A stretch of 64,000 nt of DNA from positions 1-64,000 of the forward strand of contig BJHS01000003.1 of assembly GCA_014193315.1 (NCBI GenBank), in the 5' to 3' direction. Of the stretch, positions 1 to 64,000 are shown piece by piece. Positions within the stretch are counted from its first letter, which is position 1; every line of letters begins with the position of its first letter. Origin of the DNA: Verrucomicrobiota bacterium. Lineage in GTDB: Bacteria; Verrucomicrobiota; Verrucomicrobiia; Opitutales; UBA953. The notes beneath the pieces were generated by a model. The model made no database searches. It saw nothing but the letters and a program-made list of their open reading frames with translations, and had not been told where the DNA came from. Both the position numbers and the translations under genes were made by a program.

Positions 1-1
1 C

Positions 2-649
2 GCCTCGACGGCCGTCGCCGAGGACAAGAACCTCTTCAACGGCAAGGACCTGACCGGCTGGAAGGGTCTCGACTTCTGGTCCGTCGAGGACGGTTGCATC
101 ACCGGCCGCACGACCAAGGAGAAGCCCACCAAGGGCAACACCTTCCTCGTCTGGCAGGGCGGCGAGGTCGGCGACTTCGAGCTCACTTTCAAGTACAAGA
201 TCGTCGGCGGCAACTCCGGCGTCCAGTACCGCTCCAAGGTCGTCGACGAGAAGGGCTACGTCGTGTCCGGTTACCAGGCCGACTTCGAGGCGGGTAAGAC
301 CTACTCCGGCATCCTCTACGAGGAAAAGGGCCGCGGCATCCTCGCCCAGCGCGGGCAGAAGACCGTGATCAATGACGGCGAGAAGCCCGGCAAAGCCAAG
401 GTCGAGGTGACCGGCGAGGTCGGCAAGTCCGCCGAGATCCAAGCCAAGATCAGGGCCGAGGACTGGAACGAGTACCGTATCGTCGCCCAGGGCGGCCACC
501 TGCAGCACTTCATCAACGGCGTCCAGACCGTCGACGTCACCGACGAGACTGCGGTCGGCGCCAAGAAGGGCATCCTGGCCCTCCAGCTCCACGCTGGTCC
601 CGCGATGGTCGTCCAGTTCAAGGACCTCGTCCTCAAGGAGGGCAAGTAA
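2..649 (+). CDS. 3-keto-disaccharide hydrolase domain (DUF1080) protein, 5'-truncated
   Basis: The frame is open from the window edge; the start codon lies outside. The visible part begins at the end of what looks like a signal peptide (ASTAVAEDKNLFNGKDLTGW). The NLFNGKDLTGW opening is the hallmark of the DUF1080 (PF06439) fold, a concanavalin-like jelly roll now named 3-keto-disaccharide hydrolase. FELTFKYKIVGGNSGVQYRS and the closing MVVQFKDLVLKEGK are also typical. Such proteins are exported and common in many copies in Verrucomicrobiota and Planctomycetota. The ThuA-like gene follows 76 bases downstream, which fits a shared role in keto-sugar breakdown, but a terminator-like hairpin lies between them. 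The family call is firm; the substrate cannot be read from the sequence. Confidence 0.88.
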   Translation, partial: ASTAVAEDKNLFNGKDLTGWKGLDFWSVEDGCITGRTTKEKPTKGNTFLVWQGGEVGDFELTFKYKIVGGNSGVQYRSKVVDEKGYVVSGYQADFEAGKTYSGILYEEKGRGILAQRGQKTVINDGEKPGKAKVEVTGEVGKSAEIQAKIRAEDWNEYRIVAQGGHLQHFINGVQTVDVTDETAVGAKKGILALQLHAGPAMVVQFKDLVLKEGK

Positions 650-668
650 GCCCGCCCGGATCTCCCCG

Positions 669-707
669 AAGGCCGCAGGACTCCCCGCCGCTACGGCCTT
701 TCTTTTT
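669..707 (+). terminator. Rho-independent terminator after the DUF1080 gene
   Basis: Seven-base inverted repeat AAGGCCG (669-675) and CGGCCTT (694-700) with an 18-base loop, followed directly by TCTTTTT. It lies 20 bases after the stop codon. Confidence 0.7.
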
Positions 708-725
708 ACCCCCTGACAAACTCCC

Positions 726-1721
726 ATGAAGCAGCACCTCCTCCTCGGCGCGCTCGCCCTCTGCGGCGGGCTAGCCGCTGTCCACGCGGCCGACAAGAAG
801 AACGTCCTTCTCATCGCCGGCCGCCCCAGCCACGGTCCGGGCGAGCATGAGCATAACGCCGGCATCCAGCTCCTCGCCGCCGGCCTCAAGCAAGGCGCCT
901 CCGGCTTGGTGGACGTCGATGTCTCCCTCGGCGGTAAGTGGCCGTCCGAGGAGGCCGTCGCCAAGGCGGATACGATCGTGATCTACTCCGACGGCGGTGG
1001 CGGCCACCCGGCGCTGCCGCACCTCGACCAGCTCGCCAAGAAGATGGCGGCCGGTTGCGGCTTCGTCTGCCTTCACTACGCCGTCGAGCCCGCCTATGAG
1101 CGCGCCGGCTGGCTGAGCGTCGACGGCAAGCCGGTCAGCCCCCCGCCCGCGGGTCGCTCGTCGGTCGGCAAGGGCGCGGTCGAGTTCAAGGACTGGCTCG
1201 GTGGATATTTCGAGCAGCACTGGTCCGTCAACCCGCACTGGCTCGCCGACTTCAAATCCCTGCCCGACCATCCTGCCAGCCGTGGCGTGAAGCCGTTCGC
1301 GACTTCGGACGAGTGGTACTTCAACATGCGTTTCCGCGACGGGATGGACGGCGTCACGCCGATCCTCGCGGCCGTCGCCCCGGAGGCCACGATGAATCGC
1401 GGCATGGGCACGCACAACGGCAACCCCGAGGTGCGCCAGCAAGTGCTTGAGGCGAAGCAGCCTCAGGTCGTCGCCTGGGCGGTCGAACGCAAGGATGGCG
1501 GTCGCGGCTTCGGCTTCACCGGAGGCCACTTCCACAAGGGTTGGGCCAATGACAACCAGCGCACGCTCGTGTTGAACGCCATCGTCTGGTCCGCCAAGGC
1601 CGAAGTGCCGGCCGGCGGGATCGCGACCAAGTTCACCGACGAGGAACTCGCCGCGAACCAGGACCCCAAGGGTAAGCCCAAGCCCAAGCCGAAGCCCGCC
1701 GCGACCCCGGCCGCTAAGTAA
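726..1721 (+). CDS. Secreted ThuA-like domain protein
   Basis: 331 residues. A clear signal peptide covers residues 1-21 (MKQHLLLGALALCGG...VHA). The mature part opens with KKNVLLIAGRPSHGPGEHEH, the first strand and His-rich loop of the ThuA fold (PF06283), a class I glutamine-amidotransferase-like fold. Later landmarks are HYAVEP near residue 118 and GFTGGHFHKGW near residue 262. The C-terminus ends in a low-complexity Lys-Pro tail (KGKPKPKPKPA) of unknown purpose. ThuA-type proteins act on trehalose and other 3-keto sugars in known systems. Their pairing with DUF1080 proteins in Verrucomicrobiota and Planctomycetota suggests extracytoplasmic keto-glycoside metabolism. Exact substrate unknown. 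Confidence 0.85.
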   Translation: MKQHLLLGALALCGGLAAVHAADKKNVLLIAGRPSHGPGEHEHNAGIQLLAAGLKQGASGLVDVDVSLGGKWPSEEAVAKADTIVIYSDGGGGHPALPHLDQLAKKMAAGCGFVCLHYAVEPAYERAGWLSVDGKPVSPPPAGRSSVGKGAVEFKDWLGGYFEQHWSVNPHWLADFKSLPDHPASRGVKPFATSDEWYFNMRFRDGMDGVTPILAAVAPEATMNRGMGTHNGNPEVRQQVLEAKQPQVVAWAVERKDGGRGFGFTGGHFHKGWANDNQRTLVLNAIVWSAKAEVPAGGIATKFTDEELAANQDPKGKPKPKPKPAATPAAK

Positions 1722-1745
1722 GCCGGTTTTCGCTTTGGGCCGTCG

Positions 1746-1777
1746 GGCCGGGGGTTCGCCTCCGGCCTGTTTGTTTT
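1746..1777 (+). terminator. Rho-independent terminator after the ThuA gene
   Basis: GGCCGG (1746-1751) pairs with CCGGCC (1762-1767) around a 10-base loop, followed by TGTTTGTTTT. It lies 24 bases after the stop. Confidence 0.7.
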
Positions 1778-1832
1778 CGGGAATCGACGAGGTCCGCTTG
1801 ACCTCCGCCGCGCGGCCCCGACTTTGCTGGGT

Positions 1833-2531
1833 ATGTCCCAGCACCTCGCGATCATCGGCGGCACCTCGGGGATCGGCCGCGCCACCATCGCCCAGTTGCA
1901 GGGCGACGGCCATCAGGTGCACGCCGCCTGTCGCTCGCCTGAGAAACTCGCCGACCTCGGCCTGGTGGCGCAGCGCTTCGACGCGCTGGCCCCGTCGCCG
2001 CTCGCTTGGCCGGAGCGGCTCGACGGGTTCGTCTACTTCCCCGGGACGATCGTGCTCAAGCCCTTCCATCGCATGACCGCGGAGGATTTTCAGCGCGAGC
2101 TCCAAGTCAACTTGTTCGGGGCCATCGCCGCCCTCCAGTCCGCCTTGCCCGCGCTCAAGGCCTCGGGTCACGCCTCGGTGGTGCTCTTCTCCACGGTCGC
2201 CGTCGCGCAGGGCATGCCGATGCATGCCGGTATCGCCGCGGCCAAGGGCGCGGTCGAAGGTTTGGCGCGTAGCCTCGCGGCCGAGTGGGCCCCCGCGATC
2301 CGCGTGAACGTCATCGCCCCGTCCTTGACCGACACCACCCTCGCGGCTCCGCTGCTTAACTCGGACCTCAAGAAGGAGGCCGCCGCGAAGCGCCACCCCC
2401 TGCAACAGGTCGGCCGCTCCGAGGACCTGTCGGCGCTCGTCTGCCACCTACTTTCCGGGCACGCCCGCTTCATGACCGGCCAAGTGCTCCACGTCGACGG
2501 CGGGCTCTCGTCCGTCCGGACTTTCGCCTAA
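1833..2531 (+). CDS. SDR-family oxidoreductase lacking the usual catalytic Tyr
   Basis: 232 residues from the ATG at 1833; a TTG nine bases earlier is a weaker choice because it would push the dinucleotide-binding strand inward. IIGGTSGIG (residues 7-15) is the Rossmann glycine motif. The C-terminal TGQVLHVDGG is typical of SDR enzymes. The active-site helix reads HAGIAAAKGAVEG: the lysine is present, but neither a Tyr four residues before it (classical) nor seven before it (FabI-type) is found; the residues there are Ile and His. So this is either a divergent subfamily with altered chemistry or a non-catalytic member. It stands alone between two terminators, and the substrate is unknown. Confidence 0.85.
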   Translation: MSQHLAIIGGTSGIGRATIAQLQGDGHQVHAACRSPEKLADLGLVAQRFDALAPSPLAWPERLDGFVYFPGTIVLKPFHRMTAEDFQRELQVNLFGAIAALQSALPALKASGHASVVLFSTVAVAQGMPMHAGIAAAKGAVEGLARSLAAEWAPAIRVNVIAPSLTDTTLAAPLLNSDLKKEAAAKRHPLQQVGRSEDLSALVCHLLSGHARFMTGQVLHVDGGLSSVRTFA

Positions 2532-2542
2532 GGCCCTGGCCC

Positions 2543-2579
2543 AAAGCAAACCCCGGGCTCCGTGCGGGAGACCGGGGTT
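2543..2579 (-). terminator. Terminator of the pyruvate dehydrogenase operon
   Basis: AACCCCGG (2549-2556) pairs with CCGGGGTT (2572-2579), with a smaller CTCC/GGAG pairing inside. Read on the minus strand it is followed by TTTGCTTT. It sits between the convergent SDR and E2 genes and may also stop plus-strand transcripts, though there is no T tract on that side. Confidence 0.6.
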
Positions 2580-2600
2580 CGGCGGGCGGCAGGCGTCCGC

Positions 2601-3878
2601 TTAGATCAGCATCAACGCGGGCTCTTCCAGCAGCTGCTTGAGCGCTTGGAGGAACTGCGCGCCGTTGGCACCGTCGACCACGCGGTGGTCGCCGGAAAGG
2701 CCGATCACCATGCGATGGCCCACCACGAGGCGGTCATGCGCGTCGACGACGGGCTTCTTGATGGTGGCGCCGACGGACAGGATCGCGGCGTTCGGCACGT
2801 TGATGATGCCGAAGAAGCCGGTCACGCCGAACATGCCGAGGTTGGTGACGGTGAAGGTCGAGCCGGACATCTCGGCCGGCGACAGTTTCTTGGAGCGTGC
2901 CTTGCCGATGAGGGACTTCGCCTCGACGGCGATGTCCTTGAGGGTCTTGGCATGCGCGTCGCGGATGACCGGGGTCACCAGGCCGTCCTCGAGCGCGACG
3001 CCGAAGGAGAGGTGTACCGCCGAATGCTGGCGGATGCTCGTGCCGGCCCAGGACGCGTTGACCGCGGGGACGCGGCGTAGCGCCTCGGCGGAGGCCTTGA
3101 GGATGAAGTCGTTGACCGAGAGTTTCACCGCCTCGGCGCCACCGGCCTCGGCGAGGCGCTTGTTCAGGGACTCGCGCATCGCCATGAGCGGGGCGGCGTC
3201 GACCTCGACTTCGAGGTAGAAGTGAGGGACCGTGATTTTCGACTCGAGGAGTCGGCGCGCGATGGTCTGGCGCATGCCGCCCACGGGGACGTCGGCATCG
3301 GGCTGGATGCCCTTGCCGTCGGCGGGCGGAGCGACCGCGACGTTGAGCGGGCCGGTCGGCGCGGTGACCGCGGGAGCCGAAGCGGCGGCGGCGACATCGC
3401 GAGCGACGACGCGACCACCCGGGCCGGAGCCGGCGAGGGCGCCCGCGTTGATCGCGGCCTTTTCCGCCATACGCTTGGCGTAAGGGGAGACCTTGGCGCG
3501 GCTACCGTCGGACTGGGTCGCGGGCGCGGCGCTCGCGGCGGGTGCCGGCGGGAGGCAGGGGATGCCGGTGCTCTCGGGGATCGCCGGCGCGGCGGCCTTC
3601 GGAGCGGGGGCGGGTTGACCCGGGGCGGGGGCGGCTTCGCCCTTCTTGCCGATGGCGCAGATTGGCGCACCGACCGGCAGTTGCGAGCCGGCGGGGGCGT
3701 AGATTTTGAGGATCGTACCCGGCACGGTGCAGGAGAGCTCCATCGTCGCCTTGTCGGTTTCGACTTCGCCCAGGATGTCGCCGAAGGCCACGGCCTGGCC
3801 TTCCTTAACGTTCCATTTCACCAAAGTGCCCACCGACATCGTGTCGGAGAGTTTCGGCATATCGATAATTTCAGCCAT
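2601..3878 (-). CDS. pdhC: Pyruvate dehydrogenase complex E2, dihydrolipoamide acetyltransferase
   Basis: 425 residues. It transfers acetyl groups from E1 to CoA and forms the core of the complex. One lipoyl domain occupies residues 1-80, with the lipoylated lysine in ETDKATME (Lys43). A long Ala-Pro linker follows, then a peripheral-subunit-binding domain (SPYAKRMAEKA...GGRVVARDV, about 147-180). The catalytic acyltransferase domain runs from about residue 195 to the end and contains the active-site motif DHRVVDG near the C-terminus. It is the last gene of a three-gene operon, 22 bases after E1 beta. A 2-oxoglutarate or branched-chain complex is possible in principle, but the E1 alpha/beta pairing and E2 sequence fit pyruvate best. 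Confidence 0.95.
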   Translation of the reverse strand: MAEIIDMPKLSDTMSVGTLVKWNVKEGQAVAFGDILGEVETDKATMELSCTVPGTILKIYAPAGSQLPVGAPICAIGKKGEAAPAPGQPAPAPKAAAPAIPESTGIPCLPPAPAASAAPATQSDGSRAKVSPYAKRMAEKAAINAGALAGSGPGGRVVARDVAAAASAPAVTAPTGPLNVAVAPPADGKGIQPDADVPVGGMRQTIARRLLESKITVPHFYLEVEVDAAPLMAMRESLNKRLAEAGGAEAVKLSVNDFILKASAEALRRVPAVNASWAGTSIRQHSAVHLSFGVALEDGLVTPVIRDAHAKTLKDIAVEAKSLIGKARSKKLSPAEMSGSTFTVTNLGMFGVTGFFGIINVPNAAILSVGATIKKPVVDAHDRLVVGHRMVIGLSGDHRVVDGANGAQFLQALKQLLEEPALMLI

Positions 3879-3900
3879 CGGGAGTGAGAAGGGTGGGGGG

Positions 3901-4878
3901 TTAGGCGAGGACCTTGAGGGCCTCGCGGACGACGCGGTTCACGTCGGGGAGCTGCTGGTCCTCGAGGCGCTTGCAGTAGATCTGCGGGGCGTCGATCGAG
4001 GACACGCGGTGGATCGGGGCGTCGAGTTCGTCGAACGCCTTCGACTGGATGAGGTAGGCGACCTGGGCGTCGACGCCGCAGAAGGGCTTGTTCTCCTCGA
4101 CCAGCAGGGCGCGGTGCGTCTTGCGGACGGACGCGAGGATGGTCTCCTCGTCGAGCGGGCGGATCGAGCGGAGGTCGACGACCTCGACGCTGACGCCATG
4201 TTCCTGCTCGAGGATCTCGGCGGCTTTGAGCGAGGTGATGACGGCGCGGCCGTGGGCCACGATGGTGAGGTCGGTCCCGACGCGCTTCACGTCGGCGACG
4301 CCGAGCGGCACGATGTAGTCCTCGTCCGGCACCTCGCCTTTGTCGTTATAAAGAATGGTGTTCTCCATCACGTACACCGGGTCGTTGTCGCGGATGGCGG
4401 CCTTCAGCAGGCCCTTGGCGTCGTACGGGGTGGCCGGGCAGACGACCTTGATGCCGGGGTGGGAAGCGAGGATGGCCTCGGGCGTGTGGGAGTGGGTGGC
4501 CCCGACGTTGGTGCCGCCGTTGGCCGGACCGCGGATGACGATCGGGCAGTTGATGAGCCCGCCGGACATGTAGCGGATGTTGCCCGCGTTGTTCACAATC
4601 TGGTCGAACGCGACATAGGAGAAGGACCAGAACATGAGTTCCATGACCGGGCGGATGCCGAGCATCGAGGCGCCGATGCCCAGGCCGATGAAGCCGGCCT
4701 CGGAAATCGGGGTGTCGACGATGCGCTTCGGGCCGAACTCCTTGAGCAGGCCTTCGGTCACCTTGTAGGCGCCGTTGAATTGGGCGACTTCTTCGCCCAT
4801 GATGACGACCTTCTCGTCGCGCTTAAGCTCTTCGCGCATCGCGGCGCGCAGCGCCTCGCGGTAGGAAATGACGGGCAT
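3901..4878 (-). CDS. pdhB: Pyruvate dehydrogenase E1 component, beta subunit
   Basis: 325 residues, full length for the family. With the alpha subunit it makes the thiamine-diphosphate-dependent decarboxylase. The start MPVISYREALRAAMREE is the standard N-terminus, and GEEVAQFNGAYKVTEGL carries the conserved acidic region that contacts the cofactor. Later landmarks are SHTPEAILASHPGIKVVCPA and the C-terminal transketolase domain (VEVVDLRSIRPLDEETI). It lies 18 bases after the alpha subunit, so the operon is tightly packed. Confidence 0.95.
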   Translation of the reverse strand: MPVISYREALRAAMREELKRDEKVVIMGEEVAQFNGAYKVTEGLLKEFGPKRIVDTPISEAGFIGLGIGASMLGIRPVMELMFWSFSYVAFDQIVNNAGNIRYMSGGLINCPIVIRGPANGGTNVGATHSHTPEAILASHPGIKVVCPATPYDAKGLLKAAIRDNDPVYVMENTILYNDKGEVPDEDYIVPLGVADVKRVGTDLTIVAHGRAVITSLKAAEILEQEHGVSVEVVDLRSIRPLDEETILASVRKTHRALLVEENKPFCGVDAQVAYLIQSKAFDELDAPIHRVSSIDAPQIYCKRLEDQQLPDVNRVVREALKVLA

Positions 4879-4896
4879 GGAAAGGCGGGCGGAGGG

Positions 4897-6003
4897 TTAT
4901 TCGAAGATGATCGTGCCGCGGCTCGTGGTCTTGGGCCCGCGGTTGTCCTCTTCCCAGTAGATGTGCTTGGTGATGTCGGCGACGGTCGGGTCGGGCGAAG
5001 CATCGGCGAAGGCGGCGGCCTCGTCGGCCTCGGCCATGGCCGCCTCGTTGATCGCCTGGACCTGCTCGGCGGTCAGGACCTTCTCGGCCAGTAGCTCCTT
5101 CTCGAAGAGCAGGACCGGGTCCTTCTGGTCGCGGTATTCCTTGATTTCTTCCTTGTCGCGGTAGGTCTTGTCCGGGTCGGCCATCGAGTGGCCGTAGTAG
5201 CGGTAGGTGAAAATCTCGAGGACCGTCGGCTTGGACTCCTCATGGGCGCGCTTGAGCGCCTCGGCGGTCTTGGCCCGGACTTCGTAGACGTCGTGGCCGT
5301 TGATCACATCCCACGCCATGCCGTAGCCTTCGGCGCGCTTGGCCAAGCAACCCGGGTGGGCGGTCGAACGCTCCTGGGACGTGCCCATGGAGTAGCCGTT
5401 GTTCTCGACGACGAAGATGATCGGGAGGTCCCAGAGGGCGGCGAGGTTGTAGGCCTCGTGGACGGCGCCTTGGTTGACCGCCCCGTCGCCCATGTAGGCG
5501 AGGCAGGAGCCCTTGAGCCCCATGTACTTGACCGCATAGGCTAGGCCAGTCCCCAAGGGGGCCTGCCCGCCGACGATCCCGTGACCGCCCCAGTAGTTCT
5601 TGTCCGGGGCGAAATAGTGCATCGAGCCACCCTTGCCTTGGGAGCAACCGGTGACCTTGCCCGTCAGCTCGGCCATGCATTCGTTCATACTCATCCCGAC
5701 CATGAGGCCGTGGCCGTGGTCGCGGTAGCCGGTGATCAGGTGGTCGTGCTTGCCGAGGAGGGAGATGGTCCCGGCGGCGACGGCTTCTTGGCCGACGTAA
5801 AGGTGGAGGAAGCCCCCGATTTTGCCCTGCTGGTAGATGCGGATGCAGCGCTGCTCAAAATGGCGGATACGGGCCATTTTGGTGTAAAGCGCGGCCTTCT
5901 CCTTCTTGGACAGGGCGGTGTTGACCGGGTGTTTGGCGTATTCCGAAGGCCCGGCTGGGCGCTTCAGGGATTCCGGGTGGGTGAGGACAGCGGGCGTGGC
6001 CAC
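4897..6003 (-). CDS. pdhA: Pyruvate dehydrogenase E1 component, alpha subunit
   Basis: 368 residues. The thiamine-diphosphate motif is GDGAVNQGAVHEAYNLAALW followed by VVENNGYSMGTS. YRYYGHSMADPDKTYR holds the loop with the serines that are phosphorylated in eukaryotic homologues. First gene of the E1 alpha - E1 beta - E2 operon. The dihydrolipoamide dehydrogenase (E3) gene is not nearby and must be encoded elsewhere. A TTGACC lies about 40 bases upstream on the minus strand, but I see no convincing -10 partner. Confidence 0.95.
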   Translation of the reverse strand: MATPAVLTHPESLKRPAGPSEYAKHPVNTALSKKEKAALYTKMARIRHFEQRCIRIYQQGKIGGFLHLYVGQEAVAAGTISLLGKHDHLITGYRDHGHGLMVGMSMNECMAELTGKVTGCSQGKGGSMHYFAPDKNYWGGHGIVGGQAPLGTGLAYAVKYMGLKGSCLAYMGDGAVNQGAVHEAYNLAALWDLPIIFVVENNGYSMGTSQERSTAHPGCLAKRAEGYGMAWDVINGHDVYEVRAKTAEALKRAHEESKPTVLEIFTYRYYGHSMADPDKTYRDKEEIKEYRDQKDPVLLFEKELLAEKVLTAEQVQAINEAAMAEADEAAAFADASPDPTVADITKHIYWEEDNRGPKTTSRGTIIFE

Positions 6004-6329
6004 GGTGGTTCGTTTGGGACGATTGGAGGGCTCCGGGCGGGAAGGTCAAGCCAAGGGGATAAACCCGCTGATTTCGTGCAGTTTAGGGCGGGGAAGGGGG
6101 GGCTGGCACGGCGAGGCCGCCGGTAGGTGGGCCGGGGTGGCCTTGGCCGGGTTAAGCCCCGATCTCCTGCTCCCATCAGGTCGATGGCCGGTTGAGCGGG
6201 TCGCCGAATCGTCGCCCTCGCCCGATTGGGCCCGATGGGGTATCCCTGTCCGAGCCCATTTTAGGTTGACCCATCGAGGGCGGCGTCACCCTTTTCCGTC
6301 TCCTTTGTTCTACAAAGCATCCCTTTATC
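6004..6329. other. Divergent intergenic region between pdhA and the HPr gene
   Basis: 326 bases with no credible coding frame. It must hold the promoters of the pdh operon (minus) and the HPr gene (plus). TTGACC occurs on the plus strand at 6266-6271 and on the minus strand at 6044-6049; neither has a good TATAAT at 17 bases. No strong hairpin or repeat was seen. Confidence 0.5.
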
Positions 6330-6617
6330 ATGGAAGACACCTCCGAGGCCCTCACCCGCGAATTCACCGTCCAGAATCGGATGGGTATCCACACCCGCCC
6401 CGCGGCCCAGATCGTGCGCCTTGCCAATCGTTATCCCGAGGTCGAGATCAGTGTCTCGAAGGATGATGAGGTCGTGAACGGCAAGAGCATCATGGGTCTC
6501 ATGATGCTGGCCGCCGGCCGGGGGTCGAAACTGCGCTTCTCCGTGAAGGGGAAAGATGCTAGCCTGTTCCTCGACGAGATGGACGCCTTGTTCGCCCGTA
6601 AGTTCGACGAATCCTAA
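6330..6617 (+). CDS. ptsH: HPr-family phosphocarrier protein
   Basis: 95 residues, usual HPr length with a short N-terminal extension. The active-site histidine is His21 in NRMGIHTRPAAQIV, phosphorylated by enzyme I or a relative. A second conserved site is present: Ser53 in NGKSIMGLM, the target of HPr kinase/phosphorylase in organisms that have it. Both sites being intact suggests a signalling role in carbon control as well as, or instead of, sugar transport. No enzyme I, EII or hprK gene is in the window. A gene for a secreted protein follows after 14 bases. Confidence 0.93.
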   Translation: MEDTSEALTREFTVQNRMGIHTRPAAQIVRLANRYPEVEISVSKDDEVVNGKSIMGLMMLAAGRGSKLRFSVKGKDASLFLDEMDALFARKFDES

Positions 6618-6631
6618 TTCCCGCTTTCCTG

Positions 6632-7855
6632 ATGTTTGCGCTGCTCGCCGCCTGTCTGCTCGCCGCCACTGGCGATACCCCTCCGGGCTCGCCCCCGATT
6701 CCTGACGTCGAGGTGCCCCGTTACCTGCGCACCGGTGAACTCTCCGAGTGGGGCAACGCCATCCGCTTGATCGAGCAAGGTTCTTCGCGGATCCAGACCG
6801 GTCAAGGCGTGATCGCCTCCGCCACGACGCCCCGCCTCGGCGAGAAGCCCGAGGAAGTGCGCGCCCGCGGCGAGAAGATGATCGCCGAAGGCAAGGCCTT
6901 GATCGCTCGCGCCCAGCCTTCCTTGGCGCGGCTCCGGGTGGTCGCCACGGCCCGTTTGGTCGAGCAGACCAAGTCCGTCAATCTGGGGCTCGAGCTCACG
7001 CAGGTCGAGTGGAACTACGCGCTCTCTCTTGCCGCAATCCGCTTCCAGAAGCTCTCCCGCGATAGCGTTTACCCGCAGCTCCACCTCGTGGGCGCCATCA
7101 CCGTGCTCGCGGACGGCAAGGCGGCCCACACCCCGCAGGTGAACGACGCCTTGCGCGCCGCTTGGGCCAAGGTCAACCCCGCGGGCCTCGCGCCGGCGCC
7201 CGTGGGTGGCTACACCTTCATCGTCAATTCGGCCGAACCCACGCCCGCCTTCGCGAAGGTCTGGAAGACGCCGACGGGGCCGCATCAGGTCGGCGTCGTC
7301 TGGGTCGAGCTGCACCAGCTTTCCGCCGACAAATCCCTGGCCTTGCTCGTCGTCAATCTCGCCGACGCCTACACGCTTCGCCTCGTTGGTTGCGAGGTCG
7401 CCCTGACCTCGCTCGGGCCCGCGGAGAATCTCTCCAAGCCGTTCACGGGAGCCATCGCCTTCAAGGATGAACGCAATTTCTTGCGCCGTCAGGTGGGCAC
7501 CGCCGAGGCGCTCGCTGGCATCGATCGCGAAGCTTCCCCGCTGGGCGCCGCCTTGCTCCGGTATGTTTCGTTCCGGGACGTGGGACTGCCGGTCCCGGTT
7601 GCCGCGCCGTTGTCGGCCGTCGTCGGCGGCGACCCGGCGTTACCCGAGAATCTTCGCGCCACTTGGAGGGTGACGGCGGTGCCTCTCGGCGCCGATCCCG
7701 TGACCAAGGCCAAACCCTCGCCTTTCTCCCGGGCCTTCGCGGTGGCCAGCGCACCCTCGGGGGCCAAGCCCATCGAGGTCGGTCAGCTCGTGCTGCGCTT
7801 GGAGCCGCCGGTGACCATCCCGGCGCCGGTGGTCGGCAAGCCGGCGGCCAAGTGA
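6632..7855 (+). CDS. Predicted exported protein of unknown function
   Basis: 407 residues, not recognised. The first 14 residues (MFALLAACLLAATG) look like a short signal peptide or possible lipoprotein signal. Residues about 50-110 are helical and rich in Glu, Arg and Ala. The middle contains YTFIVNSAEPTPAFAKVW and VGVVWVELHQLSADKSLALL, suggesting beta structure. It probably shares a transcript with the HPr gene 14 bases upstream and ends 3 bases before the convergent deformylase gene. Confidence 0.75.
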   Translation: MFALLAACLLAATGDTPPGSPPIPDVEVPRYLRTGELSEWGNAIRLIEQGSSRIQTGQGVIASATTPRLGEKPEEVRARGEKMIAEGKALIARAQPSLARLRVVATARLVEQTKSVNLGLELTQVEWNYALSLAAIRFQKLSRDSVYPQLHLVGAITVLADGKAAHTPQVNDALRAAWAKVNPAGLAPAPVGGYTFIVNSAEPTPAFAKVWKTPTGPHQVGVVWVELHQLSADKSLALLVVNLADAYTLRLVGCEVALTSLGPAENLSKPFTGAIAFKDERNFLRRQVGTAEALAGIDREASPLGAALLRYVSFRDVGLPVPVAAPLSAVVGGDPALPENLRATWRVTAVPLGADPVTKAKPSPFSRAFAVASAPSGAKPIEVGQLVLRLEPPVTIPAPVVGKPAAK

Positions 7856-7858
7856 GCC

Positions 7859-8437
7859 TCAGGCCTGCTTGCGCGCCTCCTTCAGCGCCGTCTTCGTTTC
7901 GCGCTGCAGCTTCTTCACCTTGGTCGCGGTGAGGAGTTGGTGTGCCCGCGTCATGCGATCGATGAAGAGCACGCCTTGGCAATGGTCGTGCTCGTGCTGC
8001 ACGCAGCGTGCGAGCAAGCCGGCGCACTCGAGGGTGTGCGGCGCACCTTCCACGTCGCGGAAGCGCACGATGGCTTGTTCGACCCGGGGCACGTCGCCGG
8101 TGATCCCGGGGAAGGACAGGCAACCCTCGGTGTAAATCTCGGCCTCGCCGGCCGGCACCGTGATCACGGCGTTGGCGAAGAGCATCGGCATGATCTGGTC
8201 GGCGGCCACGACCTTGCCATCGAGGATCGGCAGGTAATCCTCGTCGTGAACATCGGCCACGAAGAGTTGCAAACCCAGCCCGACCTGCGGGGCGGCCAGC
8301 CCGATGCCCTTGGCCTTGCGCATCGCCGCGAGCATCGCGTCCCCGAGGGAACGGAGGGCCGGCCCGAATTCACGGACGGTCTCACCCGGCGTCCGCAGGA
8401 CGGGGTCGCCGTAGGTGCGGATCGTGAAGTCGGCCAT
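7859..8437 (-). CDS. def: Peptide deformylase
   Basis: 192 residues. It removes the formyl group from the N-terminus of new proteins. All three family motifs are visible: GIGLAAPQVG (motif 1), EGCLSFPG (motif 2, with the metal-binding Cys) and QHEHDH (motif 3, the HExxH metal site). The N-terminus MADFTIRTYGDPVLRTPGE is the expected start. No fmt gene is adjacent. Confidence 0.95.
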   Translation of the reverse strand: MADFTIRTYGDPVLRTPGETVREFGPALRSLGDAMLAAMRKAKGIGLAAPQVGLGLQLFVADVHDEDYLPILDGKVVAADQIMPMLFANAVITVPAGEAEIYTEGCLSFPGITGDVPRVEQAIVRFRDVEGAPHTLECAGLLARCVQHEHDHCQGVLFIDRMTRAHQLLTATKVKKLQRETKTALKEARKQA

Positions 8438-8487
8438 GCCTTCTGGTTAAGGGAACCGCGGCCGGGGGAAAGCGAAAACGCTCAGCC

Positions 8488-8997
8488 TTACCGGCCGTAG
8501 TCGCCTTTTTCGCAACGCCGCACGAAGTCCTCGGTGCGCCGGCGCAGGAGGTTCCACTTTTCGCGGAGACGCTGCGATTCGTCGGGGCTGACCCGTTGGT
8601 CATCGGCCGCGTCCACCACCTCGGCGATCAGCAGGCCGAACTCGCGGACCAAGGCGTTCGCCGCCCGGGGCAGCGCCTCCGGGGTGCTGGCGACCTGGTC
8701 TTGGACGAAGTGACCGCCGGCGCGGAGGGCCAGCCAGTCGACGATCCGCGTGTCGCCGGTCACCGTGATGAGCTGGGCCGTCCGTTCCAGCGGGTTCGGG
8801 GAGCCGCTACCGCTCTCGGCCGGCTGCCGCCATTTGTAGAGCATGGAGGCGGAGACTCCCAACTGCTTCGCGATGCGGGCGTGGGCCGCTGATTGTTCGT
8901 CCGGGCCGCCGCTTTGGCCGGCGAGGAGCAGGGCGTCTTGCACGACCTCGTGCGGAAGTTTGACGTGGGTGCGACGGGCCGCCGGTTTTTTCTTCAT
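8488..8997 (-). CDS. Helix-turn-helix protein of unknown role
   Basis: 169 residues. Residues about 40-60 (HARIAKQLGVSASMLYKWRQ) form a clear helix-turn-helix of the kind seen in phage CII/Cro-like regulators and transposase-like DNA-binding domains. A basic N-terminus (MKKKPAARR) precedes it. The remaining 100 residues are helical and end in RCEKGDYGR. It lies alone on the minus strand, 50 bases upstream of the deformylase gene in the same direction. Probably a DNA-binding regulator; no partner genes suggest a prophage. Confidence 0.75.
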   Translation of the reverse strand: MKKKPAARRTHVKLPHEVVQDALLLAGQSGGPDEQSAAHARIAKQLGVSASMLYKWRQPAESGSGSPNPLERTAQLITVTGDTRIVDWLALRAGGHFVQDQVASTPEALPRAANALVREFGLLIAEVVDAADDQRVSPDESQRLREKWNLLRRRTEDFVRRCEKGDYGR

Positions 8998-9122
8998 GCC
9001 GTTTTCCTAGGACGGTTTCACCGTAGCGGCAAGCGGCCGTTCCAAACGCGCGCAGGGATTATAACCTGTTGCCCTCCAAAAAGAGTGGCAAACGCCCGGA
9101 GGAGAACCTAAATCGTGAACCT

Positions 9123-9611
9123 ATGCAGACCGCCGAACCTTCCTTGACGCTCGCCACCGGGCTACTCGTCGCCGGGCTGGTCCTGGTCGGGGCCGAGTTC
9201 TTCCTGCCGACGCTGGTGCTCGGTTTCCTCGGCGCGCTGATCTCCTTCACGGGTATCTACCTTGCCGCCGAGGCCGGTTGGGTGACGTGCCTGATCTATG
9301 CCCTAATCTTTGTCGGCGTGCTCGGCTTGGAGTTCGTCGCCTTCCGCCGGCTGCTCCCCGCCACGGCCGCTGGCCGCGCGATGACCAACCAGACGCGCAA
9401 CGCGGCTGCCGCCGTCCCGGCCGCCGCCGGGTTCGCGCTCTACGTCGGCAAGTCCGGCCGGGCCCTCACCGTCCTCGCGCCCTCGGGTACCGTCGAGGTC
9501 GACGGCTACCGCCTGGAGGCCTTCTCCGTCGACGGTTTCGTCGAACGTGGCGCCGCGATTCTCGTCACCGAGGCCGACGCCGGTCGCGTCACCGTGCGGC
9601 TCGTCCGCTGA
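9123..9611 (+). CDS. NfeD-like membrane protein, partner of FloA
   Basis: 162 residues from the ATG at 9123; a TTG at 9069 would add a charged stretch without clear purpose. Residues about 8-75 contain two to three membrane segments ([54 protein letters not shown]). The C-terminal part ([20 protein letters not shown]...VTVRLVR) is the small OB-fold NfeD domain. Short NfeD proteins are nearly always encoded next to flotillins, as here, 10 bases before floA, and act with them in membrane microdomains. Confidence 0.85.
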
Positions 9612-9621
9612 CCCGCTTCCC

Positions 9622-10641
9622 ATGGAAAACCAAACCTCCACCATCATCCTGTGGGTCGCCGCCGGCGCATTGCTGCTGCTGGTGCTCTTCCTGCTCTCCT
9701 TCCTGACCGTCTGGGTTCGCGCCCGCCTCGCCGGTGCCGAGGTCGCGCTCTTCGACCTCGTGGGCATGCGTCTGCGCGGCGTGCCGTATTCGATCATCGT
9801 CGACGCCAAGATCGCGGCGGAGAAGGCCGGGATCCCGATCGACACCGACAAGCTCGACGCCCACTACCTCGCCGGCGGTAACATCGTGCAGACGGTGCAG
9901 GCCCTCATCGCCGCCCAGAAAGCCGGCCTCCACCTCGACTGGAACCGCGCCTGCGCGATCGACATCGCCACCCGCGGCACGAACAAGTCGGTGCTCGAGG
10001 CCGTGCTCAACTCCGTCAGCCCGAAGGTCATCGATTGCCCGAATCCCGCCAGCGGTCGCACCACCATCGACGCCGTCGCAAAGGATGGCATCCAGGTGAA
10101 GGTGAAGGCCCGCGTCACCGTGCGCACCAACCTGGAGCGCTTCGTTGGCGGCGCTCAGGAGGAGACCATCATCGCGCGCGTCGGCGAAGGTATCGTCACC
10201 ACCATCGGCTCCTCTGAATCCTACAAGCAGGTGCTCGAGAATCCGGACCGGATTTCCAAGACCGTGCTGGAGCGCGGCCTCGACGCCGGGACCGCCTACC
10301 AGATCATCTCGATCGACATCGCCGACGTGGACGTCGGCGACAATGTCGGGGCGATGCTTCAAGAGGCGCAAGCCCAGGCGAACAAGAACATGGCGCAGGC
10401 CCAAGCGGAAATTCGCCGCGCGGCCGCCGTCGCGCTCGAGCAGGAGATGCGCGCCCGCGTCGAGGAGATGCGGGCCCGGGTCGTCGAGGCCGAGGCCCAG
10501 GTGCCGCAGGCGCTCGCCGAGTCCCTTCGCACCGGCCGCATGGGGTACATGGATTACCAGCGCCTCGAGAACCTCAAGGCCGACACGACCATGCGCAAGG
10601 GTATCGCGGGCGATAATCCGGAGCCCGGCGCCAAGGCCTGA
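9622..10641 (+). CDS. floA: Flotillin-like protein FloA (SPFH family)
   Basis: 339 residues from the ATG at 9622. A single N-terminal membrane hairpin ([20 protein letters not shown], about residues 8-27) is followed by [20 protein letters not shown], highly characteristic of FloA (YqfA). The SPFH domain covers about residues 40-230 and ends in [20 protein letters not shown]. The rest is Glu/Ala-rich coiled coil ([20 protein letters not shown]). FloA organises lipid microdomains at the cytoplasmic membrane. It overlaps nothing and is followed after 2 bases by a small gene. Confidence 0.93.
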
Positions 10642-10643
10642 GC

Positions 10644-11012
10644 ATGGAGGCCGTCCTGTTCAAGGGGCTGATCCTGGCCGGCATGTTCGGCGTCTGGGTC
10701 GTCCGGAAGATCCGCGCCACCGCGGAACAATCGAAGCCTTCGGCTATGGCTGCCGTGACGCCCTTGCCTCGGCGGGTCCGTCCGCGGGTTCGGGCCGCCG
10801 CTCCCCCCCCGCTCGCGCCGTCTTTAGAGTCCGCTTCGCCGGTCGCGCCGCCGCCGCCGCCGACCTCGGCCCCGATGGGGCGCCTCGTGGTCACGCGCCC
10901 CGCGCATGCTTCGGTGCATCTGGATTTTCGCGGCCCAGTCGCCTTGCGCCGCGCCTTCGTCGCGCAGGAGGTCCTCGGTCCGCCGCTCGCGTTGCGCCCA
11001 CCCCGGCTCTGA
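10644..11012 (+). CDS. Small Pro-rich protein downstream of floA
   Basis: 122 residues, not recognised. It starts 2 bases after the floA stop, so it is probably translated from the same message. A hydrophobic N-terminus (AVLFKGLILAGMFGVWVV) may anchor it in the membrane. The middle is Pro/Ala/Arg-rich and disordered, and the end (VALRRAFVAQEVLGPPLALR) may be helical. It ends next to the stop of the convergent transporter gene. A flotillin-associated accessory protein is a guess from position only. Confidence 0.55.
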   Translation: MEAVLFKGLILAGMFGVWVVRKIRATAEQSKPSAMAAVTPLPRRVRPRVRAAAPPPLAPSLESASPVAPPPPPTSAPMGRLVVTRPAHASVHLDFRGPVALRRAFVAQEVLGPPLALRPPRL

Positions 11013-11825
11013 TCAGCGGCGCGGCGCGAACACCCGGGCCAGCAGGTAAGGCAGGGCGCAGCAGAGTACGATGCCCGCCCCCGAAGGCACGGAGGGCACG
11101 TGGTAGGAAAGGTAGAGCCCGCCGATGCCCCCACCGACGGCCACGCACGCGCCCCACGCCATCACGCGGGGTAACGTGCGGCCGAGCAGGACGCCGGTCG
11201 CGGCGGGGATCACGAAGAGCGCGGTGGTGAGCAACGCGCCGACGAGCCGGACGCACGCCACGGCGCCGAGCGCGACGAGCGCGAGCAGGACCGCCCGCAG
11301 GAGCCCTGGCCGCGCGCCCAGCAAACGGGCGTATTCCTCGTCGAACGCCGCCAGCTCCAGTTCCTTGTGCAACGCGCGCAGGCTCAGTAGCACGACCAGG
11401 GCGGTGAGGCCGACGACCAGGAGGTCCGCGGGGCCGACGGAGACGACGCTGCCGAAAAGCAGGCCGGTGAAGTCGCGCCACGAATGGGCTTGCTGCATCA
11501 GGGCGATGCCGCCGGCGAACATCACCGAGAGCATGACCCCGATCGCGCTGTCCTCACTCGTGCCGCGGCGGGAGGCTAGCCAAGCGGCCCCGGCGGCGGT
11601 GAGCAGCGCCGCGGCCAGCGCACCGAGGTACGGCGAGATGCCCAGCAGCAGGGCACCGACCACCCCGGGCAAAATGGAGTGGGTGAGGGCGGTGCTCACA
11701 AAGGCCATCCGGCGGAGCACGACGTAGGCGCCGAGGCACGCGCAGGTGACGCCGCTCAAAACGACCGCGGCGAGGGCACGGAGAAAAAACTCCTCCCGCA
11801 AGGGGGCCAGCAACGAATCAAGCAT
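11013..11825 (-). CDS. znuB: Metal ABC transporter permease, ZnuB/MntB family
   Basis: 270 residues from the ATG at 11825 (MLDSLLAPL...). That start overlaps the ATPase gene by 8 bases and fits better than an upstream frame extension. About eight hydrophobic segments are visible, with AFVSTALTHSILPGVVGALL near residue 50 as the ABC-3 family signature. It forms the membrane channel for a divalent metal, most likely zinc. Last gene of the three-gene importer operon. Confidence 0.9.
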   Translation of the reverse strand: MLDSLLAPLREEFFLRALAAVVLSGVTCACLGAYVVLRRMAFVSTALTHSILPGVVGALLLGISPYLGALAAALLTAAGAAWLASRRGTSEDSAIGVMLSVMFAGGIALMQQAHSWRDFTGLLFGSVVSVGPADLLVVGLTALVVLLSLRALHKELELAAFDEEYARLLGARPGLLRAVLLALVALGAVACVRLVGALLTTALFVIPAATGVLLGRTLPRVMAWGACVAVGGGIGGLYLSYHVPSVPSGAGIVLCCALPYLLARVFAPRR

Positions 11826-12603
11826 GGCGGTGGTCGTGCCCGGCGCACGCATGGATCAGCCGCAAGGACCCCTCGCGGAGTTCGAGTACTTGGTCGGAGC
11901 GGCGCGCGTCCGCCGGGTCGTGCGTCGCCATGACGACCGTGAACGGTCGCGTGCGGTCGGTCAGGAAGCGTTCGACGATTCCCCGGCTGGCCAGGTCGAG
12001 CGCGGCGTAAGGTTCGTCGAGGAGAAGGAGCTCCGCCCTTTGCACCGTGGCACGCGCGAGCAGCGCACGCTGCAGCTGCCCGCCAGAGAGGGAGTGCACC
12101 GCCCGGTCGGCGAGGTCGGACAGTTCGAGCAACCGCAGGGCCTGGTCGACCTCCTCGTCGCCATGGCCGCATTCTTCGAACCAGCCGTGGTGCGCGTATT
12201 TACCGGTCTGCACCAGCCGTCTTAGCGTGATCGGGAAGTCTGGGGTCAGGTCGGGCCGCTGTGCCAGGTAGGCGACCCGGCGGCGACCAAGGGCTGGGGA
12301 AGCCCCGAGTACCTTGACCGCCCCGGCGCGGGGTGGGATCAGCCCGGCGAGGATGCGCAGCAGGGTCGACTTCCCGGATCCGTTGGGACCGACCAACGCG
12401 GTGCGGCAGCCGACCGGGATCTCGCAAGCCGCCTCGGAGAACGCGAGGACCCCGTCGGGTCGGGCGGAAGCGGCCAGCCCCTCGGCCCAGACGGCAACAC
12501 CGCTGGGCGTCGCGGTTTCCGCCGGGGCATAGGGCAGGGTGGGGAGCAAGTCCAAGACCGCCCCGTGCAGCTCGGCCCAGAATCGGTGGTGCGCCGGGCT
12601 CAT
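11818..12603 (-). CDS. znuC: Metal ABC transporter ATP-binding protein, ZnuC family
   Basis: 261 residues from the ATG at 12603, whose ATGA overlaps the stop of the binding-protein gene. Walker A is GPNGSGKST, the signature is LSGGQLQRALLARA and Walker B is LLLLDEPYAALD, with the switch His in ATHDPADARR. About 45 residues precede the first conserved strand, more than usual for ZnuC. The C-terminus is His-rich (HACAGHDHRHA), as in several zinc ATPases. Confidence 0.9.
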   Translation of the reverse strand: MSPAHHRFWAELHGAVLDLLPTLPYAPAETATPSGVAVWAEGLAASARPDGVLAFSEAACEIPVGCRTALVGPNGSGKSTLLRILAGLIPPRAGAVKVLGASPALGRRRVAYLAQRPDLTPDFPITLRRLVQTGKYAHHGWFEECGHGDEEVDQALRLLELSDLADRAVHSLSGGQLQRALLARATVQRAELLLLDEPYAALDLASRGIVERFLTDRTRPFTVVMATHDPADARRSDQVLELREGSLRLIHACAGHDHRHA

Positions 12604-13496
12604 GGGCGGAGCAAGGCCTCCCGGAGTTTGCCGGACTGGTGGCGCATCATCCCCAGCCAGGTGTCCCCAGGTTGACCGGCGGGAGCAAGGGACTCGAAAT
12701 TCAAGCCGACCGGGGGCGGTAGCCGCGCGTCTTCGCAAAGCCGGCGGGCGATGGCGTCATTCTGGCCTTCATCTGTGATCACGGTGCGGACCTTTTGGCG
12801 CCGGATCAGATGCAGCAGGTCGGAGTAGTGTCGCGCCGACGGGTCGGCGGCTTCCGCCGAGGAGCTCTCGAGGATGGTGCCAAGAACTTGCAATTGGTAC
12901 CTCTGGGCGAATCGGCCAAGGTTAGGGTGTTGGGTGAGCATGCCCCTGGCCGGGGCGGGCACCTGGGCGAAGCTCGCTGCCAGGTCGCGGTCCAGCTGCT
13001 TGATTTCATTAACATACTTTAGGACAGCGTCTTCTGTTTTTACGATTGTAAATTTACGCTGGATTCCCTGACCGAGGCGTTCGACCAGAATGACCACCAG
13101 AACCGGGTCGGTCCAGGGGTGCGGCTCCAGGCCTGCGCCGCCATTTTCCATGCTTTGCAGCCAAAGGGTATCGGCGGTACGGCCATTGGCCTGGACCCAA
13201 TCAGCCAACCAGGGCTCGCTCGCCGGGCTAAGCCCGATGATCAGGCGGGCCCGAGCCAGGGCTTTGGCCTCCGTCGCGCCGAGCTGGTAGCCGTGCAGTT
13301 CGCTGGCGGGCGGAACCAGGCTTTGGTGCCGTAACTGGGGCCCGACAAGGCGGGCCGTCCAATCATCTACAATCGAGAAGCTGGTGACGATTTCAGCCGT
13401 CGCCGCCGCCCCAGCAAGCGAGGTCCAGAGTAAGAGCTGCCAGAAGGTCTGGAGGGCTGGTTTTAGCACGACAGATTGAGAAAATGCGAACACCAC
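12600..13496 (-). CDS. znuA: Metal ABC transporter substrate-binding protein, ZnuA-like
   Basis: 298 residues from a GTG start. The N-terminal hydrophobic stretch (LQTFWQLLLWTSLAGAAATA) is a signal peptide. Cluster A-I features are visible: the metal His in SELHGYQLGATEAKALARA, a second His in LTQHPNLGRFAQRYQLQVLG and an acidic site in VITDEGQNDAIARRL. The His-rich loop of many ZnuA proteins is missing, so manganese cannot be excluded. The stretch 13000-13060 is strikingly AT-rich for this genome. The likely operator lies just upstream. The start codon is uncertain; two adjacent GTGs are possible. Confidence 0.85.
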   Translation of the reverse strand: MVFAFSQSVVLKPALQTFWQLLLWTSLAGAAATAEIVTSFSIVDDWTARLVGPQLRHQSLVPPASELHGYQLGATEAKALARARLIIGLSPASEPWLADWVQANGRTADTLWLQSMENGGAGLEPHPWTDPVLVVILVERLGQGIQRKFTIVKTEDAVLKYVNEIKQLDRDLAASFAQVPAPARGMLTQHPNLGRFAQRYQLQVLGTILESSSAEAADPSARHYSDLLHLIRRQKVRTVITDEGQNDAIARRLCEDARLPPPVGLNFESLAPAGQPGDTWLGMMRHQSGKLREALLRP

Positions 13497-13501
13497 CTAA
13501 A

Positions 13502-13516
13502 TGCAAGTTATTTGCA
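13502..13516. promoter_or_regulatory. Possible Fur/Zur-family operator upstream of the metal importer
   Basis: Perfect inverted repeat TGCAA-N5-TTGCA, 5 bases before the GTG start of the znuA-like gene, in an AT-rich divergent gap. TGCAA half-sites occur in operators of some Fur-family regulators. No other copy was seen near other promoters here. The regulator itself is not in the window. Confidence 0.4.
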
Positions 13517-13588
13517 ATAGATGAATGTTCCCGCCTAGGGGTTTTTGCGTTTGCCACCCTCTTCCGCCTGAATAACTCCACTAGTCCC

Positions 13589-14275
13589 ATGCCCCAGTTC
13601 CGAGCTGTTTTTGCCCTTCTCTGGTCGATGGCCTTCACGGTGCCTGTCGTTTTCGCTCAAACGGCCCCCGCAACCAAGGGCGATAAGGCCGAGAAGTCGC
13701 CTGTCTTCGTGCGTGACGTCAAGTTCGCCCAGACCCCGTTGGGGGGGCAGATCAATAAGTCGAACCGGATGCTGGTCGAAATCATGTCGGGAGACAACCC
13801 GGACCCCAAGGCGCTGAACAAGAAATGGGTCGATAAGGTCAAGGTCACCGTCACTCAGGTTTATAAGACAACTTCGAAGAAGCCTGAGGATTGGAACTAC
13901 TACCGCGCGACCGCCACGGTGCTCACCATCGAGGCCAACCAGCCCCGCTCGGTCGTCTTCTACCTGCCTGGCGACGTCGTCAAGCGCGACGTCCTCCACA
14001 AGGAGCCCGACTATTACTTCGTCCAGCTCGAGGTCGCGGGCACCGAGGCGCCCATCTTTGACGCCAAGGGGACGCTCATCGCGGCCCAGGTCCGCGCCGT
14101 CCACAAAGACATCGCCACCAAGGCCGCCTTCGACGCCGCCAAGGACGCCGCCGATCGCGGGGTGGTCAATACCCCGGGGATCCTTCGTCCGCAGTACTTG
14201 ATCAGCCTTCAGGACTCGCTCCCCATCGTGCCGTCCTCGCCCGAATTCATCCGCGAAGACGTCTCGTCCCGCTGA
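13589..14275 (+). CDS. Exported protein of the pilus locus, Amuc_1102-like by position
   Basis: 228 residues from the ATG at 13589 (MPQFRAVFALLWSMAFTVPVVFAQ is a good signal peptide). The mature protein contains VRDVKFAQTPLGGQINKSNR and DWNYYRATATVLTIEANQPR, which suggest a beta-rich domain, and ends in QYLISLQDSLPIVPSSPEF. It is first in the five-gene cluster. The order matches the Akkermansia Amuc_1102-1101-1100-1099-1098 genes, where Amuc_1102 is a secreted beta-sandwich protein. The orthology rests on position and general character rather than on an alignment. Confidence 0.8.
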   Translation: MPQFRAVFALLWSMAFTVPVVFAQTAPATKGDKAEKSPVFVRDVKFAQTPLGGQINKSNRMLVEIMSGDNPDPKALNKKWVDKVKVTVTQVYKTTSKKPEDWNYYRATATVLTIEANQPRSVVFYLPGDVVKRDVLHKEPDYYFVQLEVAGTEAPIFDAKGTLIAAQVRAVHKDIATKAAFDAAKDAADRGVVNTPGILRPQYLISLQDSLPIVPSSPEFIREDVSSR

Positions 14276-14300
14276 GACCCCATCCCCCCACTCGCCCCGC

Positions 14301-16013
14301 ATGAGCCAGAAAAAGGCCACCATCGTCAATCTTGCCGCGTCCCACGTGTCCATCGCCGTGTTCGGCGCGGACCACGGCAGCCTCGAACTTCAACAGTTCC
14401 TCGTCGAGGAAATCGCGCCGGGTCAGACCAATGACGACGAGTGGTTGGCCTCGGCCGTCGGCGCCGTCGCCAGTCTCGTGCAAGCCCATGGCCTGACCGG
14501 CCGTCGGGTCACGGTCATCGCCCCGAGTTTTCTCCTGCTGCAGAAGTCCCTCAAGGTGCCGCAGGTCGAACGCGAACGCCAGGCCCAGATCGTCGCCTTT
14601 GAGGCCCAGAACGCGATCCCTTACCCGCTGAACGAAGTCATCTGGGACAGCCAGGTGATGGCGTCCGACGGCGTCGAAGCCGATGTGCTCCTCTTCGCGT
14701 TGCGGACCGAGGTCGCCACCCGGATCGCCACGTTCATCATGGGGACGGGCCTCCGCCCCGCCTCGATTCAAGCCGCGCCGTTGCTCGACAGTCAGGCTTT
14801 CCTGCTCGCCGGCGGTGCCGCCACCGAGGAAGTGCTCATCGTCAACGTGGGCGCCCGCTCCACCACCCTCAGTTTCGTCGGCCCGACCGGGGCCAACATC
14901 CAGTCCGCCAACCTTGGCGGCAACCTGCTGACCCAAGGCGTTTCCGATAATACCGGCGAGCCTTTTGCCAACGCCGAAGCGGTCAAGGTCGGCTATTATT
15001 CCGGCGTCATCCACCTGCCCGAGGCCGACCCCAAGGTCGCCGTCCTGTTGGCGAACTCCCAGTCCTTCATCCGTCGGCTGGCCCAGGACATCAACCGTCG
15101 CTTGATCAACCTCAAGCGTGGTACCGCGGGCCGCCAGCCCACGCGCATCCTGCTCACCGGTCGCGGGGCGCTCGTCCCGGGGCTTTCCGAACAGCTGAGC
15201 GAGACGTTGCGTCTGCCGCCCGAGCTGTTCGACCCGTCCGCTTTCCTGCGACTCGGTAATAACGTCTCGCCCGACTACGTCCAGCAACACCGTCACCAGA
15301 TTTCCGAGGTCATCGGCGAGGCGGCCCGGCTCATCCTGCCGCAGACCGCCGGGGTCAACCTGATCCCGCGGAACATCGCGGCGCAGGTCGCCTTCGATGC
15401 CCGCAAGCCTTGGTTGATCGCCGCCGCCTTGATCGCCGCCCTCGCCCCGTTGCCGGTCTGGAACGCCTACCACGATGCGGCGACTTTCAACCAGGAGCAA
15501 ATCGACGAGCTCAAGCGCAAGCAGGCCGATCTCGGCGGTCATCTTTCCACCCTGAAGACCGCCCGGGAGCAGGCCAACGAACTGCACGCCGTCAGCGGCC
15601 AGCTGGAGTTCGTCGTCCTCAACCGCGCCAACTGGCCGGCCGTCCTTGCCGACCTGCAAGGCCGCCTCGCCGAGTGCAAGAACACGTGGGTCGAGGAGAT
15701 CCATATGCGCCGGGAGGCGCAAGCCGCAGCCCCGGCTCCGGCCGAAGGCCAGCCCGCCGAGGTCGTCGCGCCCCAGCCCGTGACGAAAATCATCGTGACG
15801 ACGCGCTTCCTGCAACCAGAGGTGCCGCCCAACCCGAAGGCCAGCCACAACAGCGCCACCTTCATCAAGCGTCAGAACGAGCTCCTGGCCGCCCTGCGCA
15901 AGTCCGCCTTTGTCGCGGAGATCCCCGAAGCGGAGATCAAGGCCGACTTCAACCTGCCTTACCAACCCCGCATCACCTTCACGTTGGTCATCCGCAAGGA
16001 CAAGGCCCTCTGA
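14301..16013 (+). CDS. pilM: PilM-PilN-like fusion, type IV pilus assembly (Amuc_1101-like)
   Basis: 570 residues. Residues 1 to about 350 form the actin-like PilM fold: LNLAAS-type opening (IVNLAASHVSIAVFG), QIVAFEAQNAIPYPLNEVIW and LIVNVGARSTTLSFV are typical, and ILLTGRGALVPGLSEQL is the conserved C-terminal loop. A membrane helix follows near 371-388 (PWLIAAALIAALAPLPVW), then a coiled coil (QIDELKRKQADLGGHLSTL) and a periplasmic alpha/beta domain resembling PilN. In Proteobacteria PilM and PilN are separate proteins that bind each other; here one chain would span cytoplasm to periplasm. It is followed after 3 bases by the Amuc_1100-like gene. Confidence 0.85.
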   Translation: MSQKKATIVNLAASHVSIAVFGADHGSLELQQFLVEEIAPGQTNDDEWLASAVGAVASLVQAHGLTGRRVTVIAPSFLLLQKSLKVPQVERERQAQIVAFEAQNAIPYPLNEVIWDSQVMASDGVEADVLLFALRTEVATRIATFIMGTGLRPASIQAAPLLDSQAFLLAGGAATEEVLIVNVGARSTTLSFVGPTGANIQSANLGGNLLTQGVSDNTGEPFANAEAVKVGYYSGVIHLPEADPKVAVLLANSQSFIRRLAQDINRRLINLKRGTAGRQPTRILLTGRGALVPGLSEQLSETLRLPPELFDPSAFLRLGNNVSPDYVQQHRHQISEVIGEAARLILPQTAGVNLIPRNIAAQVAFDARKPWLIAAALIAALAPLPVWNAYHDAATFNQEQIDELKRKQADLGGHLSTLKTAREQANELHAVSGQLEFVVLNRANWPAVLADLQGRLAECKNTWVEEIHMRREAQAAAPAPAEGQPAEVVAPQPVTKIIVTTRFLQPEVPPNPKASHNSATFIKRQNELLAALRKSAFVAEIPEAEIKADFNLPYQPRITFTLVIRKDKAL

Positions 16014-16016
16014 GCC

Positions 16017-17153
16017 ATGGACACTTCCAAGAACCGACTTTTCCTCGCCTCCCTGTTCCTCATCGGGGCCGGCTTCATCCTCGTGCTCGTCTTCGGCTAC
16101 CTTGAGTACGCCGCCCATGCGAAGTCCGTGGTCGAGCTCAAGAAGGCCCGCGAGGCTTCGAGCCGTCTCTTGGGTGGCTCGCCGGTGGTCGACGTCACCG
16201 AGCCCGTCGCGCTGAAGCAGTCCAATGTCGATGCCTCGCAGAAGGATCTGGAGGAATTGAAGACCCACATCGCCGGCCTCCGCGCCAGCATCAGCGGGCC
16301 CGCCGAATCCCGCATCGAGGGCAACCCCAAGACGACCAACACGGAATTGAGCTCCCAGATCAAGCAGTCGGTCGACGAGCTCAAGAAGCTGGCCGCCGAT
16401 CGCGACATCCGTTTCGTCGCGCAGGCCACCGACCAGCCCGACTTCGGTTTTGGCCGCTACACCCATAGCCCCGGCAGCGCCCCCAAGCGTGATTTCCAGA
16501 AGGTCGACCAACAGCGTTTAATCATCGAATTCCTCTTCAAGGAATTGGTCGACTCCCGCCCCGCCCCGACGGGCGAGTACAAGACGCCGTTGATGCTGCT
16601 CGGGCTCGCCCGCGAGCCGATCGAGTCCTACACCTTAATCCCCGAGGGCAAGCCCGGCGCCGGCACCTACACCGTCGACGGCTCGGACATGTCCCGCTAC
16701 GAGACGGAGGAATTCGTCCCCGCCCGTACTTTCCGCCGGGTCATCAAGGATAAGGAAGGCACCAAGGTCGTCCCGCTGGTCGACACGGTTTCCTTCCGCC
16801 TGAAGTTCGTCTCCACCACCGCCACCCTGCGGTCCTTCGTGAACCGACTCCGCAACTCGGGGCGCCCTTTCGCGATCACCTCCGTGGAAGTCGCTCCGCC
16901 TGCCCCCGAAGTCCTGCGCACCATCCTCGCGCCGATCGCGCCGATCGCTCCGCCCGGAGCGGGGGCTGGCCCGGCGTTTGTTGACCTCTCCGGATTTGGC
17001 GACAATAATGGCGGCCGTCCGAAGGGATTGCCCCCGAAGGAAGAGCGCCAACTCGTCATCGCCGAGGCCCCTTCCGAGTTCACCGTCCAGGTCGACTACC
17101 TCATCGTCCTCGACCCGAAGCCCGCCGCCCCCGAGGGCGAGCCCAAGAAGTAA
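16017..17153 (+). CDS. Amuc_1100-like pilus-locus membrane protein
   Basis: 378 residues. One N-terminal membrane helix (LFLASLFLIGAGFILVLVFG), a coiled coil (about 35-95) and two ferredoxin-like alpha/beta domains, similar in layout to PilO-type alignment proteins. An Ala/Pro-rich insert (about 300-325) precedes the final strand EFTVQVDYLIVLD, which resembles the last strand of Akkermansia Amuc_1100 (VFVQVSLNLVHF, recalled from memory). Amuc_1100 is about 317 residues; this protein is longer. It is third of five genes in the same order as in Akkermansia, and likely links PilM-N to the secretin. Confidence 0.75.
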   Translation: MDTSKNRLFLASLFLIGAGFILVLVFGYLEYAAHAKSVVELKKAREASSRLLGGSPVVDVTEPVALKQSNVDASQKDLEELKTHIAGLRASISGPAESRIEGNPKTTNTELSSQIKQSVDELKKLAADRDIRFVAQATDQPDFGFGRYTHSPGSAPKRDFQKVDQQRLIIEFLFKELVDSRPAPTGEYKTPLMLLGLAREPIESYTLIPEGKPGAGTYTVDGSDMSRYETEEFVPARTFRRVIKDKEGTKVVPLVDTVSFRLKFVSTTATLRSFVNRLRNSGRPFAITSVEVAPPAPEVLRTILAPIAPIAPPGAGAGPAFVDLSGFGDNNGGRPKGLPPKEERQLVIAEAPSEFTVQVDYLIVLDPKPAAPEGEPKK

Positions 17154-17171
17154 TTCGCGCCTCCCTCGGAC

Positions 17172-18092
17172 ATGAATTCCCGCAAGGACATCTTTCTCAC
17201 TCTCGGCGCGACGCTGTTCCTCCTTCTGGGGGTCGCGATTTCGCTGGGCCTCATCCCCGGCTTGACGCCTCCCGCCGTGCCGGAGGAAGGCCAGAAGGCC
17301 TTGGTTATCCCGGAGCTGTCGGCCCCGCCCCGCGGCATCGATTACCCCGCCACCCCCCGGGTGCTGGAGAAGGAAGCCGTTAAGGACTGGTTGAGCCCTG
17401 AGGAGAACGACGACGCTTGGGATTACGACCTGTTTACCTCCATCGATATCGTCTGGGATCCGGTCCAGAAGGAGTATTTCCCACGCCGCAAGGTGGTCCG
17501 CCCGCTGCCGCCCTTTGGCGTGAAGCTCGTCCGAATCGGCCACCCGACTTACCCTTACGTGCTCCGCTCGACCTTGCCGGCTCCCTCCAAGAAGGATGAA
17601 GACCGCCTTTTCTTCATCGAGAACGTTGAGACCAAGCAGTATTTCGAGCGACTGACCTTGAAGAAGCCCCTTGAGGCGAGGTCCCCGATCACGCTCCTTT
17701 CCTTCCGCGTCGATAAAAACGCCAAGGATAAGGACGGCTTCGCCGTGACCCGGAATGTCCTCAAGCTGGAGGACAAGAGCCTGACCTCCAAGGACAAGAC
17801 CATCGAAATCGACGACCTGGGGGTCGTGGAGTTTAAGAATCAGGTCGACATCATGCTGGTTTCTACCTCCGAGCCCGGCCGGACTTGGCCCATCGTCGCC
17901 GCGGGCGACCGCTTCGTTTATCAAGGGGCCCAGTTCGTGGTCAAAGGCATTGACTTGGCTTCTAAGACGGTGACTTTAGACAAGACTTTTGCGCCCGACC
18001 CGAAGAAGCCCAAGAAGACCTTCACCGTGGTCCTTGGCATCCAAGTCGAGACGAAGCCTGCTTCCCCTGCCAAAAACCCCAACCAGAAATAA
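17172..18092 (+). CDS. Amuc_1099-like pilus-locus protein
   Basis: 306 residues. An N-terminal membrane helix (IFLTLGATLFLLLGVAISLGL) is followed by a periplasmic region rich in Lys, Asp and Pro. The final part (GDRFVYQGAQFVVKGIDLAS...KKTFTVVLGIQVE) has the short strand pattern of pilus-assembly PilP-type domains, which bind the secretin, but the similarity is weak. By position, between the Amuc_1100-like gene and the secretin, it corresponds to Amuc_1099. It may serve as the adaptor to the secretin. Confidence 0.7.
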   Translation: MNSRKDIFLTLGATLFLLLGVAISLGLIPGLTPPAVPEEGQKALVIPELSAPPRGIDYPATPRVLEKEAVKDWLSPEENDDAWDYDLFTSIDIVWDPVQKEYFPRRKVVRPLPPFGVKLVRIGHPTYPYVLRSTLPAPSKKDEDRLFFIENVETKQYFERLTLKKPLEARSPITLLSFRVDKNAKDKDGFAVTRNVLKLEDKSLTSKDKTIEIDDLGVVEFKNQVDIMLVSTSEPGRTWPIVAAGDRFVYQGAQFVVKGIDLASKTVTLDKTFAPDPKKPKKTFTVVLGIQVETKPASPAKNPNQK

Positions 18093-18113
18093 CTTTCCAG
18101 CCGCCTGAATCGT

Positions 18114-21113
18114 ATGAAGACCCTCACCCGCAACCGGCTCGCATGGGCCGCTCTCGCCGTCGCCCTCGTGGCCGGTTCCTTGGTCGCCCAGGATAACGAC
18201 CCGGTCGTCCAGAAGACCCGTATCCTCGGAGAGGCCATCAAGGCCCGGGAGGATGGCAACCTGCAGGTCGCCCTAGAGAAGTACGAGCAGCTCCTCCAGC
18301 TCGACCCCAAGGACGAAGCCGCCAACGAAGGCAAGCTGAGCGTCAAGGCCACCTTGGCCGAAGCCGATGCCCAGAAGGCCCGCGTCGCCGCCGCCCAGAA
18401 GCCCGCCACCTTGCTCGATGCCGTCGCCGTTGAGCAGCAGAACATCTACGCCGAGGTCGAACGCGCCATCGCCGCCGCCCGCCAAGAGGCCGCCGCCGGC
18501 AACCACAAGCGGGCCCTCGAGATTCTCGACGGCGCCAACAGCTACCTGCCGAACAACACCGCCGCCCAGAAGGTTCGCGACGCTATCGCCATCGCCCGTC
18601 AGGAAATCAACCTCCGCAAGGAAGCCGGGGACCAAGGTCCTGACCAGGTCGCCCGCGAGGAAGTCGTCCGCCTGGCCAAGGCCAATGCCGCCAAGATCGA
18701 CAAGGGTGCCGAGCTGATCGACCAAGCCGAAAGCCTCGCCCGCAAGGGTGCGTCGGCCGAGCTCGATGAAGCGGTCAAGTTGCTCGACGAGGCCTCCAAG
18801 GAGTTGCCCGTCAACATCGCCGCCAAGCCGTACCGCGACCGCATCAAGCAGGTCAAGGGCTACATCTTCTCCCAGCGCGCCTTCATAGCGTTCGAAGACC
18901 GCGAGATGAACAAGGCCGACTCCCATATCCGCGACTACGAGAAGCTCTTCGGCGTGGATGACGCCTCCGCGAAGAAGCTGCGCCTGGAGTTCCTCAAGAA
19001 GAAGGCCGACCCGTCCTTCCGGAGCGTCGACGAAATCTCCCCCGGCCTCCGCGCCAAGGACGCCAAGGTCGAGGAACTCCTCGTCAAGGGCCGCGCCCGT
19101 TACCTTTACGGCGACTACCAGGGCGCCCTTGAGGCCTACCGCGAAATCCTCCAGTACCAGCCGAACAATGCCGAGTCGAAGGCCTACCAGGTCCGCATCC
19201 GCCAGATCCTCTCCGAGAACTCCGGCACTTGGAATCGTGGCGTCACTAAGGGCAAGCTCCTCGAGCTCCTCGACGAAAGCTGGAAGCTCCCCGAGGTCTT
19301 CAGCAAGGAAGTCGGCATCGACAAGCCCCGCACCGATCTAGACCCGGTCGTGGAGAAGCTCAACTCCATCACCGTCCCCGAAATCAACATCCGCGACCTG
19401 CCGTTCAACCGCGCCATCGACCAGTTGATCATCGTCTCCCAGTCCTACGACAAGGATTCCAAGGGCGTGAACATGGTCGTCATCGACCCGGACCGCAAGA
19501 ATCCCTCGGTGAACATCACCCTGCGTAATGTCCAGTTGGGCAAGGCCCTCGACATCATTACCAAGCAGGTGAACTTCACGTACAACATCAACCAAGGCAT
19601 CATTGAGATTCGCCCAGACTCCGGCTCCAATGACCTGGAAACCGAATTCTTCCCGCTCTCCACGTCGGCCGTCATCAAGATGACCGGTATCGGCAGCGCG
19701 GCCAACGCCGCCCCGTCCGCCGGTGCCGGCGCCAGCCCCTTCCCGACCGGTGCCCCGGCCGCGGGTGGCAGCGAAGGTCAGCGCCCCGAGGAAGTCGCCA
19801 TCAAGAACTTCTTCGTCCGTTCGGGCGTCGTCTTCGAGTCGACCACCGGCAGCACGCTTGCTTATGACGGCACGAACCTGATCGTCACCCAGAACCGCAA
19901 GAACCTCGATCGCGTCCGCAACATCCTGCGCCGCTATTCGGACATCAAGCAGGTGCACATCGAGGCCAAGTTCATAGAAGTCTCCGAGGCCTCCCTCAAT
20001 GAACTCTCCACCAATTGGCGCCTCTCCAAGGTCGTCGGCACAAACACCATCATCCGTGCCCAGTCTGGCCTCCGTTCGGTGAACGACGTGTTCGGTTCCA
20101 CTTCCGTCTCGAATAATGGCAACATCGCCAGCCAGACGACCCAGACCACGGTCGTGAACGGCGTTCCGGTCCAATCCACCACTTCCGTCAACACGGTCGT
20201 CCCCAACTCCCCGCCCAAGATCAACACGGGTAACTTCGGTGGCGACTCCGCGAACTTCGGCGGTTACGACAACTCCACCACCAAGCCCGGCCCCGGGATC
20301 TTCGATGGTCGGATCGGCACCCTCGGCTCCTACGACCTCAGCATCTTCCTCCGCGCCTTGGAGCAGAACAGCGGCACCGACCTCATGTCCGCCCCGAGCC
20401 TCACCGTCCTGGACAGCAAGACGGCCATCATCAAGGTCGCCCAGCTCCTCCGTTACCCCGAGTCCTACGGCGACACCCAGTCCAACGTCGGCACCTCCGG
20501 CGGTAACAACAACGGCGGCGGCTCGGCCGGCGTCACCATCACCGCCGGAACCCCTCAGGACTTCACCGTCCAGGAAGTCGGCGTGACCCTTGAAGTCACC
20601 CCGACCGTCGGTGCCGACGACTCCATCGCCCTCAACCTCAAGCCGAAGGTGGTCGAGTTCGAAGGCTTCGTGGAATACGGCGGTACCTCCGTCGCGATCT
20701 CGGGTTCCACGACCGTCACCATCCCCTCGGGCTTCTTCCAGCCGATCTTCACCACCCGCGAAGTCTCGACCGACGTCACCGTCTTCGACGGCGCCACGGT
20801 CGTTATCGGCGGCCTGACCCGCGAGGAAGTCAAGACGGTCAACGACAAGGTCCCGGTCCTCGGCGACATCCCGTTCCTCGGCACGGCCTTCCGTTCCAGC
20901 GGCAAGACCACCACCAAGCGCAACCTGATGATCTTCGTGACCGCCAACCTGGTCTCGCCGGGCGGCGCCACCCTCCGCAGCTCCCACTCGGGCATGCGCG
21001 CTGGTTCGACCTTCTCCAACCCGGTCATCATCTCCCCGGGCGGCGCGGTCTACCGCGAGCCGGTTGAAGCGGCCACGACCGTCAATTCCGCCCCGTCGAC
21101 GGACGCCAAGTAA
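18114..21113 (+). CDS. Type II/IV secretin with TPR-rich N-terminus (Amuc_1098-like)
   Basis: 999 residues. A signal peptide (AWAALAVALVAGSLVAQ) is followed by about 330 residues of helical TPR-like repeats (EKYEQLLQLDPKDEAANEGK, YQGALEAYREILQYQPNNAE). Next come an STN-type domain, ring-building N domains (NLIVTQNRKNLDRVRNILRR) and the secretin core. The core contains LGSYDLSIFLRALEQNSGT and ends with VIGGLTREEVKTVNDKVPVL and GDIPFLGTAFRS, the secretin signature. It forms the outer-membrane pore of a type IV pilus or secretion system. A strong terminator follows, which closes the operon. No pilin or motor ATPase genes are in the window. Confidence 0.92.
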   Translation: MKTLTRNRLAWAALAVALVAGSLVAQDNDPVVQKTRILGEAIKAREDGNLQVALEKYEQLLQLDPKDEAANEGKLSVKATLAEADAQKARVAAAQKPATLLDAVAVEQQNIYAEVERAIAAARQEAAAGNHKRALEILDGANSYLPNNTAAQKVRDAIAIARQEINLRKEAGDQGPDQVAREEVVRLAKANAAKIDKGAELIDQAESLARKGASAELDEAVKLLDEASKELPVNIAAKPYRDRIKQVKGYIFSQRAFIAFEDREMNKADSHIRDYEKLFGVDDASAKKLRLEFLKKKADPSFRSVDEISPGLRAKDAKVEELLVKGRARYLYGDYQGALEAYREILQYQPNNAESKAYQVRIRQILSENSGTWNRGVTKGKLLELLDESWKLPEVFSKEVGIDKPRTDLDPVVEKLNSITVPEINIRDLPFNRAIDQLIIVSQSYDKDSKGVNMVVIDPDRKNPSVNITLRNVQLGKALDIITKQVNFTYNINQGIIEIRPDSGSNDLETEFFPLSTSAVIKMTGIGSAANAAPSAGAGASPFPTGAPAAGGSEGQRPEEVAIKNFFVRSGVVFESTTGSTLAYDGTNLIVTQNRKNLDRVRNILRRYSDIKQVHIEAKFIEVSEASLNELSTNWRLSKVVGTNTIIRAQSGLRSVNDVFGSTSVSNNGNIASQTTQTTVVNGVPVQSTTSVNTVVPNSPPKINTGNFGGDSANFGGYDNSTTKPGPGIFDGRIGTLGSYDLSIFLRALEQNSGTDLMSAPSLTVLDSKTAIIKVAQLLRYPESYGDTQSNVGTSGGNNNGGGSAGVTITAGTPQDFTVQEVGVTLEVTPTVGADDSIALNLKPKVVEFEGFVEYGGTSVAISGSTTVTIPSGFFQPIFTTREVSTDVTVFDGATVVIGGLTREEVKTVNDKVPVLGDIPFLGTAFRSSGKTTTKRNLMIFVTANLVSPGGATLRSSHSGMRAGSTFSNPVIISPGGAVYREPVEAATTVNSAPSTDAK

Positions 21114-21134
21114 GCCTTCGGTCAGCGCCGAATC

Positions 21135-21165
21135 CGGGCCCGCCAATCGGCGGGCCCGTTTGTTG
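21135..21165 (+). terminator. Strong terminator closing the pilus operon
   Basis: Perfect 10-base stem CGGGCCCGCC (21135-21144) and GGCGGGCCCG (21149-21158) with an AATC loop, followed by TTTGTT. Confidence 0.85.
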
Positions 21166-21222
21166 GCGAGGGCACCCCGCTTTTTACTCGATGCGCCCGC
21201 GGGACGCGGGTAAACTCCGGGC

Positions 21223-22200
21223 ATGCGCTGGCTGCTCATCGATGGGTTCAACCTGGTCTTCCGTAGCCACTTCGCGATGGAGCGCTCCAATCTCCGCCGG
21301 TCTTCGGATCAGTTTCCCACCGGCGCCCTGCACGGCTGGATGAAGACCCTCCTCGACCTCCGCGCCTCCGAGCAGCCGGACCGCTGTGCGGTCTTCTTCG
21401 ACCTCGGTGGCTCGGACCGACACCTGGCGGTCCTGCCTGAGTATAAAGCCCAGCGCGATGACACGCCGGAGGACATCGTCGCACAACTGCCGGAGATCAA
21501 GGCTTTGACGGCCTTGCTCGGGTTTCAGATCTTTGAGCAGCGGGGCGTGGAGGCCGACGACTTGATCGCGACCGCGGTCCGGCGGCTATCCGCCGACGGG
21601 CACGCGTGTATCATCGTCAGCGCCGACAAGGATTTCGGCCAATGCGTCGGTGGTCCGGTCCTGCAACTGGCCCCGCCCCCGACGGCGAACCCGGCCCTCG
21701 GCTGGCGCCGCTTGGACGCCGCGGCCGTCGAGGAAAAGTTCGGCGTACCGCCGCGCCTCATCGCGGACTACCTCGCGCTCGTCGGCGATACCTCCGACAA
21801 CATCCCCGGGCTTCGCGGCGTGGGTCCCAAGACCGCGGTCAAGTGGCTACAGGAGCATGGCGATCTGGCCGGCGTACTGGCGGCCGGTGACAAGCTGGAG
21901 CCCGAGCGTTTTCGCGAGCAGGTCAAGGCCGAGGCCGCCCGCATCCGCGGCAACCTCGAGCTGGTCACCTTCCGCACCGACTTCCCCTTCGTACCCGGCG
22001 AGGCCACGCCCGAGGACACCATGGGCGTCGAGGCTTTCCTGACTCGCATGGAGATGCATTCGACCCTGCGTCGCTACCAGGCCAGCCAGGGCAGGGCGGA
22101 GAGCCCCGCGCCCGAGGAGCCGGCCCGTCCGGTGAAGGCGACGCCCAAATCCCCCAAGCCCGCGGCCGACGGTGGCCCGGCCCAAGGCGAGTTGTTCTGA
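21223..22200 (+). CDS. 5'-3' exonuclease-like (PIN/H3TH) protein
   Basis: 325 residues. The start MRWLLIDGFNLVFRSHFAM and DDTPEDIVAQLPEIKALTAL match the N-terminal domain of DNA polymerase I and stand-alone Xni/ExoIX flap nucleases. Acidic metal ligands appear in VEADDLIAT and VSADKDFGQCV, and the helix-hairpin-helix region is LVGDTSDNIPGLRGVGPKTA. There is no polymerase domain; the C-terminus is a Pro/Lys/Ala tail. It likely processes flap or branched DNA. A bidirectional terminator separates it from the next, convergent gene. Confidence 0.9.
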   Translation: MRWLLIDGFNLVFRSHFAMERSNLRRSSDQFPTGALHGWMKTLLDLRASEQPDRCAVFFDLGGSDRHLAVLPEYKAQRDDTPEDIVAQLPEIKALTALLGFQIFEQRGVEADDLIATAVRRLSADGHACIIVSADKDFGQCVGGPVLQLAPPPTANPALGWRRLDAAAVEEKFGVPPRLIADYLALVGDTSDNIPGLRGVGPKTAVKWLQEHGDLAGVLAAGDKLEPERFREQVKAEAARIRGNLELVTFRTDFPFVPGEATPEDTMGVEAFLTRMEMHSTLRRYQASQGRAESPAPEEPARPVKATPKSPKPAADGGPAQGELF

Positions 22201-22218
22201 GCCGCCGGCCCGCCGGGC

Positions 22219-22251
22219 AAAAAAAGGCCCGCCGTTGAGGGCGGGCCTGGT
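22219..22251. terminator. Bidirectional terminator between convergent genes
   Basis: AGGCCCGCC (22225-22233) pairs with GGCGGGCCT (22240-22248), loop GTTGAG. A run of seven A's on the left serves as the T tract on the minus strand; GGTTT follows on the right. Confidence 0.8.
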
Positions 22252-22271
22252 TTGAACCGCGTCCGCGGATT

Positions 22272-23144
22272 TTACTTCTTGGCTTCGACCTTCTTGGCTT
22301 CGACGGCCTTGGGGGCCTCGACGGCCTTGGGGGCCTCGACGCCCTTGGCGGCTTCGGCACCGGCCTGCTGCTGGGCATCGGCGAAGAGGCTGGAAACCTG
22401 ATTCACTTCTTCCTGGTTGAGGAGGAAGACGAACTTGGACTCGAGGACTTCGACTTCGTAGTTGTGGGTGATCGAGTAGCCGACGGACTTCGCCATCTCT
22501 TCGTTGCCCTTCTCGAGGAGACCGCGGGTCTCGTCGAGCTGCTTCTGGATGTTCTTCTTCTGCTCTTCATCCTTGGAGTTGGCGAGGAGCTGGGTCAGTT
22601 GGACGAAGGCGTCGCGGCGGGCCTGGAGGACCTTGGCGAACTGGTCGAACTGGACGACGAACTCGAAGCCGCGGATGTCGGCGGTGTGGAGGAGGTTCTT
22701 GCCGTCGCGCTTGACCAGCTGCTCGTCCTTGAAGTCCTTCGCGGCCCGGGCCTTGGTCGCTTCCTCGTCGGAGACGACGGCGAAGAGACGCAGGGCGGTG
22801 TTGATGAAGGTCGTCTGGCGGTTGGCGAGCACCGGGACATTGAAGTTCCAGACCTTGGCGAAGACGCCGTCCTTATCGTTGAAGTCCTTGACCTCGGACT
22901 CGCCGACCTTCGCGAGCGCTTCGCGCTCGACGGTGGTCAGGGCCGACTGGATGCGGGCCTGCAGCTGCTGGATGCGCTGGAACTGCTGGAGCAGGGTGCC
23001 GTATTCCTGCTGGAAGCGGGCGAGGGAGACAGGGTTCGCGATCGTCAGGACGACGCGGCCCAGGTTGTTACCGAGCGGGATGAGCTCGATGACCGGACCC
23101 TTGGGGGCTTCGGCGGTGGCGGGGGCTTCGGTGGCGGTGGTCAT
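22272..23144 (-). CDS. Protein A of a paralogous pair with an internal duplication
   Basis: 290 residues, not recognised. Two similar halves can be seen. Each has a short beta-type start (about 20-45 and 150-170), a coiled-coil stretch (RIQQLQARIQSALTTVEREA and QLLANSKDEEQKKNIQKQLD) and a closing motif (VWNFNVPVLANRQTTFI... and MAKSVGYSITHNYEVEVLES). The C-terminus is a Val-Glu-Ala-Pro-Lys repeat. The next gene upstream (295 residues) has the same two-unit plan. Unlike its paralogue this protein shows no signal peptide, so it may be cytoplasmic. The two genes lie 48 bases apart and probably form one transcript. Function unknown. Confidence 0.7.
   Translation of the reverse strand: MTTATEAPATAEAPKGPVIELIPLGNNLGRVVLTIANPVSLARFQQEYGTLLQQFQRIQQLQARIQSALTTVEREALAKVGESEVKDFNDKDGVFAKVWNFNVPVLANRQTTFINTALRLFAVVSDEEATKARAAKDFKDEQLVKRDGKNLLHTADIRGFEFVVQFDQFAKVLQARRDAFVQLTQLLANSKDEEQKKNIQKQLDETRGLLEKGNEEMAKSVGYSITHNYEVEVLESKFVFLLNQEEVNQVSSLFADAQQQAGAEAAKGVEAPKAVEAPKAVEAKKVEAKK
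22301..22348 (-). repeat. 18-base tandem repeat coding for EAPKAV
   Basis: CGACGGCCTTGGGGGCCT occurs twice exactly in tandem (22301-22318, 22319-22336) with a third, partial copy after it. In the minus-strand gene it encodes a repeated Glu-Ala-Pro-Lys-Ala-Val unit near the C-terminus. Such repeats can change in copy number by slippage. Confidence 0.8.
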
Positions 23145-23192
23145 GGTGTTTGGGTGGGTGGAGTTTGGGTGGGGGTGTATGGGGTGGGAAAA

Positions 23193-24080
23193 TTACTTGG
23201 TGGCCGGGGCGTCCTTCTTGGCCTCGCCGTCCTTCTTGGATTCGGCGGCCTTATCGAGGTTCTTCTTCTCGTCGTCGCTCAGGAGGGTGTAGAGCTTGGC
23301 TTCGGCCGTCTGGAGGTTGAACTCGGTCGGGATGTCGTAACCGTGGGTCTTCTTGAATTCCCCGGTGGCGGTGTCGACGTCGCCCTTGGTCTTGGCGATG
23401 GCTTCCTCGATCTTCTTCTTGTCTTCGTCCTTGGTGAAGCGGGGCTGGGCGTCGACGAGCTGCTGGAGGCCGCGCTTGGCCTCGAGGATGCGCTGCAGTT
23501 GCAGCTTGAAGGCCTCGACTTCGGCGGCACCGGAGACGGACTCCCGAATGAGGAACTTCTTGTCGCCGGCGTTGAGGACGGACTCGGCCTTGAAGCCGGC
23601 GGAGGCGGCGAGCTTGATGTAGTCCTCGTTGGTGAGGTTGGTCAGGACGACGACCTTGGTTGGGACGATCACGTACTGGCGGGTCAGGTCGAAGCCGTAG
23701 GTCTTGGCCATGGTCTCGTTGTCGGCCTTGAGGCGGTTGAACTTGGTCTCGAGCTCACGGATGCGGGCTTCGCGCTCCGGGGTGGTCAGGGCCAGCTCGG
23801 CCAGCTGCTTGACCTGGGCGACCTGCTGCTGCTCCTGGCCGATGGTCTGGACGTCGTTCTGGAAGTTGGCGAAGGCCTGGGGGTCACCGATGATTTTGAC
23901 GAGGACGAAGGTCTTGCCGTCGGAGGTCAGGGTTTCGACCTGGACGGTCTTGTTGGCGTCGGCGGGCTTACCGGCCTCGGCGGCCTTGGGGGCGACCGGA
24001 ACGGCAGCGGCGGCGGGTTTGGCGTCTTCGGCGAAGGCGGTGAGGGCCAGCAGGGACAGGAGCAGCGGAGTAGTCTTCAT
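23193..24080 (-). CDS. Protein B of the paralogous pair, exported
   Basis: 295 residues from the ATG at 24080; upstream codons would hide the signal peptide (MKTTPLLLSLLALTAFA). After an Ala/Pro/Lys-rich linker come two similar units: VLVKIIGDPQAFANFQNDVQ, LALTTPEREARIRELETKFN and MAKTYGFDLTRQYVIVPTKV form the first; AEVEAFKLQLQRILEAKRGL, TKDEDKKKIEEAIAKTKGDV and FKKTHGYDIPTEFNLQTAEA the second. Both units resemble those of the neighbour. The tail is Lys/Glu/Ala-rich. Periplasmic location is likely; function unknown. Confidence 0.72.
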   Translation of the reverse strand: MKTTPLLLSLLALTAFAEDAKPAAAAVPVAPKAAEAGKPADANKTVQVETLTSDGKTFVLVKIIGDPQAFANFQNDVQTIGQEQQQVAQVKQLAELALTTPEREARIRELETKFNRLKADNETMAKTYGFDLTRQYVIVPTKVVVLTNLTNEDYIKLAASAGFKAESVLNAGDKKFLIRESVSGAAEVEAFKLQLQRILEAKRGLQQLVDAQPRFTKDEDKKKIEEAIAKTKGDVDTATGEFKKTHGYDIPTEFNLQTAEAKLYTLLSDDEKKNLDKAAESKKDGEAKKDAPATK

Positions 24081-24157
24081 AAGGGAGTTATAGGGGGCAG
24101 GAGGATTGACTATGCAGACGGCTAACCGCCTCGCCACAAAAAAACGCCATTTTCCCC

Positions 24158-24964
24158 TTATTTACGAGGGTTCTGGAGCGCCCGCCCGATGATTTCCGGG
24201 AAGTCCAACTGGTCGGCTTGGCGCTGCAAAGCTTCGTCCGCGAGGATCGCCCGAACCTTCGGGTGCTCCATTAACTTTCCTAAGTCCTTGTTATTAAGTA
24301 ACTCGCGAACGCCCTTATCTTCCCAGGCCTGATAGACGCTTGGGTGAGCCGCCAGGGAGCGGATTTCCGGCATGGCCATCAGGCGCCGGCGAGCCTCGGG
24401 ATCTGTCAAAAGCATTTTTACACTCAGTATGGTCCGGTTTTGACGCTCTGGCAGGGGGGTCCAGCGCTTGAGCCAGCCCGCCGAAGGGGCCTGGGCGAGC
24501 TCGTCGCGCGTGAGCACCCAGCGGCTCTTTCGGGCCAGCTCCGGCGTCTCCACCAATTCGATCACGGCAGCGATTGTAGCCAAGCCCAGTATGATCAAAA
24601 CGAAGTACAGCATCCCCGACCAGCAGCCCACCAAGGCGCCGAGTATCGGGCTCTCGGCTTCGGTCTGGCCTTCCGGTAATCGGCCCACCCGCCAGCAGAC
24701 CGCGTAGAGCAGCAAGCCGGCTAAAAGGGATAGCACCAGAAGGCCGGCGGCACCCCGCAGCAACCAAGGGAAGGGGGTGCCATGGAGGGTCAGGTGCCCT
24801 AAGTCCGGGCCGAACCAAGCCCCGAGGAGGCACCCCGCCGCCAAAGAGAAGGGCCCGGACAGTAGCCGCACCGGGCCGCGCCGAAAGCCGCGCCAGCCTC
24901 CCCGCGCCATGAGGCTAAGGAGCAGCAGACCCGCCAGCCAAAGGGTGAGGGACAGGTCGGGCAT
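24158..24964 (-). CDS. CvpA-like membrane protein
   Basis: 268 residues. Four hydrophobic segments (LTLWLAGLLLLSLMARGGWR, LLSGPFSLAAGCLLGAWF, LLRGAAGLLVLSLLAGLLLY and LGALVGCWSGMLYFVLIILG) match the CvpA/colicin V production family layout. A hydrophilic C-terminal half of about 130 residues follows, ending in DFPEIIGRALQNPRK; this is longer than in E. coli CvpA. It is encoded 7 bases downstream of the kinase-like gene, in the same direction. Role unknown; CvpA proteins are linked to envelope integrity. Confidence 0.75.
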   Translation of the reverse strand: MPDLSLTLWLAGLLLLSLMARGGWRGFRRGPVRLLSGPFSLAAGCLLGAWFGPDLGHLTLHGTPFPWLLRGAAGLLVLSLLAGLLLYAVCWRVGRLPEGQTEAESPILGALVGCWSGMLYFVLIILGLATIAAVIELVETPELARKSRWVLTRDELAQAPSAGWLKRWTPLPERQNRTILSVKMLLTDPEARRRLMAMPEIRSLAAHPSVYQAWEDKGVRELLNNKDLGKLMEHPKVRAILADEALQRQADQLDFPEIIGRALQNPRK

Positions 24965-24971
24965 CGGGGGC

Positions 24972-26078
24972 TTAACGTTCGCCGAGGACCTTGCGGATGG
25001 CGTTTTCGCGGGTCTCGATGCTTTCAGCCAACTTGAACTGCACCAAGGCGCGCCGGAGGTTGTGCCCCGGGTAGCGGACTTTGAAGTAGACGTCGCCGGC
25101 CAGGTGGTCGGCCAGGAACCGGATGCCCAGTTCCAGCGGGATCAGGTGGATGCAGTCGAACAGGTGCCGATGGTCGGCTTGGCTGAGGAAGTCCTTGGCG
25201 TGCGATTGATACCCTCGGTAGATGGTCGTGAACAGGTCCAGGTCGAAGATGACCGAGGATAGTTCGGGGGCGTCCTCGCCCGCGGGGTTGCACGCCGAAC
25301 GCGTGGCATCGCCGATGTCGTAGTGCACCAGCCCGGGCTGGACCGTGTCGAGGTCGACGATGCAGGTACCGCGCCCCGTGGCCTCATCGACCATGATATT
25401 GCCGACCTTGGGGTCGCCGTGGGTGGTGCGCAGGGTCAATTCGCCCCGTTCCAAAGCCTGTTGGAGCACATGGCAGCGCGTGCGGCGTTCCTCCACGAAA
25501 CGAAGGGCTCGCTTGGTCTCAAGGGAGGCTTCCAGCCTTTCCTGGCCCTCCGGCGTAGCGAGGGCGGCATCCATCTTAGCCAGGTAGCCCGGGGTCACGT
25601 GGAAGCCGGGCAGGGCATAACCTAGCCGGGCCGAAGGCAGGTCGCTGACCATCCGGTGGAAGTGGCCCAGCACGACGCCGACTTCGTAGGCGTGCTCGGG
25701 GTTCTGGACGCGGTCGAAGGCATTGGCGCTGGCGATCTGCGAGATGGCCCGCCAGAGGTCGCCTTGGGCATCGGTCACCCAATCCTCACCGGCCTTGGTC
25801 TGGATGATTTTGGGGAGCTGCCAGATCCGGTCCGACCGGTCGGCCTCCGCCTCAAGCTTCGCGTGGCAGTGATCCGTGAGCACCCGCATGTTCTGCATGA
25901 TGACCTCCGGGTTCGGGAAGACCGCCTTCCGGATGCGTTGCACGATGAACCGCTGTTCGGAGAACGTCGTCCGGAAGATCGCCAGGTAGGTGTCGTTGAC
26001 GTTCCCGGAACCATACGGTTCGACCGTTACCAGGCGGCCTTGAACGTCGAATTGGCGGGCGATGAGGGCGGCGCGCAT
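24972..26078 (-). CDS. Phosphotransferase of the APH family, N-acetylhexosamine kinase-like
   Basis: 368 residues from the ATG at 26078; the frame extends upstream but the first family feature, VEPYGSGNVNDTYLA (ATP-binding loop), falls at residues 17-31. The catalytic loop is HGDPKVGNIMVD, and DLDTVQPGLVHYDIGDATRS supplies the metal-binding Asp. Length and the GSGNVNDTY opening fit N-acetylhexosamine 1-kinase (NahK) and its bacterial relatives. It probably phosphorylates a free sugar at C1, but another small substrate is possible. A tRNA-Thr gene follows on the opposite strand. Confidence 0.82.
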   Translation of the reverse strand: MRAALIARQFDVQGRLVTVEPYGSGNVNDTYLAIFRTTFSEQRFIVQRIRKAVFPNPEVIMQNMRVLTDHCHAKLEAEADRSDRIWQLPKIIQTKAGEDWVTDAQGDLWRAISQIASANAFDRVQNPEHAYEVGVVLGHFHRMVSDLPSARLGYALPGFHVTPGYLAKMDAALATPEGQERLEASLETKRALRFVEERRTRCHVLQQALERGELTLRTTHGDPKVGNIMVDEATGRGTCIVDLDTVQPGLVHYDIGDATRSACNPAGEDAPELSSVIFDLDLFTTIYRGYQSHAKDFLSQADHRHLFDCIHLIPLELGIRFLADHLAGDVYFKVRYPGHNLRRALVQFKLAESIETRENAIRKVLGER

Positions 26079-26187
26079 GGAGAACGCCCCCAATTTGGTC
26101 GGGTTTACGGGGGTGGCGAGGGCATTCGGCCGCCACCTAGGCTTGATTTCCGTCCCGGCCTCCCCATCTTCAAAACTCCTCTGCGCC

Positions 26188-26263
26188 GCCACCTTAGCTC
26201 AGCTGGTAGAGCATCTCATTCGTAATGAGAATGTCGCCGGTTCAAATCCGGCAGGTGGCTCCA
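26188..26263 (+). tRNA. tRNA-Thr (anticodon CGT)
   Basis: Full cloverleaf with encoded CCA. Acceptor stem GCCACCT (26188-26194) pairs with AGGTGGC (26253-26259), discriminator T. The D stem is GCTC/GAGC. The anticodon arm TCTCA-TTCGTAA-TGAGA has anticodon CGT at 26221-26223, and the T arm is GCCGG-TTCAAAT-CCGGC. CCA at 26261-26263. Confidence 0.97.
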
Positions 26264-26325
26264 GCGCAGGGGACACTTTTCATCGCCCTGTTTGCTAAGC
26301 CGGGCCTTCCGACCTCCCTCCCACC

Positions 26326-27285
26326 ATGAGCCGTGCCAAACAGTCGCCCAGCAGCCGGGATCTCTCCCGTCGCTACGACCGCGCGTTCCGGGCCGACGAT
26401 GCCTACCGGGCGACTTTGCCCGACATGCAGAACAAGGACGCCTCCCTGATTCAGGGGGCCAACGTCCCGATCCAGCACGTCGGTATCTCCGGCTTCCGCC
26501 TGCCGATGCTCGTGGCCACGCGCGACGGCAAGCCGATCCCGCTCGAGTGCATCGTCACCGGTTCCGTCTCCCTCGCGGCCGACCGCAAGGGCATCAACAT
26601 GTCCCGCATCATGCGGACGTTCTACGAGTTCAAGGACCGCGTGCTCTCGCATGAACTGCTCGAGGAGGTCCTCATCCGCTACAAGAAGGACCTGGAGTGC
26701 AGTCGCGCCCGCCTCCTGGTCGAATTCCGCTACCCGCTGTTGCAGCGGTCGCTGCGTTCCGGGCTGGAAGGCTGGCAGTATTACCGCGCCGTGCTGGAGG
26801 GGACCATCGATGACCTCGATAGCCTGCGCCGTTTCGTCCATTTCGACTTCGTCTACTCCTCGGCCTGTCCCTGTTCCGCGGAGCTCACCGAGCACGCCCG
26901 CGAGGAACGGGAGACCTATGGCATCCCGCACTCGCAGCGCTCCAAGGCCCGCGTCGTCGCGGAGGTCGCCCCCGGGCGCAGCCTCTTTGTCGAGGACATG
27001 AAGGACCTGTGCCTGGAGGCCCTGCAGACCGAGACCCAGGTCATGGTGAAGCGCGAGGACGAGCAGGCGTTCGCCGAGCTCAACGGGGCCTACCCCAAGT
27101 TCGTCGAGGACGCGGCTCGCCTGGTCTACGAGCAGTTCGACGCCGACCTGCGCGTGCGCGACTTCGTCATCGCCTGTTCGCACCTGGAGTCCCTGCATTC
27201 CCATGACGCCGTCTCGGTGATTAACAAGGGCTTGCCCGGCGGTCTTTCCGCCGATTTCCACGACTTCAGAGACCTCATCTGTTAG
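26326..27285 (+). CDS. folE2: GTP cyclohydrolase FolE2 (type IB)
   Basis: 319 residues. It makes 7,8-dihydroneopterin triphosphate from GTP, the first step of folate synthesis. [20 protein letters not shown] and the active-site cysteine motif [16 protein letters not shown] are specific to FolE2, and [15 protein letters not shown] near the end holds conserved metal-ligand residues. FolE2 can work with metals other than zinc and often backs up FolE when zinc is scarce. folB and folK are also in the window, about 29 kb away. The gene lies alone between two tRNA genes. Confidence 0.94.
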
Positions 27286-27334
27286 TTTCCTCGCGGCTTG
27301 CCCAATCTCGGCGGCCGACTAAGGTCGTTTTCAC

Positions 27335-27413
27335 GAGGGGGTAGCTCAGCTGGATTCAGAGCAGCAGCCTTCTAAGCCGCCGGTCGCGGGTTCGAGTCCC
27401 GCCCTCCTCACCA
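27335..27413 (+). tRNA. tRNA-Arg (anticodon TCT)
   Basis: Acceptor GAGGGGG (27335-27341) pairs with CCTCCTC (27403-27409), with one G-T wobble; discriminator A, CCA encoded at 27411-27413. D stem GCTC/GAGC with an 11-base loop. Anticodon arm GCAGC-CTTCTAA-GCCGC has TCT at 27371-27373; its third pair is an A-C mismatch. T arm GCGGG-TTCGAGT-CCCGC is perfect. Confidence 0.93.
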
Positions 27414-27426
27414 CTTTTCGCGCCCG

Positions 27427-28323
27427 ATGCCCGCCGAACCCTATCACCTCGCCAGTCAAGGGACGAGCCTCGGGGTTTTCGGCCAAGCCGAGGTCGAAGC
27501 AGGCTTGGCGACGGGGCGTTTCGCGGTGACCGTGCTTTCCTGGCGAGAAGGCGAAGCCGCCTGGGTGCCGCTCGCGAGTCGGGTCGAGTTTGGTGCCGCG
27601 CGTTCGGCGTATGTCTCGCTCCAGCCGGTGACCTCGCCCGACTTCGAGCTGGCTGCCGGGATTTTCGCCAAGGGATTCCTTCGGCGGTGGATCCGCACCT
27701 GGGTCGGCGTGCTGTTTCGGCCGTCCGCGACCTTCCGTCCCTTCAGCGAGGGCGGGCGAATCGGGCGGGCTTTGATCTGGTTATTGCTGGCCGCCGCGCT
27801 CGCGGTCCCCGGGCTTTTCTTCTTCGGTCAATCGGGCTTGACCGCTTTCCTGCGGGCGATCGGCAAAGCCGTGGAGGTGCGGACCGAAGCGCTCAACCTG
27901 ACCTACCTCGGCAAGGCGTTGTTCTGCTTGCCGTTGTGGGTGGCGGGTCTCGCCGCTTTGCTCACGCTCGCGTTGCACGTCCTCCTCCGCGTCTTCGGCG
28001 GTGGCGCCGCCGGTTGGCGCACGACCTTCCGCGTCATCGCCTACCTCGGAGGGGCGTGGCTGCTCGGCTCCGTCGCGTGGTTCCTCGTCGCCAGTCGACT
28101 GAACTCGGGGGGCCTCGCGAGCGGCGGGCCGCCGTACCTCGCGACTTTCCTCGCGGGCCTGACTTTCTTCGTCTTGCTGGCTCGTGCCTTGGCGCTGGCC
28201 CACGTTGATCCCGGCTGGAAGCCCGCGCTGGCCATGGTCGTCATGCTCGTCCTGGGATGCTGCACGGGCTGCCTTGCCATGGTGGCCGCGCTCGTGCCGT
28301 TCTTCACGCCACTGGGCGGTTGA
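27427..28323 (+). CDS. GYF-like domain membrane protein 1
   Basis: 298 residues. The N-terminus (YHLASQGTSLGVFGQAEVEA, then LSWREGEAAWVPLA) is a GYF_2/DUF4339-type domain of about 50 residues. A Yip1-like membrane part with about five hydrophobic segments follows. The next gene has the same layout, so the two arose by duplication. It starts 13 bases after tRNA-Arg and heads a likely four-gene operon. Function unknown. Confidence 0.72.
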   Translation: MPAEPYHLASQGTSLGVFGQAEVEAGLATGRFAVTVLSWREGEAAWVPLASRVEFGAARSAYVSLQPVTSPDFELAAGIFAKGFLRRWIRTWVGVLFRPSATFRPFSEGGRIGRALIWLLLAAALAVPGLFFFGQSGLTAFLRAIGKAVEVRTEALNLTYLGKALFCLPLWVAGLAALLTLALHVLLRVFGGGAAGWRTTFRVIAYLGGAWLLGSVAWFLVASRLNSGGLASGGPPYLATFLAGLTFFVLLARALALAHVDPGWKPALAMVVMLVLGCCTGCLAMVAALVPFFTPLGG

Positions 28324-28361
28324 GGTTTGCAGGCCCCGCGCGTCCAACCTACAAAAGCAGG

Positions 28362-29306
28362 ATGGAAGAAACCCGCCAGATCCACCTCGCCCGCAAGACC
28401 GTCCAACTCGGGGTTTTCGACCCGGAAGCAGTCACCGTCGGTTTGGCCAATGGCCGTTTCCAGACGACCGACCTCGCTTGGACCAACGGTATGGCCGCTT
28501 GGAAGCCCTTGGGCGAATGGCCCGAGTTCGCGGCCGTCGCGAGCGCTGCGGTGCCGCCTTTGCCGGCGGATGTGGCCGATGCGGCGGACGCCGCACCCTT
28601 GGCTTGGGAACAAGCCAAGGGCGTTTCCTCCGCTTGGGTTTCCTTTAAGGAAATCGTGCTTCGACCCAGCCCGACCTTGGCGGCCTCGCGCCTTCAGTTG
28701 GGGTCGGTGGTGCCGTTGGCTTGGGTCTTGGCCGCGATCTCGGGGATTTTCCTCATCGTGGGTGGGAGCCTCCATGCCGACGCCAACGCTGCGTTCAGTC
28801 ATCAGCAAGGCCTGCAGATCATGGAGGCCATTAATCGGTCGCCGGGAGAGATGAAATGGCTGGCGCCCTTGGCGGATTCGCTCCAGCAAACCTCGCCAGC
28901 GACGTTTACGGAGTTGTTGCTCAAGGCCTCGGCCTTTGCCCTGCTCGTTCCCTTGCTCAACCTGCTGCTGGGCTGCTGGGTCTGGGTGGGTCTCCGTTTA
29001 CTTGGCACCTTCGGGGTGGCCGACTTTCGGCAGGTCGACTTCGAACGCACCGTGGCAGCCAGTGTGCTGGGCCTGGCGGCGATCGGCTTGCTCTGCGCCC
29101 CGCTTAATCTCTTCCCCTCGTCGGTCAACGCCTTGCTCGGCTTGCCCATCTCGATTGCGATGGCGGTCGTGGTCTCCCGCTCGATCGGGGCGGCGCTACG
29201 GCTCAACCCATGGGCGGTGTTGGCCTCGAGTCTCCTCCTCAATGTGACCGTCTGCTGTCTGGGGTGTTTCTGTGTGTTCGGCGTCTTTGCGCTTATCCTT
29301 GGCTGA
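28362..29306 (+). CDS. GYF-like domain membrane protein 2
   Basis: 314 residues from the ATG at 28362. The N-terminal GYF_2-like domain (IHLARKTVQLGVFDPEAVTV ... LAWTNGMAAWKPLGEW) is clearly related to that of the preceding protein. A middle linker (about 60-85) and four or more membrane segments follow (VVPLAWVLAAISGIFLIVGG, AFALLVPLLNLLLGCWVWVG). The segment between the first two membrane helices is amphipathic. Probable operon with both neighbours. Confidence 0.72.
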   Translation: MEETRQIHLARKTVQLGVFDPEAVTVGLANGRFQTTDLAWTNGMAAWKPLGEWPEFAAVASAAVPPLPADVADAADAAPLAWEQAKGVSSAWVSFKEIVLRPSPTLAASRLQLGSVVPLAWVLAAISGIFLIVGGSLHADANAAFSHQQGLQIMEAINRSPGEMKWLAPLADSLQQTSPATFTELLLKASAFALLVPLLNLLLGCWVWVGLRLLGTFGVADFRQVDFERTVAASVLGLAAIGLLCAPLNLFPSSVNALLGLPISIAMAVVVSRSIGAALRLNPWAVLASSLLLNVTVCCLGCFCVFGVFALILG

Positions 29307-29309
29307 TCG

Positions 29310-29732
29310 GTGATCCGCCTTGTCCGCCGCCCTGCCTTCCCCGGCGAGCTCAACCACGAGCTCGTTTGGGCGCTGGGTTTCCTCGGGGCCGTGGCGGCGG
29401 GTTGGGCCTGGTTCCAAACTGGTTGGCAACTGCCGGGTTGCGTGTTCATGCAGTGGACCGGTTACCCGTGCCTTGGGTGCGGCGGCACGCGCTGCGCGCG
29501 GCACCTCGCCGCTTTCGATTTCGCCGGCGCGTTTTGCTTCCACCCGCTGCTCTGGCTGGGGTTGCTCGGCTTCGCCGCCTGGGCCGTCTGGTCCGCGGTG
29601 TGGTGGCTCCGGCGCGATCCCTTGCGCCTGCGCCTCGCCTCCGATGAAGCCGGCGGGAGCTGGCTCCGCCGTGGCTTTCTCGTCGCCTTGTTCCTGAACT
29701 GGCTCTGGCAGTGCCATTACCTCCGCGCATGA
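29310..29732 (+). CDS. DUF2752 family membrane protein
   Basis: 140 residues from a GTG start 3 bases after the preceding stop. The family signature is complete: CVFMQWTGYPCLGCGGTRCA, with the cysteine pair and Thr-Arg. Two or three membrane segments surround it. DUF2752 proteins have no known function. Its stop overlaps the start of the nuclease gene (ATGA), which suggests translational coupling. Confidence 0.85.
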   Translation: MIRLVRRPAFPGELNHELVWALGFLGAVAAGWAWFQTGWQLPGCVFMQWTGYPCLGCGGTRCARHLAAFDFAGAFCFHPLLWLGLLGFAAWAVWSAVWWLRRDPLRLRLASDEAGGSWLRRGFLVALFLNWLWQCHYLRA

Positions 29733-30673
29733 GGGGCCTGTTCCGCCTCCTCGGTTGGCTGGCCTTGGCCTTCGTCGTGACCGCGGTCACGCTTGGGGTC
29801 GTCTACCTGTGCAGTGACCGGTCCGGGCGTATCGCGATGGAGCATCGCGCGCTCGACGTGGTCGATGGGGTCCGCGAGGACGGCACTTCGCCGGCCCGCG
29901 TCGTCGGTTGGCTCGACCACGTGGCGGACCGGACAGAGGTCATCAAGGGCGACATCGTGCCGGCGCCCTCGCCCGACGCGGCGGCCACCGCGCCCTACGG
30001 CGAACCGACCGATCGGGTGGGCTTGCAGGTCCTCCATAATCTGGGCTACTCGGTCGGTTACGACAACGCGCTGCCCAGCCCGCGCTGGTCGTCCTACCGC
30101 GTCTTCCCCAACCCCGGCCAGGCCGCGGAGCGTCCCTCGGGTTTTCGGACCGATCCGCGCACCGCCGCGCGCGTGTCCACGCAGGAGTATGTGCGCTCCG
30201 GCTTCGACCGCGGCCACCTCGCCCCCAACTACGCCATCGCGGTCTGCCACGGGGAGGCCGCCCAGAAAGAGACCTTCCTGCTGAGTAACATCGTCCCGCA
30301 GATGCACGGCCTCAACGCCGGCCTGTGGAAGGACCTCGAGCAGCGCATCGTCCACCGTTACGTCGAACGCTACGGCACCATCTGGGTGCAAGTCGGCCCG
30401 GTCTACACCGCGCCGCCGGCCCAGCGGATCGGCCGGCTACCCGTGCCCGCCGCCTTTTGGATGGTCGTGTCGGAGTACGAGGCGAAGGAGCAGGGCATCC
30501 GCGCCATCGCCTACCTGGTGCCGCACGAGGAGAAGTGGCGCGACACCGAGCTGACGCGCTACGTCGTGAGCATCCGCAAAGTCGAGGAACTCACCGGCCT
30601 GGATTTTTTCCCGAAACTACCCCAAGCCATGCAGGACCGGCTGGAATCAACGGCCGCGGCGCGGGCTTGGTGA
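29729..30673 (+). CDS. DNA/RNA non-specific endonuclease (NUC1 family), membrane-anchored
   Basis: 314 residues from the ATG at 29729, which overlaps the preceding stop. One N-terminal membrane helix (LLGWLALAFVVTAVTLGVVY) would place the enzyme outside the cytoplasmic membrane. The beta-beta-alpha-metal active site is intact: GFDRGHLAPNYA with the catalytic His, then LLSNIVPQMHGLNAGLWKDL with the metal-binding Asn. It cuts DNA and RNA without sequence preference. No inhibitor gene is obvious. Its 3' end overlaps the convergent prmB gene by 27 bases. Confidence 0.9.
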   Translation: MRGLFRLLGWLALAFVVTAVTLGVVYLCSDRSGRIAMEHRALDVVDGVREDGTSPARVVGWLDHVADRTEVIKGDIVPAPSPDAAATAPYGEPTDRVGLQVLHNLGYSVGYDNALPSPRWSSYRVFPNPGQAAERPSGFRTDPRTAARVSTQEYVRSGFDRGHLAPNYAIAVCHGEAAQKETFLLSNIVPQMHGLNAGLWKDLEQRIVHRYVERYGTIWVQVGPVYTAPPAQRIGRLPVPAAFWMVVSEYEAKEQGIRAIAYLVPHEEKWRDTELTRYVVSIRKVEELTGLDFFPKLPQAMQDRLESTAAARAW

Positions 30674-31597
30674 CGGCAACGCCCGGCGCAGGTCCGCCGC
30701 GTGGATCAAGCAGACGCAGTCGGAGCCATCGGCCGTCGCGAGCCAGAGCAGCGGCAAGGTCGGCCAAGCTTGGTGCATCGCTGGCTGCAAGCCGCCGACC
30801 TCGATGGCGAGGATGCCGTGCGGCTTGAGCATCGCGCGCGCCTGCGCGAGGAGCCGGCGGATCACATCGAGGCCGTCTTTCCCTGAGACCAGCGAGCCTT
30901 TGGGCTCCTTCTTGAACTCGGCCGGCAGGCGGCGGTAGATGCCTTCGGGCTCGTACGGCGGGTTGCTGAGGATCAGGTCGAACTTCGGTCCTTTCAGCAG
31001 TGCCGTCATCGTGTCCGTCTCGTGCAGCGTCACACGTTTCGCCAGCCGGTGGTCGGCGACGTTGAGGGCCGCGACCGCGAGGGCGTCGGCCGAGAGGTCG
31101 GTCGCGTGGACGTGCGCCTGCGGGAACCGCTTCGCGAGCAGGATCGCGAGGCAGCCCGAGCCCGTGCAGATGTCGGCCACGTCGGTCACCTGCGCGGCCG
31201 GGGGAAGCCACTGCGGGATCGCCTCGGGAATGAGTTCGACGAAGTAGGAGCGCGGGATGATGACGCGTTCGTCGACCCGGAAGCGCAGGCCGCCCAGCCA
31301 GGCTTCCCCGACGAGGTAGCCGGTGGGGACGCGGTCGAAGACGCGGCGTTCGACGAGGCCAAGAAAAGCGCCCTTCTCCTTGGCGGTCAGGGCGCGCTTG
31401 AAGCAGGCGGGTAGTTTTTCCCAAGCCAGGCCGGTGGCGTGGCCGAGCAACGTCAGCGACTCCTCTTCCGCGTTCACGAAGCCTTGGCCATGGGCGATCC
31501 CGCCCGCCTTGAACAACTTGTTCGCGAAGCGTAAACAATCACCGCCCGTTTTCAGGCGGGCGGTGGTGGCGGGGGTCGGGCGCGGAAGGGCGCTCAT
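30647..31597 (-). CDS. prmB: Ribosomal protein uL3 glutamine methyltransferase, PrmB-like
   Basis: 316 residues from the ATG at 31597; the frame runs much further upstream across accC but without family similarity. VADICTGSGCLAILLAKRFP is the SAM-binding motif and LILSNPPYEPEG the glutamine-methyltransferase NPPY motif. The long helical N-terminal domain fits PrmB better than PrmC (HemK), but PrmC cannot be fully excluded without a tree. It follows accC by 17 bases. Confidence 0.85.
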   Translation of the reverse strand: MSALPRPTPATTARLKTGGDCLRFANKLFKAGGIAHGQGFVNAEEESLTLLGHATGLAWEKLPACFKRALTAKEKGAFLGLVERRVFDRVPTGYLVGEAWLGGLRFRVDERVIIPRSYFVELIPEAIPQWLPPAAQVTDVADICTGSGCLAILLAKRFPQAHVHATDLSADALAVAALNVADHRLAKRVTLHETDTMTALLKGPKFDLILSNPPYEPEGIYRRLPAEFKKEPKGSLVSGKDGLDVIRRLLAQARAMLKPHGILAIEVGGLQPAMHQAWPTLPLLWLATADGSDCVCLIHAADLRRALPSPSPRRGR

Positions 31598-31614
31598 CGT
31601 CGCGGCGGGCCGCT

Positions 31615-32991
<1,377 letters not shown>

Positions 32992-33007
32992 GCTCGGGGT
33001 TCGGGGC

Positions 33008-33472
33008 TCAGCCGACCTTCACGCGGAAGAGAGGCTGGCCGAACTCGACCGAGGTGCCGCTCGCCACGAGGCATTCGACGATGGTGCCAGAGAGTTCCGA
33101 TTGGATCTCGTTCATCACCTTCATGGCCTCGATGATGCAGACCACGGAGTCGGCTTTCACCGAGGAGCCGATGGCGACGAAGTTCGGGGAGTCGGGCGAA
33201 GGGGTGGCGTAGAAGGTGCCCACCATCGGAGAGGTGATCATCTTCATGTTGGGGTCCGCGGCCGCCGGGGCGGTGGGGGCGGGGGCGGCGGACGCCTGGG
33301 CCGGAGCGGGCGCTTGGGCCGGAGCGGGCGCCTGGGCGGCCGGGGCAGCCGGGGTGCGGCCAGCCACGTCGCGCTTGATGCGCAGCTTGAATTCTTGGTC
33401 CTGGATCTCGAACTCGGACAGGTCCGACTTCTTCATCAAATCCACGACTTGTTTAATCTTATTTAGGTCCAA
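33008..33472 (-). CDS. accB: Acetyl-CoA carboxylase biotin carboxyl carrier protein (TTG start)
   Basis: 154 residues from a TTG start at 33472. This start is supported by a strong ribosome-binding site 8 bases upstream and by [15 protein letters not shown] matching the normal N-terminus. An Ala-Pro-Gln linker (repeated [10 protein letters not shown]) separates it from the biotinyl domain. The biotinylated lysine is in IEAMKVMNE. Second and third subunits of the complex (accA, accD) are not in the window. Confidence 0.95.
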
Positions 33473-33480
33473 GGTTTTGT

Positions 33481-33485
33481 CCTCC
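33481..33485 (-). promoter_or_regulatory. Ribosome-binding site deciding the accB TTG start
   Basis: GGAGG on the minus strand, 8 bases before TTG. There is no ATG or GTG in frame at this spacing, so TTG is the natural start. Confidence 0.75.
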
Positions 33486-33537
33486 GTAAGGGGGTTGGAC
33501 CTCTCTGATACAGGCGAAGGAGGGGGTAAATCAACCC

Positions 33538-36255
33538 TCATTCCCGCAGGGAGGGGGGTATTTTACCTAAGTCCTTGTATTCGTTGTATTTAAGTATGTC
33601 CTTTAGCCTGGGTAAGGCGGAGGTATTCGGGTCCGACAGGGGGCCTTTGACCCGGATTTTCGTCATGGCCACCAGTGCCCGGTTGAGGTTCAGGATTTCG
33701 AGGGGGTTTAAGGAGCCCTTGGAGGGCAGGGTGAAGTCCCCAAGGAAGTTTACGGACGGCCCATTCAGGTCCACCTCCCCCACGAGTTTCAACTGGGCCT
33801 GGGCCCCGGTCAGCAGCAGGTCCGGGAAGTAGGCAATACCGTCCAGGCAGCCGAAAGTGCCGCGGGCCGAGTCGAGTTCGTAGGAGGTGGCTTGGACGCC
33901 GACCTTCTCCAAGGCCCGCGATAGGCCGCCCAGGATACGGACTTTTTTCAGCTCCGGGTCGCGGAGGGTGAAGTCCCCTTGGCCGCGCAGAAGGGTGGGG
34001 TGCGCCAGGTCGATGGAGCCAGCAAAGCCCAGATCTAGCTGGGCGATGGCGGTGCGGGCGGGCGGTGGGCTCGTGGGCGGGGCTGTCGTCTTGCTGAACT
34101 GGCCGAGGAGGGCGCTGAGCTTAACTGGGTCGCAGCCTTTCAGTTGTAGCGCGACCTTGGGCGCCCGGGTCACGTCCCCGGTAAGGTCGAGGTGGGCACG
34201 ACCGCTGGCCAGGTCCAGTTCGGCGACGACGCCGAGTTGCTGCGCGGCGGAGCGCACCGTCAAGTCCAGGTGGGCGGAGGCCACGCCCCAGGCCACGACC
34301 GGGTCATCGCAATGAACGGTCGCGGTGACATCCAACACGCCCGGCGCGGACGGCGCGACATCGACGACCAGTCGACGGCTGGGCGGCATGACCAAGGGAC
34401 GTAGCGTGGTGGCGAGCTCGGGGCCGGCGAGCCGGGCGGCGATCCACGGCTGCAGGTTGCCTTCGACGTGGACGCAAGGCCCCACCGCGGCCAAAGGGTT
34501 GGCCCAGTCCCAGGAGACCGCGCCGTCGACTTGACCGTCGTCCGCCGTCGTGCCGCCGGCGAGGCGACGCAGGCCGATCCAGGTGCGCCGGGGGTTGGCG
34601 TCGACCCGCACCTCGACGGAGCGGAAGGGGGCTTCTCGGTATTGGAATTCCTGGAGCAGCACCGCCCCGCGCGTGGTGGTGTGCGTCGGTCCGCCCCAGC
34701 GGCCTTCGACCTCGATCACGGCATGCGGCCGCGCCGTGAGCAGGAAGGTTTTCCAGAGTTCTTTCCACCAGTCCCCGAGTAGCCCGTCCAGGCTCCCCGG
34801 CGCCAGTTCGCCCCGCAGGTTGAGTCGGTACGCTCCCCCGTCCTGGGTCGCGCAAAGCGCCTCGCCGCGGATGCCGGCAAGGTTGACCGCGGTAAGCTTC
34901 AGCGGGAAATCTTGGGCCGCCGGGTCATAGTGGAATTCGGTCGTGAGGGGGAGCGCGCGTCCCGGGGCGATGGCGTCGGACGTGATGCCCAGTGCCTGCA
35001 GCCCGCTGAACGCCGCGCGCCCGGCGACCGAGCGGATCGCCCAGGTCCCTTCGTCGCAAACGACGCGGAGGTCGGCCAAGAGCAAGCGGCCTTCGAGGCC
35101 AAGCCCCGCCTTCGTCAAGGCGTCACGCACCAAGGGGAAACGGCGCAGGTCTTCGAGCGCCAGCGTGGCGGCGGCGCTGCGGAACTCCCCGCCGCTCCCC
35201 GCCGTCGGCCGCCAGGCGAGGTCGACCTGCGAAGCGGCGGTGCGGAGGTCGAGGTGCCAAGGGCGGGTGGGGTCGCCGGAACCGTCGAGGCGCGCCTCAA
35301 CGCCGGCGAGCCCCGACGATTGCACGCCGTGTAACCGCAAGGTGCCGCGGACCAAACGCGGGTCAAGGCCTTGGCCGGCGACGGCGAGCGCCAGACCCCG
35401 AGCCTGGTGGCCTTGGCCGTCCAGGTCTTGCGCCGCAAGATCCAGTTTCCATGAGCCGAGGCCTCCTTGCGCGTCGAGTTGTAGTTGGGCTTTTAACCGG
35501 GGCTCCGCGATGCGGATCAGGCCGAGCTTTTCGTCGGCCCAGTCGTTCGCCAAGGTGCCGCTCGCCACGAGGAGCGCGCCCCCTTCTGGCCGCCCAGTGC
35601 TGACCACGCTCAGCCAGCCGCCCGCGGTACGCGCTGGCCACGCCAAAGCGCTTTCCGCCTGACGCAAGATCATCGCGCACGATTCGGCGGTCGGTCGGCG
35701 CGGGCCGGTCGGTGCGGTGGTCGGTGCGGCGAATAGCCCGCCCGGTAGTGTGCCGGCCAGGTCCACGGTTAATCGGCCGGCCCGCGCGGAGACGTTGGCC
35801 TGCCACCAACGACCCTCGCGGACAAGGTGGCAGCGGAGTCGGTCGATGAGCAAGGTGCGCTCGGCGCGGTGGGCGATGGACGCGGGGAACCAGAGCCGTC
35901 CCTCCACGACGCGGAGCGAGGCCAACCCGCGTGCGGTACCGGTCAGGCGTAAGCCGATCTCGACGCGGTCCGCGGTGAAGACCTCCCCGGAGAGGCCTTC
36001 GATCTCCACGGCGAAGTCCTCGGCGATCAGCGTGCGTTGCGGCGTCAGGAGGTAGCGGCGGGCGTGGAGGCGTAGGCCGAGTTCGGCCCCTTGGTCGGAG
36101 AGGTATCGCCCGACCGCTCCCGGTAATTCCACGGGACCCTCGCGGGTCACCACCCAGAGCAGCAAGAGCTGGCAGGGCAGGAGCAGGCCCAAGGCGACGT
36201 TCGCCAGTCCACGCAGGAACCGTCGCACCGGCGAGCTGGCCGGGCGCGGGTTCAT
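33538..36255 (-). CDS. AsmA/TamB-like envelope protein
   Basis: 905 residues. One N-terminal membrane helix ([20 protein letters not shown]) anchors a long periplasmic part built of beta strands, as in AsmA, TamB and YhdP proteins that bridge the membranes and carry lipids. The end (about 780-905) carries the most AsmA-like stretch, with [20 protein letters not shown] and [20 protein letters not shown]. The gene overlaps the preceding DUF4340 gene by 4 bases (ATGA). The last 60 bases are unusually AT-rich. Substrate unknown; the family assignment is by fold pattern. Confidence 0.7.
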
Positions 36256-38087
36256 TTCCCGGCTTCGAGCAGGGGGATGAGGATGTCGGCGCGGATCGGC
36301 ACGAGCAGGAAGGCGTCGGTGTCGGCGTCGTCGCGGACCAACAGGTTGTGGGCGCCGATCGGGGCGGCCAGGAGGTAGGTGCGGAGGCTTTCGGCCGCGC
36401 CGCCGGCCCCCGCCGCGGCTTGATCGGTCACGCGCAGTTCATATTTCCAGTCGCCCGCGCCGAGGTCGCGCGTGGGGAATTCGGTGGCGGTGACTTCCGC
36501 CATCGCTTCGGCGACGCGCCGAGCGGTGGCCGCATCGAGGCGTCCGCTCCCGGTCCAGCTGCCATTGGGGGCGAGCCGGGCTTCCCCGAGCACCTTGCCG
36601 TCGGCGCGGTCGGTCAGGCGCAGGCCGGAGACCTTCGCGCCTTGGGGTAATTGCATCACCGCGCGGTCGCGCCAGCCCTGGGGCTCGACCTGCGTGAGCA
36701 GCGCCGCGAGCAGGCTGACATCGCAGAGCGCGCCGAACTTGGCGTCCTTGGCGTAGACGAGGCGCAGGCCGGCGCCGCCGGGGGCCGGCGCGTCGGCGAT
36801 CAGCAGCGTCAGGCGGTCGTTGCCAAATTCGAGCTCGAGCTTTTGCCGCGGTTCGGGCGGGGGCGAGGGGAGCAGCAAGACTTCCGGGGAACCGGGAGCG
36901 GCCGGAGCGGAAACGGGCCGCACGATGGCGCGCAGCGCCGACAGGTCCTGGAGGAAGCGACCGACCTGCGTGCGATCGGCTTCGCGGCGCTTGGTCGCCG
37001 TCGAGCCCGGCACCACGGGGATCTCCCAGCGCGTGCCGCCGGCGCCCGCATCGAGCCGGCGAAGGGTGAGGGAGCGACCTTCATGCGAAAGCGTGAAGCC
37101 GGTGACCAGCGGGGCGTCGAACGCCGCCGGGCGCGACGAGAGCAGGCGAGGCACCGCGAGCGACCAGGTCTGCAACGCCGGGGCATCGACCACGAACAGG
37201 GCGACGTTGTCCTCGAGCTTGGCGAAACGTTGGTCGCCTTTCTCGTTGGCCGGCTTGCCCAGCAGCAAGGCCTGGCGGCGGGCGCTGCCTTCGATGGCGA
37301 TCCGCAGGACGGGGTTGGCGAGCCCGGTCTCCGCTTCGGTCGCGTTGACGAAGCGGAGCACGCGTAGGTTGGTGAGGTCGGCCACCGCCTTCGGGGCGCT
37401 CTCGGCGTCGGCCAGGGTATCGAAAGGGGCTTCAAAGCGCCACTCCGGGCCGGAGGCGGTGACGCCGACCCGCGCCCGGGTCTCGCTGACCAAGGAGAAG
37501 ACTTCTTCGCCGGGACCGCGGCGGACGGAGACCGCGCGCGCCTCGAAGTCGGTCACCTCGAAGACCTTGTCGACGCGGTAGGCTTCGGGCTTGATCTCCA
37601 GGGCGGCGGTCATCGCTTCGGGGAGCGGGATGATCCGGCGCCGATCCTCGGTGAGCAGGTAGCATTTACGGGTGCTCGGCATCAACCCGATCTTCACCTC
37701 GGTGACCGTGCCGGCCTCCCCCGTGACCTTGAGCGTCCAGCGCGGGGTGGCTAGGCCGTACGCCGCCAGGCCCTCGCCGTTGGCCTTCGCTTCCTCGACG
37801 GGGAACCCTTTATCGGCGCCGATGAAACGTAGTTCGTCCTGCAGGCGTTGCACCGTCCAGAGGTTGGCCGGCCAGTCGAAGGGGGCGGTCACGCGCCAGA
37901 CCGAGTTGCGCCGTTCCAGCGTCAGGGTCCGCCCTTCGTCCGTCAGCTCGAGCTTGGCGCCGGCGGCGGCGAAGACCAAGTCCGGGGTTTCCGTCGTCGG
38001 CCGATGCACGTAGGTGGCCTTCCAGACCAGCCCGAAGGCGAGGAGGTTGGCGACCAGCAGGATGACGGTGGTGCGGGAGATCCGCAT
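36252..38087 (-). CDS. DUF4340 domain protein of the Gld-type ABC cluster
   Basis: 611 residues from the ATG at 38087. An N-terminal membrane helix (TTVILLVANLLAFGLVWKAT) is followed by DUF4340 repeats; TLTLERRNSVWRVTAPFDWP is the family hallmark, and similar strands recur (EVFSLVSETRARVGVTAS, LTLRRLDAGAGGTRWEIPVV). DUF4340 proteins are regularly found after GldG-like genes in Verrucomicrobiota and other phyla. The sequence is periplasmic apart from its anchor. Function unknown. Confidence 0.82.
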   Translation of the reverse strand: MRISRTTVILLVANLLAFGLVWKATYVHRPTTETPDLVFAAAGAKLELTDEGRTLTLERRNSVWRVTAPFDWPANLWTVQRLQDELRFIGADKGFPVEEAKANGEGLAAYGLATPRWTLKVTGEAGTVTEVKIGLMPSTRKCYLLTEDRRRIIPLPEAMTAALEIKPEAYRVDKVFEVTDFEARAVSVRRGPGEEVFSLVSETRARVGVTASGPEWRFEAPFDTLADAESAPKAVADLTNLRVLRFVNATEAETGLANPVLRIAIEGSARRQALLLGKPANEKGDQRFAKLEDNVALFVVDAPALQTWSLAVPRLLSSRPAAFDAPLVTGFTLSHEGRSLTLRRLDAGAGGTRWEIPVVPGSTATKRREADRTQVGRFLQDLSALRAIVRPVSAPAAPGSPEVLLLPSPPPEPRQKLELEFGNDRLTLLIADAPAPGGAGLRLVYAKDAKFGALCDVSLLAALLTQVEPQGWRDRAVMQLPQGAKVSGLRLTDRADGKVLGEARLAPNGSWTGSGRLDAATARRVAEAMAEVTATEFPTRDLGAGDWKYELRVTDQAAAGAGGAAESLRTYLLAAPIGAHNLLVRDDADTDAFLLVPIRADILIPLLEAGK

Positions 38088-38094
38088 AAGACGC

Positions 38095-39600
38095 TTAACT
38101 TCTGCGCCGCCAGAAGGAAACCGCAAGCCCGACCGCAAGGAGGAGGAGTGGAATCAACGCAAAGCGCCAAGCCAACGTCCAAAGGTCGTCCGCCGTCGCG
38201 TTCAGGCGGTAAAGCCCGCCGGCGCGGGCCGGCACGGCCACCGCGCGCTCGCGGTCGCCCAACCAAGCCGCGCATTGCGTGAGGAAGGCGCCGTTACCGC
38301 CCCGGTCGAGCCGGGCATTGGCGGCGATCTCCGAGGTGCCGACGACGATGAGGCGGCCACCGCCGGCCGCGCCCTTGCGGATGCCGGTGGTCCGGACCGC
38401 CGTCGCGGCGATGTACACGGGGCCGGGTTGGTCGCGATCGGGGTCGAAGCGGGCGGGTCGCTGCAACGGGTCGGCCTCTCCCCAGGCGGTGTTGGAGGAG
38501 CGGACCAGTTCGCGGACGCTCAACGTGCTATCCGGCGAACTGCCGAGGTCGAAGCGCACCGGGCGGAGGCGCGCGGCCAGCAGCGGCAAAGTCGCCAGGG
38601 GTTTGGTCAAGGGATGGCCTTCGAAGAAGGAGCGCAAGGCGATGTCGCCCTGGACGGTGCGGCAAGTCGGGTCCGGCTCCTGCAGTTCGGCGTCGGGCGA
38701 GAAGATGGCCCACTCGGCGAGGAGCCCCTCGAGCCCGTGGCGTTGGCCGGGGTCGATCAAGAGGAGCATCCGCCCATTCCGTTCGCTGAGGTAGTTGCGC
38801 AGGCGCTCGTCCTCGGTCGGCGAAAACGGGGTGCGCGGGCCGGCGATGAGCACGAACGCCGCATCCCGCGGGACTTCTCCGGCGGTGGCCAGGTCGAGCG
38901 GGCGGACCTCGAAGTTGCGGGTGCGTAGTTGCCGGGATAACAGCGACAGGCCGCGGACCGGCGAAGGGTCGTCGATCCCCAGTTCCCCGTGCCCCTTCGT
39001 CACGTAGCAGATGGCCGCCTTCTCTTCGGTGATTTCCAGGAGCGCCGCGGTCACGGCCTCCTCGCCGCGAAAGACCTCGGTCTGATTGGGGCCGCGCGGG
39101 AAAAGCTCCGCGTAGGTGAGGTACTTGGCCCGATTGCCGCAGAGGAGGATGAGCGCGGTCCCGGCGTCGGGCGCGCCATGGCGGGCGGCGATTGCGCTGT
39201 AGAGCGAGGCGTTGACGGAGTCGCCCAGGTCCTGCTTCACGAACCAGGGCCGGTCGCTGCGCAGCGCCTCGGATTCATAGGCCTCGAGTAGGCGGGCTAG
39301 GCGGAGCCGCCGGGGGTCCGTCGGTTGGCCGGCGTTGGTCAGGAGCAGCGCGCGCACCCATTGCCGGCCGCCGTCCTTGGTCGCGCGGGCGAGGTTGCCC
39401 GCCGTGCGCAAGGTCTCCGTCGTTTCGGGCGAGAGCGAGTGGCGGCGATCCGGCGTCACATCCTCCCGGAGGCGGAAGTCGGGCAGGGCGGCGAGGTAGT
39501 TGGCGGCGAGCGCCAGTGCGAAGGCGAGCAAGGCCTGCGTCAGGCGATTGAGCCGGCGGATGGGGCGCACGGCGCCGAAGTCGTCGCGGGGGGGAGCCAT
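38095..39600 (-). CDS. GldG-like ABC auxiliary protein (DUF4350-type region)
   Basis: 501 residues from the ATG at 39600. A membrane helix near the N-terminus (LTQALLAFALALAANYLAAL) and one at the C-terminus (ALIPLLLLAVGLAVSFWRRR) frame a large external domain. RREDVTPDRRHSLSPET-like spacing (LREDVTPDRRHSLSPETTET) and FVLIAGPRTPFSPTEDERLR are typical of GldG/ABC_transp_aux (PF09822) proteins. It begins 1 base after the stop of the permease gene. In Bacteroidota GldG is part of the gliding machinery; elsewhere the role is unknown. Confidence 0.82.
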   Translation of the reverse strand: MAPPRDDFGAVRPIRRLNRLTQALLAFALALAANYLAALPDFRLREDVTPDRRHSLSPETTETLRTAGNLARATKDGGRQWVRALLLTNAGQPTDPRRLRLARLLEAYESEALRSDRPWFVKQDLGDSVNASLYSAIAARHGAPDAGTALILLCGNRAKYLTYAELFPRGPNQTEVFRGEEAVTAALLEITEEKAAICYVTKGHGELGIDDPSPVRGLSLLSRQLRTRNFEVRPLDLATAGEVPRDAAFVLIAGPRTPFSPTEDERLRNYLSERNGRMLLLIDPGQRHGLEGLLAEWAIFSPDAELQEPDPTCRTVQGDIALRSFFEGHPLTKPLATLPLLAARLRPVRFDLGSSPDSTLSVRELVRSSNTAWGEADPLQRPARFDPDRDQPGPVYIAATAVRTTGIRKGAAGGGRLIVVGTSEIAANARLDRGGNGAFLTQCAAWLGDRERAVAVPARAGGLYRLNATADDLWTLAWRFALIPLLLLAVGLAVSFWRRRS

Positions 39601-39601
39601 G

Positions 39602-40363
39602 TTATTCCTGGCCCTCCACGGTGAGCACGGCCAGCCCGAGGCAGAGCAGCATGCCGCTGGCGTAGAGCACGAACGGCCGCGCATCCAGGATGCCGCGGGT
39701 GAAGTCCTCCATGTGCGAGAAGGTCCGCAGGTGGGCGGCGGGCTCGCGCAGCCAGCCGAGCCATTCCCAGCTTTCGATCGGCAGTTTCTCGAGGGCGCCG
39801 CCGGCCGCGGTGAACGCCAGCAGGCCGACGAAAGTGAGGAGCGCGGCGAGGGCGGAGCTCCGGGTCAGGCAGCTGCACAAGATGCCGAGCGCCACGTGCA
39901 TGAGACCGCTCACGGCGATGAAAGCCAGCCCGCCCCAGAGCACGATCGGGTCGCCAAGTCGTTGGTCGCCGGCCGAGCCGAGTCGTTGGGTGACCAGCAA
40001 GGGGAAGGCGGTGAACGCGAGCCAGAAGCCCAGCCAGGTCAGCCAGACGGAGACGAACTTGGCCCAGACGACGGCCGCCGGGCTCGCCGGGGTGGTGAGC
40101 AGGGCCGCGAGCGTGCCTTGGCGGCGTTCCTCCGCGAAGCTGCGCATCGTCAGCAACGGCAGCACGCAAAGTAGCGGGACCCAGAAGAGCTGGTACGTCG
40201 CTTCCATCGGCGAGCTCGCCTGAGCGACCTCGGCCGCGTCCAGGACGGCGAACCAATGGAGGGCGCCCATGAGCCCAAGGAACAGGGCGGCCGAGGCCCA
40301 GGTGCTCCAGGCGAGGGCGGCGGTGCGGAGCTCATGCGCGAGCAGGGTGCGGAAATGGCGCAT
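39602..40363 (-). CDS. ABC-2 type permease, GldF-like
   Basis: 253 residues with six hydrophobic segments (ALAWSTWASAALFLGLMGAL, VVWAKFVSVWLTWLGFWLAF, LALLTFVGLLAFTAAGGALE-type). SFAEERRQGTLAALLTTPAS is the conserved cytoplasmic loop of ABC-2 permeases. It pairs with the ATPase gene 2 bases upstream and the GldG-like gene downstream. Substrate unknown. Confidence 0.87.
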   Translation of the reverse strand: MRHFRTLLAHELRTAALAWSTWASAALFLGLMGALHWFAVLDAAEVAQASSPMEATYQLFWVPLLCVLPLLTMRSFAEERRQGTLAALLTTPASPAAVVWAKFVSVWLTWLGFWLAFTAFPLLVTQRLGSAGDQRLGDPIVLWGGLAFIAVSGLMHVALGILCSCLTRSSALAALLTFVGLLAFTAAGGALEKLPIESWEWLGWLREPAAHLRTFSHMEDFTRGILDARPFVLYASGMLLCLGLAVLTVEGQE

Positions 40364-40365
40364 GG

Positions 40366-41352
40366 TCAGGGGCGGCGGAGGTCCGCGGGCGTGCGGCGGG
40401 TGGCCGCGATGAAGATATCCTCGAGCCCGATGCGCTCCTCGGCGATCTCGCGAAGCGGGAAGCCGGCGGCGATGAGCACGGTGGCCAGCGACTCGCGCGC
40501 GGGCGAGGCCGCGGGCAAGGCGATGCGGTAGCGGGTCCAGCCGTCGGCCGAGGCCAGCGTTTCCAGGAGGGCCGCGGGTTCGGCCGTCACGACGGACTGC
40601 GTCAGGCGGGCGAGGTCGACCCGCGCGACCACGGTGAAGTTGGCGGTCGGGATCAGCTCGCGGCGGAGGTCCTCGGTCCGGCCTTGGGCCACGAGGCGAC
40701 CGCGGTTGATGATGACGACCTTATCGCAGACCTGCTCCACTTCGTGGAGAATGTGGCTGGAGATGAGCACGGCCATTTTCCCCCGTAAGGAACGGATCAG
40801 GTCGCGGATGCCGACGATCTGGTGCGGGTCGAGGCCGATGGTCGGCTCGTCGAGGATCACGACCTTGGGTTCGGCCAGGAGGGCGTCGGCGATACCGACG
40901 CGCTGGCGGAAGCCTTTGGAAAGCTGGCCGATGAGTTGACGGGCGGCCCGGCGGGCGAGGTCGCAGTCGTCCATCACCTTGGCCACGCGCTGGGCGACGA
41001 GGTCGGCGGGGACGTCCTTGAGGCGGGCGCGCAGCGTCAGGTATTCCTCGACCTTGAGGTCCTCGGGCAACGGGTTGTTTTCCGGCATGTACGCCATGTG
41101 GCGTTTCGCCCCGGCGGGATCGAGGGCGACGGAGACGCCCCAGATGGAGGCGCGGCCGGAGGTGCCGGCCATGGTCCCGGCCAAGATACGCATCGTGCTC
41201 GATTTGCCCGCGCCATTGGGGCCGAGGAAGCCGACGACCTCGCCGGGCGCGACCGAGAACGTGAGGTCCTCGACCGCCGTGAGGGAGCCATAGCGCTTTG
41301 TCAGGCGTTCAGCCGCCACGGCGGCCTCGGGCAGCGGCGCGGCGGCGGCCAT
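40366..41352 (-). CDS. ABC transporter ATP-binding protein, GldA/CcmA type
   Basis: 328 residues. Walker A is GPNGAGKSS, the signature LSKGFRQRVGIADALL and Walker B VVILDEPTIGLD, with the switch His in ISSHILHEVEQVCD. The C-terminal 90 residues form the extension common in ATPases that drive ABC-2 permeases. It powers the GldF-like permease encoded just downstream. Confidence 0.92.
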   Translation of the reverse strand: MAAAAPLPEAAVAAERLTKRYGSLTAVEDLTFSVAPGEVVGFLGPNGAGKSSTMRILAGTMAGTSGRASIWGVSVALDPAGAKRHMAYMPENNPLPEDLKVEEYLTLRARLKDVPADLVAQRVAKVMDDCDLARRAARQLIGQLSKGFRQRVGIADALLAEPKVVILDEPTIGLDPHQIVGIRDLIRSLRGKMAVLISSHILHEVEQVCDKVVIINRGRLVAQGRTEDLRRELIPTANFTVVARVDLARLTQSVVTAEPAALLETLASADGWTRYRIALPAASPARESLATVLIAAGFPLREIAEERIGLEDIFIAATRRTPADLRRP

Positions 41353-41358
41353 CGGGCG

Positions 41359-42099
41359 TTACTTGCCCGTCGGCAGGGCCGCGGGCACGGCCACCGGGTT
41401 GAGCAGGCCGGGCTCGGAGCGGATCAGGCTATCCTTGTACTCGCGCCAGACGTGATCCTTGCGGAGTTCCTTGTCCATCTGGTTGAGCCATTTGGTGGCC
41501 CCCGGCAGGTCGGCCTTGGTGACCGCGAGGTTGGCCAAGGTGAGCATGGCGTAGCCGCGCCAAGTCTCGGGCGTGGTTTGGTCCTTGGCGAAAGTGGTCA
41601 GCGCGGCTTCGCCGGTGGCGTCACCGCCGTCGACGCGGGCCAACGCGGCTTCGAGGCGGGACCGGGCGCCGAGGGTCTTGACCACGGGGGCTTCGCCGGC
41701 CAAGCTGGCCAGGCGCGCCGCCTCGTCAAAGGCCTTGGCGGCCTCCGCGAACTTGGCGGCCGACTTCAATTCGTCGGCCACTTCGGCCATCGCCACGGCG
41801 GCGAGGGGCTGGCCGGCATGCTTGGCGGCGAAGGCGCGTCGAGCCGGCTCGTCGAGGCAGGCGAGGTAGTCCTGCTGCAAGGCTTCGCGCCGGCCGGCCT
41901 TCCAGACGAACTCGTACATCAGGAGGCCAAGCACGGCGACCACGACGGCGGTCGTCCCTTGGATGATCAGGCTCTTGTTGCGCTCCCAGAAGAGCCAAAG
42001 GCGGTCTTCCGCATCCGCGTTCTTGAAATCGTCGTCGACGATCACGAGGTTGCGGTCATCTCCGCCCGGGGGCTTCTTCTTGAGACTATCGTCTGGCAT
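41359..42099 (-). CDS. Membrane-anchored YfgM/TPR-like protein
   Basis: 246 residues. A cytoplasmic N-terminus (MPDDSLKKKPPGGDDRN) precedes one membrane helix (LIIQGTTAVVVAVLGLLMYE, about residues 44-63) and a helical, Ala-rich region with TPR-like helices (FAEAAKAFDEAARLASLAG, YAMLTLANLAVTKADLPGAT). This is the layout of YfgM, a SecYEG-associated chaperone factor, but the similarity may only be structural. It is the first gene of a long co-directional block, 6 bases before the ATPase gene. Confidence 0.75.
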   Translation of the reverse strand: MPDDSLKKKPPGGDDRNLVIVDDDFKNADAEDRLWLFWERNKSLIIQGTTAVVVAVLGLLMYEFVWKAGRREALQQDYLACLDEPARRAFAAKHAGQPLAAVAMAEVADELKSAAKFAEAAKAFDEAARLASLAGEAPVVKTLGARSRLEAALARVDGGDATGEAALTTFAKDQTTPETWRGYAMLTLANLAVTKADLPGATKWLNQMDKELRKDHVWREYKDSLIRSEPGLLNPVAVPAALPTGK

Positions 42100-42179
42100 G
42101 GGGGCTAAACCCTTGCGATGGGACGCAAGGTGTCAACCCCCGCCTCCCCCCCCTGCCTCCGGGCTTGTCCCGGTCCGCC

Positions 42180-42185
42180 GGAGGG
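42180..42185 (+). promoter_or_regulatory. Ribosome-binding site fixing the phosphohexomutase start
   Basis: GGAGGG ends 5 bases before the ATG at 42191. The open frame extends 228 bases further upstream, across the start of the opposite gene, but without an SD site or family similarity. Confidence 0.6.
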
Positions 42186-42190
42186 TAAGT

Positions 42191-44134
42191 ATGGCCGGAC
42201 ACATGAGCGCTCCCGCCGCCGTCCTCGCCGCCCTCCGGTCCGCCCAAGCCCAAGGCCGGTTGTCCGCCGCCGCCTTAGCCAACGCCACCAGCTGGGTCCA
42301 GTCGGGCGCCTTGCCGGCCGCGGCGTGGGAGACCTTGGGCGACCTGGTCGCCCGGGAAGCCTGGGCCGAGTTCGAGGATCGCTTCTACAAAGGCATCGCT
42401 TTCGGGACCGGCGGGATGCGCGGACGGACGGTCGGTCGGGTCGCCGCGGCCAACGAGCTCGACGCCGAGGGGCTACCGGTGCGCGCCGCCCTCGGGTCGG
42501 CTTGCCTCAACGACATCAACGTGCTCCGGGCGGCGATGGGGCTCTGGCGGCAGGTCTCCGCGACCCACCCGCACCCGCGGGTTGTCATCGCGCATGACGT
42601 CCGGCATTTTTCCCGCCACTTCGCCGAACTCGTCGCTTCGGCCTGGTCGCAACTCGGTGGCGAGGCCTACCTTTTCGCCGGGCCGCGTTCGACGCCTCAG
42701 CTCAGTTTCACCGTGCGCCATCTCGGGGCGCAAGCCGGCGTCGTCATCACCGCGAGCCATAATCCCGCGCACGACAACGGCTTCAAGTGCTGCCTCGGTC
42801 ATGGAGGCCAGGTCACCCCGCCCGACGATGTCGCCATCGTCGCCGAGGTCGGCAAGCTCGGCCCGGCGGACGTCGCCCCCTACCTGGAGAAGGACCTCAG
42901 CCGCTTGCTCGTCGTCGATGGCGTCGCCGAGGAGGCCTACCTGTCCCGCGTCGCGGGTAGCGTCCTCGACCCCGAGACCATGGCGCGGCATGCCCCCAAG
43001 GTCGTCTACACCAACCTGCATGGTACCGGCGACGTCACCGTCGTCCCGGCCCTGCGGCGTCTCGGGCTCGACCCGCACCTCGTGCATGAGCAACTCGAGC
43101 ATGATGGCCGTTTCCCCACCGTGCCCTCGCCGAACCCCGAGAGTCCGGCCGCTTTCGCGCTCGCGCTGAAGCTCGCCACCGAGATCGGCGCGGACCTCGT
43201 GCTGGCAACCGACCCCGATTCCGATCGCGTGGGCGTGGCTTGTCCGCAGGCCGACGGTACCTACCGCCTGTTGACCGGCAACGAGGTCGCGGCCTTGCTC
43301 ACGGAGTTCCGCCTCTCGGCCTTGAAGGATGCCGCGCTCATCCCGGCCGCGGGTTCCCCGCAAGCCGTGGTACTCAAGTCGCTCGTGACGACGCCGCTCG
43401 TCGCCGCCATCTGCGCCCGCCATGGCGTCGGTTGCGTCGAGACCTTGGTCGGCTTCAAGTGGATCGCCCGCAAGCTCGAGAAGTGGAGCCGCCAGCTGGC
43501 CGCCGGCGCGGGCGCCGACGCCCCCAACCTCCCGCTGCGCCGCCGCGCCCCGCTCGCGCTGCGTCACTCCAAGTTCTTCCTGCTCGGTGCCGAGGAGAGC
43601 TACGGCTACCTGGCCGACGATGCCGTGCGCGACAAAGATGCCAACGCGACGGTCGTCATGCTTTGCGAGTTCGCGGCCGTGCTCCGCGCGCGTGGCCGCA
43701 CCTTGCTCGATGCGCTGGACGTGTTGCACCTGAGCCATGGGGCCTATCATGAGGACCTGCTCAACCTCACTTTCGAAGGGGCCGAAGGGGCTGCCGCCAT
43801 CCGCCGCATCGTCGCCTCGTGGCGCCGGACGCCGCCGAAGGAGATCGCTGGCGCCAAGGTGGCGAAGGTCGTCGATTACGAGCGGGACGAGGTCCTGGAC
43901 GCCGAGGGCGAGCGCATGCCGCCCGAGGAATTCATCCTCGCGGAACTGGCCGATGGTCGCCGCGTGGCCGTCCGCGCCTCCGGCACCGAGCCCAAGGCGA
44001 AGTTCTACGCTTTCGCCCGCGCCGCCGTGCTCGATGCCGACGATCTCCCCGCCGCTCGCGAGCGGGCCCGGAAGTCCGCGCTCGGCTTGCGGGCGTGGCT
44101 GGAACTCGATGCGCGTCAACGCGCCCAAGCTTGA
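42191..44134 (+). CDS. Phosphoglucomutase/phosphomannomutase, long PgcA/PGM2-like type
   Basis: 647 residues. It interconverts hexose-1- and 6-phosphates. GTGGMRGRTVG near residue 78, the phosphoserine loop VVITASHNPAHDNGFK (catalytic Ser), the metal loop TDPDSDRVGVA and the phosphate-binding ASGTEPKAKFYAF near the C-terminus are all present. The length and VGFKWIARKLEKW fit the long PgcA/PGM2 branch. It is transcribed away from the TPR gene, with about 90 bases between. Confidence 0.93.
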   Translation: MAGHMSAPAAVLAALRSAQAQGRLSAAALANATSWVQSGALPAAAWETLGDLVAREAWAEFEDRFYKGIAFGTGGMRGRTVGRVAAANELDAEGLPVRAALGSACLNDINVLRAAMGLWRQVSATHPHPRVVIAHDVRHFSRHFAELVASAWSQLGGEAYLFAGPRSTPQLSFTVRHLGAQAGVVITASHNPAHDNGFKCCLGHGGQVTPPDDVAIVAEVGKLGPADVAPYLEKDLSRLLVVDGVAEEAYLSRVAGSVLDPETMARHAPKVVYTNLHGTGDVTVVPALRRLGLDPHLVHEQLEHDGRFPTVPSPNPESPAAFALALKLATEIGADLVLATDPDSDRVGVACPQADGTYRLLTGNEVAALLTEFRLSALKDAALIPAAGSPQAVVLKSLVTTPLVAAICARHGVGCVETLVGFKWIARKLEKWSRQLAAGAGADAPNLPLRRRAPLALRHSKFFLLGAEESYGYLADDAVRDKDANATVVMLCEFAAVLRARGRTLLDALDVLHLSHGAYHEDLLNLTFEGAEGAAAIRRIVASWRRTPPKEIAGAKVAKVVDYERDEVLDAEGERMPPEEFILAELADGRRVAVRASGTEPKAKFYAFARAAVLDADDLPAARERARKSALGLRAWLELDARQRAQA

Positions 44135-44364
44135 TGAAGACCTGGCTCAGCTGCTTGGCGCTGACCCTGGTGGGTTGCGCCATCCCCGCGAACGACCCGT
44201 CGTTCCGCACGGCGAAATCGCCCGCCGCCGCCGCGCTCGCCGGCGAGGCGCCCGCGGCCGGCACGCTCGAGGAGCGGATCCGGGCCGCGAACGAACAGAA
44301 TGATCGCCGCTTGCGCGACGGTGACTGGCGGGCGGTGAAGCCAGCCGTCGGCCCGCGGCCGTAG
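44134..44364 (+). CDS. Small predicted lipoprotein
   Basis: 76 residues; the start shares one base with the mutase stop (TGATG). The signal peptide MKTWLSCLALTLVGC ends in a lipobox (LVGC), giving a lipid-modified Cys15. The mature part contains EERIRAANEQNDRRLRDGDW, helical and charged, and ends in a Pro-rich tail. Not recognised. It ends 2 bases before the convergent amidohydrolase-like gene. Confidence 0.7.
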   Translation: MKTWLSCLALTLVGCAIPANDPSFRTAKSPAAAALAGEAPAAGTLEERIRAANEQNDRRLRDGDWRAVKPAVGPRP

Positions 44365-44366
44365 GG

Positions 44367-45272
44367 CTAGCGTAACCTCGTCCCGAAGTGCCGCTCGAAG
44401 TAGACCTCGAGCGATTCCGCGATGGCCTGGGCGGTGGCGGCCCGGTGCTCGGGGGTGTCGCGGAGCATGCGCGGGACCTCGAGCTGCGCCGCGTCGAGCC
44501 GACCACCGTCGCGGGACCCGTGGGCTTCGATGTCGAACGCGCCGCTGAAGTAAGGGTCCCCGTTGAGCAGGCTCTCGGTGGGTGAAGGCACCGCCGGTAG
44601 GCCGCGGGCACCAAGCAGGCCACCGAGGCTGGTGGCCCCGCGGATGAGCTCCGAGAATTTCGCGGGCGTCCGTCGGCTCAACGCGCGGAGGGAGGAGCGG
44701 GCCGCCACGGTCGCGTCGGTGTCCAGGCGCAGGTCCGTTAGGCGCAGGTCGTCGGCCTTGAGCAGGTAGCCGATCTCGAGGCGCTGCTTCGGGTGTCCGT
44801 GGGAATGGATGTCGAGGTAGAGCCCGTGCGGCGACCGGGCCAGCACCGCCTGCTCCGCCGCGTCGATGGCGCCGTGGTAGTCGCGCCACGCCTGCGCCGC
44901 CTGCGGGTCGGCCGCACCTTCGGCCAGCGGGCGGTTGCCGTCGACCTTCCGGCGTGAGAGTTCGCAGACGACGAGGTGGGGTGCGCGGCCGAACCTCGCC
45001 TGCAAAGCATCGCGGATCGCCTCCGCGAGGGCGCGCGCGTGGCTGTCGCGCACGGTCACGCCGGTGGTCCGGTCCGGGATGCCGGCGGGCGCGAGCGCCC
45101 CGTCATGCGGCACGGAGAGCACGATGGGCAGGTCGCCGGGCCAATACCGGATGTAGCCCGTGACGCCGGTCCGGCCTTGGTCGGTCGTCACCGTGCCTTG
45201 GGTGGGGGGCGGGGACGGCGCGCAGGCGCTCAGCAGTAGGCTCGCGAGCAGGGCGGGGAGGCACCGGGTCAT
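44367..45272 (-). CDS. N-formylglutamate amidohydrolase-like lipoprotein
   Basis: 301 residues. The signal peptide ends in a lipobox (LLLSAC), so it is likely a lipoprotein. LPIVLSVPHDGALAPAGIPD has the conserved His-Asp/Gly pattern, CELSRRKVDGNRPLAEGA the Arg/Asn motif and LYLDIHSHGHPKQRLEIGYL the second metal-type motif of the FGase (PF05013) family. Known members hydrolyse N-formylglutamate in the cytoplasm; an exported copy likely has another substrate, perhaps a peptide or cell-wall fragment. It follows aroB by 5 bases. Confidence 0.75.
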   Translation of the reverse strand: MTRCLPALLASLLLSACAPSPPPTQGTVTTDQGRTGVTGYIRYWPGDLPIVLSVPHDGALAPAGIPDRTTGVTVRDSHARALAEAIRDALQARFGRAPHLVVCELSRRKVDGNRPLAEGAADPQAAQAWRDYHGAIDAAEQAVLARSPHGLYLDIHSHGHPKQRLEIGYLLKADDLRLTDLRLDTDATVAARSSLRALSRRTPAKFSELIRGATSLGGLLGARGLPAVPSPTESLLNGDPYFSGAFDIEAHGSRDGGRLDAAQLEVPRMLRDTPEHRAATAQAIAESLEVYFERHFGTRLR

Positions 45273-45277
45273 GGCCT

Positions 45278-46375
45278 TTAGGCGACCGCCCCGCCGGCGA
45301 GGAACGCCGCGCTGGCCCGGTCTTCCGGGACGTCGTCCGCGGTGACCGCGGTTCCAAGTCCTTGCATCAGGACGAAACGCAGCTTGCCGGCGCGGACCTT
45401 CTTGTCGCGCTTCATCGCCGCGAGCATCGGTGCCAGCGAGAGCGGTGCACGGAGCCGGTCGGGCAGGCCGTGCGCCCGGACCGTCGCGGCGACGGCCGCG
45501 GCCTCACCCGCGGTGCAGCGCCCTAGGTCGGCCGACAGGCGCGCGGCCATGACGAGCCCGATGGCGACTGCCTCGCCGTGCAGGTACGTCCCGTAACCGG
45601 CGACCGCCTCGATGGCGTGGCCGAAGGTGTGGCCGAGATTGAGCAAGGCGCGACCGCCCGTGGCGCTCGTCTCGCGTTCATCGCCGGCGACGACCGCGGC
45701 CTTGATCTCCAAGCAGCGACGGATCACGGCCGGTAGCAGCGCGTGATTCCAGGCCAGCGGCGCGTTCGCCTGCAGTCGGCGGAAGAGGTCGGCGTCGGCC
45801 AGCAGGCCATGCTTGATCACCTCGGCCATGCCGGCCGCGAACTCCCGCGGCGGTAGCGTCGCGAGCCAGTCGGTGTCGGCGAAGACGGCCGTGGGCTGAT
45901 GAAACGCGCCGACGAGGTTCTTGCCGGCGGCGAGGTTGATGCCCGTCTTGCCGCCGACGGAACTGTCGACCATCGCGAGCAAGGTCGTCGGGAGCTGGTA
46001 GAAATCGACGCCGCGCTGGTAGGAGGCCGCGGCGAAACCCGCGAGGTCGCCGATCACGCCCCCGCCGAGCGCGAAGACCGCGCCGTCGCGCGCGATGCCT
46101 TGGGCCGCGAGGAAATCCCAGACACGCGCGAGTTCCCCGGCCGACTTCGCGGTTTCGCCGTCGGCGGTCGTGACGAGCACGGGCATGCGCTTGCCCAGCT
46201 CCGCGACGAACGCGGGTTGGGCCGCGGCGACGCCGGGCGAGGTGAGGGCGGCGCACCGCTGACCGGCCGCCAGCCGGCGGTCGGCGACGGCCAAGGCCTC
46301 GTGGCGCAGTCCGGCGCCGATCCTCACCGGGTAGGAACGGTCGCCTAATTCAACCTGCACGGTCTCGGCCGACAT
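45278..46375 (-). CDS. aroB: 3-dehydroquinate synthase
   Basis: 365 residues from the ATG at 46375. Second step of the shikimate pathway. GGGVIGDLAGFAAASYQRGV is the NAD-binding motif, followed by QLPTTLLAMVDSSVGGKTGI and NLAAGKNLVGAFHQP; LNLGHTFGHAIE holds zinc-binding His residues. The N-terminus (VQVELGDRSYPVRIGAG) matches the family. Confidence 0.95.
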   Translation of the reverse strand: MSAETVQVELGDRSYPVRIGAGLRHEALAVADRRLAAGQRCAALTSPGVAAAQPAFVAELGKRMPVLVTTADGETAKSAGELARVWDFLAAQGIARDGAVFALGGGVIGDLAGFAAASYQRGVDFYQLPTTLLAMVDSSVGGKTGINLAAGKNLVGAFHQPTAVFADTDWLATLPPREFAAGMAEVIKHGLLADADLFRRLQANAPLAWNHALLPAVIRRCLEIKAAVVAGDERETSATGGRALLNLGHTFGHAIEAVAGYGTYLHGEAVAIGLVMAARLSADLGRCTAGEAAAVAATVRAHGLPDRLRAPLSLAPMLAAMKRDKKVRAGKLRFVLMQGLGTAVTADDVPEDRASAAFLAGGAVA

Positions 46376-46417
46376 AAGGGGGACGGTGGCGGACGAACGC
46401 GGCGGTGGCAAGCCAAC

Positions 46418-47323
46418 CTAGCCGTCGAGGCCGACGATGGACCGGGCATAGGCGCGGGCCGCGAACACCTGGAGGTCCTCCGGCTTCTCGCCGAGGCCGA
46501 GGAAGCGCACGGGGACGCCGAGTTCGCGGACCACGGCGACGAGCGCGCCCCCGCGGGCGGTGCCGTCGAGCTTGGTCACCACCAGCCCGGTGAGGCCGAC
46601 GGCCTCGTGGAAGATGCGCGCTTGTTCGATCGAGTTCGCCCCGAGGGAGCCGTCGAGCACCAGCCACTTCTCGTGCGGCGCGTCCGGCTGGGCCTTCGCC
46701 GTCACGCGCACGACCTTGCGGAGTTCTTCGAGCAGGTGGGCCTTGGTGTGCAGGCGGCCCGCGGTGTCGAGCAGCACGACCTCGCAGCCGCGCGCCGCGC
46801 CGGCCTTGACGGCATCGAAGGCGACGGCGGCCGGGTCGGCGCCGGCGGCACCGCCGACGACCTCGACGCCGAGTCGGTCGGCCCAGGCGGAGAGTTGTTC
46901 GCCCGCCGCGGCGCGGAAGGTGTCGCAGGCCCCGAGCAGGCACGTGCGGCCTTCCTGTTTCCAGCGCCAAGCCAGTTTGGCCGCGGTCGTGGTCTTGCCG
47001 GCCCCGTTGACGCCGAGGAGCATCACCACGAGGGGTCGGCCGGTCGCGAGGGGTTTCGCCTCGGCCGGCGTGAGTGCCCGTTCGATCACGGTGGCGGCGG
47101 CCTCGGCCGCGCCCGCTTGGCGCAGGCCGCCGTCGCGCTTCCACGCGGCCTGCGCGGCGGCGACGATCTCGTCCGCGGTCGTCAGCCCGAAGTCGGCGGC
47201 GAGGAGCCGCTCCCGCAGGCCTTCGGTGGAGCCCGCGTCCATGGGCCGGGCGAGCAGGTTGGCCACGGCGTCCGCGGTGCGGCTCAGCCCGGCCTTCAGC
47301 CTATCGAGGAAGCCGCCCGCCAT
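46418..47323 (-). CDS. ftsY: Signal recognition particle receptor FtsY
   Basis: 301 residues. It docks SRP-ribosome complexes to the membrane translocon. G1 is GVNGAGKTTTAAKLA, then DTFRAAAGEQL, DTAGRLHTK, TKLDGTARGG and GLGEKPEDLQVF. The acidic N-terminal A domain of E. coli FtsY is absent; the protein begins with the amphipathic helix FLDRLKAGLSRTADAVANLL, which suffices for membrane binding in short FtsY proteins. It lies 7 bases after the S10-NusB gene. Confidence 0.95.
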   Translation of the reverse strand: MAGGFLDRLKAGLSRTADAVANLLARPMDAGSTEGLRERLLAADFGLTTADEIVAAAQAAWKRDGGLRQAGAAEAAATVIERALTPAEAKPLATGRPLVVMLLGVNGAGKTTTAAKLAWRWKQEGRTCLLGACDTFRAAAGEQLSAWADRLGVEVVGGAAGADPAAVAFDAVKAGAARGCEVVLLDTAGRLHTKAHLLEELRKVVRVTAKAQPDAPHEKWLVLDGSLGANSIEQARIFHEAVGLTGLVVTKLDGTARGGALVAVVRELGVPVRFLGLGEKPEDLQVFAARAYARSIVGLDG

Positions 47324-47330
47324 CCGGGGT

Positions 47331-48101
47331 TCAGCCGCCCTCGGCCTTGCGCGGGTCGCGGCCGAGCTCGGACATGTAACTATCGAGGATGCCGTTCACG
47401 AACCGGCGGGATTCCTCGGTGGAGAACTCCTTGGCGATGTCGACCGCCTCGTTGATGCTGACGATCGGCGGGATGTCCGTCCGGCGCATCAGTTCGAACA
47501 CCGCCAGACGGAGGATGGCGAGGTCGACGCGCGCGATCCGTCCGACCGCCCAATTGGTGGCGTACTTGGTGACGACCACGTCGACCAGGGTGACGTCGCG
47601 AATCACGCCGTGGATCAGTTCTTCGGCGAAGGAGAAGTAATCCCGGCCTTGCTCGCGGCCGTTCATGAAGTCGTAGAGGGCCGTGACGAGGTCGGGGTGA
47701 CGCTGGCTTTCCCAGGCGCAGAGGAATTGGATCGCCGCGACTCGGTTGTCGTGACGGCGGTTACGCTTGGCCGGGACGGCATTGGGGTCGGGCGCGATCG
47801 GTTGGTCTGGGAGGACGATCGTGATGTCGACGCCGCTGGGCAGGTTGAGGCGGCGCATGACCTCGATGGTCTGGGCGTTGGCCCCGATGACCTCGACGAG
47901 GCGGTGGTGGCCCCGGATCTCATCTTGGCCGCCGGCGCGGGCGACCTCGACCCGCGACGGCAGGGGCAGCGGCCCGTTCACGCGGGCGCCGGTGCGGGCC
48001 GCCTGGGCGGCGATCTCGCCGGCGGACTGGTCGACCATGCGGTGGTCGAGGCCGCGGATCCGGATGCGGATCCGGGCGGAGGTAGTCGTCGGGGCTTCCA
48101 T
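47331..48101 (-). CDS. nusB: Fusion of an S10 (NusE)-like domain to NusB
   Basis: 256 residues in one uninterrupted frame. Residues 9-97 align with ribosomal protein S10 along nearly its whole length: ARIRIRIRGLDHRMVDQSAG, ARTGARVNGPLPLPSR, DEIRGHHRLVEV and RRLNLPSGVDITI. The ribosome-binding loop between PLPSR and DEIR is 10 residues shorter than in E. coli S10. After a linker of about 14 residues, residues 112-250 form a full NusB domain (RVAAIQFLCAWESQRHP, RVDLAILRLAVFELMRRTDI, SINEAVDIAKEFSTEESRRF, VNGILDSYM). NusB and S10 bind each other and boxA RNA in antitermination. Its start overlaps the ribH stop (TGATG), the classical ribH-nusB arrangement. Both domain calls are secure; the functional reading is inference. 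Confidence 0.93.
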   Translation of the reverse strand: MEAPTTTSARIRIRIRGLDHRMVDQSAGEIAAQAARTGARVNGPLPLPSRVEVARAGGQDEIRGHHRLVEVIGANAQTIEVMRRLNLPSGVDITIVLPDQPIAPDPNAVPAKRNRRHDNRVAAIQFLCAWESQRHPDLVTALYDFMNGREQGRDYFSFAEELIHGVIRDVTLVDVVVTKYATNWAVGRIARVDLAILRLAVFELMRRTDIPPIVSINEAVDIAKEFSTEESRRFVNGILDSYMSELGRDPRKAEGG

Positions 48102-48640
48102 CAGTTCTGGGCGAAGGGGTCGCGGCCGTCGCGCTTGGAGCGTTCCTCGGCGTCGACCTCGTCGAGGCGGGCGCCGAGCGCGACCCGGTGGTAGGCCATG
48201 GTCAGGGCGGCTTGGGCGAATTCGCAGCCCCGGTCGAGGTTGCCCTTGCAGCGCAGCTCGGCCTGGGCGCGGTCGTTGGTCACGACGATGCCGTTGATGA
48301 TCGGGACCTCGGAGCGGAGCGCGGCATCCTGGAGGGCCTGCGCGGTGGAGTGGGCGATGATCTCGTGGTGGGGCGTGTCGCCGGCGATGACGACGCCGAG
48401 CCCGATGACGCAGTCGAAGTCGCCGCTCATAGCGGACATGTAGGCCGCGTACGGGATCTCCCCGGAACCAGGGACGCGTACGACCCGGATGTTGGTCTCC
48501 GGCACCCCGCCGTTGCGGAGCGTCCGGTCGACCCGGCGCAGCAGCGCGTCCACGAGCTCGCCGTTATACCCCGCGGCGACCACCGCGAAATGCAGTTCGG
48601 AGCCATCGATGGCGTCGGGAATGGGCTTGTCCTGGCTCAT
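48101..48640 (-). CDS. ribH: 6,7-dimethyl-8-ribityllumazine synthase
   Basis: 179 residues. Penultimate step of riboflavin synthesis. VVRVPGSGEIPYAAYMSAMS is the family's phosphate-side motif; GLGVVIAGDTPHHEIIAHST holds the catalytic His region, and PIINGIVVTNDRAQAELRC resembles the Glu/Gln-Ala motif. The N- and C-terminal extensions (about 20 residues each) are polar. Encoded 45 bases after the ribB gene and overlapping the fusion gene downstream. Confidence 0.93.
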   Translation of the reverse strand: MSQDKPIPDAIDGSELHFAVVAAGYNGELVDALLRRVDRTLRNGGVPETNIRVVRVPGSGEIPYAAYMSAMSGDFDCVIGLGVVIAGDTPHHEIIAHSTAQALQDAALRSEVPIINGIVVTNDRAQAELRCKGNLDRGCEFAQAALTMAYHRVALGARLDEVDAEERSKRDGRDPFAQN

Positions 48641-48685
48641 GGTGGGAAGAACGGAAGCCCGAGAGAAGGGGTTCGCCCCGCGTCT

Positions 48686-49786
48686 TCAAGCGGAAACGCC
48701 CGGGGGCCCGGCGAAGGGCACCTGCTCGACGATTTCCAGCCCGTAGCCGCTGAGCCCGACCACTTTGCGCGGGTTGTTCGTGATGAGGCGGATCCGGCGA
48801 AGGCCGATGTGCGAGAGAATCTGGGCCCCGATGCCGTAGTCGCGGGCATCAATGCGCCCGAGGCGGACGCCGGCGGCATCAGCCTGCAGGCCGCCATGGG
48901 GTTGGTCAACGTGGACGACCACGCCGCGACCGGCCCGGGTCACCGCCTCGAAACTCGCGCCGAGCGAGGTCCCCGCGCCGAAGTCCCGGCCGCGAAAGAG
49001 GTCGCCCAGCACATTCGCGCGTTGGACGCGTACGAGCATGGGGGCCTCGTCCGGCGTCCCGAGGATGAAGGCCAGGTGCTGCCGACCATCGGGCAAGGAG
49101 CGGTAGACGCGCAGGGTGAACTCGCCCCACATGGACGGGAAGGGGGTCTCGGCGACCAGTTCGACGAGTTTTTCGCGGCGGTGGCGGAACTCGATGAGTT
49201 GCGCGATGGAGATCATGTGCAGGCCGAACCGCCGCTTGAGCTCGACGAGTTCGGGGAGGCGCGCCATCGAGCCGTCCTCGTTGAGGATCTCGCAGATCAC
49301 CCCGCTGGGGTGCAGGCCGGCGAGGGTCGCGAGGTCGACCGCCGCCTCGGTGTGGCCGGCGCGTTGCAGGACGCCGCCGGGGCGGGCGAGCAGCGGGAAG
49401 ATGTGGCCGGGTTGGACGAGCGCCTCGGGCTTGGCCGCGGGGTCCGCAAGGATCGCGATGGTCTTGGCGCGGTCGTAGGCGGAGATGCCGGTGGAGATGC
49501 CTTCGGCGGCGTCGACGGAGACCGCGAAGGCGGTGCGTTGCGACTCCCGGTTCTCCGGGACCATCTGGGAGATGCCGAGGCGCCGCAACTGATGCTCGAC
49601 GGTCGGGACGCAGATGAGGCCGCGCGCGTGGCGGATCATCATGTTGACCGTCTCCGGGGTCGCCTTGGCGGCCGCCATCACGAGGTCGCCCTCGTTCTCG
49701 CGGTTCTCGTCGTCCGTCACGATCACGAGCTTGCCCGCGGCGATATCGGCCAAGGCTACCTCGATGCGGTCGAAGGGGTCGGACAT
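48686..49786 (-). CDS. ribB: 3,4-dihydroxy-2-butanone-4-phosphate synthase with a degenerate RibA half
   Basis: 366 residues from the ATG at 49786. The N-terminal half (1-200) is an intact RibB: VTDDENRENEGDLVMAA and AGHTEAAVDLATLAGLHPSG carry the active-site residues. The C-terminal half resembles GTP cyclohydrolase II, ending in YGIGAQILSHIGLRRIRLIT and NNPRKVVGLSGYGLEIVEQV. But the zinc-cysteine motif is replaced by VQRANVLGDLFRGRDFGAG with no Cys, and the nucleotide-binding Glu-Gly-Arg-Gly loop is gone. This half should therefore be inactive as RibA. Such proteins recall the RibBX type. A separate active RibA is expected elsewhere. Confidence 0.9.
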   Translation of the reverse strand: MSDPFDRIEVALADIAAGKLVIVTDDENRENEGDLVMAAAKATPETVNMMIRHARGLICVPTVEHQLRRLGISQMVPENRESQRTAFAVSVDAAEGISTGISAYDRAKTIAILADPAAKPEALVQPGHIFPLLARPGGVLQRAGHTEAAVDLATLAGLHPSGVICEILNEDGSMARLPELVELKRRFGLHMISIAQLIEFRHRREKLVELVAETPFPSMWGEFTLRVYRSLPDGRQHLAFILGTPDEAPMLVRVQRANVLGDLFRGRDFGAGTSLGASFEAVTRAGRGVVVHVDQPHGGLQADAAGVRLGRIDARDYGIGAQILSHIGLRRIRLITNNPRKVVGLSGYGLEIVEQVPFAGPPGVSA

Positions 49787-49875
49787 AGGACGGGAGGAAG
49801 GTCGAACTTGGAGGTTCGTCCCGTCAGCGCAAGCGGGGAGATGCTTCGCGGACACCGGAAACCCGGGACGAGGGC

Positions 49876-50622
49876 TTATTTGGCGGCCGCGGCCTTGGCC
49901 TTCGCCGCCTTGGCCTTGGCGGCCGCCGCGGGCGCGGGGGGCCTCGGGGCGGCCTGCATCGCTTCCGTGATCTTCGTACTGGCTTCCTTCCAGGTCGCCT
50001 TGGGTTCGGGCAGGGCGCTCCAGAGGGTGAAGTTACGGAACGTCGCGGACTGGCCGACGCAGGTCAGGCCAGGGTTCGCCTTTTCGGTCTTGAAGAGGGC
50101 GTCTCGACCGAAGCCGCTGATCTTCCCGTCAATCGTCGCGACCAGCGTGTCACCGACCATCTCGAGGACGACGCGATGCCAGGTGCCCGCCTCGAACTTC
50201 TCCGCCTGATGCAGGAAGACGATGCTCTTCTCGGGACCATCATGATCATGATCATCCTTCTGCACCCGGAGGGCCGTCGGCGTGATCATGACGCGGGCGA
50301 CGTGTTCTTTCGCGTCGTTGATGCTGAGCGAAATCGATTTGGCGCCGTCCAAGCGGAACTCGAACGCGACGACGAAGTCACCCAGCTTCTGGACGAGGCG
50401 GCCGGCGGCGCCATGGTTGTCCGCGGTCAGTTCCTCGACGCGGATGCCTTCGGAGGTCCGCTCCCACTTGCCTTTGGCGATCTTCCATTCGGCCCCTTTG
50501 GCGTCCTTGAGCAGCGTATCCGTGAGGACTTCTTTGTCGGGTTGGGCCAGCAGGGTCCCGGGGGCTTCGGCGGCGATCAGCGGTGCGGAGAGCAGGGCGA
50601 GGAGAGGGAGGAGGCGCGTCAT
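49876..50622 (-). CDS. Exported jelly-roll-like protein (DUF1080-like), copy 1
   Basis: 248 residues from the ATG at 50622. A signal peptide (LLPLLALLSAPLIAAEAPG) is followed by a beta-sandwich-like region: EWKIAKGKWERTSEGIRVEE, FVVAFEFRLDGAKSISLSIN, GTWHRVVLEMVGDTLVATID and ATFRNFTLWSALPEPKATWK. This is the strand order of DUF1080/LamG domains, but the standard NLFNGKDLTGW is missing. The tail is Ala/Lys-rich (AAAKAKAAKAKAAAAK). The next gene is a close paralogue. Function unknown; sugar binding is plausible. Confidence 0.75.
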   Translation of the reverse strand: MTRLLPLLALLSAPLIAAEAPGTLLAQPDKEVLTDTLLKDAKGAEWKIAKGKWERTSEGIRVEELTADNHGAAGRLVQKLGDFVVAFEFRLDGAKSISLSINDAKEHVARVMITPTALRVQKDDHDHDGPEKSIVFLHQAEKFEAGTWHRVVLEMVGDTLVATIDGKISGFGRDALFKTEKANPGLTCVGQSATFRNFTLWSALPEPKATWKEASTKITEAMQAAPRPPAPAAAAKAKAAKAKAAAAK

Positions 50623-50681
50623 GGGGGCGAAGATTAAACCACGCCGAGCGGTAGAGGTTGCGGGTAAGTTCAGTGGACCGG

Positions 50682-51380
50682 CTATTTCGCCGGACCGGGC
50701 TTGACCAAAGTCTCCCGGCGGGCCTTCCAGTCGGCCTTCGGCTCGGGGCGGGCGGACCACAGCGCGACGTTACGGAAGGTGGCCGCGGCGCCGTCCACGG
50801 TGAATCCCGGGCTGACTTTCGGCGCGCGGAACAGCTCATGGGCGCCGACCGCCGTCACCTTGCCGTCCACGGTGGCCACGAAGGTGTCGCCGACCATCTC
50901 CACCACCAGCGTGTGCCAGGTGCCTGGGTCGAACTTCACGGTCGCGGTCAGGAAGTTGATCGCCACGTCGGGTCCCTTCTTGTCGCGGTCGTCCTTCCGG
51001 GCGATGAAGCTCGTCGGCGTCAGCAGCACCCGGGCGAGGTGTTCCTTCGGGTCGTTCACGGAGAAGCTGATGCCTTTGGCGCCGTCGAAGCGAAATTCAC
51101 ACGCAAAGGCGAAGTCGCCCAGCGGCTGCACGAGCCGATTGACCGCGTTATGCTTGTCGGCCTCGACTTCCTCGGCCCGCAGCCCGTCCGCCCGACGCTC
51201 CCACTTCCCTTTGGAGGAAAGCCAGCGACCCAACTCGGAGCCGGCGGTGAGCGTGTCGACGACCAGGGGCGCCAGCGGTTGGGCCATCAGCGTCACCGGG
51301 GCGGGCGGGGCGATCGCGGCGGCTTTCGGGTCGGCCGCGAGTAAGGGCGTGGCGAGGGCGAGCAGGAGGAGGCGGTTCAT
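50682..51380 (-). CDS. Exported jelly-roll-like protein (DUF1080-like), copy 2
   Basis: 232 residues from the ATG at 51380 (MNRLLLLALATPLLAADPKA, a signal peptide); that start overlaps the stop of the 823-residue gene upstream by 4 bases. The body matches copy 1 strand by strand: GKWERRADGLRAEEVEADKH, FAFACEFRFDGAKGISFSVN, GTWHTLVVEMVGDTFVATVD and ATFRNVALWSARPEPKADWK. There is no Ala/Lys tail. A recent tandem duplication is likely. Confidence 0.75.
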   Translation of the reverse strand: MNRLLLLALATPLLAADPKAAAIAPPAPVTLMAQPLAPLVVDTLTAGSELGRWLSSKGKWERRADGLRAEEVEADKHNAVNRLVQPLGDFAFACEFRFDGAKGISFSVNDPKEHLARVLLTPTSFIARKDDRDKKGPDVAINFLTATVKFDPGTWHTLVVEMVGDTFVATVDGKVTAVGAHELFRAPKVSPGFTVDGAAATFRNVALWSARPEPKADWKARRETLVKPGPAK

Positions 51381-53848
51381 TCGTAGGTCAGTTGGCAGGT
51401 AAGTTCGGCGTCCCGGTTGGAGGTCGCCCGAAGCCAATAGGCATTCAGGCCGTCGGGCAACCTCTCGTGGAGCCGTTCGCCCGCCTGCAGGCGGAAGGTC
51501 CGCCACGGTGCGAAGTGACCATCGCCCGCCGCGTCGAGCTCGATGGTCACCCTCACGGTGTCGTCGGAATGGTTCTCGAAGGAGAGGGTTTTGCGGTCGT
51601 AGCCCGTCATCAGGTAAGGGTCCGAGGGGAGGTCGGCCTTGGCGGTGCTCTTCGCCCAAGGGCCGCCGTGCCCGCGCGGCTTGCCCAGTTTCCAGAGGTC
51701 GTCGGCCGCGCCCACCCAGACGGCGGCGGCGCCGTCCTCGGAGCGAAGCACGTGGCGGTTGGTCGCGCCCGCGCCTGGGTCGATCCCCGAGAGCACCAGC
51801 AAACCGCGGTAGGAGCAGTAATCGTGCACGGCGAGGTCGCTCGTGGCGACGGGGCGGAGGCGGATCGCGCCGCCGGCATTGAGCGCCGGCAGTTCGTAGA
51901 AGGTTCCGTGGGCCTGGAGGAGGTCGCGTTCGGTGCAGACCTCGCGCGCTTTGCGCAGCGCGCCGGCTTGGAGCAAGGCGTCTTGCGCCGCATCCTGCGT
52001 GCCCGCGCGCGGGAGTCGCCAGCGCCGGCCGGCTTCCGTGAAGACCACGGACGCCGCGTCGACCGAGAGGACGCCCGCTGGGATCGGCGTGTTCTTGGCG
52101 ACGTAGTCCGCCACCTTTGGGTCGGCCTGCTTGACCAGTTTCAGCTCCGCGGTCAGCTCGTACGCGACGCCGAGCTTGGTGCCCGTCGCCGCGACGTCCG
52201 CGGTCAGCACGGAGAGCGTGCGGAGATTGCCCCCGCGTGTGAGCAGGAAGGCGCCTTGGCGCGTGGTGGCCTGCGCCTCGGCGAGTCCGGTGAAGAGCGG
52301 GTCGCGGCCGGTGGTCCGGGGATCCGCCGCGGCGTATTGGAACTGCGCGGTCGCCTTCGTCTGCTCACGGTCGGAGGTCACGCGAATCCAGACGCCGGGA
52401 GCCTCGGCCGGAAACTCCAGCCACTGGCCGGCGCTCTTCGCGGGGACGACCGCTTTTTGCAGCGGCGTCCAGCGACCATCGCCCGCGCGGTCGATCTCGA
52501 GGGCGAAGGTGGTCTCGGCGGCGCCATCGTGCCCGAGGAAGAGGCCGCGCTTGGCGAAGCCCGCGAAGAGGAACGGGTCCGACGGCGCCCCAGCCTTCAC
52601 CGGTTCGTCGACCCACACGCCCCCGCGGCCGAGGGCGGGCCCGAGCTGCTCGGTCGCGTTCAAGTCGGTGAACCAAAGGTTGGATTGGGACTGGCCTGGG
52701 CCGGCCAGGCTGCCCTTGGCCGGTCGCTTGTTGAGGAACTCCGATTTCGCGGTGTCGTCGCAGCCGAAGACCAGGCGATCCTGCCAGCGGGTGAAGTCGC
52801 CGATGACCTTCAGGTAGGTCGAGCGCGGCGCGATACCGGCGGAGTGTTTCGCCGAGAAGCCGGCGGGGAAGGTCCAGAACAGCCCGTGCATCGTCATCAG
52901 GCGACGGTCGGGTTCGCCGATGTCGCGGATGCGCGGCCACTCCGTGTTCCAGCCATGGGCGCCGTCGTAGCAGTGGCTCGCCTTCGGCAGGCGGTAGCTC
53001 GTCCACTGGCCTTCCTCCATCACCATCAGGAGGAGCGAGCGAAAGTCCCAGCCGATGGTCCAGACTGGATCCTTCGTTGGGTCGGCATTGCCCGTGAGGC
53101 CGCCGGGCCCGGTGACTTCGGTGAATTGGTTGCGCCGGATCAGCGTCCAGTTGCCGGCGCCGTTGAACGAGCCGAGGCCGCCGCTGACGATCGTCGGGTC
53201 GACCAGCGCCGCCGCGCTCTGCTCGCCATTGTTGGCGATGATGACCTGACCTTGGCCAGAGTAGAGCCCCTTGCCATGGTAGCCGGCCAAGGTCGAGGTG
53301 ATGGTCGCTGGGCTGACCTCCGCGGTCTGGCCTGACTTCGGCACGTTCTTGATCTCCTTGATCAGGCCTTTCACCGCGAGCGTCCGGACGTCGACCTCGT
53401 AAAGGCCGTCCTCCATCGTGGCGAAGAAGACTTGGTTCGCCGGGTTGGTCAGGTGGCGCGCGTTGCCGGTGAGGCGGCCGGGCATGAGCTTCGGCGGGAT
53501 TACGCGCACGTTACGCTCGGCATCGATGAAGTAGGGGCCGATGATCAGTTGGTTCGACTCGCGGTGGATCATCCGGTTGGCCGGCGTGCCGCCGACGCTT
53601 TCCGGGCGGACCACCAACTGCAGGTCGGGGGTGATCTCGTAGAGTTTGTCGCTCGAACCGTACGGCAGGTGCGGACCATAGGAGATGACCCAGAGACGGT
53701 CGGCCCAAGGGACGACGGCGCCGGTGCCGCACTCTCCCTCGTTGTTGAAGGTGGCGAGGCTCGGGTAGACCCCGGACCACTGCGCGGGCGCCGCGGCCAG
53801 CGTCAGGGTCGCCAGCATGAGGGTGCCGCGGAAAAGTTCGGGGAACAT
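51377..53848 (-). CDS. Large exported protein of unknown function
   Basis: 823 residues, not recognised. The N-terminus (MFPELFRGTLMLATLTLAAA) looks like a signal peptide. Repeated strand-turn stretches (PWADRLWVISYGPHLPYGSS, GWDFRSLLLMVMEEGQWTSY, GDFTRWQDRLVFGCDDTAKS) suggest a beta-propeller or similar. The second half has two carbohydrate-binding-like segments ending in TFALEIDRAGDGRWTPLQKA and VTIELDAAGDGHFAPWRTFR, related to each other. It leads a three-gene operon, coupled by ATGA to the jelly-roll genes. Probably acts on or reports an extracellular substrate. Confidence 0.72.
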   Translation of the reverse strand: MFPELFRGTLMLATLTLAAAPAQWSGVYPSLATFNNEGECGTGAVVPWADRLWVISYGPHLPYGSSDKLYEITPDLQLVVRPESVGGTPANRMIHRESNQLIIGPYFIDAERNVRVIPPKLMPGRLTGNARHLTNPANQVFFATMEDGLYEVDVRTLAVKGLIKEIKNVPKSGQTAEVSPATITSTLAGYHGKGLYSGQGQVIIANNGEQSAAALVDPTIVSGGLGSFNGAGNWTLIRRNQFTEVTGPGGLTGNADPTKDPVWTIGWDFRSLLLMVMEEGQWTSYRLPKASHCYDGAHGWNTEWPRIRDIGEPDRRLMTMHGLFWTFPAGFSAKHSAGIAPRSTYLKVIGDFTRWQDRLVFGCDDTAKSEFLNKRPAKGSLAGPGQSQSNLWFTDLNATEQLGPALGRGGVWVDEPVKAGAPSDPFLFAGFAKRGLFLGHDGAAETTFALEIDRAGDGRWTPLQKAVVPAKSAGQWLEFPAEAPGVWIRVTSDREQTKATAQFQYAAADPRTTGRDPLFTGLAEAQATTRQGAFLLTRGGNLRTLSVLTADVAATGTKLGVAYELTAELKLVKQADPKVADYVAKNTPIPAGVLSVDAASVVFTEAGRRWRLPRAGTQDAAQDALLQAGALRKAREVCTERDLLQAHGTFYELPALNAGGAIRLRPVATSDLAVHDYCSYRGLLVLSGIDPGAGATNRHVLRSEDGAAAVWVGAADDLWKLGKPRGHGGPWAKSTAKADLPSDPYLMTGYDRKTLSFENHSDDTVRVTIELDAAGDGHFAPWRTFRLQAGERLHERLPDGLNAYWLRATSNRDAELTCQLTYE

Positions 53849-53896
53849 GCGGGAGATTTTCCCGCTTCGCCCCGCGCGGGCAAGCCTCGAGCGGGT

Positions 53897-55519
53897 TTAG
53901 AGCCGGGTCGCCAGCCACCAGACTAGCAGCAGCGCCGCCGGCAAGCCCAGCAGGCGTGGGAGCGAGCGCGTCTCCGCTTGGGCCAGGAAGCAAGTCGCCA
54001 GCAAGCCCGCGCCGACGCCGCCGGCGACCGGTGAGACTTGCTGGTCGACGAGGTCGGGCCACGGGATCTGCGCCGCGGCTCGGGCGAGGGCGGTCATCCC
54101 GTCGAGGGCGAGCGCCGCGCCGCCGTTCAGCCAAGAGGCGATCGGCAGCAACGCGGGCCACGGGCTGAGCGCCGTCGACGCCAGTCCGAGGACCAGCGGC
54201 ACCTCGGAGAGCGGTACCAATACCACATTCACCAAGATGCCGCCCCACGAGGTCCGCCCAAAGTTTGCCAGCGTCAAGGGCGTGCCTGCGAGCGTCGCGG
54301 CACAGGAGACGCATACCCCGGCGAGCGCGAAGCGCCGCACGCGCCAGCGCCACCGCCGGCTGAAACCGAGCGCGCTTGGCGCCGTGAGTCGCTGCGCCAA
54401 GGTCGGCGCGGCCGCCAGTTCCGCCGCCGGGGCGCCGCCGGCGAGGATGGCCAGCACCGCCGCATAACTGAGTTGGAACCCGGTGTCGCCGGCCGCCCCT
54501 GGGTCGAGCAGCAGCGTCGCCGCACAGGCGAGGGCGAGCGATTGCAGGGCGGGGGTGTCGCGCTCGCCGACTTTGCCGGCCCACACGAACGCCGTCATGA
54601 TCCACGCCCGCACCGACGAGGGGGAGGCGCCCGTGATCTCGACGTAGAGCCAGAGGAGCGCGAGCACCAGGACTCCGGTGGGGATGGCGGGGAGGCGGAG
54701 CCGGTGGGCGCACCACAGCAACGCCGCCGCCATGCCGGCGATGTGCAGGCCGCTGATCGCGAAGAGGTGGAGCGTGCCGGTCTCTCCGAAGGCCGCCTTC
54801 GCTTCCTCGGGCAGCAACGCGGTACGACCGAGCATCGTGGCCGCGAGCAAGGCACCGCCGTCAGGATCGAGCCAAGGTAAGGTCCGTAACCACACCTCGA
54901 GGTCCCGGCGGCTCGCTTGGCACCATCGGCTGAACCGCGAGGCCGGGGCGAGTTCGCCGAGGACGCGCCCGCCCCCGAGTCGCAGGCTCGCCCCTTGCGC
55001 GCGGACCCACGCGTCATAACCGCGCGGGTCGGCCGCGAGGTTGGCGAGGTGGCCGGTGATCTTCAGTTCGGCGCCGTCGGCCGGGGTCGGTCCCTGGACC
55101 GAGAGCGCCAGCCGCCGGCGGAAGAGCCGACTGTCGCGATCGGTCACCCAGCCCAGGCCGGTCCACCCTTCGCCGTCTTTCCGTTCATTGGCCCTTTCCA
55201 CCAAGATGGATAGTTCCACAAAAGGCCGCCGGAGCTCGACCGGTCCGATCGGCGGGGTGCGCACCTGATGCCAGACGGCACCGAGGAGGATCCCGCCTAT
55301 CGCTAGCGCGGTCAGCGCCAGATGGGCTCGGCCGACGAACGCCCAGCCCAAAGCCACGGCCACCGCCCCGGCCAGCAGCATCGCGCCGCTGTCGGGTCGG
55401 CCGGCGAGGTCGAGGGCGCAGCCCGCCAATAAAGGAAGGGCGAGCCAGAGGGCCGGGGCATGCCCGAAGCGGAGATGGTTCAGCCCGGGGTCGGGCGCCA
55501 GGGGGTCGAGCCTTGCCAT
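53897..55519 (-). CDS. comEC: ComEC/Rec2-family competence membrane protein, short
   Basis: 540 residues. An N-terminal DUF4131-like region with several membrane helices leads into the Competence domain: LLPEEAKAAFGETGTLHLFA and ISGLHIAGMAAALLWCAHRL are diagnostic, followed by GASPSSVRAWIMTAFVW. Another six or more helices follow. The C-terminal metallo-beta-lactamase domain of full-length ComEC (750 residues or more) is absent. ComEC forms the inner-membrane channel for single-stranded DNA in transformation. Its start overlaps folK by 40 bases. Confidence 0.9.
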   Translation of the reverse strand: MARLDPLAPDPGLNHLRFGHAPALWLALPLLAGCALDLAGRPDSGAMLLAGAVAVALGWAFVGRAHLALTALAIGGILLGAVWHQVRTPPIGPVELRRPFVELSILVERANERKDGEGWTGLGWVTDRDSRLFRRRLALSVQGPTPADGAELKITGHLANLAADPRGYDAWVRAQGASLRLGGGRVLGELAPASRFSRWCQASRRDLEVWLRTLPWLDPDGGALLAATMLGRTALLPEEAKAAFGETGTLHLFAISGLHIAGMAAALLWCAHRLRLPAIPTGVLVLALLWLYVEITGASPSSVRAWIMTAFVWAGKVGERDTPALQSLALACAATLLLDPGAAGDTGFQLSYAAVLAILAGGAPAAELAAAPTLAQRLTAPSALGFSRRWRWRVRRFALAGVCVSCAATLAGTPLTLANFGRTSWGGILVNVVLVPLSEVPLVLGLASTALSPWPALLPIASWLNGGAALALDGMTALARAAAQIPWPDLVDQQVSPVAGGVGAGLLATCFLAQAETRSLPRLLGLPAALLLVWWLATRL

Positions 55520-56019
55520 GCGCGCAATTCATCCCCGCCGGTCGGGGCGGTGAGGATTTCATGCCGAAGCCAATCCCACCGAGGGTCCGAGGCGAGCGTC
55601 GCCGATTGGAGTAGATGCCTCAGCGGCACCGTCACGAAACCCCGCTCCTTCCACCTGGGGTGGGGCAGGGTGAGTTCCGGGCTGCGGTGCTCCCCTCCAT
55701 CCCAAAAGAGTAGGTCCACGTCCAGGGTGCGGGGCCCGTTCTTATTCGAGGAACGGACGCGCCCGGCCTGGGTCTCCAGGGCCAAGGCCGCGGCGAGCAA
55801 GTCCCGGGGCTTAAGTTCACAAGATAATAACAGACAAATATTTAAGAAGTTAGGCTGCTCCGTAAACCCCACCGGGTCAGAGTCAAAGACGGGGGAAATC
55901 GCCAGCACTTTGGCCCCGGGTAGGGAACCGACGCCCTCAATCCCCTGTGCGAGGTTGGCCGCCCGGTCCCCTAGGTTGCTACCGAGACCCAGAAAGTAGT
56001 GGTGGGCGGTCCGAATCAC
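55480..56019 (-). CDS. folK: 6-hydroxymethyl-dihydropterin pyrophosphokinase
   Basis: 179 residues. Folate pathway: transfers pyrophosphate from ATP to the pterin. YFLGLGSNLGDRAANLAQGI and the conserved RTLDVDLLFWDG then LPHPRWKERGFVTVPL are complete. The stretch 55815-55860, coding for NFLNICLLLSCEL, uses AT-rich codons rare in this genome. The gene starts at an ATGA overlap with folB and overlaps the comEC start by 40 bases. Confidence 0.93.
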   Translation of the reverse strand: MIRTAHHYFLGLGSNLGDRAANLAQGIEGVGSLPGAKVLAISPVFDSDPVGFTEQPNFLNICLLLSCELKPRDLLAAALALETQAGRVRSSNKNGPRTLDVDLLFWDGGEHRSPELTLPHPRWKERGFVTVPLRHLLQSATLASDPRWDWLRHEILTAPTGGDELRAWQGSTPWRPTPG

Positions 56020-56378
56020 GCTCGCTCGCGGCGGATTTTCACCGAAATCGCGTCGAATTCCGCCGCCACCGGGGCGAAGGGCTTGGTCACTTCCACGGTC
56101 ACGGCTTTCACGACCGGGAAAGTGCCTAAAATCCGCGCCGCGATTTGCTGGGCCAACGTCTCGATCAGGTAGACCGGTTTGCCCGTGAGCTGGGCTTCCA
56201 CCGTGCGGATGACTTCCGCGTAATCCACGGTCAACTTAAGGTCGTCGGCGGCGGCGGCCGGGCGGGTGTCGATCTCGAGGTCGACGGACACGTTGAAGCG
56301 TTGGCCGAGCCGCTTTTCCTCGGGCAGGGCCCCGTGGTGCCCGAAGGACTTGATGCCGGCGATTCTGATGGTGTCCAC
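56016..56378 (-). CDS. folB: Dihydroneopterin aldolase
   Basis: 120 residues from a GTG start at 56378 ([20 protein letters not shown]), chosen because the family begins within a few residues of this strand. The catalytic Glu and Tyr regions are [17 protein letters not shown] and [32 protein letters not shown] holds the Glu-Thr pair. It converts dihydroneopterin to 6-hydroxymethyl-dihydropterin, the FolK substrate. First of a folB-folK-comEC operon, divergent from carB. Confidence 0.92.
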
Positions 56379-56461
56379 GGCCCGATGAATGTCGGGATGG
56401 ACCGCCCCTGCAAGCGCCTTCCCGCCCGCGCCCCGCATTTGTTAGAAGTCCCCACTTGACC

Positions 56462-56475
56462 ACCCTTCCAAGGGT
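56462..56475. promoter_or_regulatory. Short inverted repeat ahead of carB
   Basis: ACCCTT-CC-AAGGGT, an exact 6-base inverted repeat, directly after a TTGACC at 56456 that could serve as a -35 box. It ends 22 bases before the carB ATG. A convincing -10 is lacking. It might be an operator or simple chance. Confidence 0.3.
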
Positions 56476-56497
56476 CGCTGACAGTCCGCGGAACACC

Positions 56498-59740
<3,243 letters not shown>

Positions 59741-59762
59741 TTCCGATACATCCCTCCTTCCC

Positions 59763-60476
59763 ATGAAATACCCCGTCCTCGCCGCGCTGGCAGTCGCCGT
59801 CGCGTCCCTCCATGCCGCCGATGAGGCGAAACCCGCGGCCGCCCAACTCAAGCCGCTGACCCCCGAACAACAGAAACAGGCCTTTTACCTGCAGGGATTC
59901 TTCCTCGCCGGCCAGACCCCGCTCCCGCAGATCGCCACCCAGCTCGAGCTCTCCGATGAGGAACTTGACGCCGTGATCGCCGGCCTGCGCGCCGCGGTCA
60001 AGGGCGAGCAGGCCAAGGTGAAACCCGATGACGCCCTCATCGCCGGTGCCGAGAAGTTCTTCGCCGAGCGCGTGGCCGGTAAGTCCAAGCGCTGGGCTTC
60101 GCAGAACGAGGCCTTCCTCGCCAAGGTCGACGCCGACAAGGACATCGTGAAGAGCCCCTCGGGTCTCCGTTACAAGATCGTCACTCCGGGCACCGACCCG
60201 AAGCCCGTCCCTACCAGCACCGTCAAGTGCCGCTACACCGGCAAACTCGTCGACGGCAAGGTCTTCGACTCGACCGCCAATCGTGGCAACGAGCCGGCCG
60301 AGTTCGGCCTCAGCCAAGTCATCCCGGCCTGGACCGAAGGCGTCCAGAAAATCGGCAAGGGTGGCAAGATCCTGATCTACGCCCCGGCCGCGCTCGGTTA
60401 CGGCAAGGAAGGCCAAGGCCCCATCCCCGCCGAGTCCGTCCTCGAATTCGAGGTCGAACTGGTCGAGTTCAAGTAA
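59763..60476 (+). CDS. Exported FKBP-type peptidyl-prolyl isomerase
   Basis: 237 residues from the ATG at 59763 (MKYPVLAALAVAVASLHA, signal peptide). Residues about 35-125 are a helical dimerisation domain as in FkpA/Mip proteins. The FKBP domain follows: LRYKIVTPGTDPKPVPTSTV, KCRYTGKLVDGKVFDST and the closing YAPAALGYGKEGQGPIPAES then VLEFEVELVEF. It helps fold proteins in the periplasm. A strong terminator follows 27 bases after the stop. Confidence 0.93.
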   Translation: MKYPVLAALAVAVASLHAADEAKPAAAQLKPLTPEQQKQAFYLQGFFLAGQTPLPQIATQLELSDEELDAVIAGLRAAVKGEQAKVKPDDALIAGAEKFFAERVAGKSKRWASQNEAFLAKVDADKDIVKSPSGLRYKIVTPGTDPKPVPTSTVKCRYTGKLVDGKVFDSTANRGNEPAEFGLSQVIPAWTEGVQKIGKGGKILIYAPAALGYGKEGQGPIPAESVLEFEVELVEFK

Positions 60477-60503
60477 TCCGCCCACGTTTCAGGTTGGTTT
60501 GCC

Positions 60504-60539
60504 GACGGCGCACCTTTTGGTGCGCCGTCTTGCTTGTCT
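60504..60539 (+). terminator. Strong terminator after the FKBP gene
   Basis: Perfect 11-base stem GACGGCGCACC (60504-60514) and GGTGCGCCGTC (60519-60529) with a TTTT loop, followed by TTGCTTGTCT. Confidence 0.85.
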
Positions 60540-60580
60540 GGGGGAACAAATCCATGCATATGGGGTAACCACCCCTTCGC

Positions 60581-62149
60581 ATGCGTCGTCTTCTGCCCGG
60601 GCTTTTCCTCGCTTCGGCGGCCCTGCTTGGGGCCGAGTCCGAAGTTTCCGTGCGCGTGCCCGGCGTGGCGGTCGTCGCCGACCAGGTCCTTTTGCTCAAC
60701 GAAGCCATCGATCGCGCCCTCACCCATAACCTGGGCTTGGCTGTCACCCGGCTCGACGCCGCCAGCGCCCACGACGCCGTCATCGCTGCCGACGCCGAGT
60801 TCGACGCCAGTTTCGGTTGGTCGAACACCTTGCGCCGCGGGTCCGATCCGGTCTCGCGTTGGACGGGCCTGCCGGCGACGGGTGGTCATGACTCCGACGT
60901 CAGCCTTACCCGTAAGTTCACCTGGGGCGGGCGCGTGACCTTGGGGGCCGGCCTCACGCGTAACTGGAATGAGCTCGCCGCGCCGGGGCTACCCTCGCGT
61001 TACGATTTCGGCACCAGCGTCGCCTACACCCAGCCGCTGCTGGCGGGGGCGTGGGAGAGTGTCAACCTCTCCTCCTTGATCGCCGCCAAGCAGGGCGCGC
61101 TCCGCGGCCGGCTGGCGTTGCGGGCGACCTCGCTCGACCTCATCCGCGACACCGAGATCGCCTACTGGTCGCTGGCTGGCGCACGCACGCTCGTCGCCTT
61201 GCGGCAGTCCAGCCTGCGTTCCGCCGAATCCCTCTTGGCCCAGGTCCAAGCCAAGCGCTCGCTCGGCGACGCGACGGTCCTCGAGGAGTTGCAGGCCGAG
61301 GCCGACGTGGCCAGCCAGCGCGTGGCCGTCTTGAATGCCTCTCAGTCGGTCGACGGCGCCGAGATGAGCCTGCGTCGCCTGCTCGGTCGCGGCACCGTGG
61401 AGGAGGTCCAGGCGGTGCTCGCGGTCCAGCCCCTCGGGTCGGCGCCGATTCCGCCGTCCGCCGAGTTCGCGCCGTGGATCCGCACGGTCGCCGCGTTCGA
61501 CTTCGCCACGGCCATCCAACTTTCCCAGCTGACGCAGGCCGACGCGAACCTCGCCCAAGCGCGCCAGAACGACCAGCCGCAACTCGACCTCACGCTGGCG
61601 GGCTCGAACTACGGCAACCCCGGCGTCGGCTTCGCCGGCGGCTTCGACAGTTTCCGCGACCGCGCCGGTTGGAGCCAGTCGCTCACCCTCGCCCTGCGGA
61701 TCCCGCTCGGCAGCCGCGAGACCGCCGCGAACCTCCGGGTCGCCACGCGCACGCGCCGTCAGGCCGAGCTTCGCCTCGCCGACGTCAAACAGTCCTTGGT
61801 CTTCACGGCCCGTGCCGCTTGGCGCGACCTCGATGCCGGCCGGGCCCGCGTCACCGCGGCCACCTCCGCGCTCGAACTGCAGCGTAAGGCCTACGAAGGG
61901 GAGCGCGCCCGTTACGAGGCTGGCCAGTCCGACCTCCTGCGCGTGCTGCAGGCTCAGGCCGCCCTCGATGCCGCGCAGCTGAACTGGATCCAGTCGCTCC
62001 TCGATGCCCGGGTCGCCCTCGCCCGCGCCGCCCGGCTCGACGGTTCCCTCCTCGCCACCCACGGTTATTCGATGGATGCGGTCGAGGCTAAGGTCGGTGC
62101 CGGCTCCGGACTCGACGACTCCCTCCCGCCTTTGCCCGAAACCCCATGA
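60581..62149 (+). CDS. TolC-family outer-membrane efflux protein
   Basis: 522 residues. After a signal peptide (LPGLFLASAALLGAE), the sequence shows the duplicated TolC pattern: VLLLNEAIDRALTHNLGLAV opens the first half, and the second half carries SYGNPGVGFAGG-like strands then RVATRTRRQAELRLADVKQS and YEGERARYEAGQSDLLRVLQ, the helical barrel. It would form the exit duct for the MacA/MacB-type pump encoded just downstream; the two coding frames overlap (ATGA). Confidence 0.9.
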   Translation: MRRLLPGLFLASAALLGAESEVSVRVPGVAVVADQVLLLNEAIDRALTHNLGLAVTRLDAASAHDAVIAADAEFDASFGWSNTLRRGSDPVSRWTGLPATGGHDSDVSLTRKFTWGGRVTLGAGLTRNWNELAAPGLPSRYDFGTSVAYTQPLLAGAWESVNLSSLIAAKQGALRGRLALRATSLDLIRDTEIAYWSLAGARTLVALRQSSLRSAESLLAQVQAKRSLGDATVLEELQAEADVASQRVAVLNASQSVDGAEMSLRRLLGRGTVEEVQAVLAVQPLGSAPIPPSAEFAPWIRTVAAFDFATAIQLSQLTQADANLAQARQNDQPQLDLTLAGSNYGNPGVGFAGGFDSFRDRAGWSQSLTLALRIPLGSRETAANLRVATRTRRQAELRLADVKQSLVFTARAAWRDLDAGRARVTAATSALELQRKAYEGERARYEAGQSDLLRVLQAQAALDAAQLNWIQSLLDARVALARAARLDGSLLATHGYSMDAVEAKVGAGSGLDDSLPPLPETP

Positions 62150-63264
62150 AGTCCAAGAATACCCTGCTCATCCTCCTCGTCCTCGCCCTCGGTGGCGCCA
62201 CGTGGTACTGGTGGCCCGACGCCAAGTCGGCCCGCCGTCGCCCGGGCGCCGGGCAAGGCCCGGGGCCGGCCCGCCCGGAGAGCAGCCCGCTCGAGGCGGT
62301 CGCCTCCGTGCGCGACATCGAGGAGACGGTCGACGCCGCGGGGTTCGTCCGTCCGGTCATCTTCAGCGACGTCAAAGCGGAGGTCAGCGGCAAGATCGCC
62401 AAGATCCTTGTCCGCGACGGCCAAACCGTGAAGAAGGGCGATGTCCTGATCGAGCTCGACCCGACCCTCGTGAAGGCCGACGAGGATGAGGCGCGCCGCA
62501 ACGTCCAGCTGCAGGAATTCAACCTCGAGAAGGTGAAGCGCGACCTCAGCCGCGCCGAGGTGCTGAAAGGGAAGGGCTTCGTCTCCGACCGCGAGCTGCT
62601 CGACGCCCGGACCGCCCACGAGGTCGCCAAGCTCCAGCGCGACGTTGCCCAATCCCGCCTCGACAAGGCCTTGGAGAACGTCCGGAAGACCGTGCTGATC
62701 GCCCCGCACGACGGCGTCGTCGACGCCTCCAACAGCCTCGTCGAGGGGCAGGTCGTCATCGGCGCCCAGTCGATCAACAACGGGACCACCCTGATGCGCG
62801 TCTCCGACATCAGCGTGCTGCGCGTCGACGTGAACTTGAACGAGTTCGCCGCCACCCGCGTGAGTCTGGGGCGGACCGCCACCGTGACCTTCGACTCCCT
62901 GCCGGGCCTGACCAAGCAGGGCAAGGTCACCTTCCTCGCCCCCTTCGGCACCGCTGACATCAAGACCCCTGATCTGCGCGTCTTCCCCTGTCAGGTTTCC
63001 TTCGCCGCCGGCGACGGCGCCCGCCCCGGCATCAGCGGTAATCTTTCCGTCCTCATCGCCAAGCAGGCCGGCTGCATTGCGGTGCCCGTCTCCGCCATCT
63101 TCGTCGAAGGCAATGAGCGCATCCTCTACGTGAAGGGCGAGGGTGACGTCTGGAATCGCCGGGTCGTCAAACTGGGCCTCAGCGACGCTGGTTGGACGGA
63201 GGTCAAGTCGGGCGTGGCGGCGGACGATACCGTCAGCCTCGTGCGCCCCTCGCTGCCCCGCTGA
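62146..63264 (+). CDS. Periplasmic adaptor subunit, MacA/HlyD-type
   Basis: 372 residues. One N-terminal membrane helix (TLLILLVLALGGATWYWWP), a linker and the biotinyl-lipoyl halves around a helical hairpin (GKIAKILVRDGQTVKKGDVL; later VLIAPHDGVVDASNSLVEGQ). A beta-barrel and membrane-proximal domain follow (ATVTFDSLPGLTKQGKVTFL). It joins the TolC-like duct to the ABC pump encoded next. Substrate could be a peptide, drug or lipid. Confidence 0.9.
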   Translation: MKSKNTLLILLVLALGGATWYWWPDAKSARRRPGAGQGPGPARPESSPLEAVASVRDIEETVDAAGFVRPVIFSDVKAEVSGKIAKILVRDGQTVKKGDVLIELDPTLVKADEDEARRNVQLQEFNLEKVKRDLSRAEVLKGKGFVSDRELLDARTAHEVAKLQRDVAQSRLDKALENVRKTVLIAPHDGVVDASNSLVEGQVVIGAQSINNGTTLMRVSDISVLRVDVNLNEFAATRVSLGRTATVTFDSLPGLTKQGKVTFLAPFGTADIKTPDLRVFPCQVSFAAGDGARPGISGNLSVLIAKQAGCIAVPVSAIFVEGNERILYVKGEGDVWNRRVVKLGLSDAGWTEVKSGVAADDTVSLVRPSLPR

Positions 63265-63266
63265 GC

Positions 63267-63953
63267 ATGCCTTCGCTCATCGCCATCCGCGGCCTGCGCA
63301 AGACCTACCAGATGGGGGACGAGAGCGTGCACGCCCTCGCTGGCGTCGACCTGGAGTTTCAGCGCGGCGAGTTTGTCGCAATCCTCGGTCCCTCGGGCTC
63401 GGGTAAGTCGACCTTGATGCACATCCTCGGCTTCATGGACACGCCGACGGAAGGCAGCATCGTCTTCGAGGGCGAGGAGGTCGCGCGCCTCGGGGCCGAT
63501 CGGCGCGCGTGGTACCGCTCCAACTGCGTCGGCTTCGTCTTCCAGTCCTTCAACCTGCTGCCTCGCCTCACCGTCTTGGAGAATGTCGCGCTGCCGCTGC
63601 TGTACCGCGAAGACTCCGACCCCGAAGCCAACGCCGCCGCCGCCCGGGTCGCCCTGGAGCGCGTGGGGATGTCGCACCGGCTTGACCACCGACCCTCGCA
63701 GCTCTCGGGCGGCGAGCGCCAGCGCGTGGCCATCGCCCGCGCCATCGTCGGCTCGCCCGCCATCGTCTTCGCCGACGAGCCCACCGGCAACCTCGACGTG
63801 AAGAACGTGGCGCGCATCCTCGAGCTGCTCGCCTCCCTGATCGAGGAAGGCATCACCGTCGTGCTCGTCACCCACGACCTCGCCGTCGCCAGCCATGCCC
63901 GCCGCGTGATCTCGATGCGCGAAGGCCTGGTGCAGGAGGACCGCCGCCAATGA
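63267..63953 (+). CDS. MacB/LolD-type ABC transporter ATP-binding protein
   Basis: 228 residues from the ATG at 63267, 2 bases after the adaptor gene. Walker A is GPSGSGKST, the signature LSGGERQRVAIARAI and Walker B IVFADEPTGNLD, with VLVTHDLAVASHARR for the switch His. The ending MREGLVQEDRRQ is usual for this family. It powers the permease whose gene begins at its stop codon. Confidence 0.94.
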   Translation: MPSLIAIRGLRKTYQMGDESVHALAGVDLEFQRGEFVAILGPSGSGKSTLMHILGFMDTPTEGSIVFEGEEVARLGADRRAWYRSNCVGFVFQSFNLLPRLTVLENVALPLLYREDSDPEANAAAARVALERVGMSHRLDHRPSQLSGGERQRVAIARAIVGSPAIVFADEPTGNLDVKNVARILELLASLIEEGITVVLVTHDLAVASHARRVISMREGLVQEDRRQ

Positions 63954-64000
63954 GGATTTTCCACCGCCTCCGTCCCGCCGTCGTCAACGGCCTCCGCGAA
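63950..64000 (+). CDS. Start of the exporter permease gene, cut by the window end
   Basis: Only 17 codons are visible (MRIFHRLRPAVVNGLRE). It begins at an ATGA overlap with the ATPase gene, and the position and short basic start fit a MacB/FtsX-type permease. Context, rather than sequence, makes the identification. Confidence 0.7.
   Translation, partial: MRIFHRLRPAVVNGLRE

Follow-up and report, generated by a model that had tools for sequence, protein, structure and literature searches.

What are two neighbouring proteins of no recognised family, one with a signal peptide and one without, and why would a bacterium keep them side by side? The question is raised by a stretch of 64,000 nucleotides from a Verrucomicrobiota bacterium (contig BJHS01000003.1; hereafter the window), in which an initial annotation, made without database searches and naming no strand, had placed two such open reading frames. 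Both exist at the coordinates then given and lie on the minus strand, head to tail, with gene A first, gene B second and 48 bases between them. The locus comprises the following features.

23193..24080, minus strand: gene A, a predicted exported two-unit protein of 295 aa (ORF and translation, family orthologues)
24030..24080, minus strand: predicted signal peptide of A, residues 1-17, MKTTPLLLSLLALTAFA (hydrophobic N-terminus, 2.57; cleavage point placed by eye)
23604..23954, minus strand: A unit 1, residues 43-159, hairpin helices 67-96 and 100-128 (unit profile match 23607-23945; AlphaFold2 model)
23250..23594, minus strand: A unit 2, residues 163-277, hairpin helices 185-214 and 218-246 (unit profile match 23250-23594; model)
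22272..23144, minus strand: gene B, a two-unit protein of 290 aa without signal peptide (ORF and translation; N-terminus conserved in orthologues)
22743..23105, minus strand: B unit 1, residues 14-134, hairpin helices 38-67 and 71-99 (unit profile match 22746-23090; model)
22389..22733, minus strand: B unit 2, residues 138-252, hairpin helices 160-189 and 193-221 (unit profile match 22392-22733; model)
22272..22388, minus strand: Ala/Lys/Pro-rich tail of B (translation; pLDDT below 50 from residue 268)
22225..22248, minus strand: intrinsic-terminator-like stem directly after B (9 pairs, 8 of them GC, and a T run); with 2 such sites found in the stretch against 3.5 expected in shuffles, the argument is its placement after B
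24158..24964, minus strand: CvpA-like gene directly upstream of A (Colicin_V, scoring 28.7 bits where the cut-off is 29.3)

Homology between A and B extends over most of either protein (26% over 242 aa, E=4e-20). In searches of their own genome they match each other (E ~3e-19 and 3e-18), and neither query yielded a third copy at E up to 10. Judged by these alignments, the two are paralogues. The four units of the window were compared in shuffle tests (1000 shuffles per pair), and five of the six pairs beat all 1000 shuffles (z 4.7 to 14.3): A1-B1 at z 13.6, A2-B2 at 14.3, A1-B2 and A2-B1 at 7.4 each, and A1-A2 at 4.7 (0/1000 shuffles, 3/1000 block shuffles). B1-B2 had no direct likeness (z 0.1, reached by 419/1000 shuffles), and the repeat within B is therefore established only via relatives, transitively. 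In hhalign, both B1 and B2 connected with single-unit proteins and with the units found in relatives, at probabilities of 83-99%. All 21 pairs of seven unit classes scored 83-99.6% except A1-A2 (42%), A2-B1 (60%) and B1-B2 (2.8%), and reversed-profile controls among these classes reached 3.5% at most. The repeat is plain in some relatives (halves of L050, z 21.5; ON-OC, 99.6% in hhalign). Moreover, single-unit proteins with a signal peptide occur elsewhere in the phylum (L053, L054, L098, L102 and L103), so the unit is a real module.

All four window units matched the unit profile at E 9e-37 to 6e-29, values inflated by the fact that 4 of the 18 profile rows (alignment A3) are these very units. 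The profile marks tested in them, namely the Phe at the start of helix 1, N-V-Q, N-N-x-x-M-x-K-x-Y-G-[FY] and [DE]-E-E, were all present. A tree built from 40 units placed the N-units of both proteins together (97/98) and their C-units in one group (92/85); the unit was therefore probably doubled before A and B split. The two units of L105, a protein from another family of genomes, join each other at 99/96, and this protein looks to have doubled on its own. Nine forks of the tree are open, L056_N, L056_C, L104B_C and L132_S sit on long branches, and the deeper order is unsure. A and B almost certainly form one protein family built of a repeated unit of about 110 residues. The four related units in tandem proposed by the initial annotation thus withstood the profile alignment of the halves that it had named as its refuting test, B1 and B2 being related through their relatives.

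Each unit consists of a strand hairpin, a helical hairpin of about 60 residues, a G-F/Y turn, a long strand and a short acidic helix. AlphaFold2 models of B and A, computed as monomers from alignments of 17 and 16 sequences and carrying no information on the oligomer, had a mean pLDDT of 81.4 and 77.7 and a pTM of 0.67 and 0.64, respectively. In these models the unit has two strands, two helices of about 30 residues, one long strand and one helix, with the hairpins and strands confident; around unit 1 of B the block means were ~87-96 pLDDT from residue 21 on. Conserved residues gather at the hairpin foot and the turn: N-V-Q, Q-R, N-N-x-x-M-x-K-x-Y-G-[FY]-S-L-x-R-x-Y and [DE]-E-E, together with the Phe at the start of helix 1 (94%). 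The closing motif with a Gly-Phe/Tyr turn to which attention had been drawn earlier is, as K-x-Y-G-[FY], among the best conserved parts of the unit. The hairpin tips vary in length, and a Lys/Arg just inside helix 2 is conserved all the same. The shared ALTTVEREA/ALTTPEREA stretch (ALTTxERxA) forms the turn, or tip, of the first hairpin in the models of B and A. Both proteins end in Ala/Lys/Pro tails.

Searches of Pfam, NCBIfam, PHROGs and PDB sequences gave no convincing match for A, B or their relatives. The best sub-threshold values were PriC at 0.00016 for L107 (22.0 against 23.3 bits), CASP_C at 0.00048 for one unit, a PHROG at 0.00075, Arc_PepC_II at 0.00076 for B (20.4 against 29.9 bits) and 0.047 in the PDB, all isolated and below the curated cut-offs where cut-offs are shown. 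Foldseek returned no match at E 0.001 or better in the PDB or, for the B model only, in the viral library BFVD. VIA-align produced middling matches, mostly to single hairpins of many unrelated proteins (Z up to 8.6 for B and 7.1 for A), and none of the papers listed in literature searches names such a protein family in its title or the opening of its abstract. The earlier impression of no known family was borne out in Pfam, NCBIfam, PHROGs and the PDB; by these searches, the family is new to the libraries searched.

Could the resemblance among the units, or the fold, be accounted for more simply? The lack of direct similarity between B1 and B2 would fit a likeness of shared coiled-coil composition, without common descent of the units, but the similarity extends over the strands and the G-F/Y turn outside the helices, it survives block shuffles and reversed-profile controls, and proteins with one unit exist. 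The profile comparisons and the unit tree effectively refute this reading, which keeps next to no probability in our view. Somewhat less improbable, though still very unlikely, is that A and B are divergent members of the OmpH/Skp family (PF03938) that have lost recognisable sequence similarity. By our reading the order of elements is similar (strand, helical hairpin, G-[FY] turn, strand, acidic helix). The VIA-align matches listed for A include Skp, as 1sg2_C (Z 7.0, rmsd 7.8, 92 aligned) and 1u2m (Z 6.4), and also one chain from 8gl8 (Z 6.0), a structure with SkpA among its components. B1 also gave z 3.1 against the genome's own OmpH (reached by 14/1000 shuffles and 89/1000 block shuffles). 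However, these VIA-align values are tied with those of unrelated hairpins, and the other five units tested against OmpH gave z 1.4 or less. The hhalign probabilities against 28 OmpH proteins of the same order, chosen from 30 loci, were 0.4-11.7%, with reversed controls at 0.5-6.8%, and Pfam scans of the family gave no PF03938 match. Skp is absent among the best 50 VIA-align matches listed for B, which excludes nothing. As to periplasmic location, the signal peptide present in A is missing from B (judged by hydrophobicity only). The ompH/skp gene usually lies beside bamA and lpxD; A and B do not, and the genome has its canonical OmpH elsewhere, at G000:C8, flanked by ORFs that we read from their translations as BamA-like and LpxD-like. 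Membership, suggested by element order and unsupported by hhalign and the shuffles, was rejected.

Skp is nevertheless the nearest known design, by analogy. A and B would share with it helical hairpin arms on a beta part (predicted here), the signal peptide of A and a similar order of elements, but differ in having two hairpins per chain, a signal-less paralogue, a location far from bamA/lpxD and no detected sequence relation. One account of Skp (PMC9820271) describes a monomer made of a beta association domain with helical tentacles, and likens Skp to prefoldin.

The surroundings of A and B were considered as a clue to function. The pair is flanked by the CvpA-like gene, upstream of which follows one more minus-strand ORF, and by a 5'-3' exonuclease. 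Within the genus the order is what we take to be FolE2-like, kinase-like, CvpA-like, A, B, exonuclease and secretin. The CvpA-like neighbour is also present across the genus and at L120 (genus g165). The flanking genes are kept in the genus and partly in L120, and they are different in g2 and in other families; at L052, in genus g2, the flanks differ, yet A and B still adjoin. With flanks varying between genera and families and no functional link, the neighbourhood was rejected as a clue. In three genomes, the immediate neighbours of single- or double-unit genes encode large surface-type proteins with Calx-beta/PKD or PATR repeats (L054:32-8938, L055:9508-14679 and L124:30-1694); these too were dropped as a clue, other loci being without them. 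The secretin (PF00263), with TPR-like repeats, lies at 18114-21113 (plus strand) of the window, and a homologue stands beside the pair in most same-genus loci with flank. Elsewhere in the window, two adjoining membrane proteins of similar look (27427-28323 and 28257-29306, plus strand) each have a short N-terminal module presumably like GYF; a related genome has three of this cluster in a row (L049:2989-5745).

The claim that one protein has a signal peptide and the other none was upheld by N-terminal hydrophobicity and is consistent over the relatives: members split into signal-bearing (2.18 or more) and signal-less (1.98 or less), and the B orthologues have a common non-hydrophobic start. 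Among 58 family locus-strands, 43 have A then B, 11 a signal-bearing gene only, 4 a signal-less gene only and none B then A; several of these are the same genome twice or near-identical, and some loci are cut by contig ends. A is thus very probably exported and B cytoplasmic, as an inside/outside pair. Since one of the two carries an export signal and the other does not, and genomes of the family keep one or both, the cell may need the protein on both sides of the inner membrane. Exceptions are G137 and G246, which have only signal-less forms, and G594 (84% complete), which has only B.

Of the 79 genomes in the window's family, 71 contain units and 60 give at least four unit matches; among the good family genomes (at least 90% complete, at most 5% contaminated), units are present in 36/36. 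Across the class, query B hit 10/286 genomes and query A 12/286, one of the 12 being false; in a phylum sample the unit profile matched 24/387 genomes, 16 strongly and 8 weakly. Conservation across Opitutae therefore holds only in part: it applies within the family, and elsewhere the occurrence is sporadic. Two matches were rejected: that of G128 (L058), to a protein that we take to be SCO1-like, consists of signal-peptide likeness only, and the weak one of G414 (L113) covers only a helix of a protein reading like OmpH. A scan for close relatives of B across genome contigs gave 11 loci, ten of them titled Opitutae, Opitutales, Opitutia, Opitutus, Verrucomicrobia or Verrucomicrobiota. The eleventh, contig CALPIW020000019.1 (L011), is titled Polynucleobacter meluiroseus and is probably misbinned, holding an Opitutae A/B locus with its usual neighbours. 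L106-L112, distant proteins from other Verrucomicrobiota families (f97, f99, f103 and f127), may be a sister family. Like the A/B family they have a signal peptide and two stretches each weakly matching the unit profile; unlike it, they are matched without the first strands, in many cases only from a point within the first helix onwards (E for whole proteins 2e-13 to 4e-8). Most of them end in R-x-Y-x-[YF] ... [TS]-x-[YF]-L-[KR], and those of them scanned against Pfam gave no family name.

How do relatives that lack the pair manage? Eleven family genomes have 1 to 3 unit matches. Five are single-gene genomes, 95-98% complete: G150, G183, G603 and G605 (genus g2) and G601 (g306). Of the other six, G598, G611, G640 and G646 have loci truncated at contig ends, G596 shows a single fragment of 36 positions, and in G594 only B is present. 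A sixth genome with signal-bearing genes only, G602, has two of them on different contigs (L133 and L163). These six genomes, chosen for having only signal-bearing genes at complete loci, contribute seven genes, which represent few lineages and not seven independent events. All seven encode a signal peptide (in L163 of the lipoprotein type, by our reading) followed by an in-frame ATG where B proteins begin, as in L050, which reads ...SQNDNNNT-M-SNTTSKLDFIEQNG against M-SEQSKLDYIEQNG in B of L138, and in L146, which reads ...STPDKS-M-TTASQ.

The region around the internal ATG ranked 6-11 of 261-291 positions by folding energy in 7/7 genes, i.e. within the least structured 2-4% of the gene. The A content of the 20 bases before it was 0.50-0.60 in six genes and 0.25 in L146, and A stood at -3 in 5/7 internal ATGs against 0/7 first ATGs. 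Six true B starts, used as positive control, ranked 1 to 31 of 229 to 262. As one of them ranked only 31/229 and in three genes the first ATG was less open than the internal one (-6.4 against 0.0 in L050, -5.2 against 0.0 in L134, -9.2 against -3.5 in L163), openness is a soft criterion. Control A genes of two-gene genomes had a Met between signal and unit in 0/32 cases, and the same zone lay on the structured side (median percentile 0.88; 1/32 reaching 0.04); four near-copies and one fragment were left out of this set, and some of those remaining are near-identical. The A genes of G611 and G646, outside the 32, likewise have no Met there. A Fisher value of 7.9e-8 (7/0 versus 0/31 A genes) ignores kinship and was not relied on. 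In Bacteroidetes lacking Shine-Dalgarno (SD) sequences, initiation is described as tuned by mRNA structure and A at -3 (PMC6847099). Given this rule and the scarcity of SD-like 4-mers before the first ATG (only 4/53 window ORFs), the internal ATG is a plausible start. In the single-unit genes L102:1459-1908 and L103:1414-1881 (f92), an in-frame Met also stands just after the signal peptide; dual start was rejected for them because the RNA there is structured (ranks 126/141 and 111/146), so a Met at that place is not always a start. The gene order around L102/L103 is shared by three genomes, with a 2-oxoacid dehydrogenase-like gene on either side.

On balance, the sequence features slightly favour the single genes being dual-start genes, with an exported long form and a cytoplasmic short form. 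Genes whose two start codons give exported and cytoplasmic forms are a general phenomenon. The present genes would resemble them in having a signal on the long form and, for the short form, an internal ATG that lies in an unstructured leader, but here both forms are deduced from sequence and close relatives code them by separate paralogues.

Codon use in both A and B is of the kind seen in very highly expressed genes. Measured against EF-Tu and EF-G of the same genome, CAI was 0.822 for B and 0.803 for A, ranks 1 and 2 of 53 window ORFs, with a median of 0.415 and with EF-Tu and EF-G themselves at 0.749 and 0.742. Against resampled codons for the same protein, B (z 11.5) and A (z 9.3) came third and fourth, after two ORFs of far greater length. 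Judged by effective codon number, the strongest bias belonged to B in 8 of the 11 pair loci examined, and L050 and L051, both single genes, also ranked first; the bias was weaker at L048 (ranks 2 and 3 of 15), L120 (3 and 6 of 12) and L052 (9 and 14 of 16). With codon use like that of EF-Tu and EF-G, A and B are probably abundant. Among other window genes, the secretin ORF at 18114-21113 had the strongest bias given its own protein (z 15.8, first of 53), and the ORFs at 263-649 and 56456-59740 (plus strand) had a strong bias towards EF-Tu/EF-G (0.765 and 0.684).

A binding or holding role is suggested by the combination of probable abundance, occurrence in both compartments, hairpin arms and the lack of an evident catalytic motif. 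We tentatively propose that the job of the family is needed in both cytoplasm and periplasm, and that the two units would together form one beta body from which two hairpin arms protrude. The protein may then work as an abundant clamp on either side of the inner membrane, holding unfolded or assembling partners in the manner of a holdase or bridging structures, in the way that Skp or prefoldin employ the hairpin arms on their beta bodies. Relatives without the pair would meet the same need by one gene with two start codons. Prefoldin is a hexamer of alpha and beta subunits with hairpin arms on a double beta barrel; it is likened here by design only, for the arms on a beta body in the cytoplasm that we imagine for B, and to our knowledge bacteria usually lack it. 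The clamp idea relies on the arrangement alone, because Foldseek gave no match at E 0.001 or better.

Two parts of this proposal have to be weighed against other explanations. The internal ATG could be an unused relic, left when an old B gene acquired a signal peptide by fusion. A leader rich in A would lack structure in any case, and most single genes are closer to B, so that the internal start may be merely inherited: L050 is 56.4, 55.9 and 57.1% identical to g2 B proteins and 48.4, 47.3 and 47.1% to A proteins of the same genomes, and L146 is 54.8 and 58.8% identical to two g305 B proteins and 35.9-47.3% to four g305 A proteins. L146 is equally near both members of the L138 pair (38.5 and 38.8%), and L163 is not clearly nearer B than A (bits 154-168 versus 91-154). 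Against a relic, the signal regions of L050 and L051 have diverged (12/42 bases identical) while the eight codons before the internal ATG are identical (24/24; L050 and L134, 21/24), the corresponding identities with L133 being left out as its alignment seems out of register. The state also recurs in the lipoprotein-type gene L163 and in another genus (L146). We consider a relic a real but lesser prospect than dual initiation. For the function, the units could instead polymerise or tether layers as a structural scaffold, of the envelope in the periplasm and of an internal skeleton, or bound to nucleoid or ribosome, in the cytoplasm, with high abundance serving structure and not folding. Very high predicted expression, the more than one doubling of units and the Ala/Lys/Pro tails of both proteins all agree with this, but the family scans revealed no membrane-anchor or peptidoglycan-binding domain and the neighbourhood offers no consistent envelope pointer. 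Such a scaffold is possible and, in our estimate, neither more nor less doubtful than the clamp, which we put first at equal standing.

We return, then, to a holdase-like, two-armed clamp as the preferred, still doubtful reading of function. That a very highly expressed two-armed protein is kept in cytoplasm and periplasm in two interchangeable ways, by a paralogue pair or by a two-start gene, appears to us evenly balanced between right and wrong. The proposal as a whole, joining the family, the inside/outside pair, the dual starts and the clamp, is the best explanation we can offer, though the chances lie somewhat against all of it being correct. If the codon signal is right, A and B would be among the most abundant proteins of a small-genome Opitutae group, with no counterpart among the named families of the libraries searched. 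A need for the protein in both compartments would point to some general task, such as keeping proteins or assemblies apart or holding structure, and not to a step in a pathway. The switch between gene pair and two-start gene would be a natural experiment, in which dual localisation in bacteria is directly testable.
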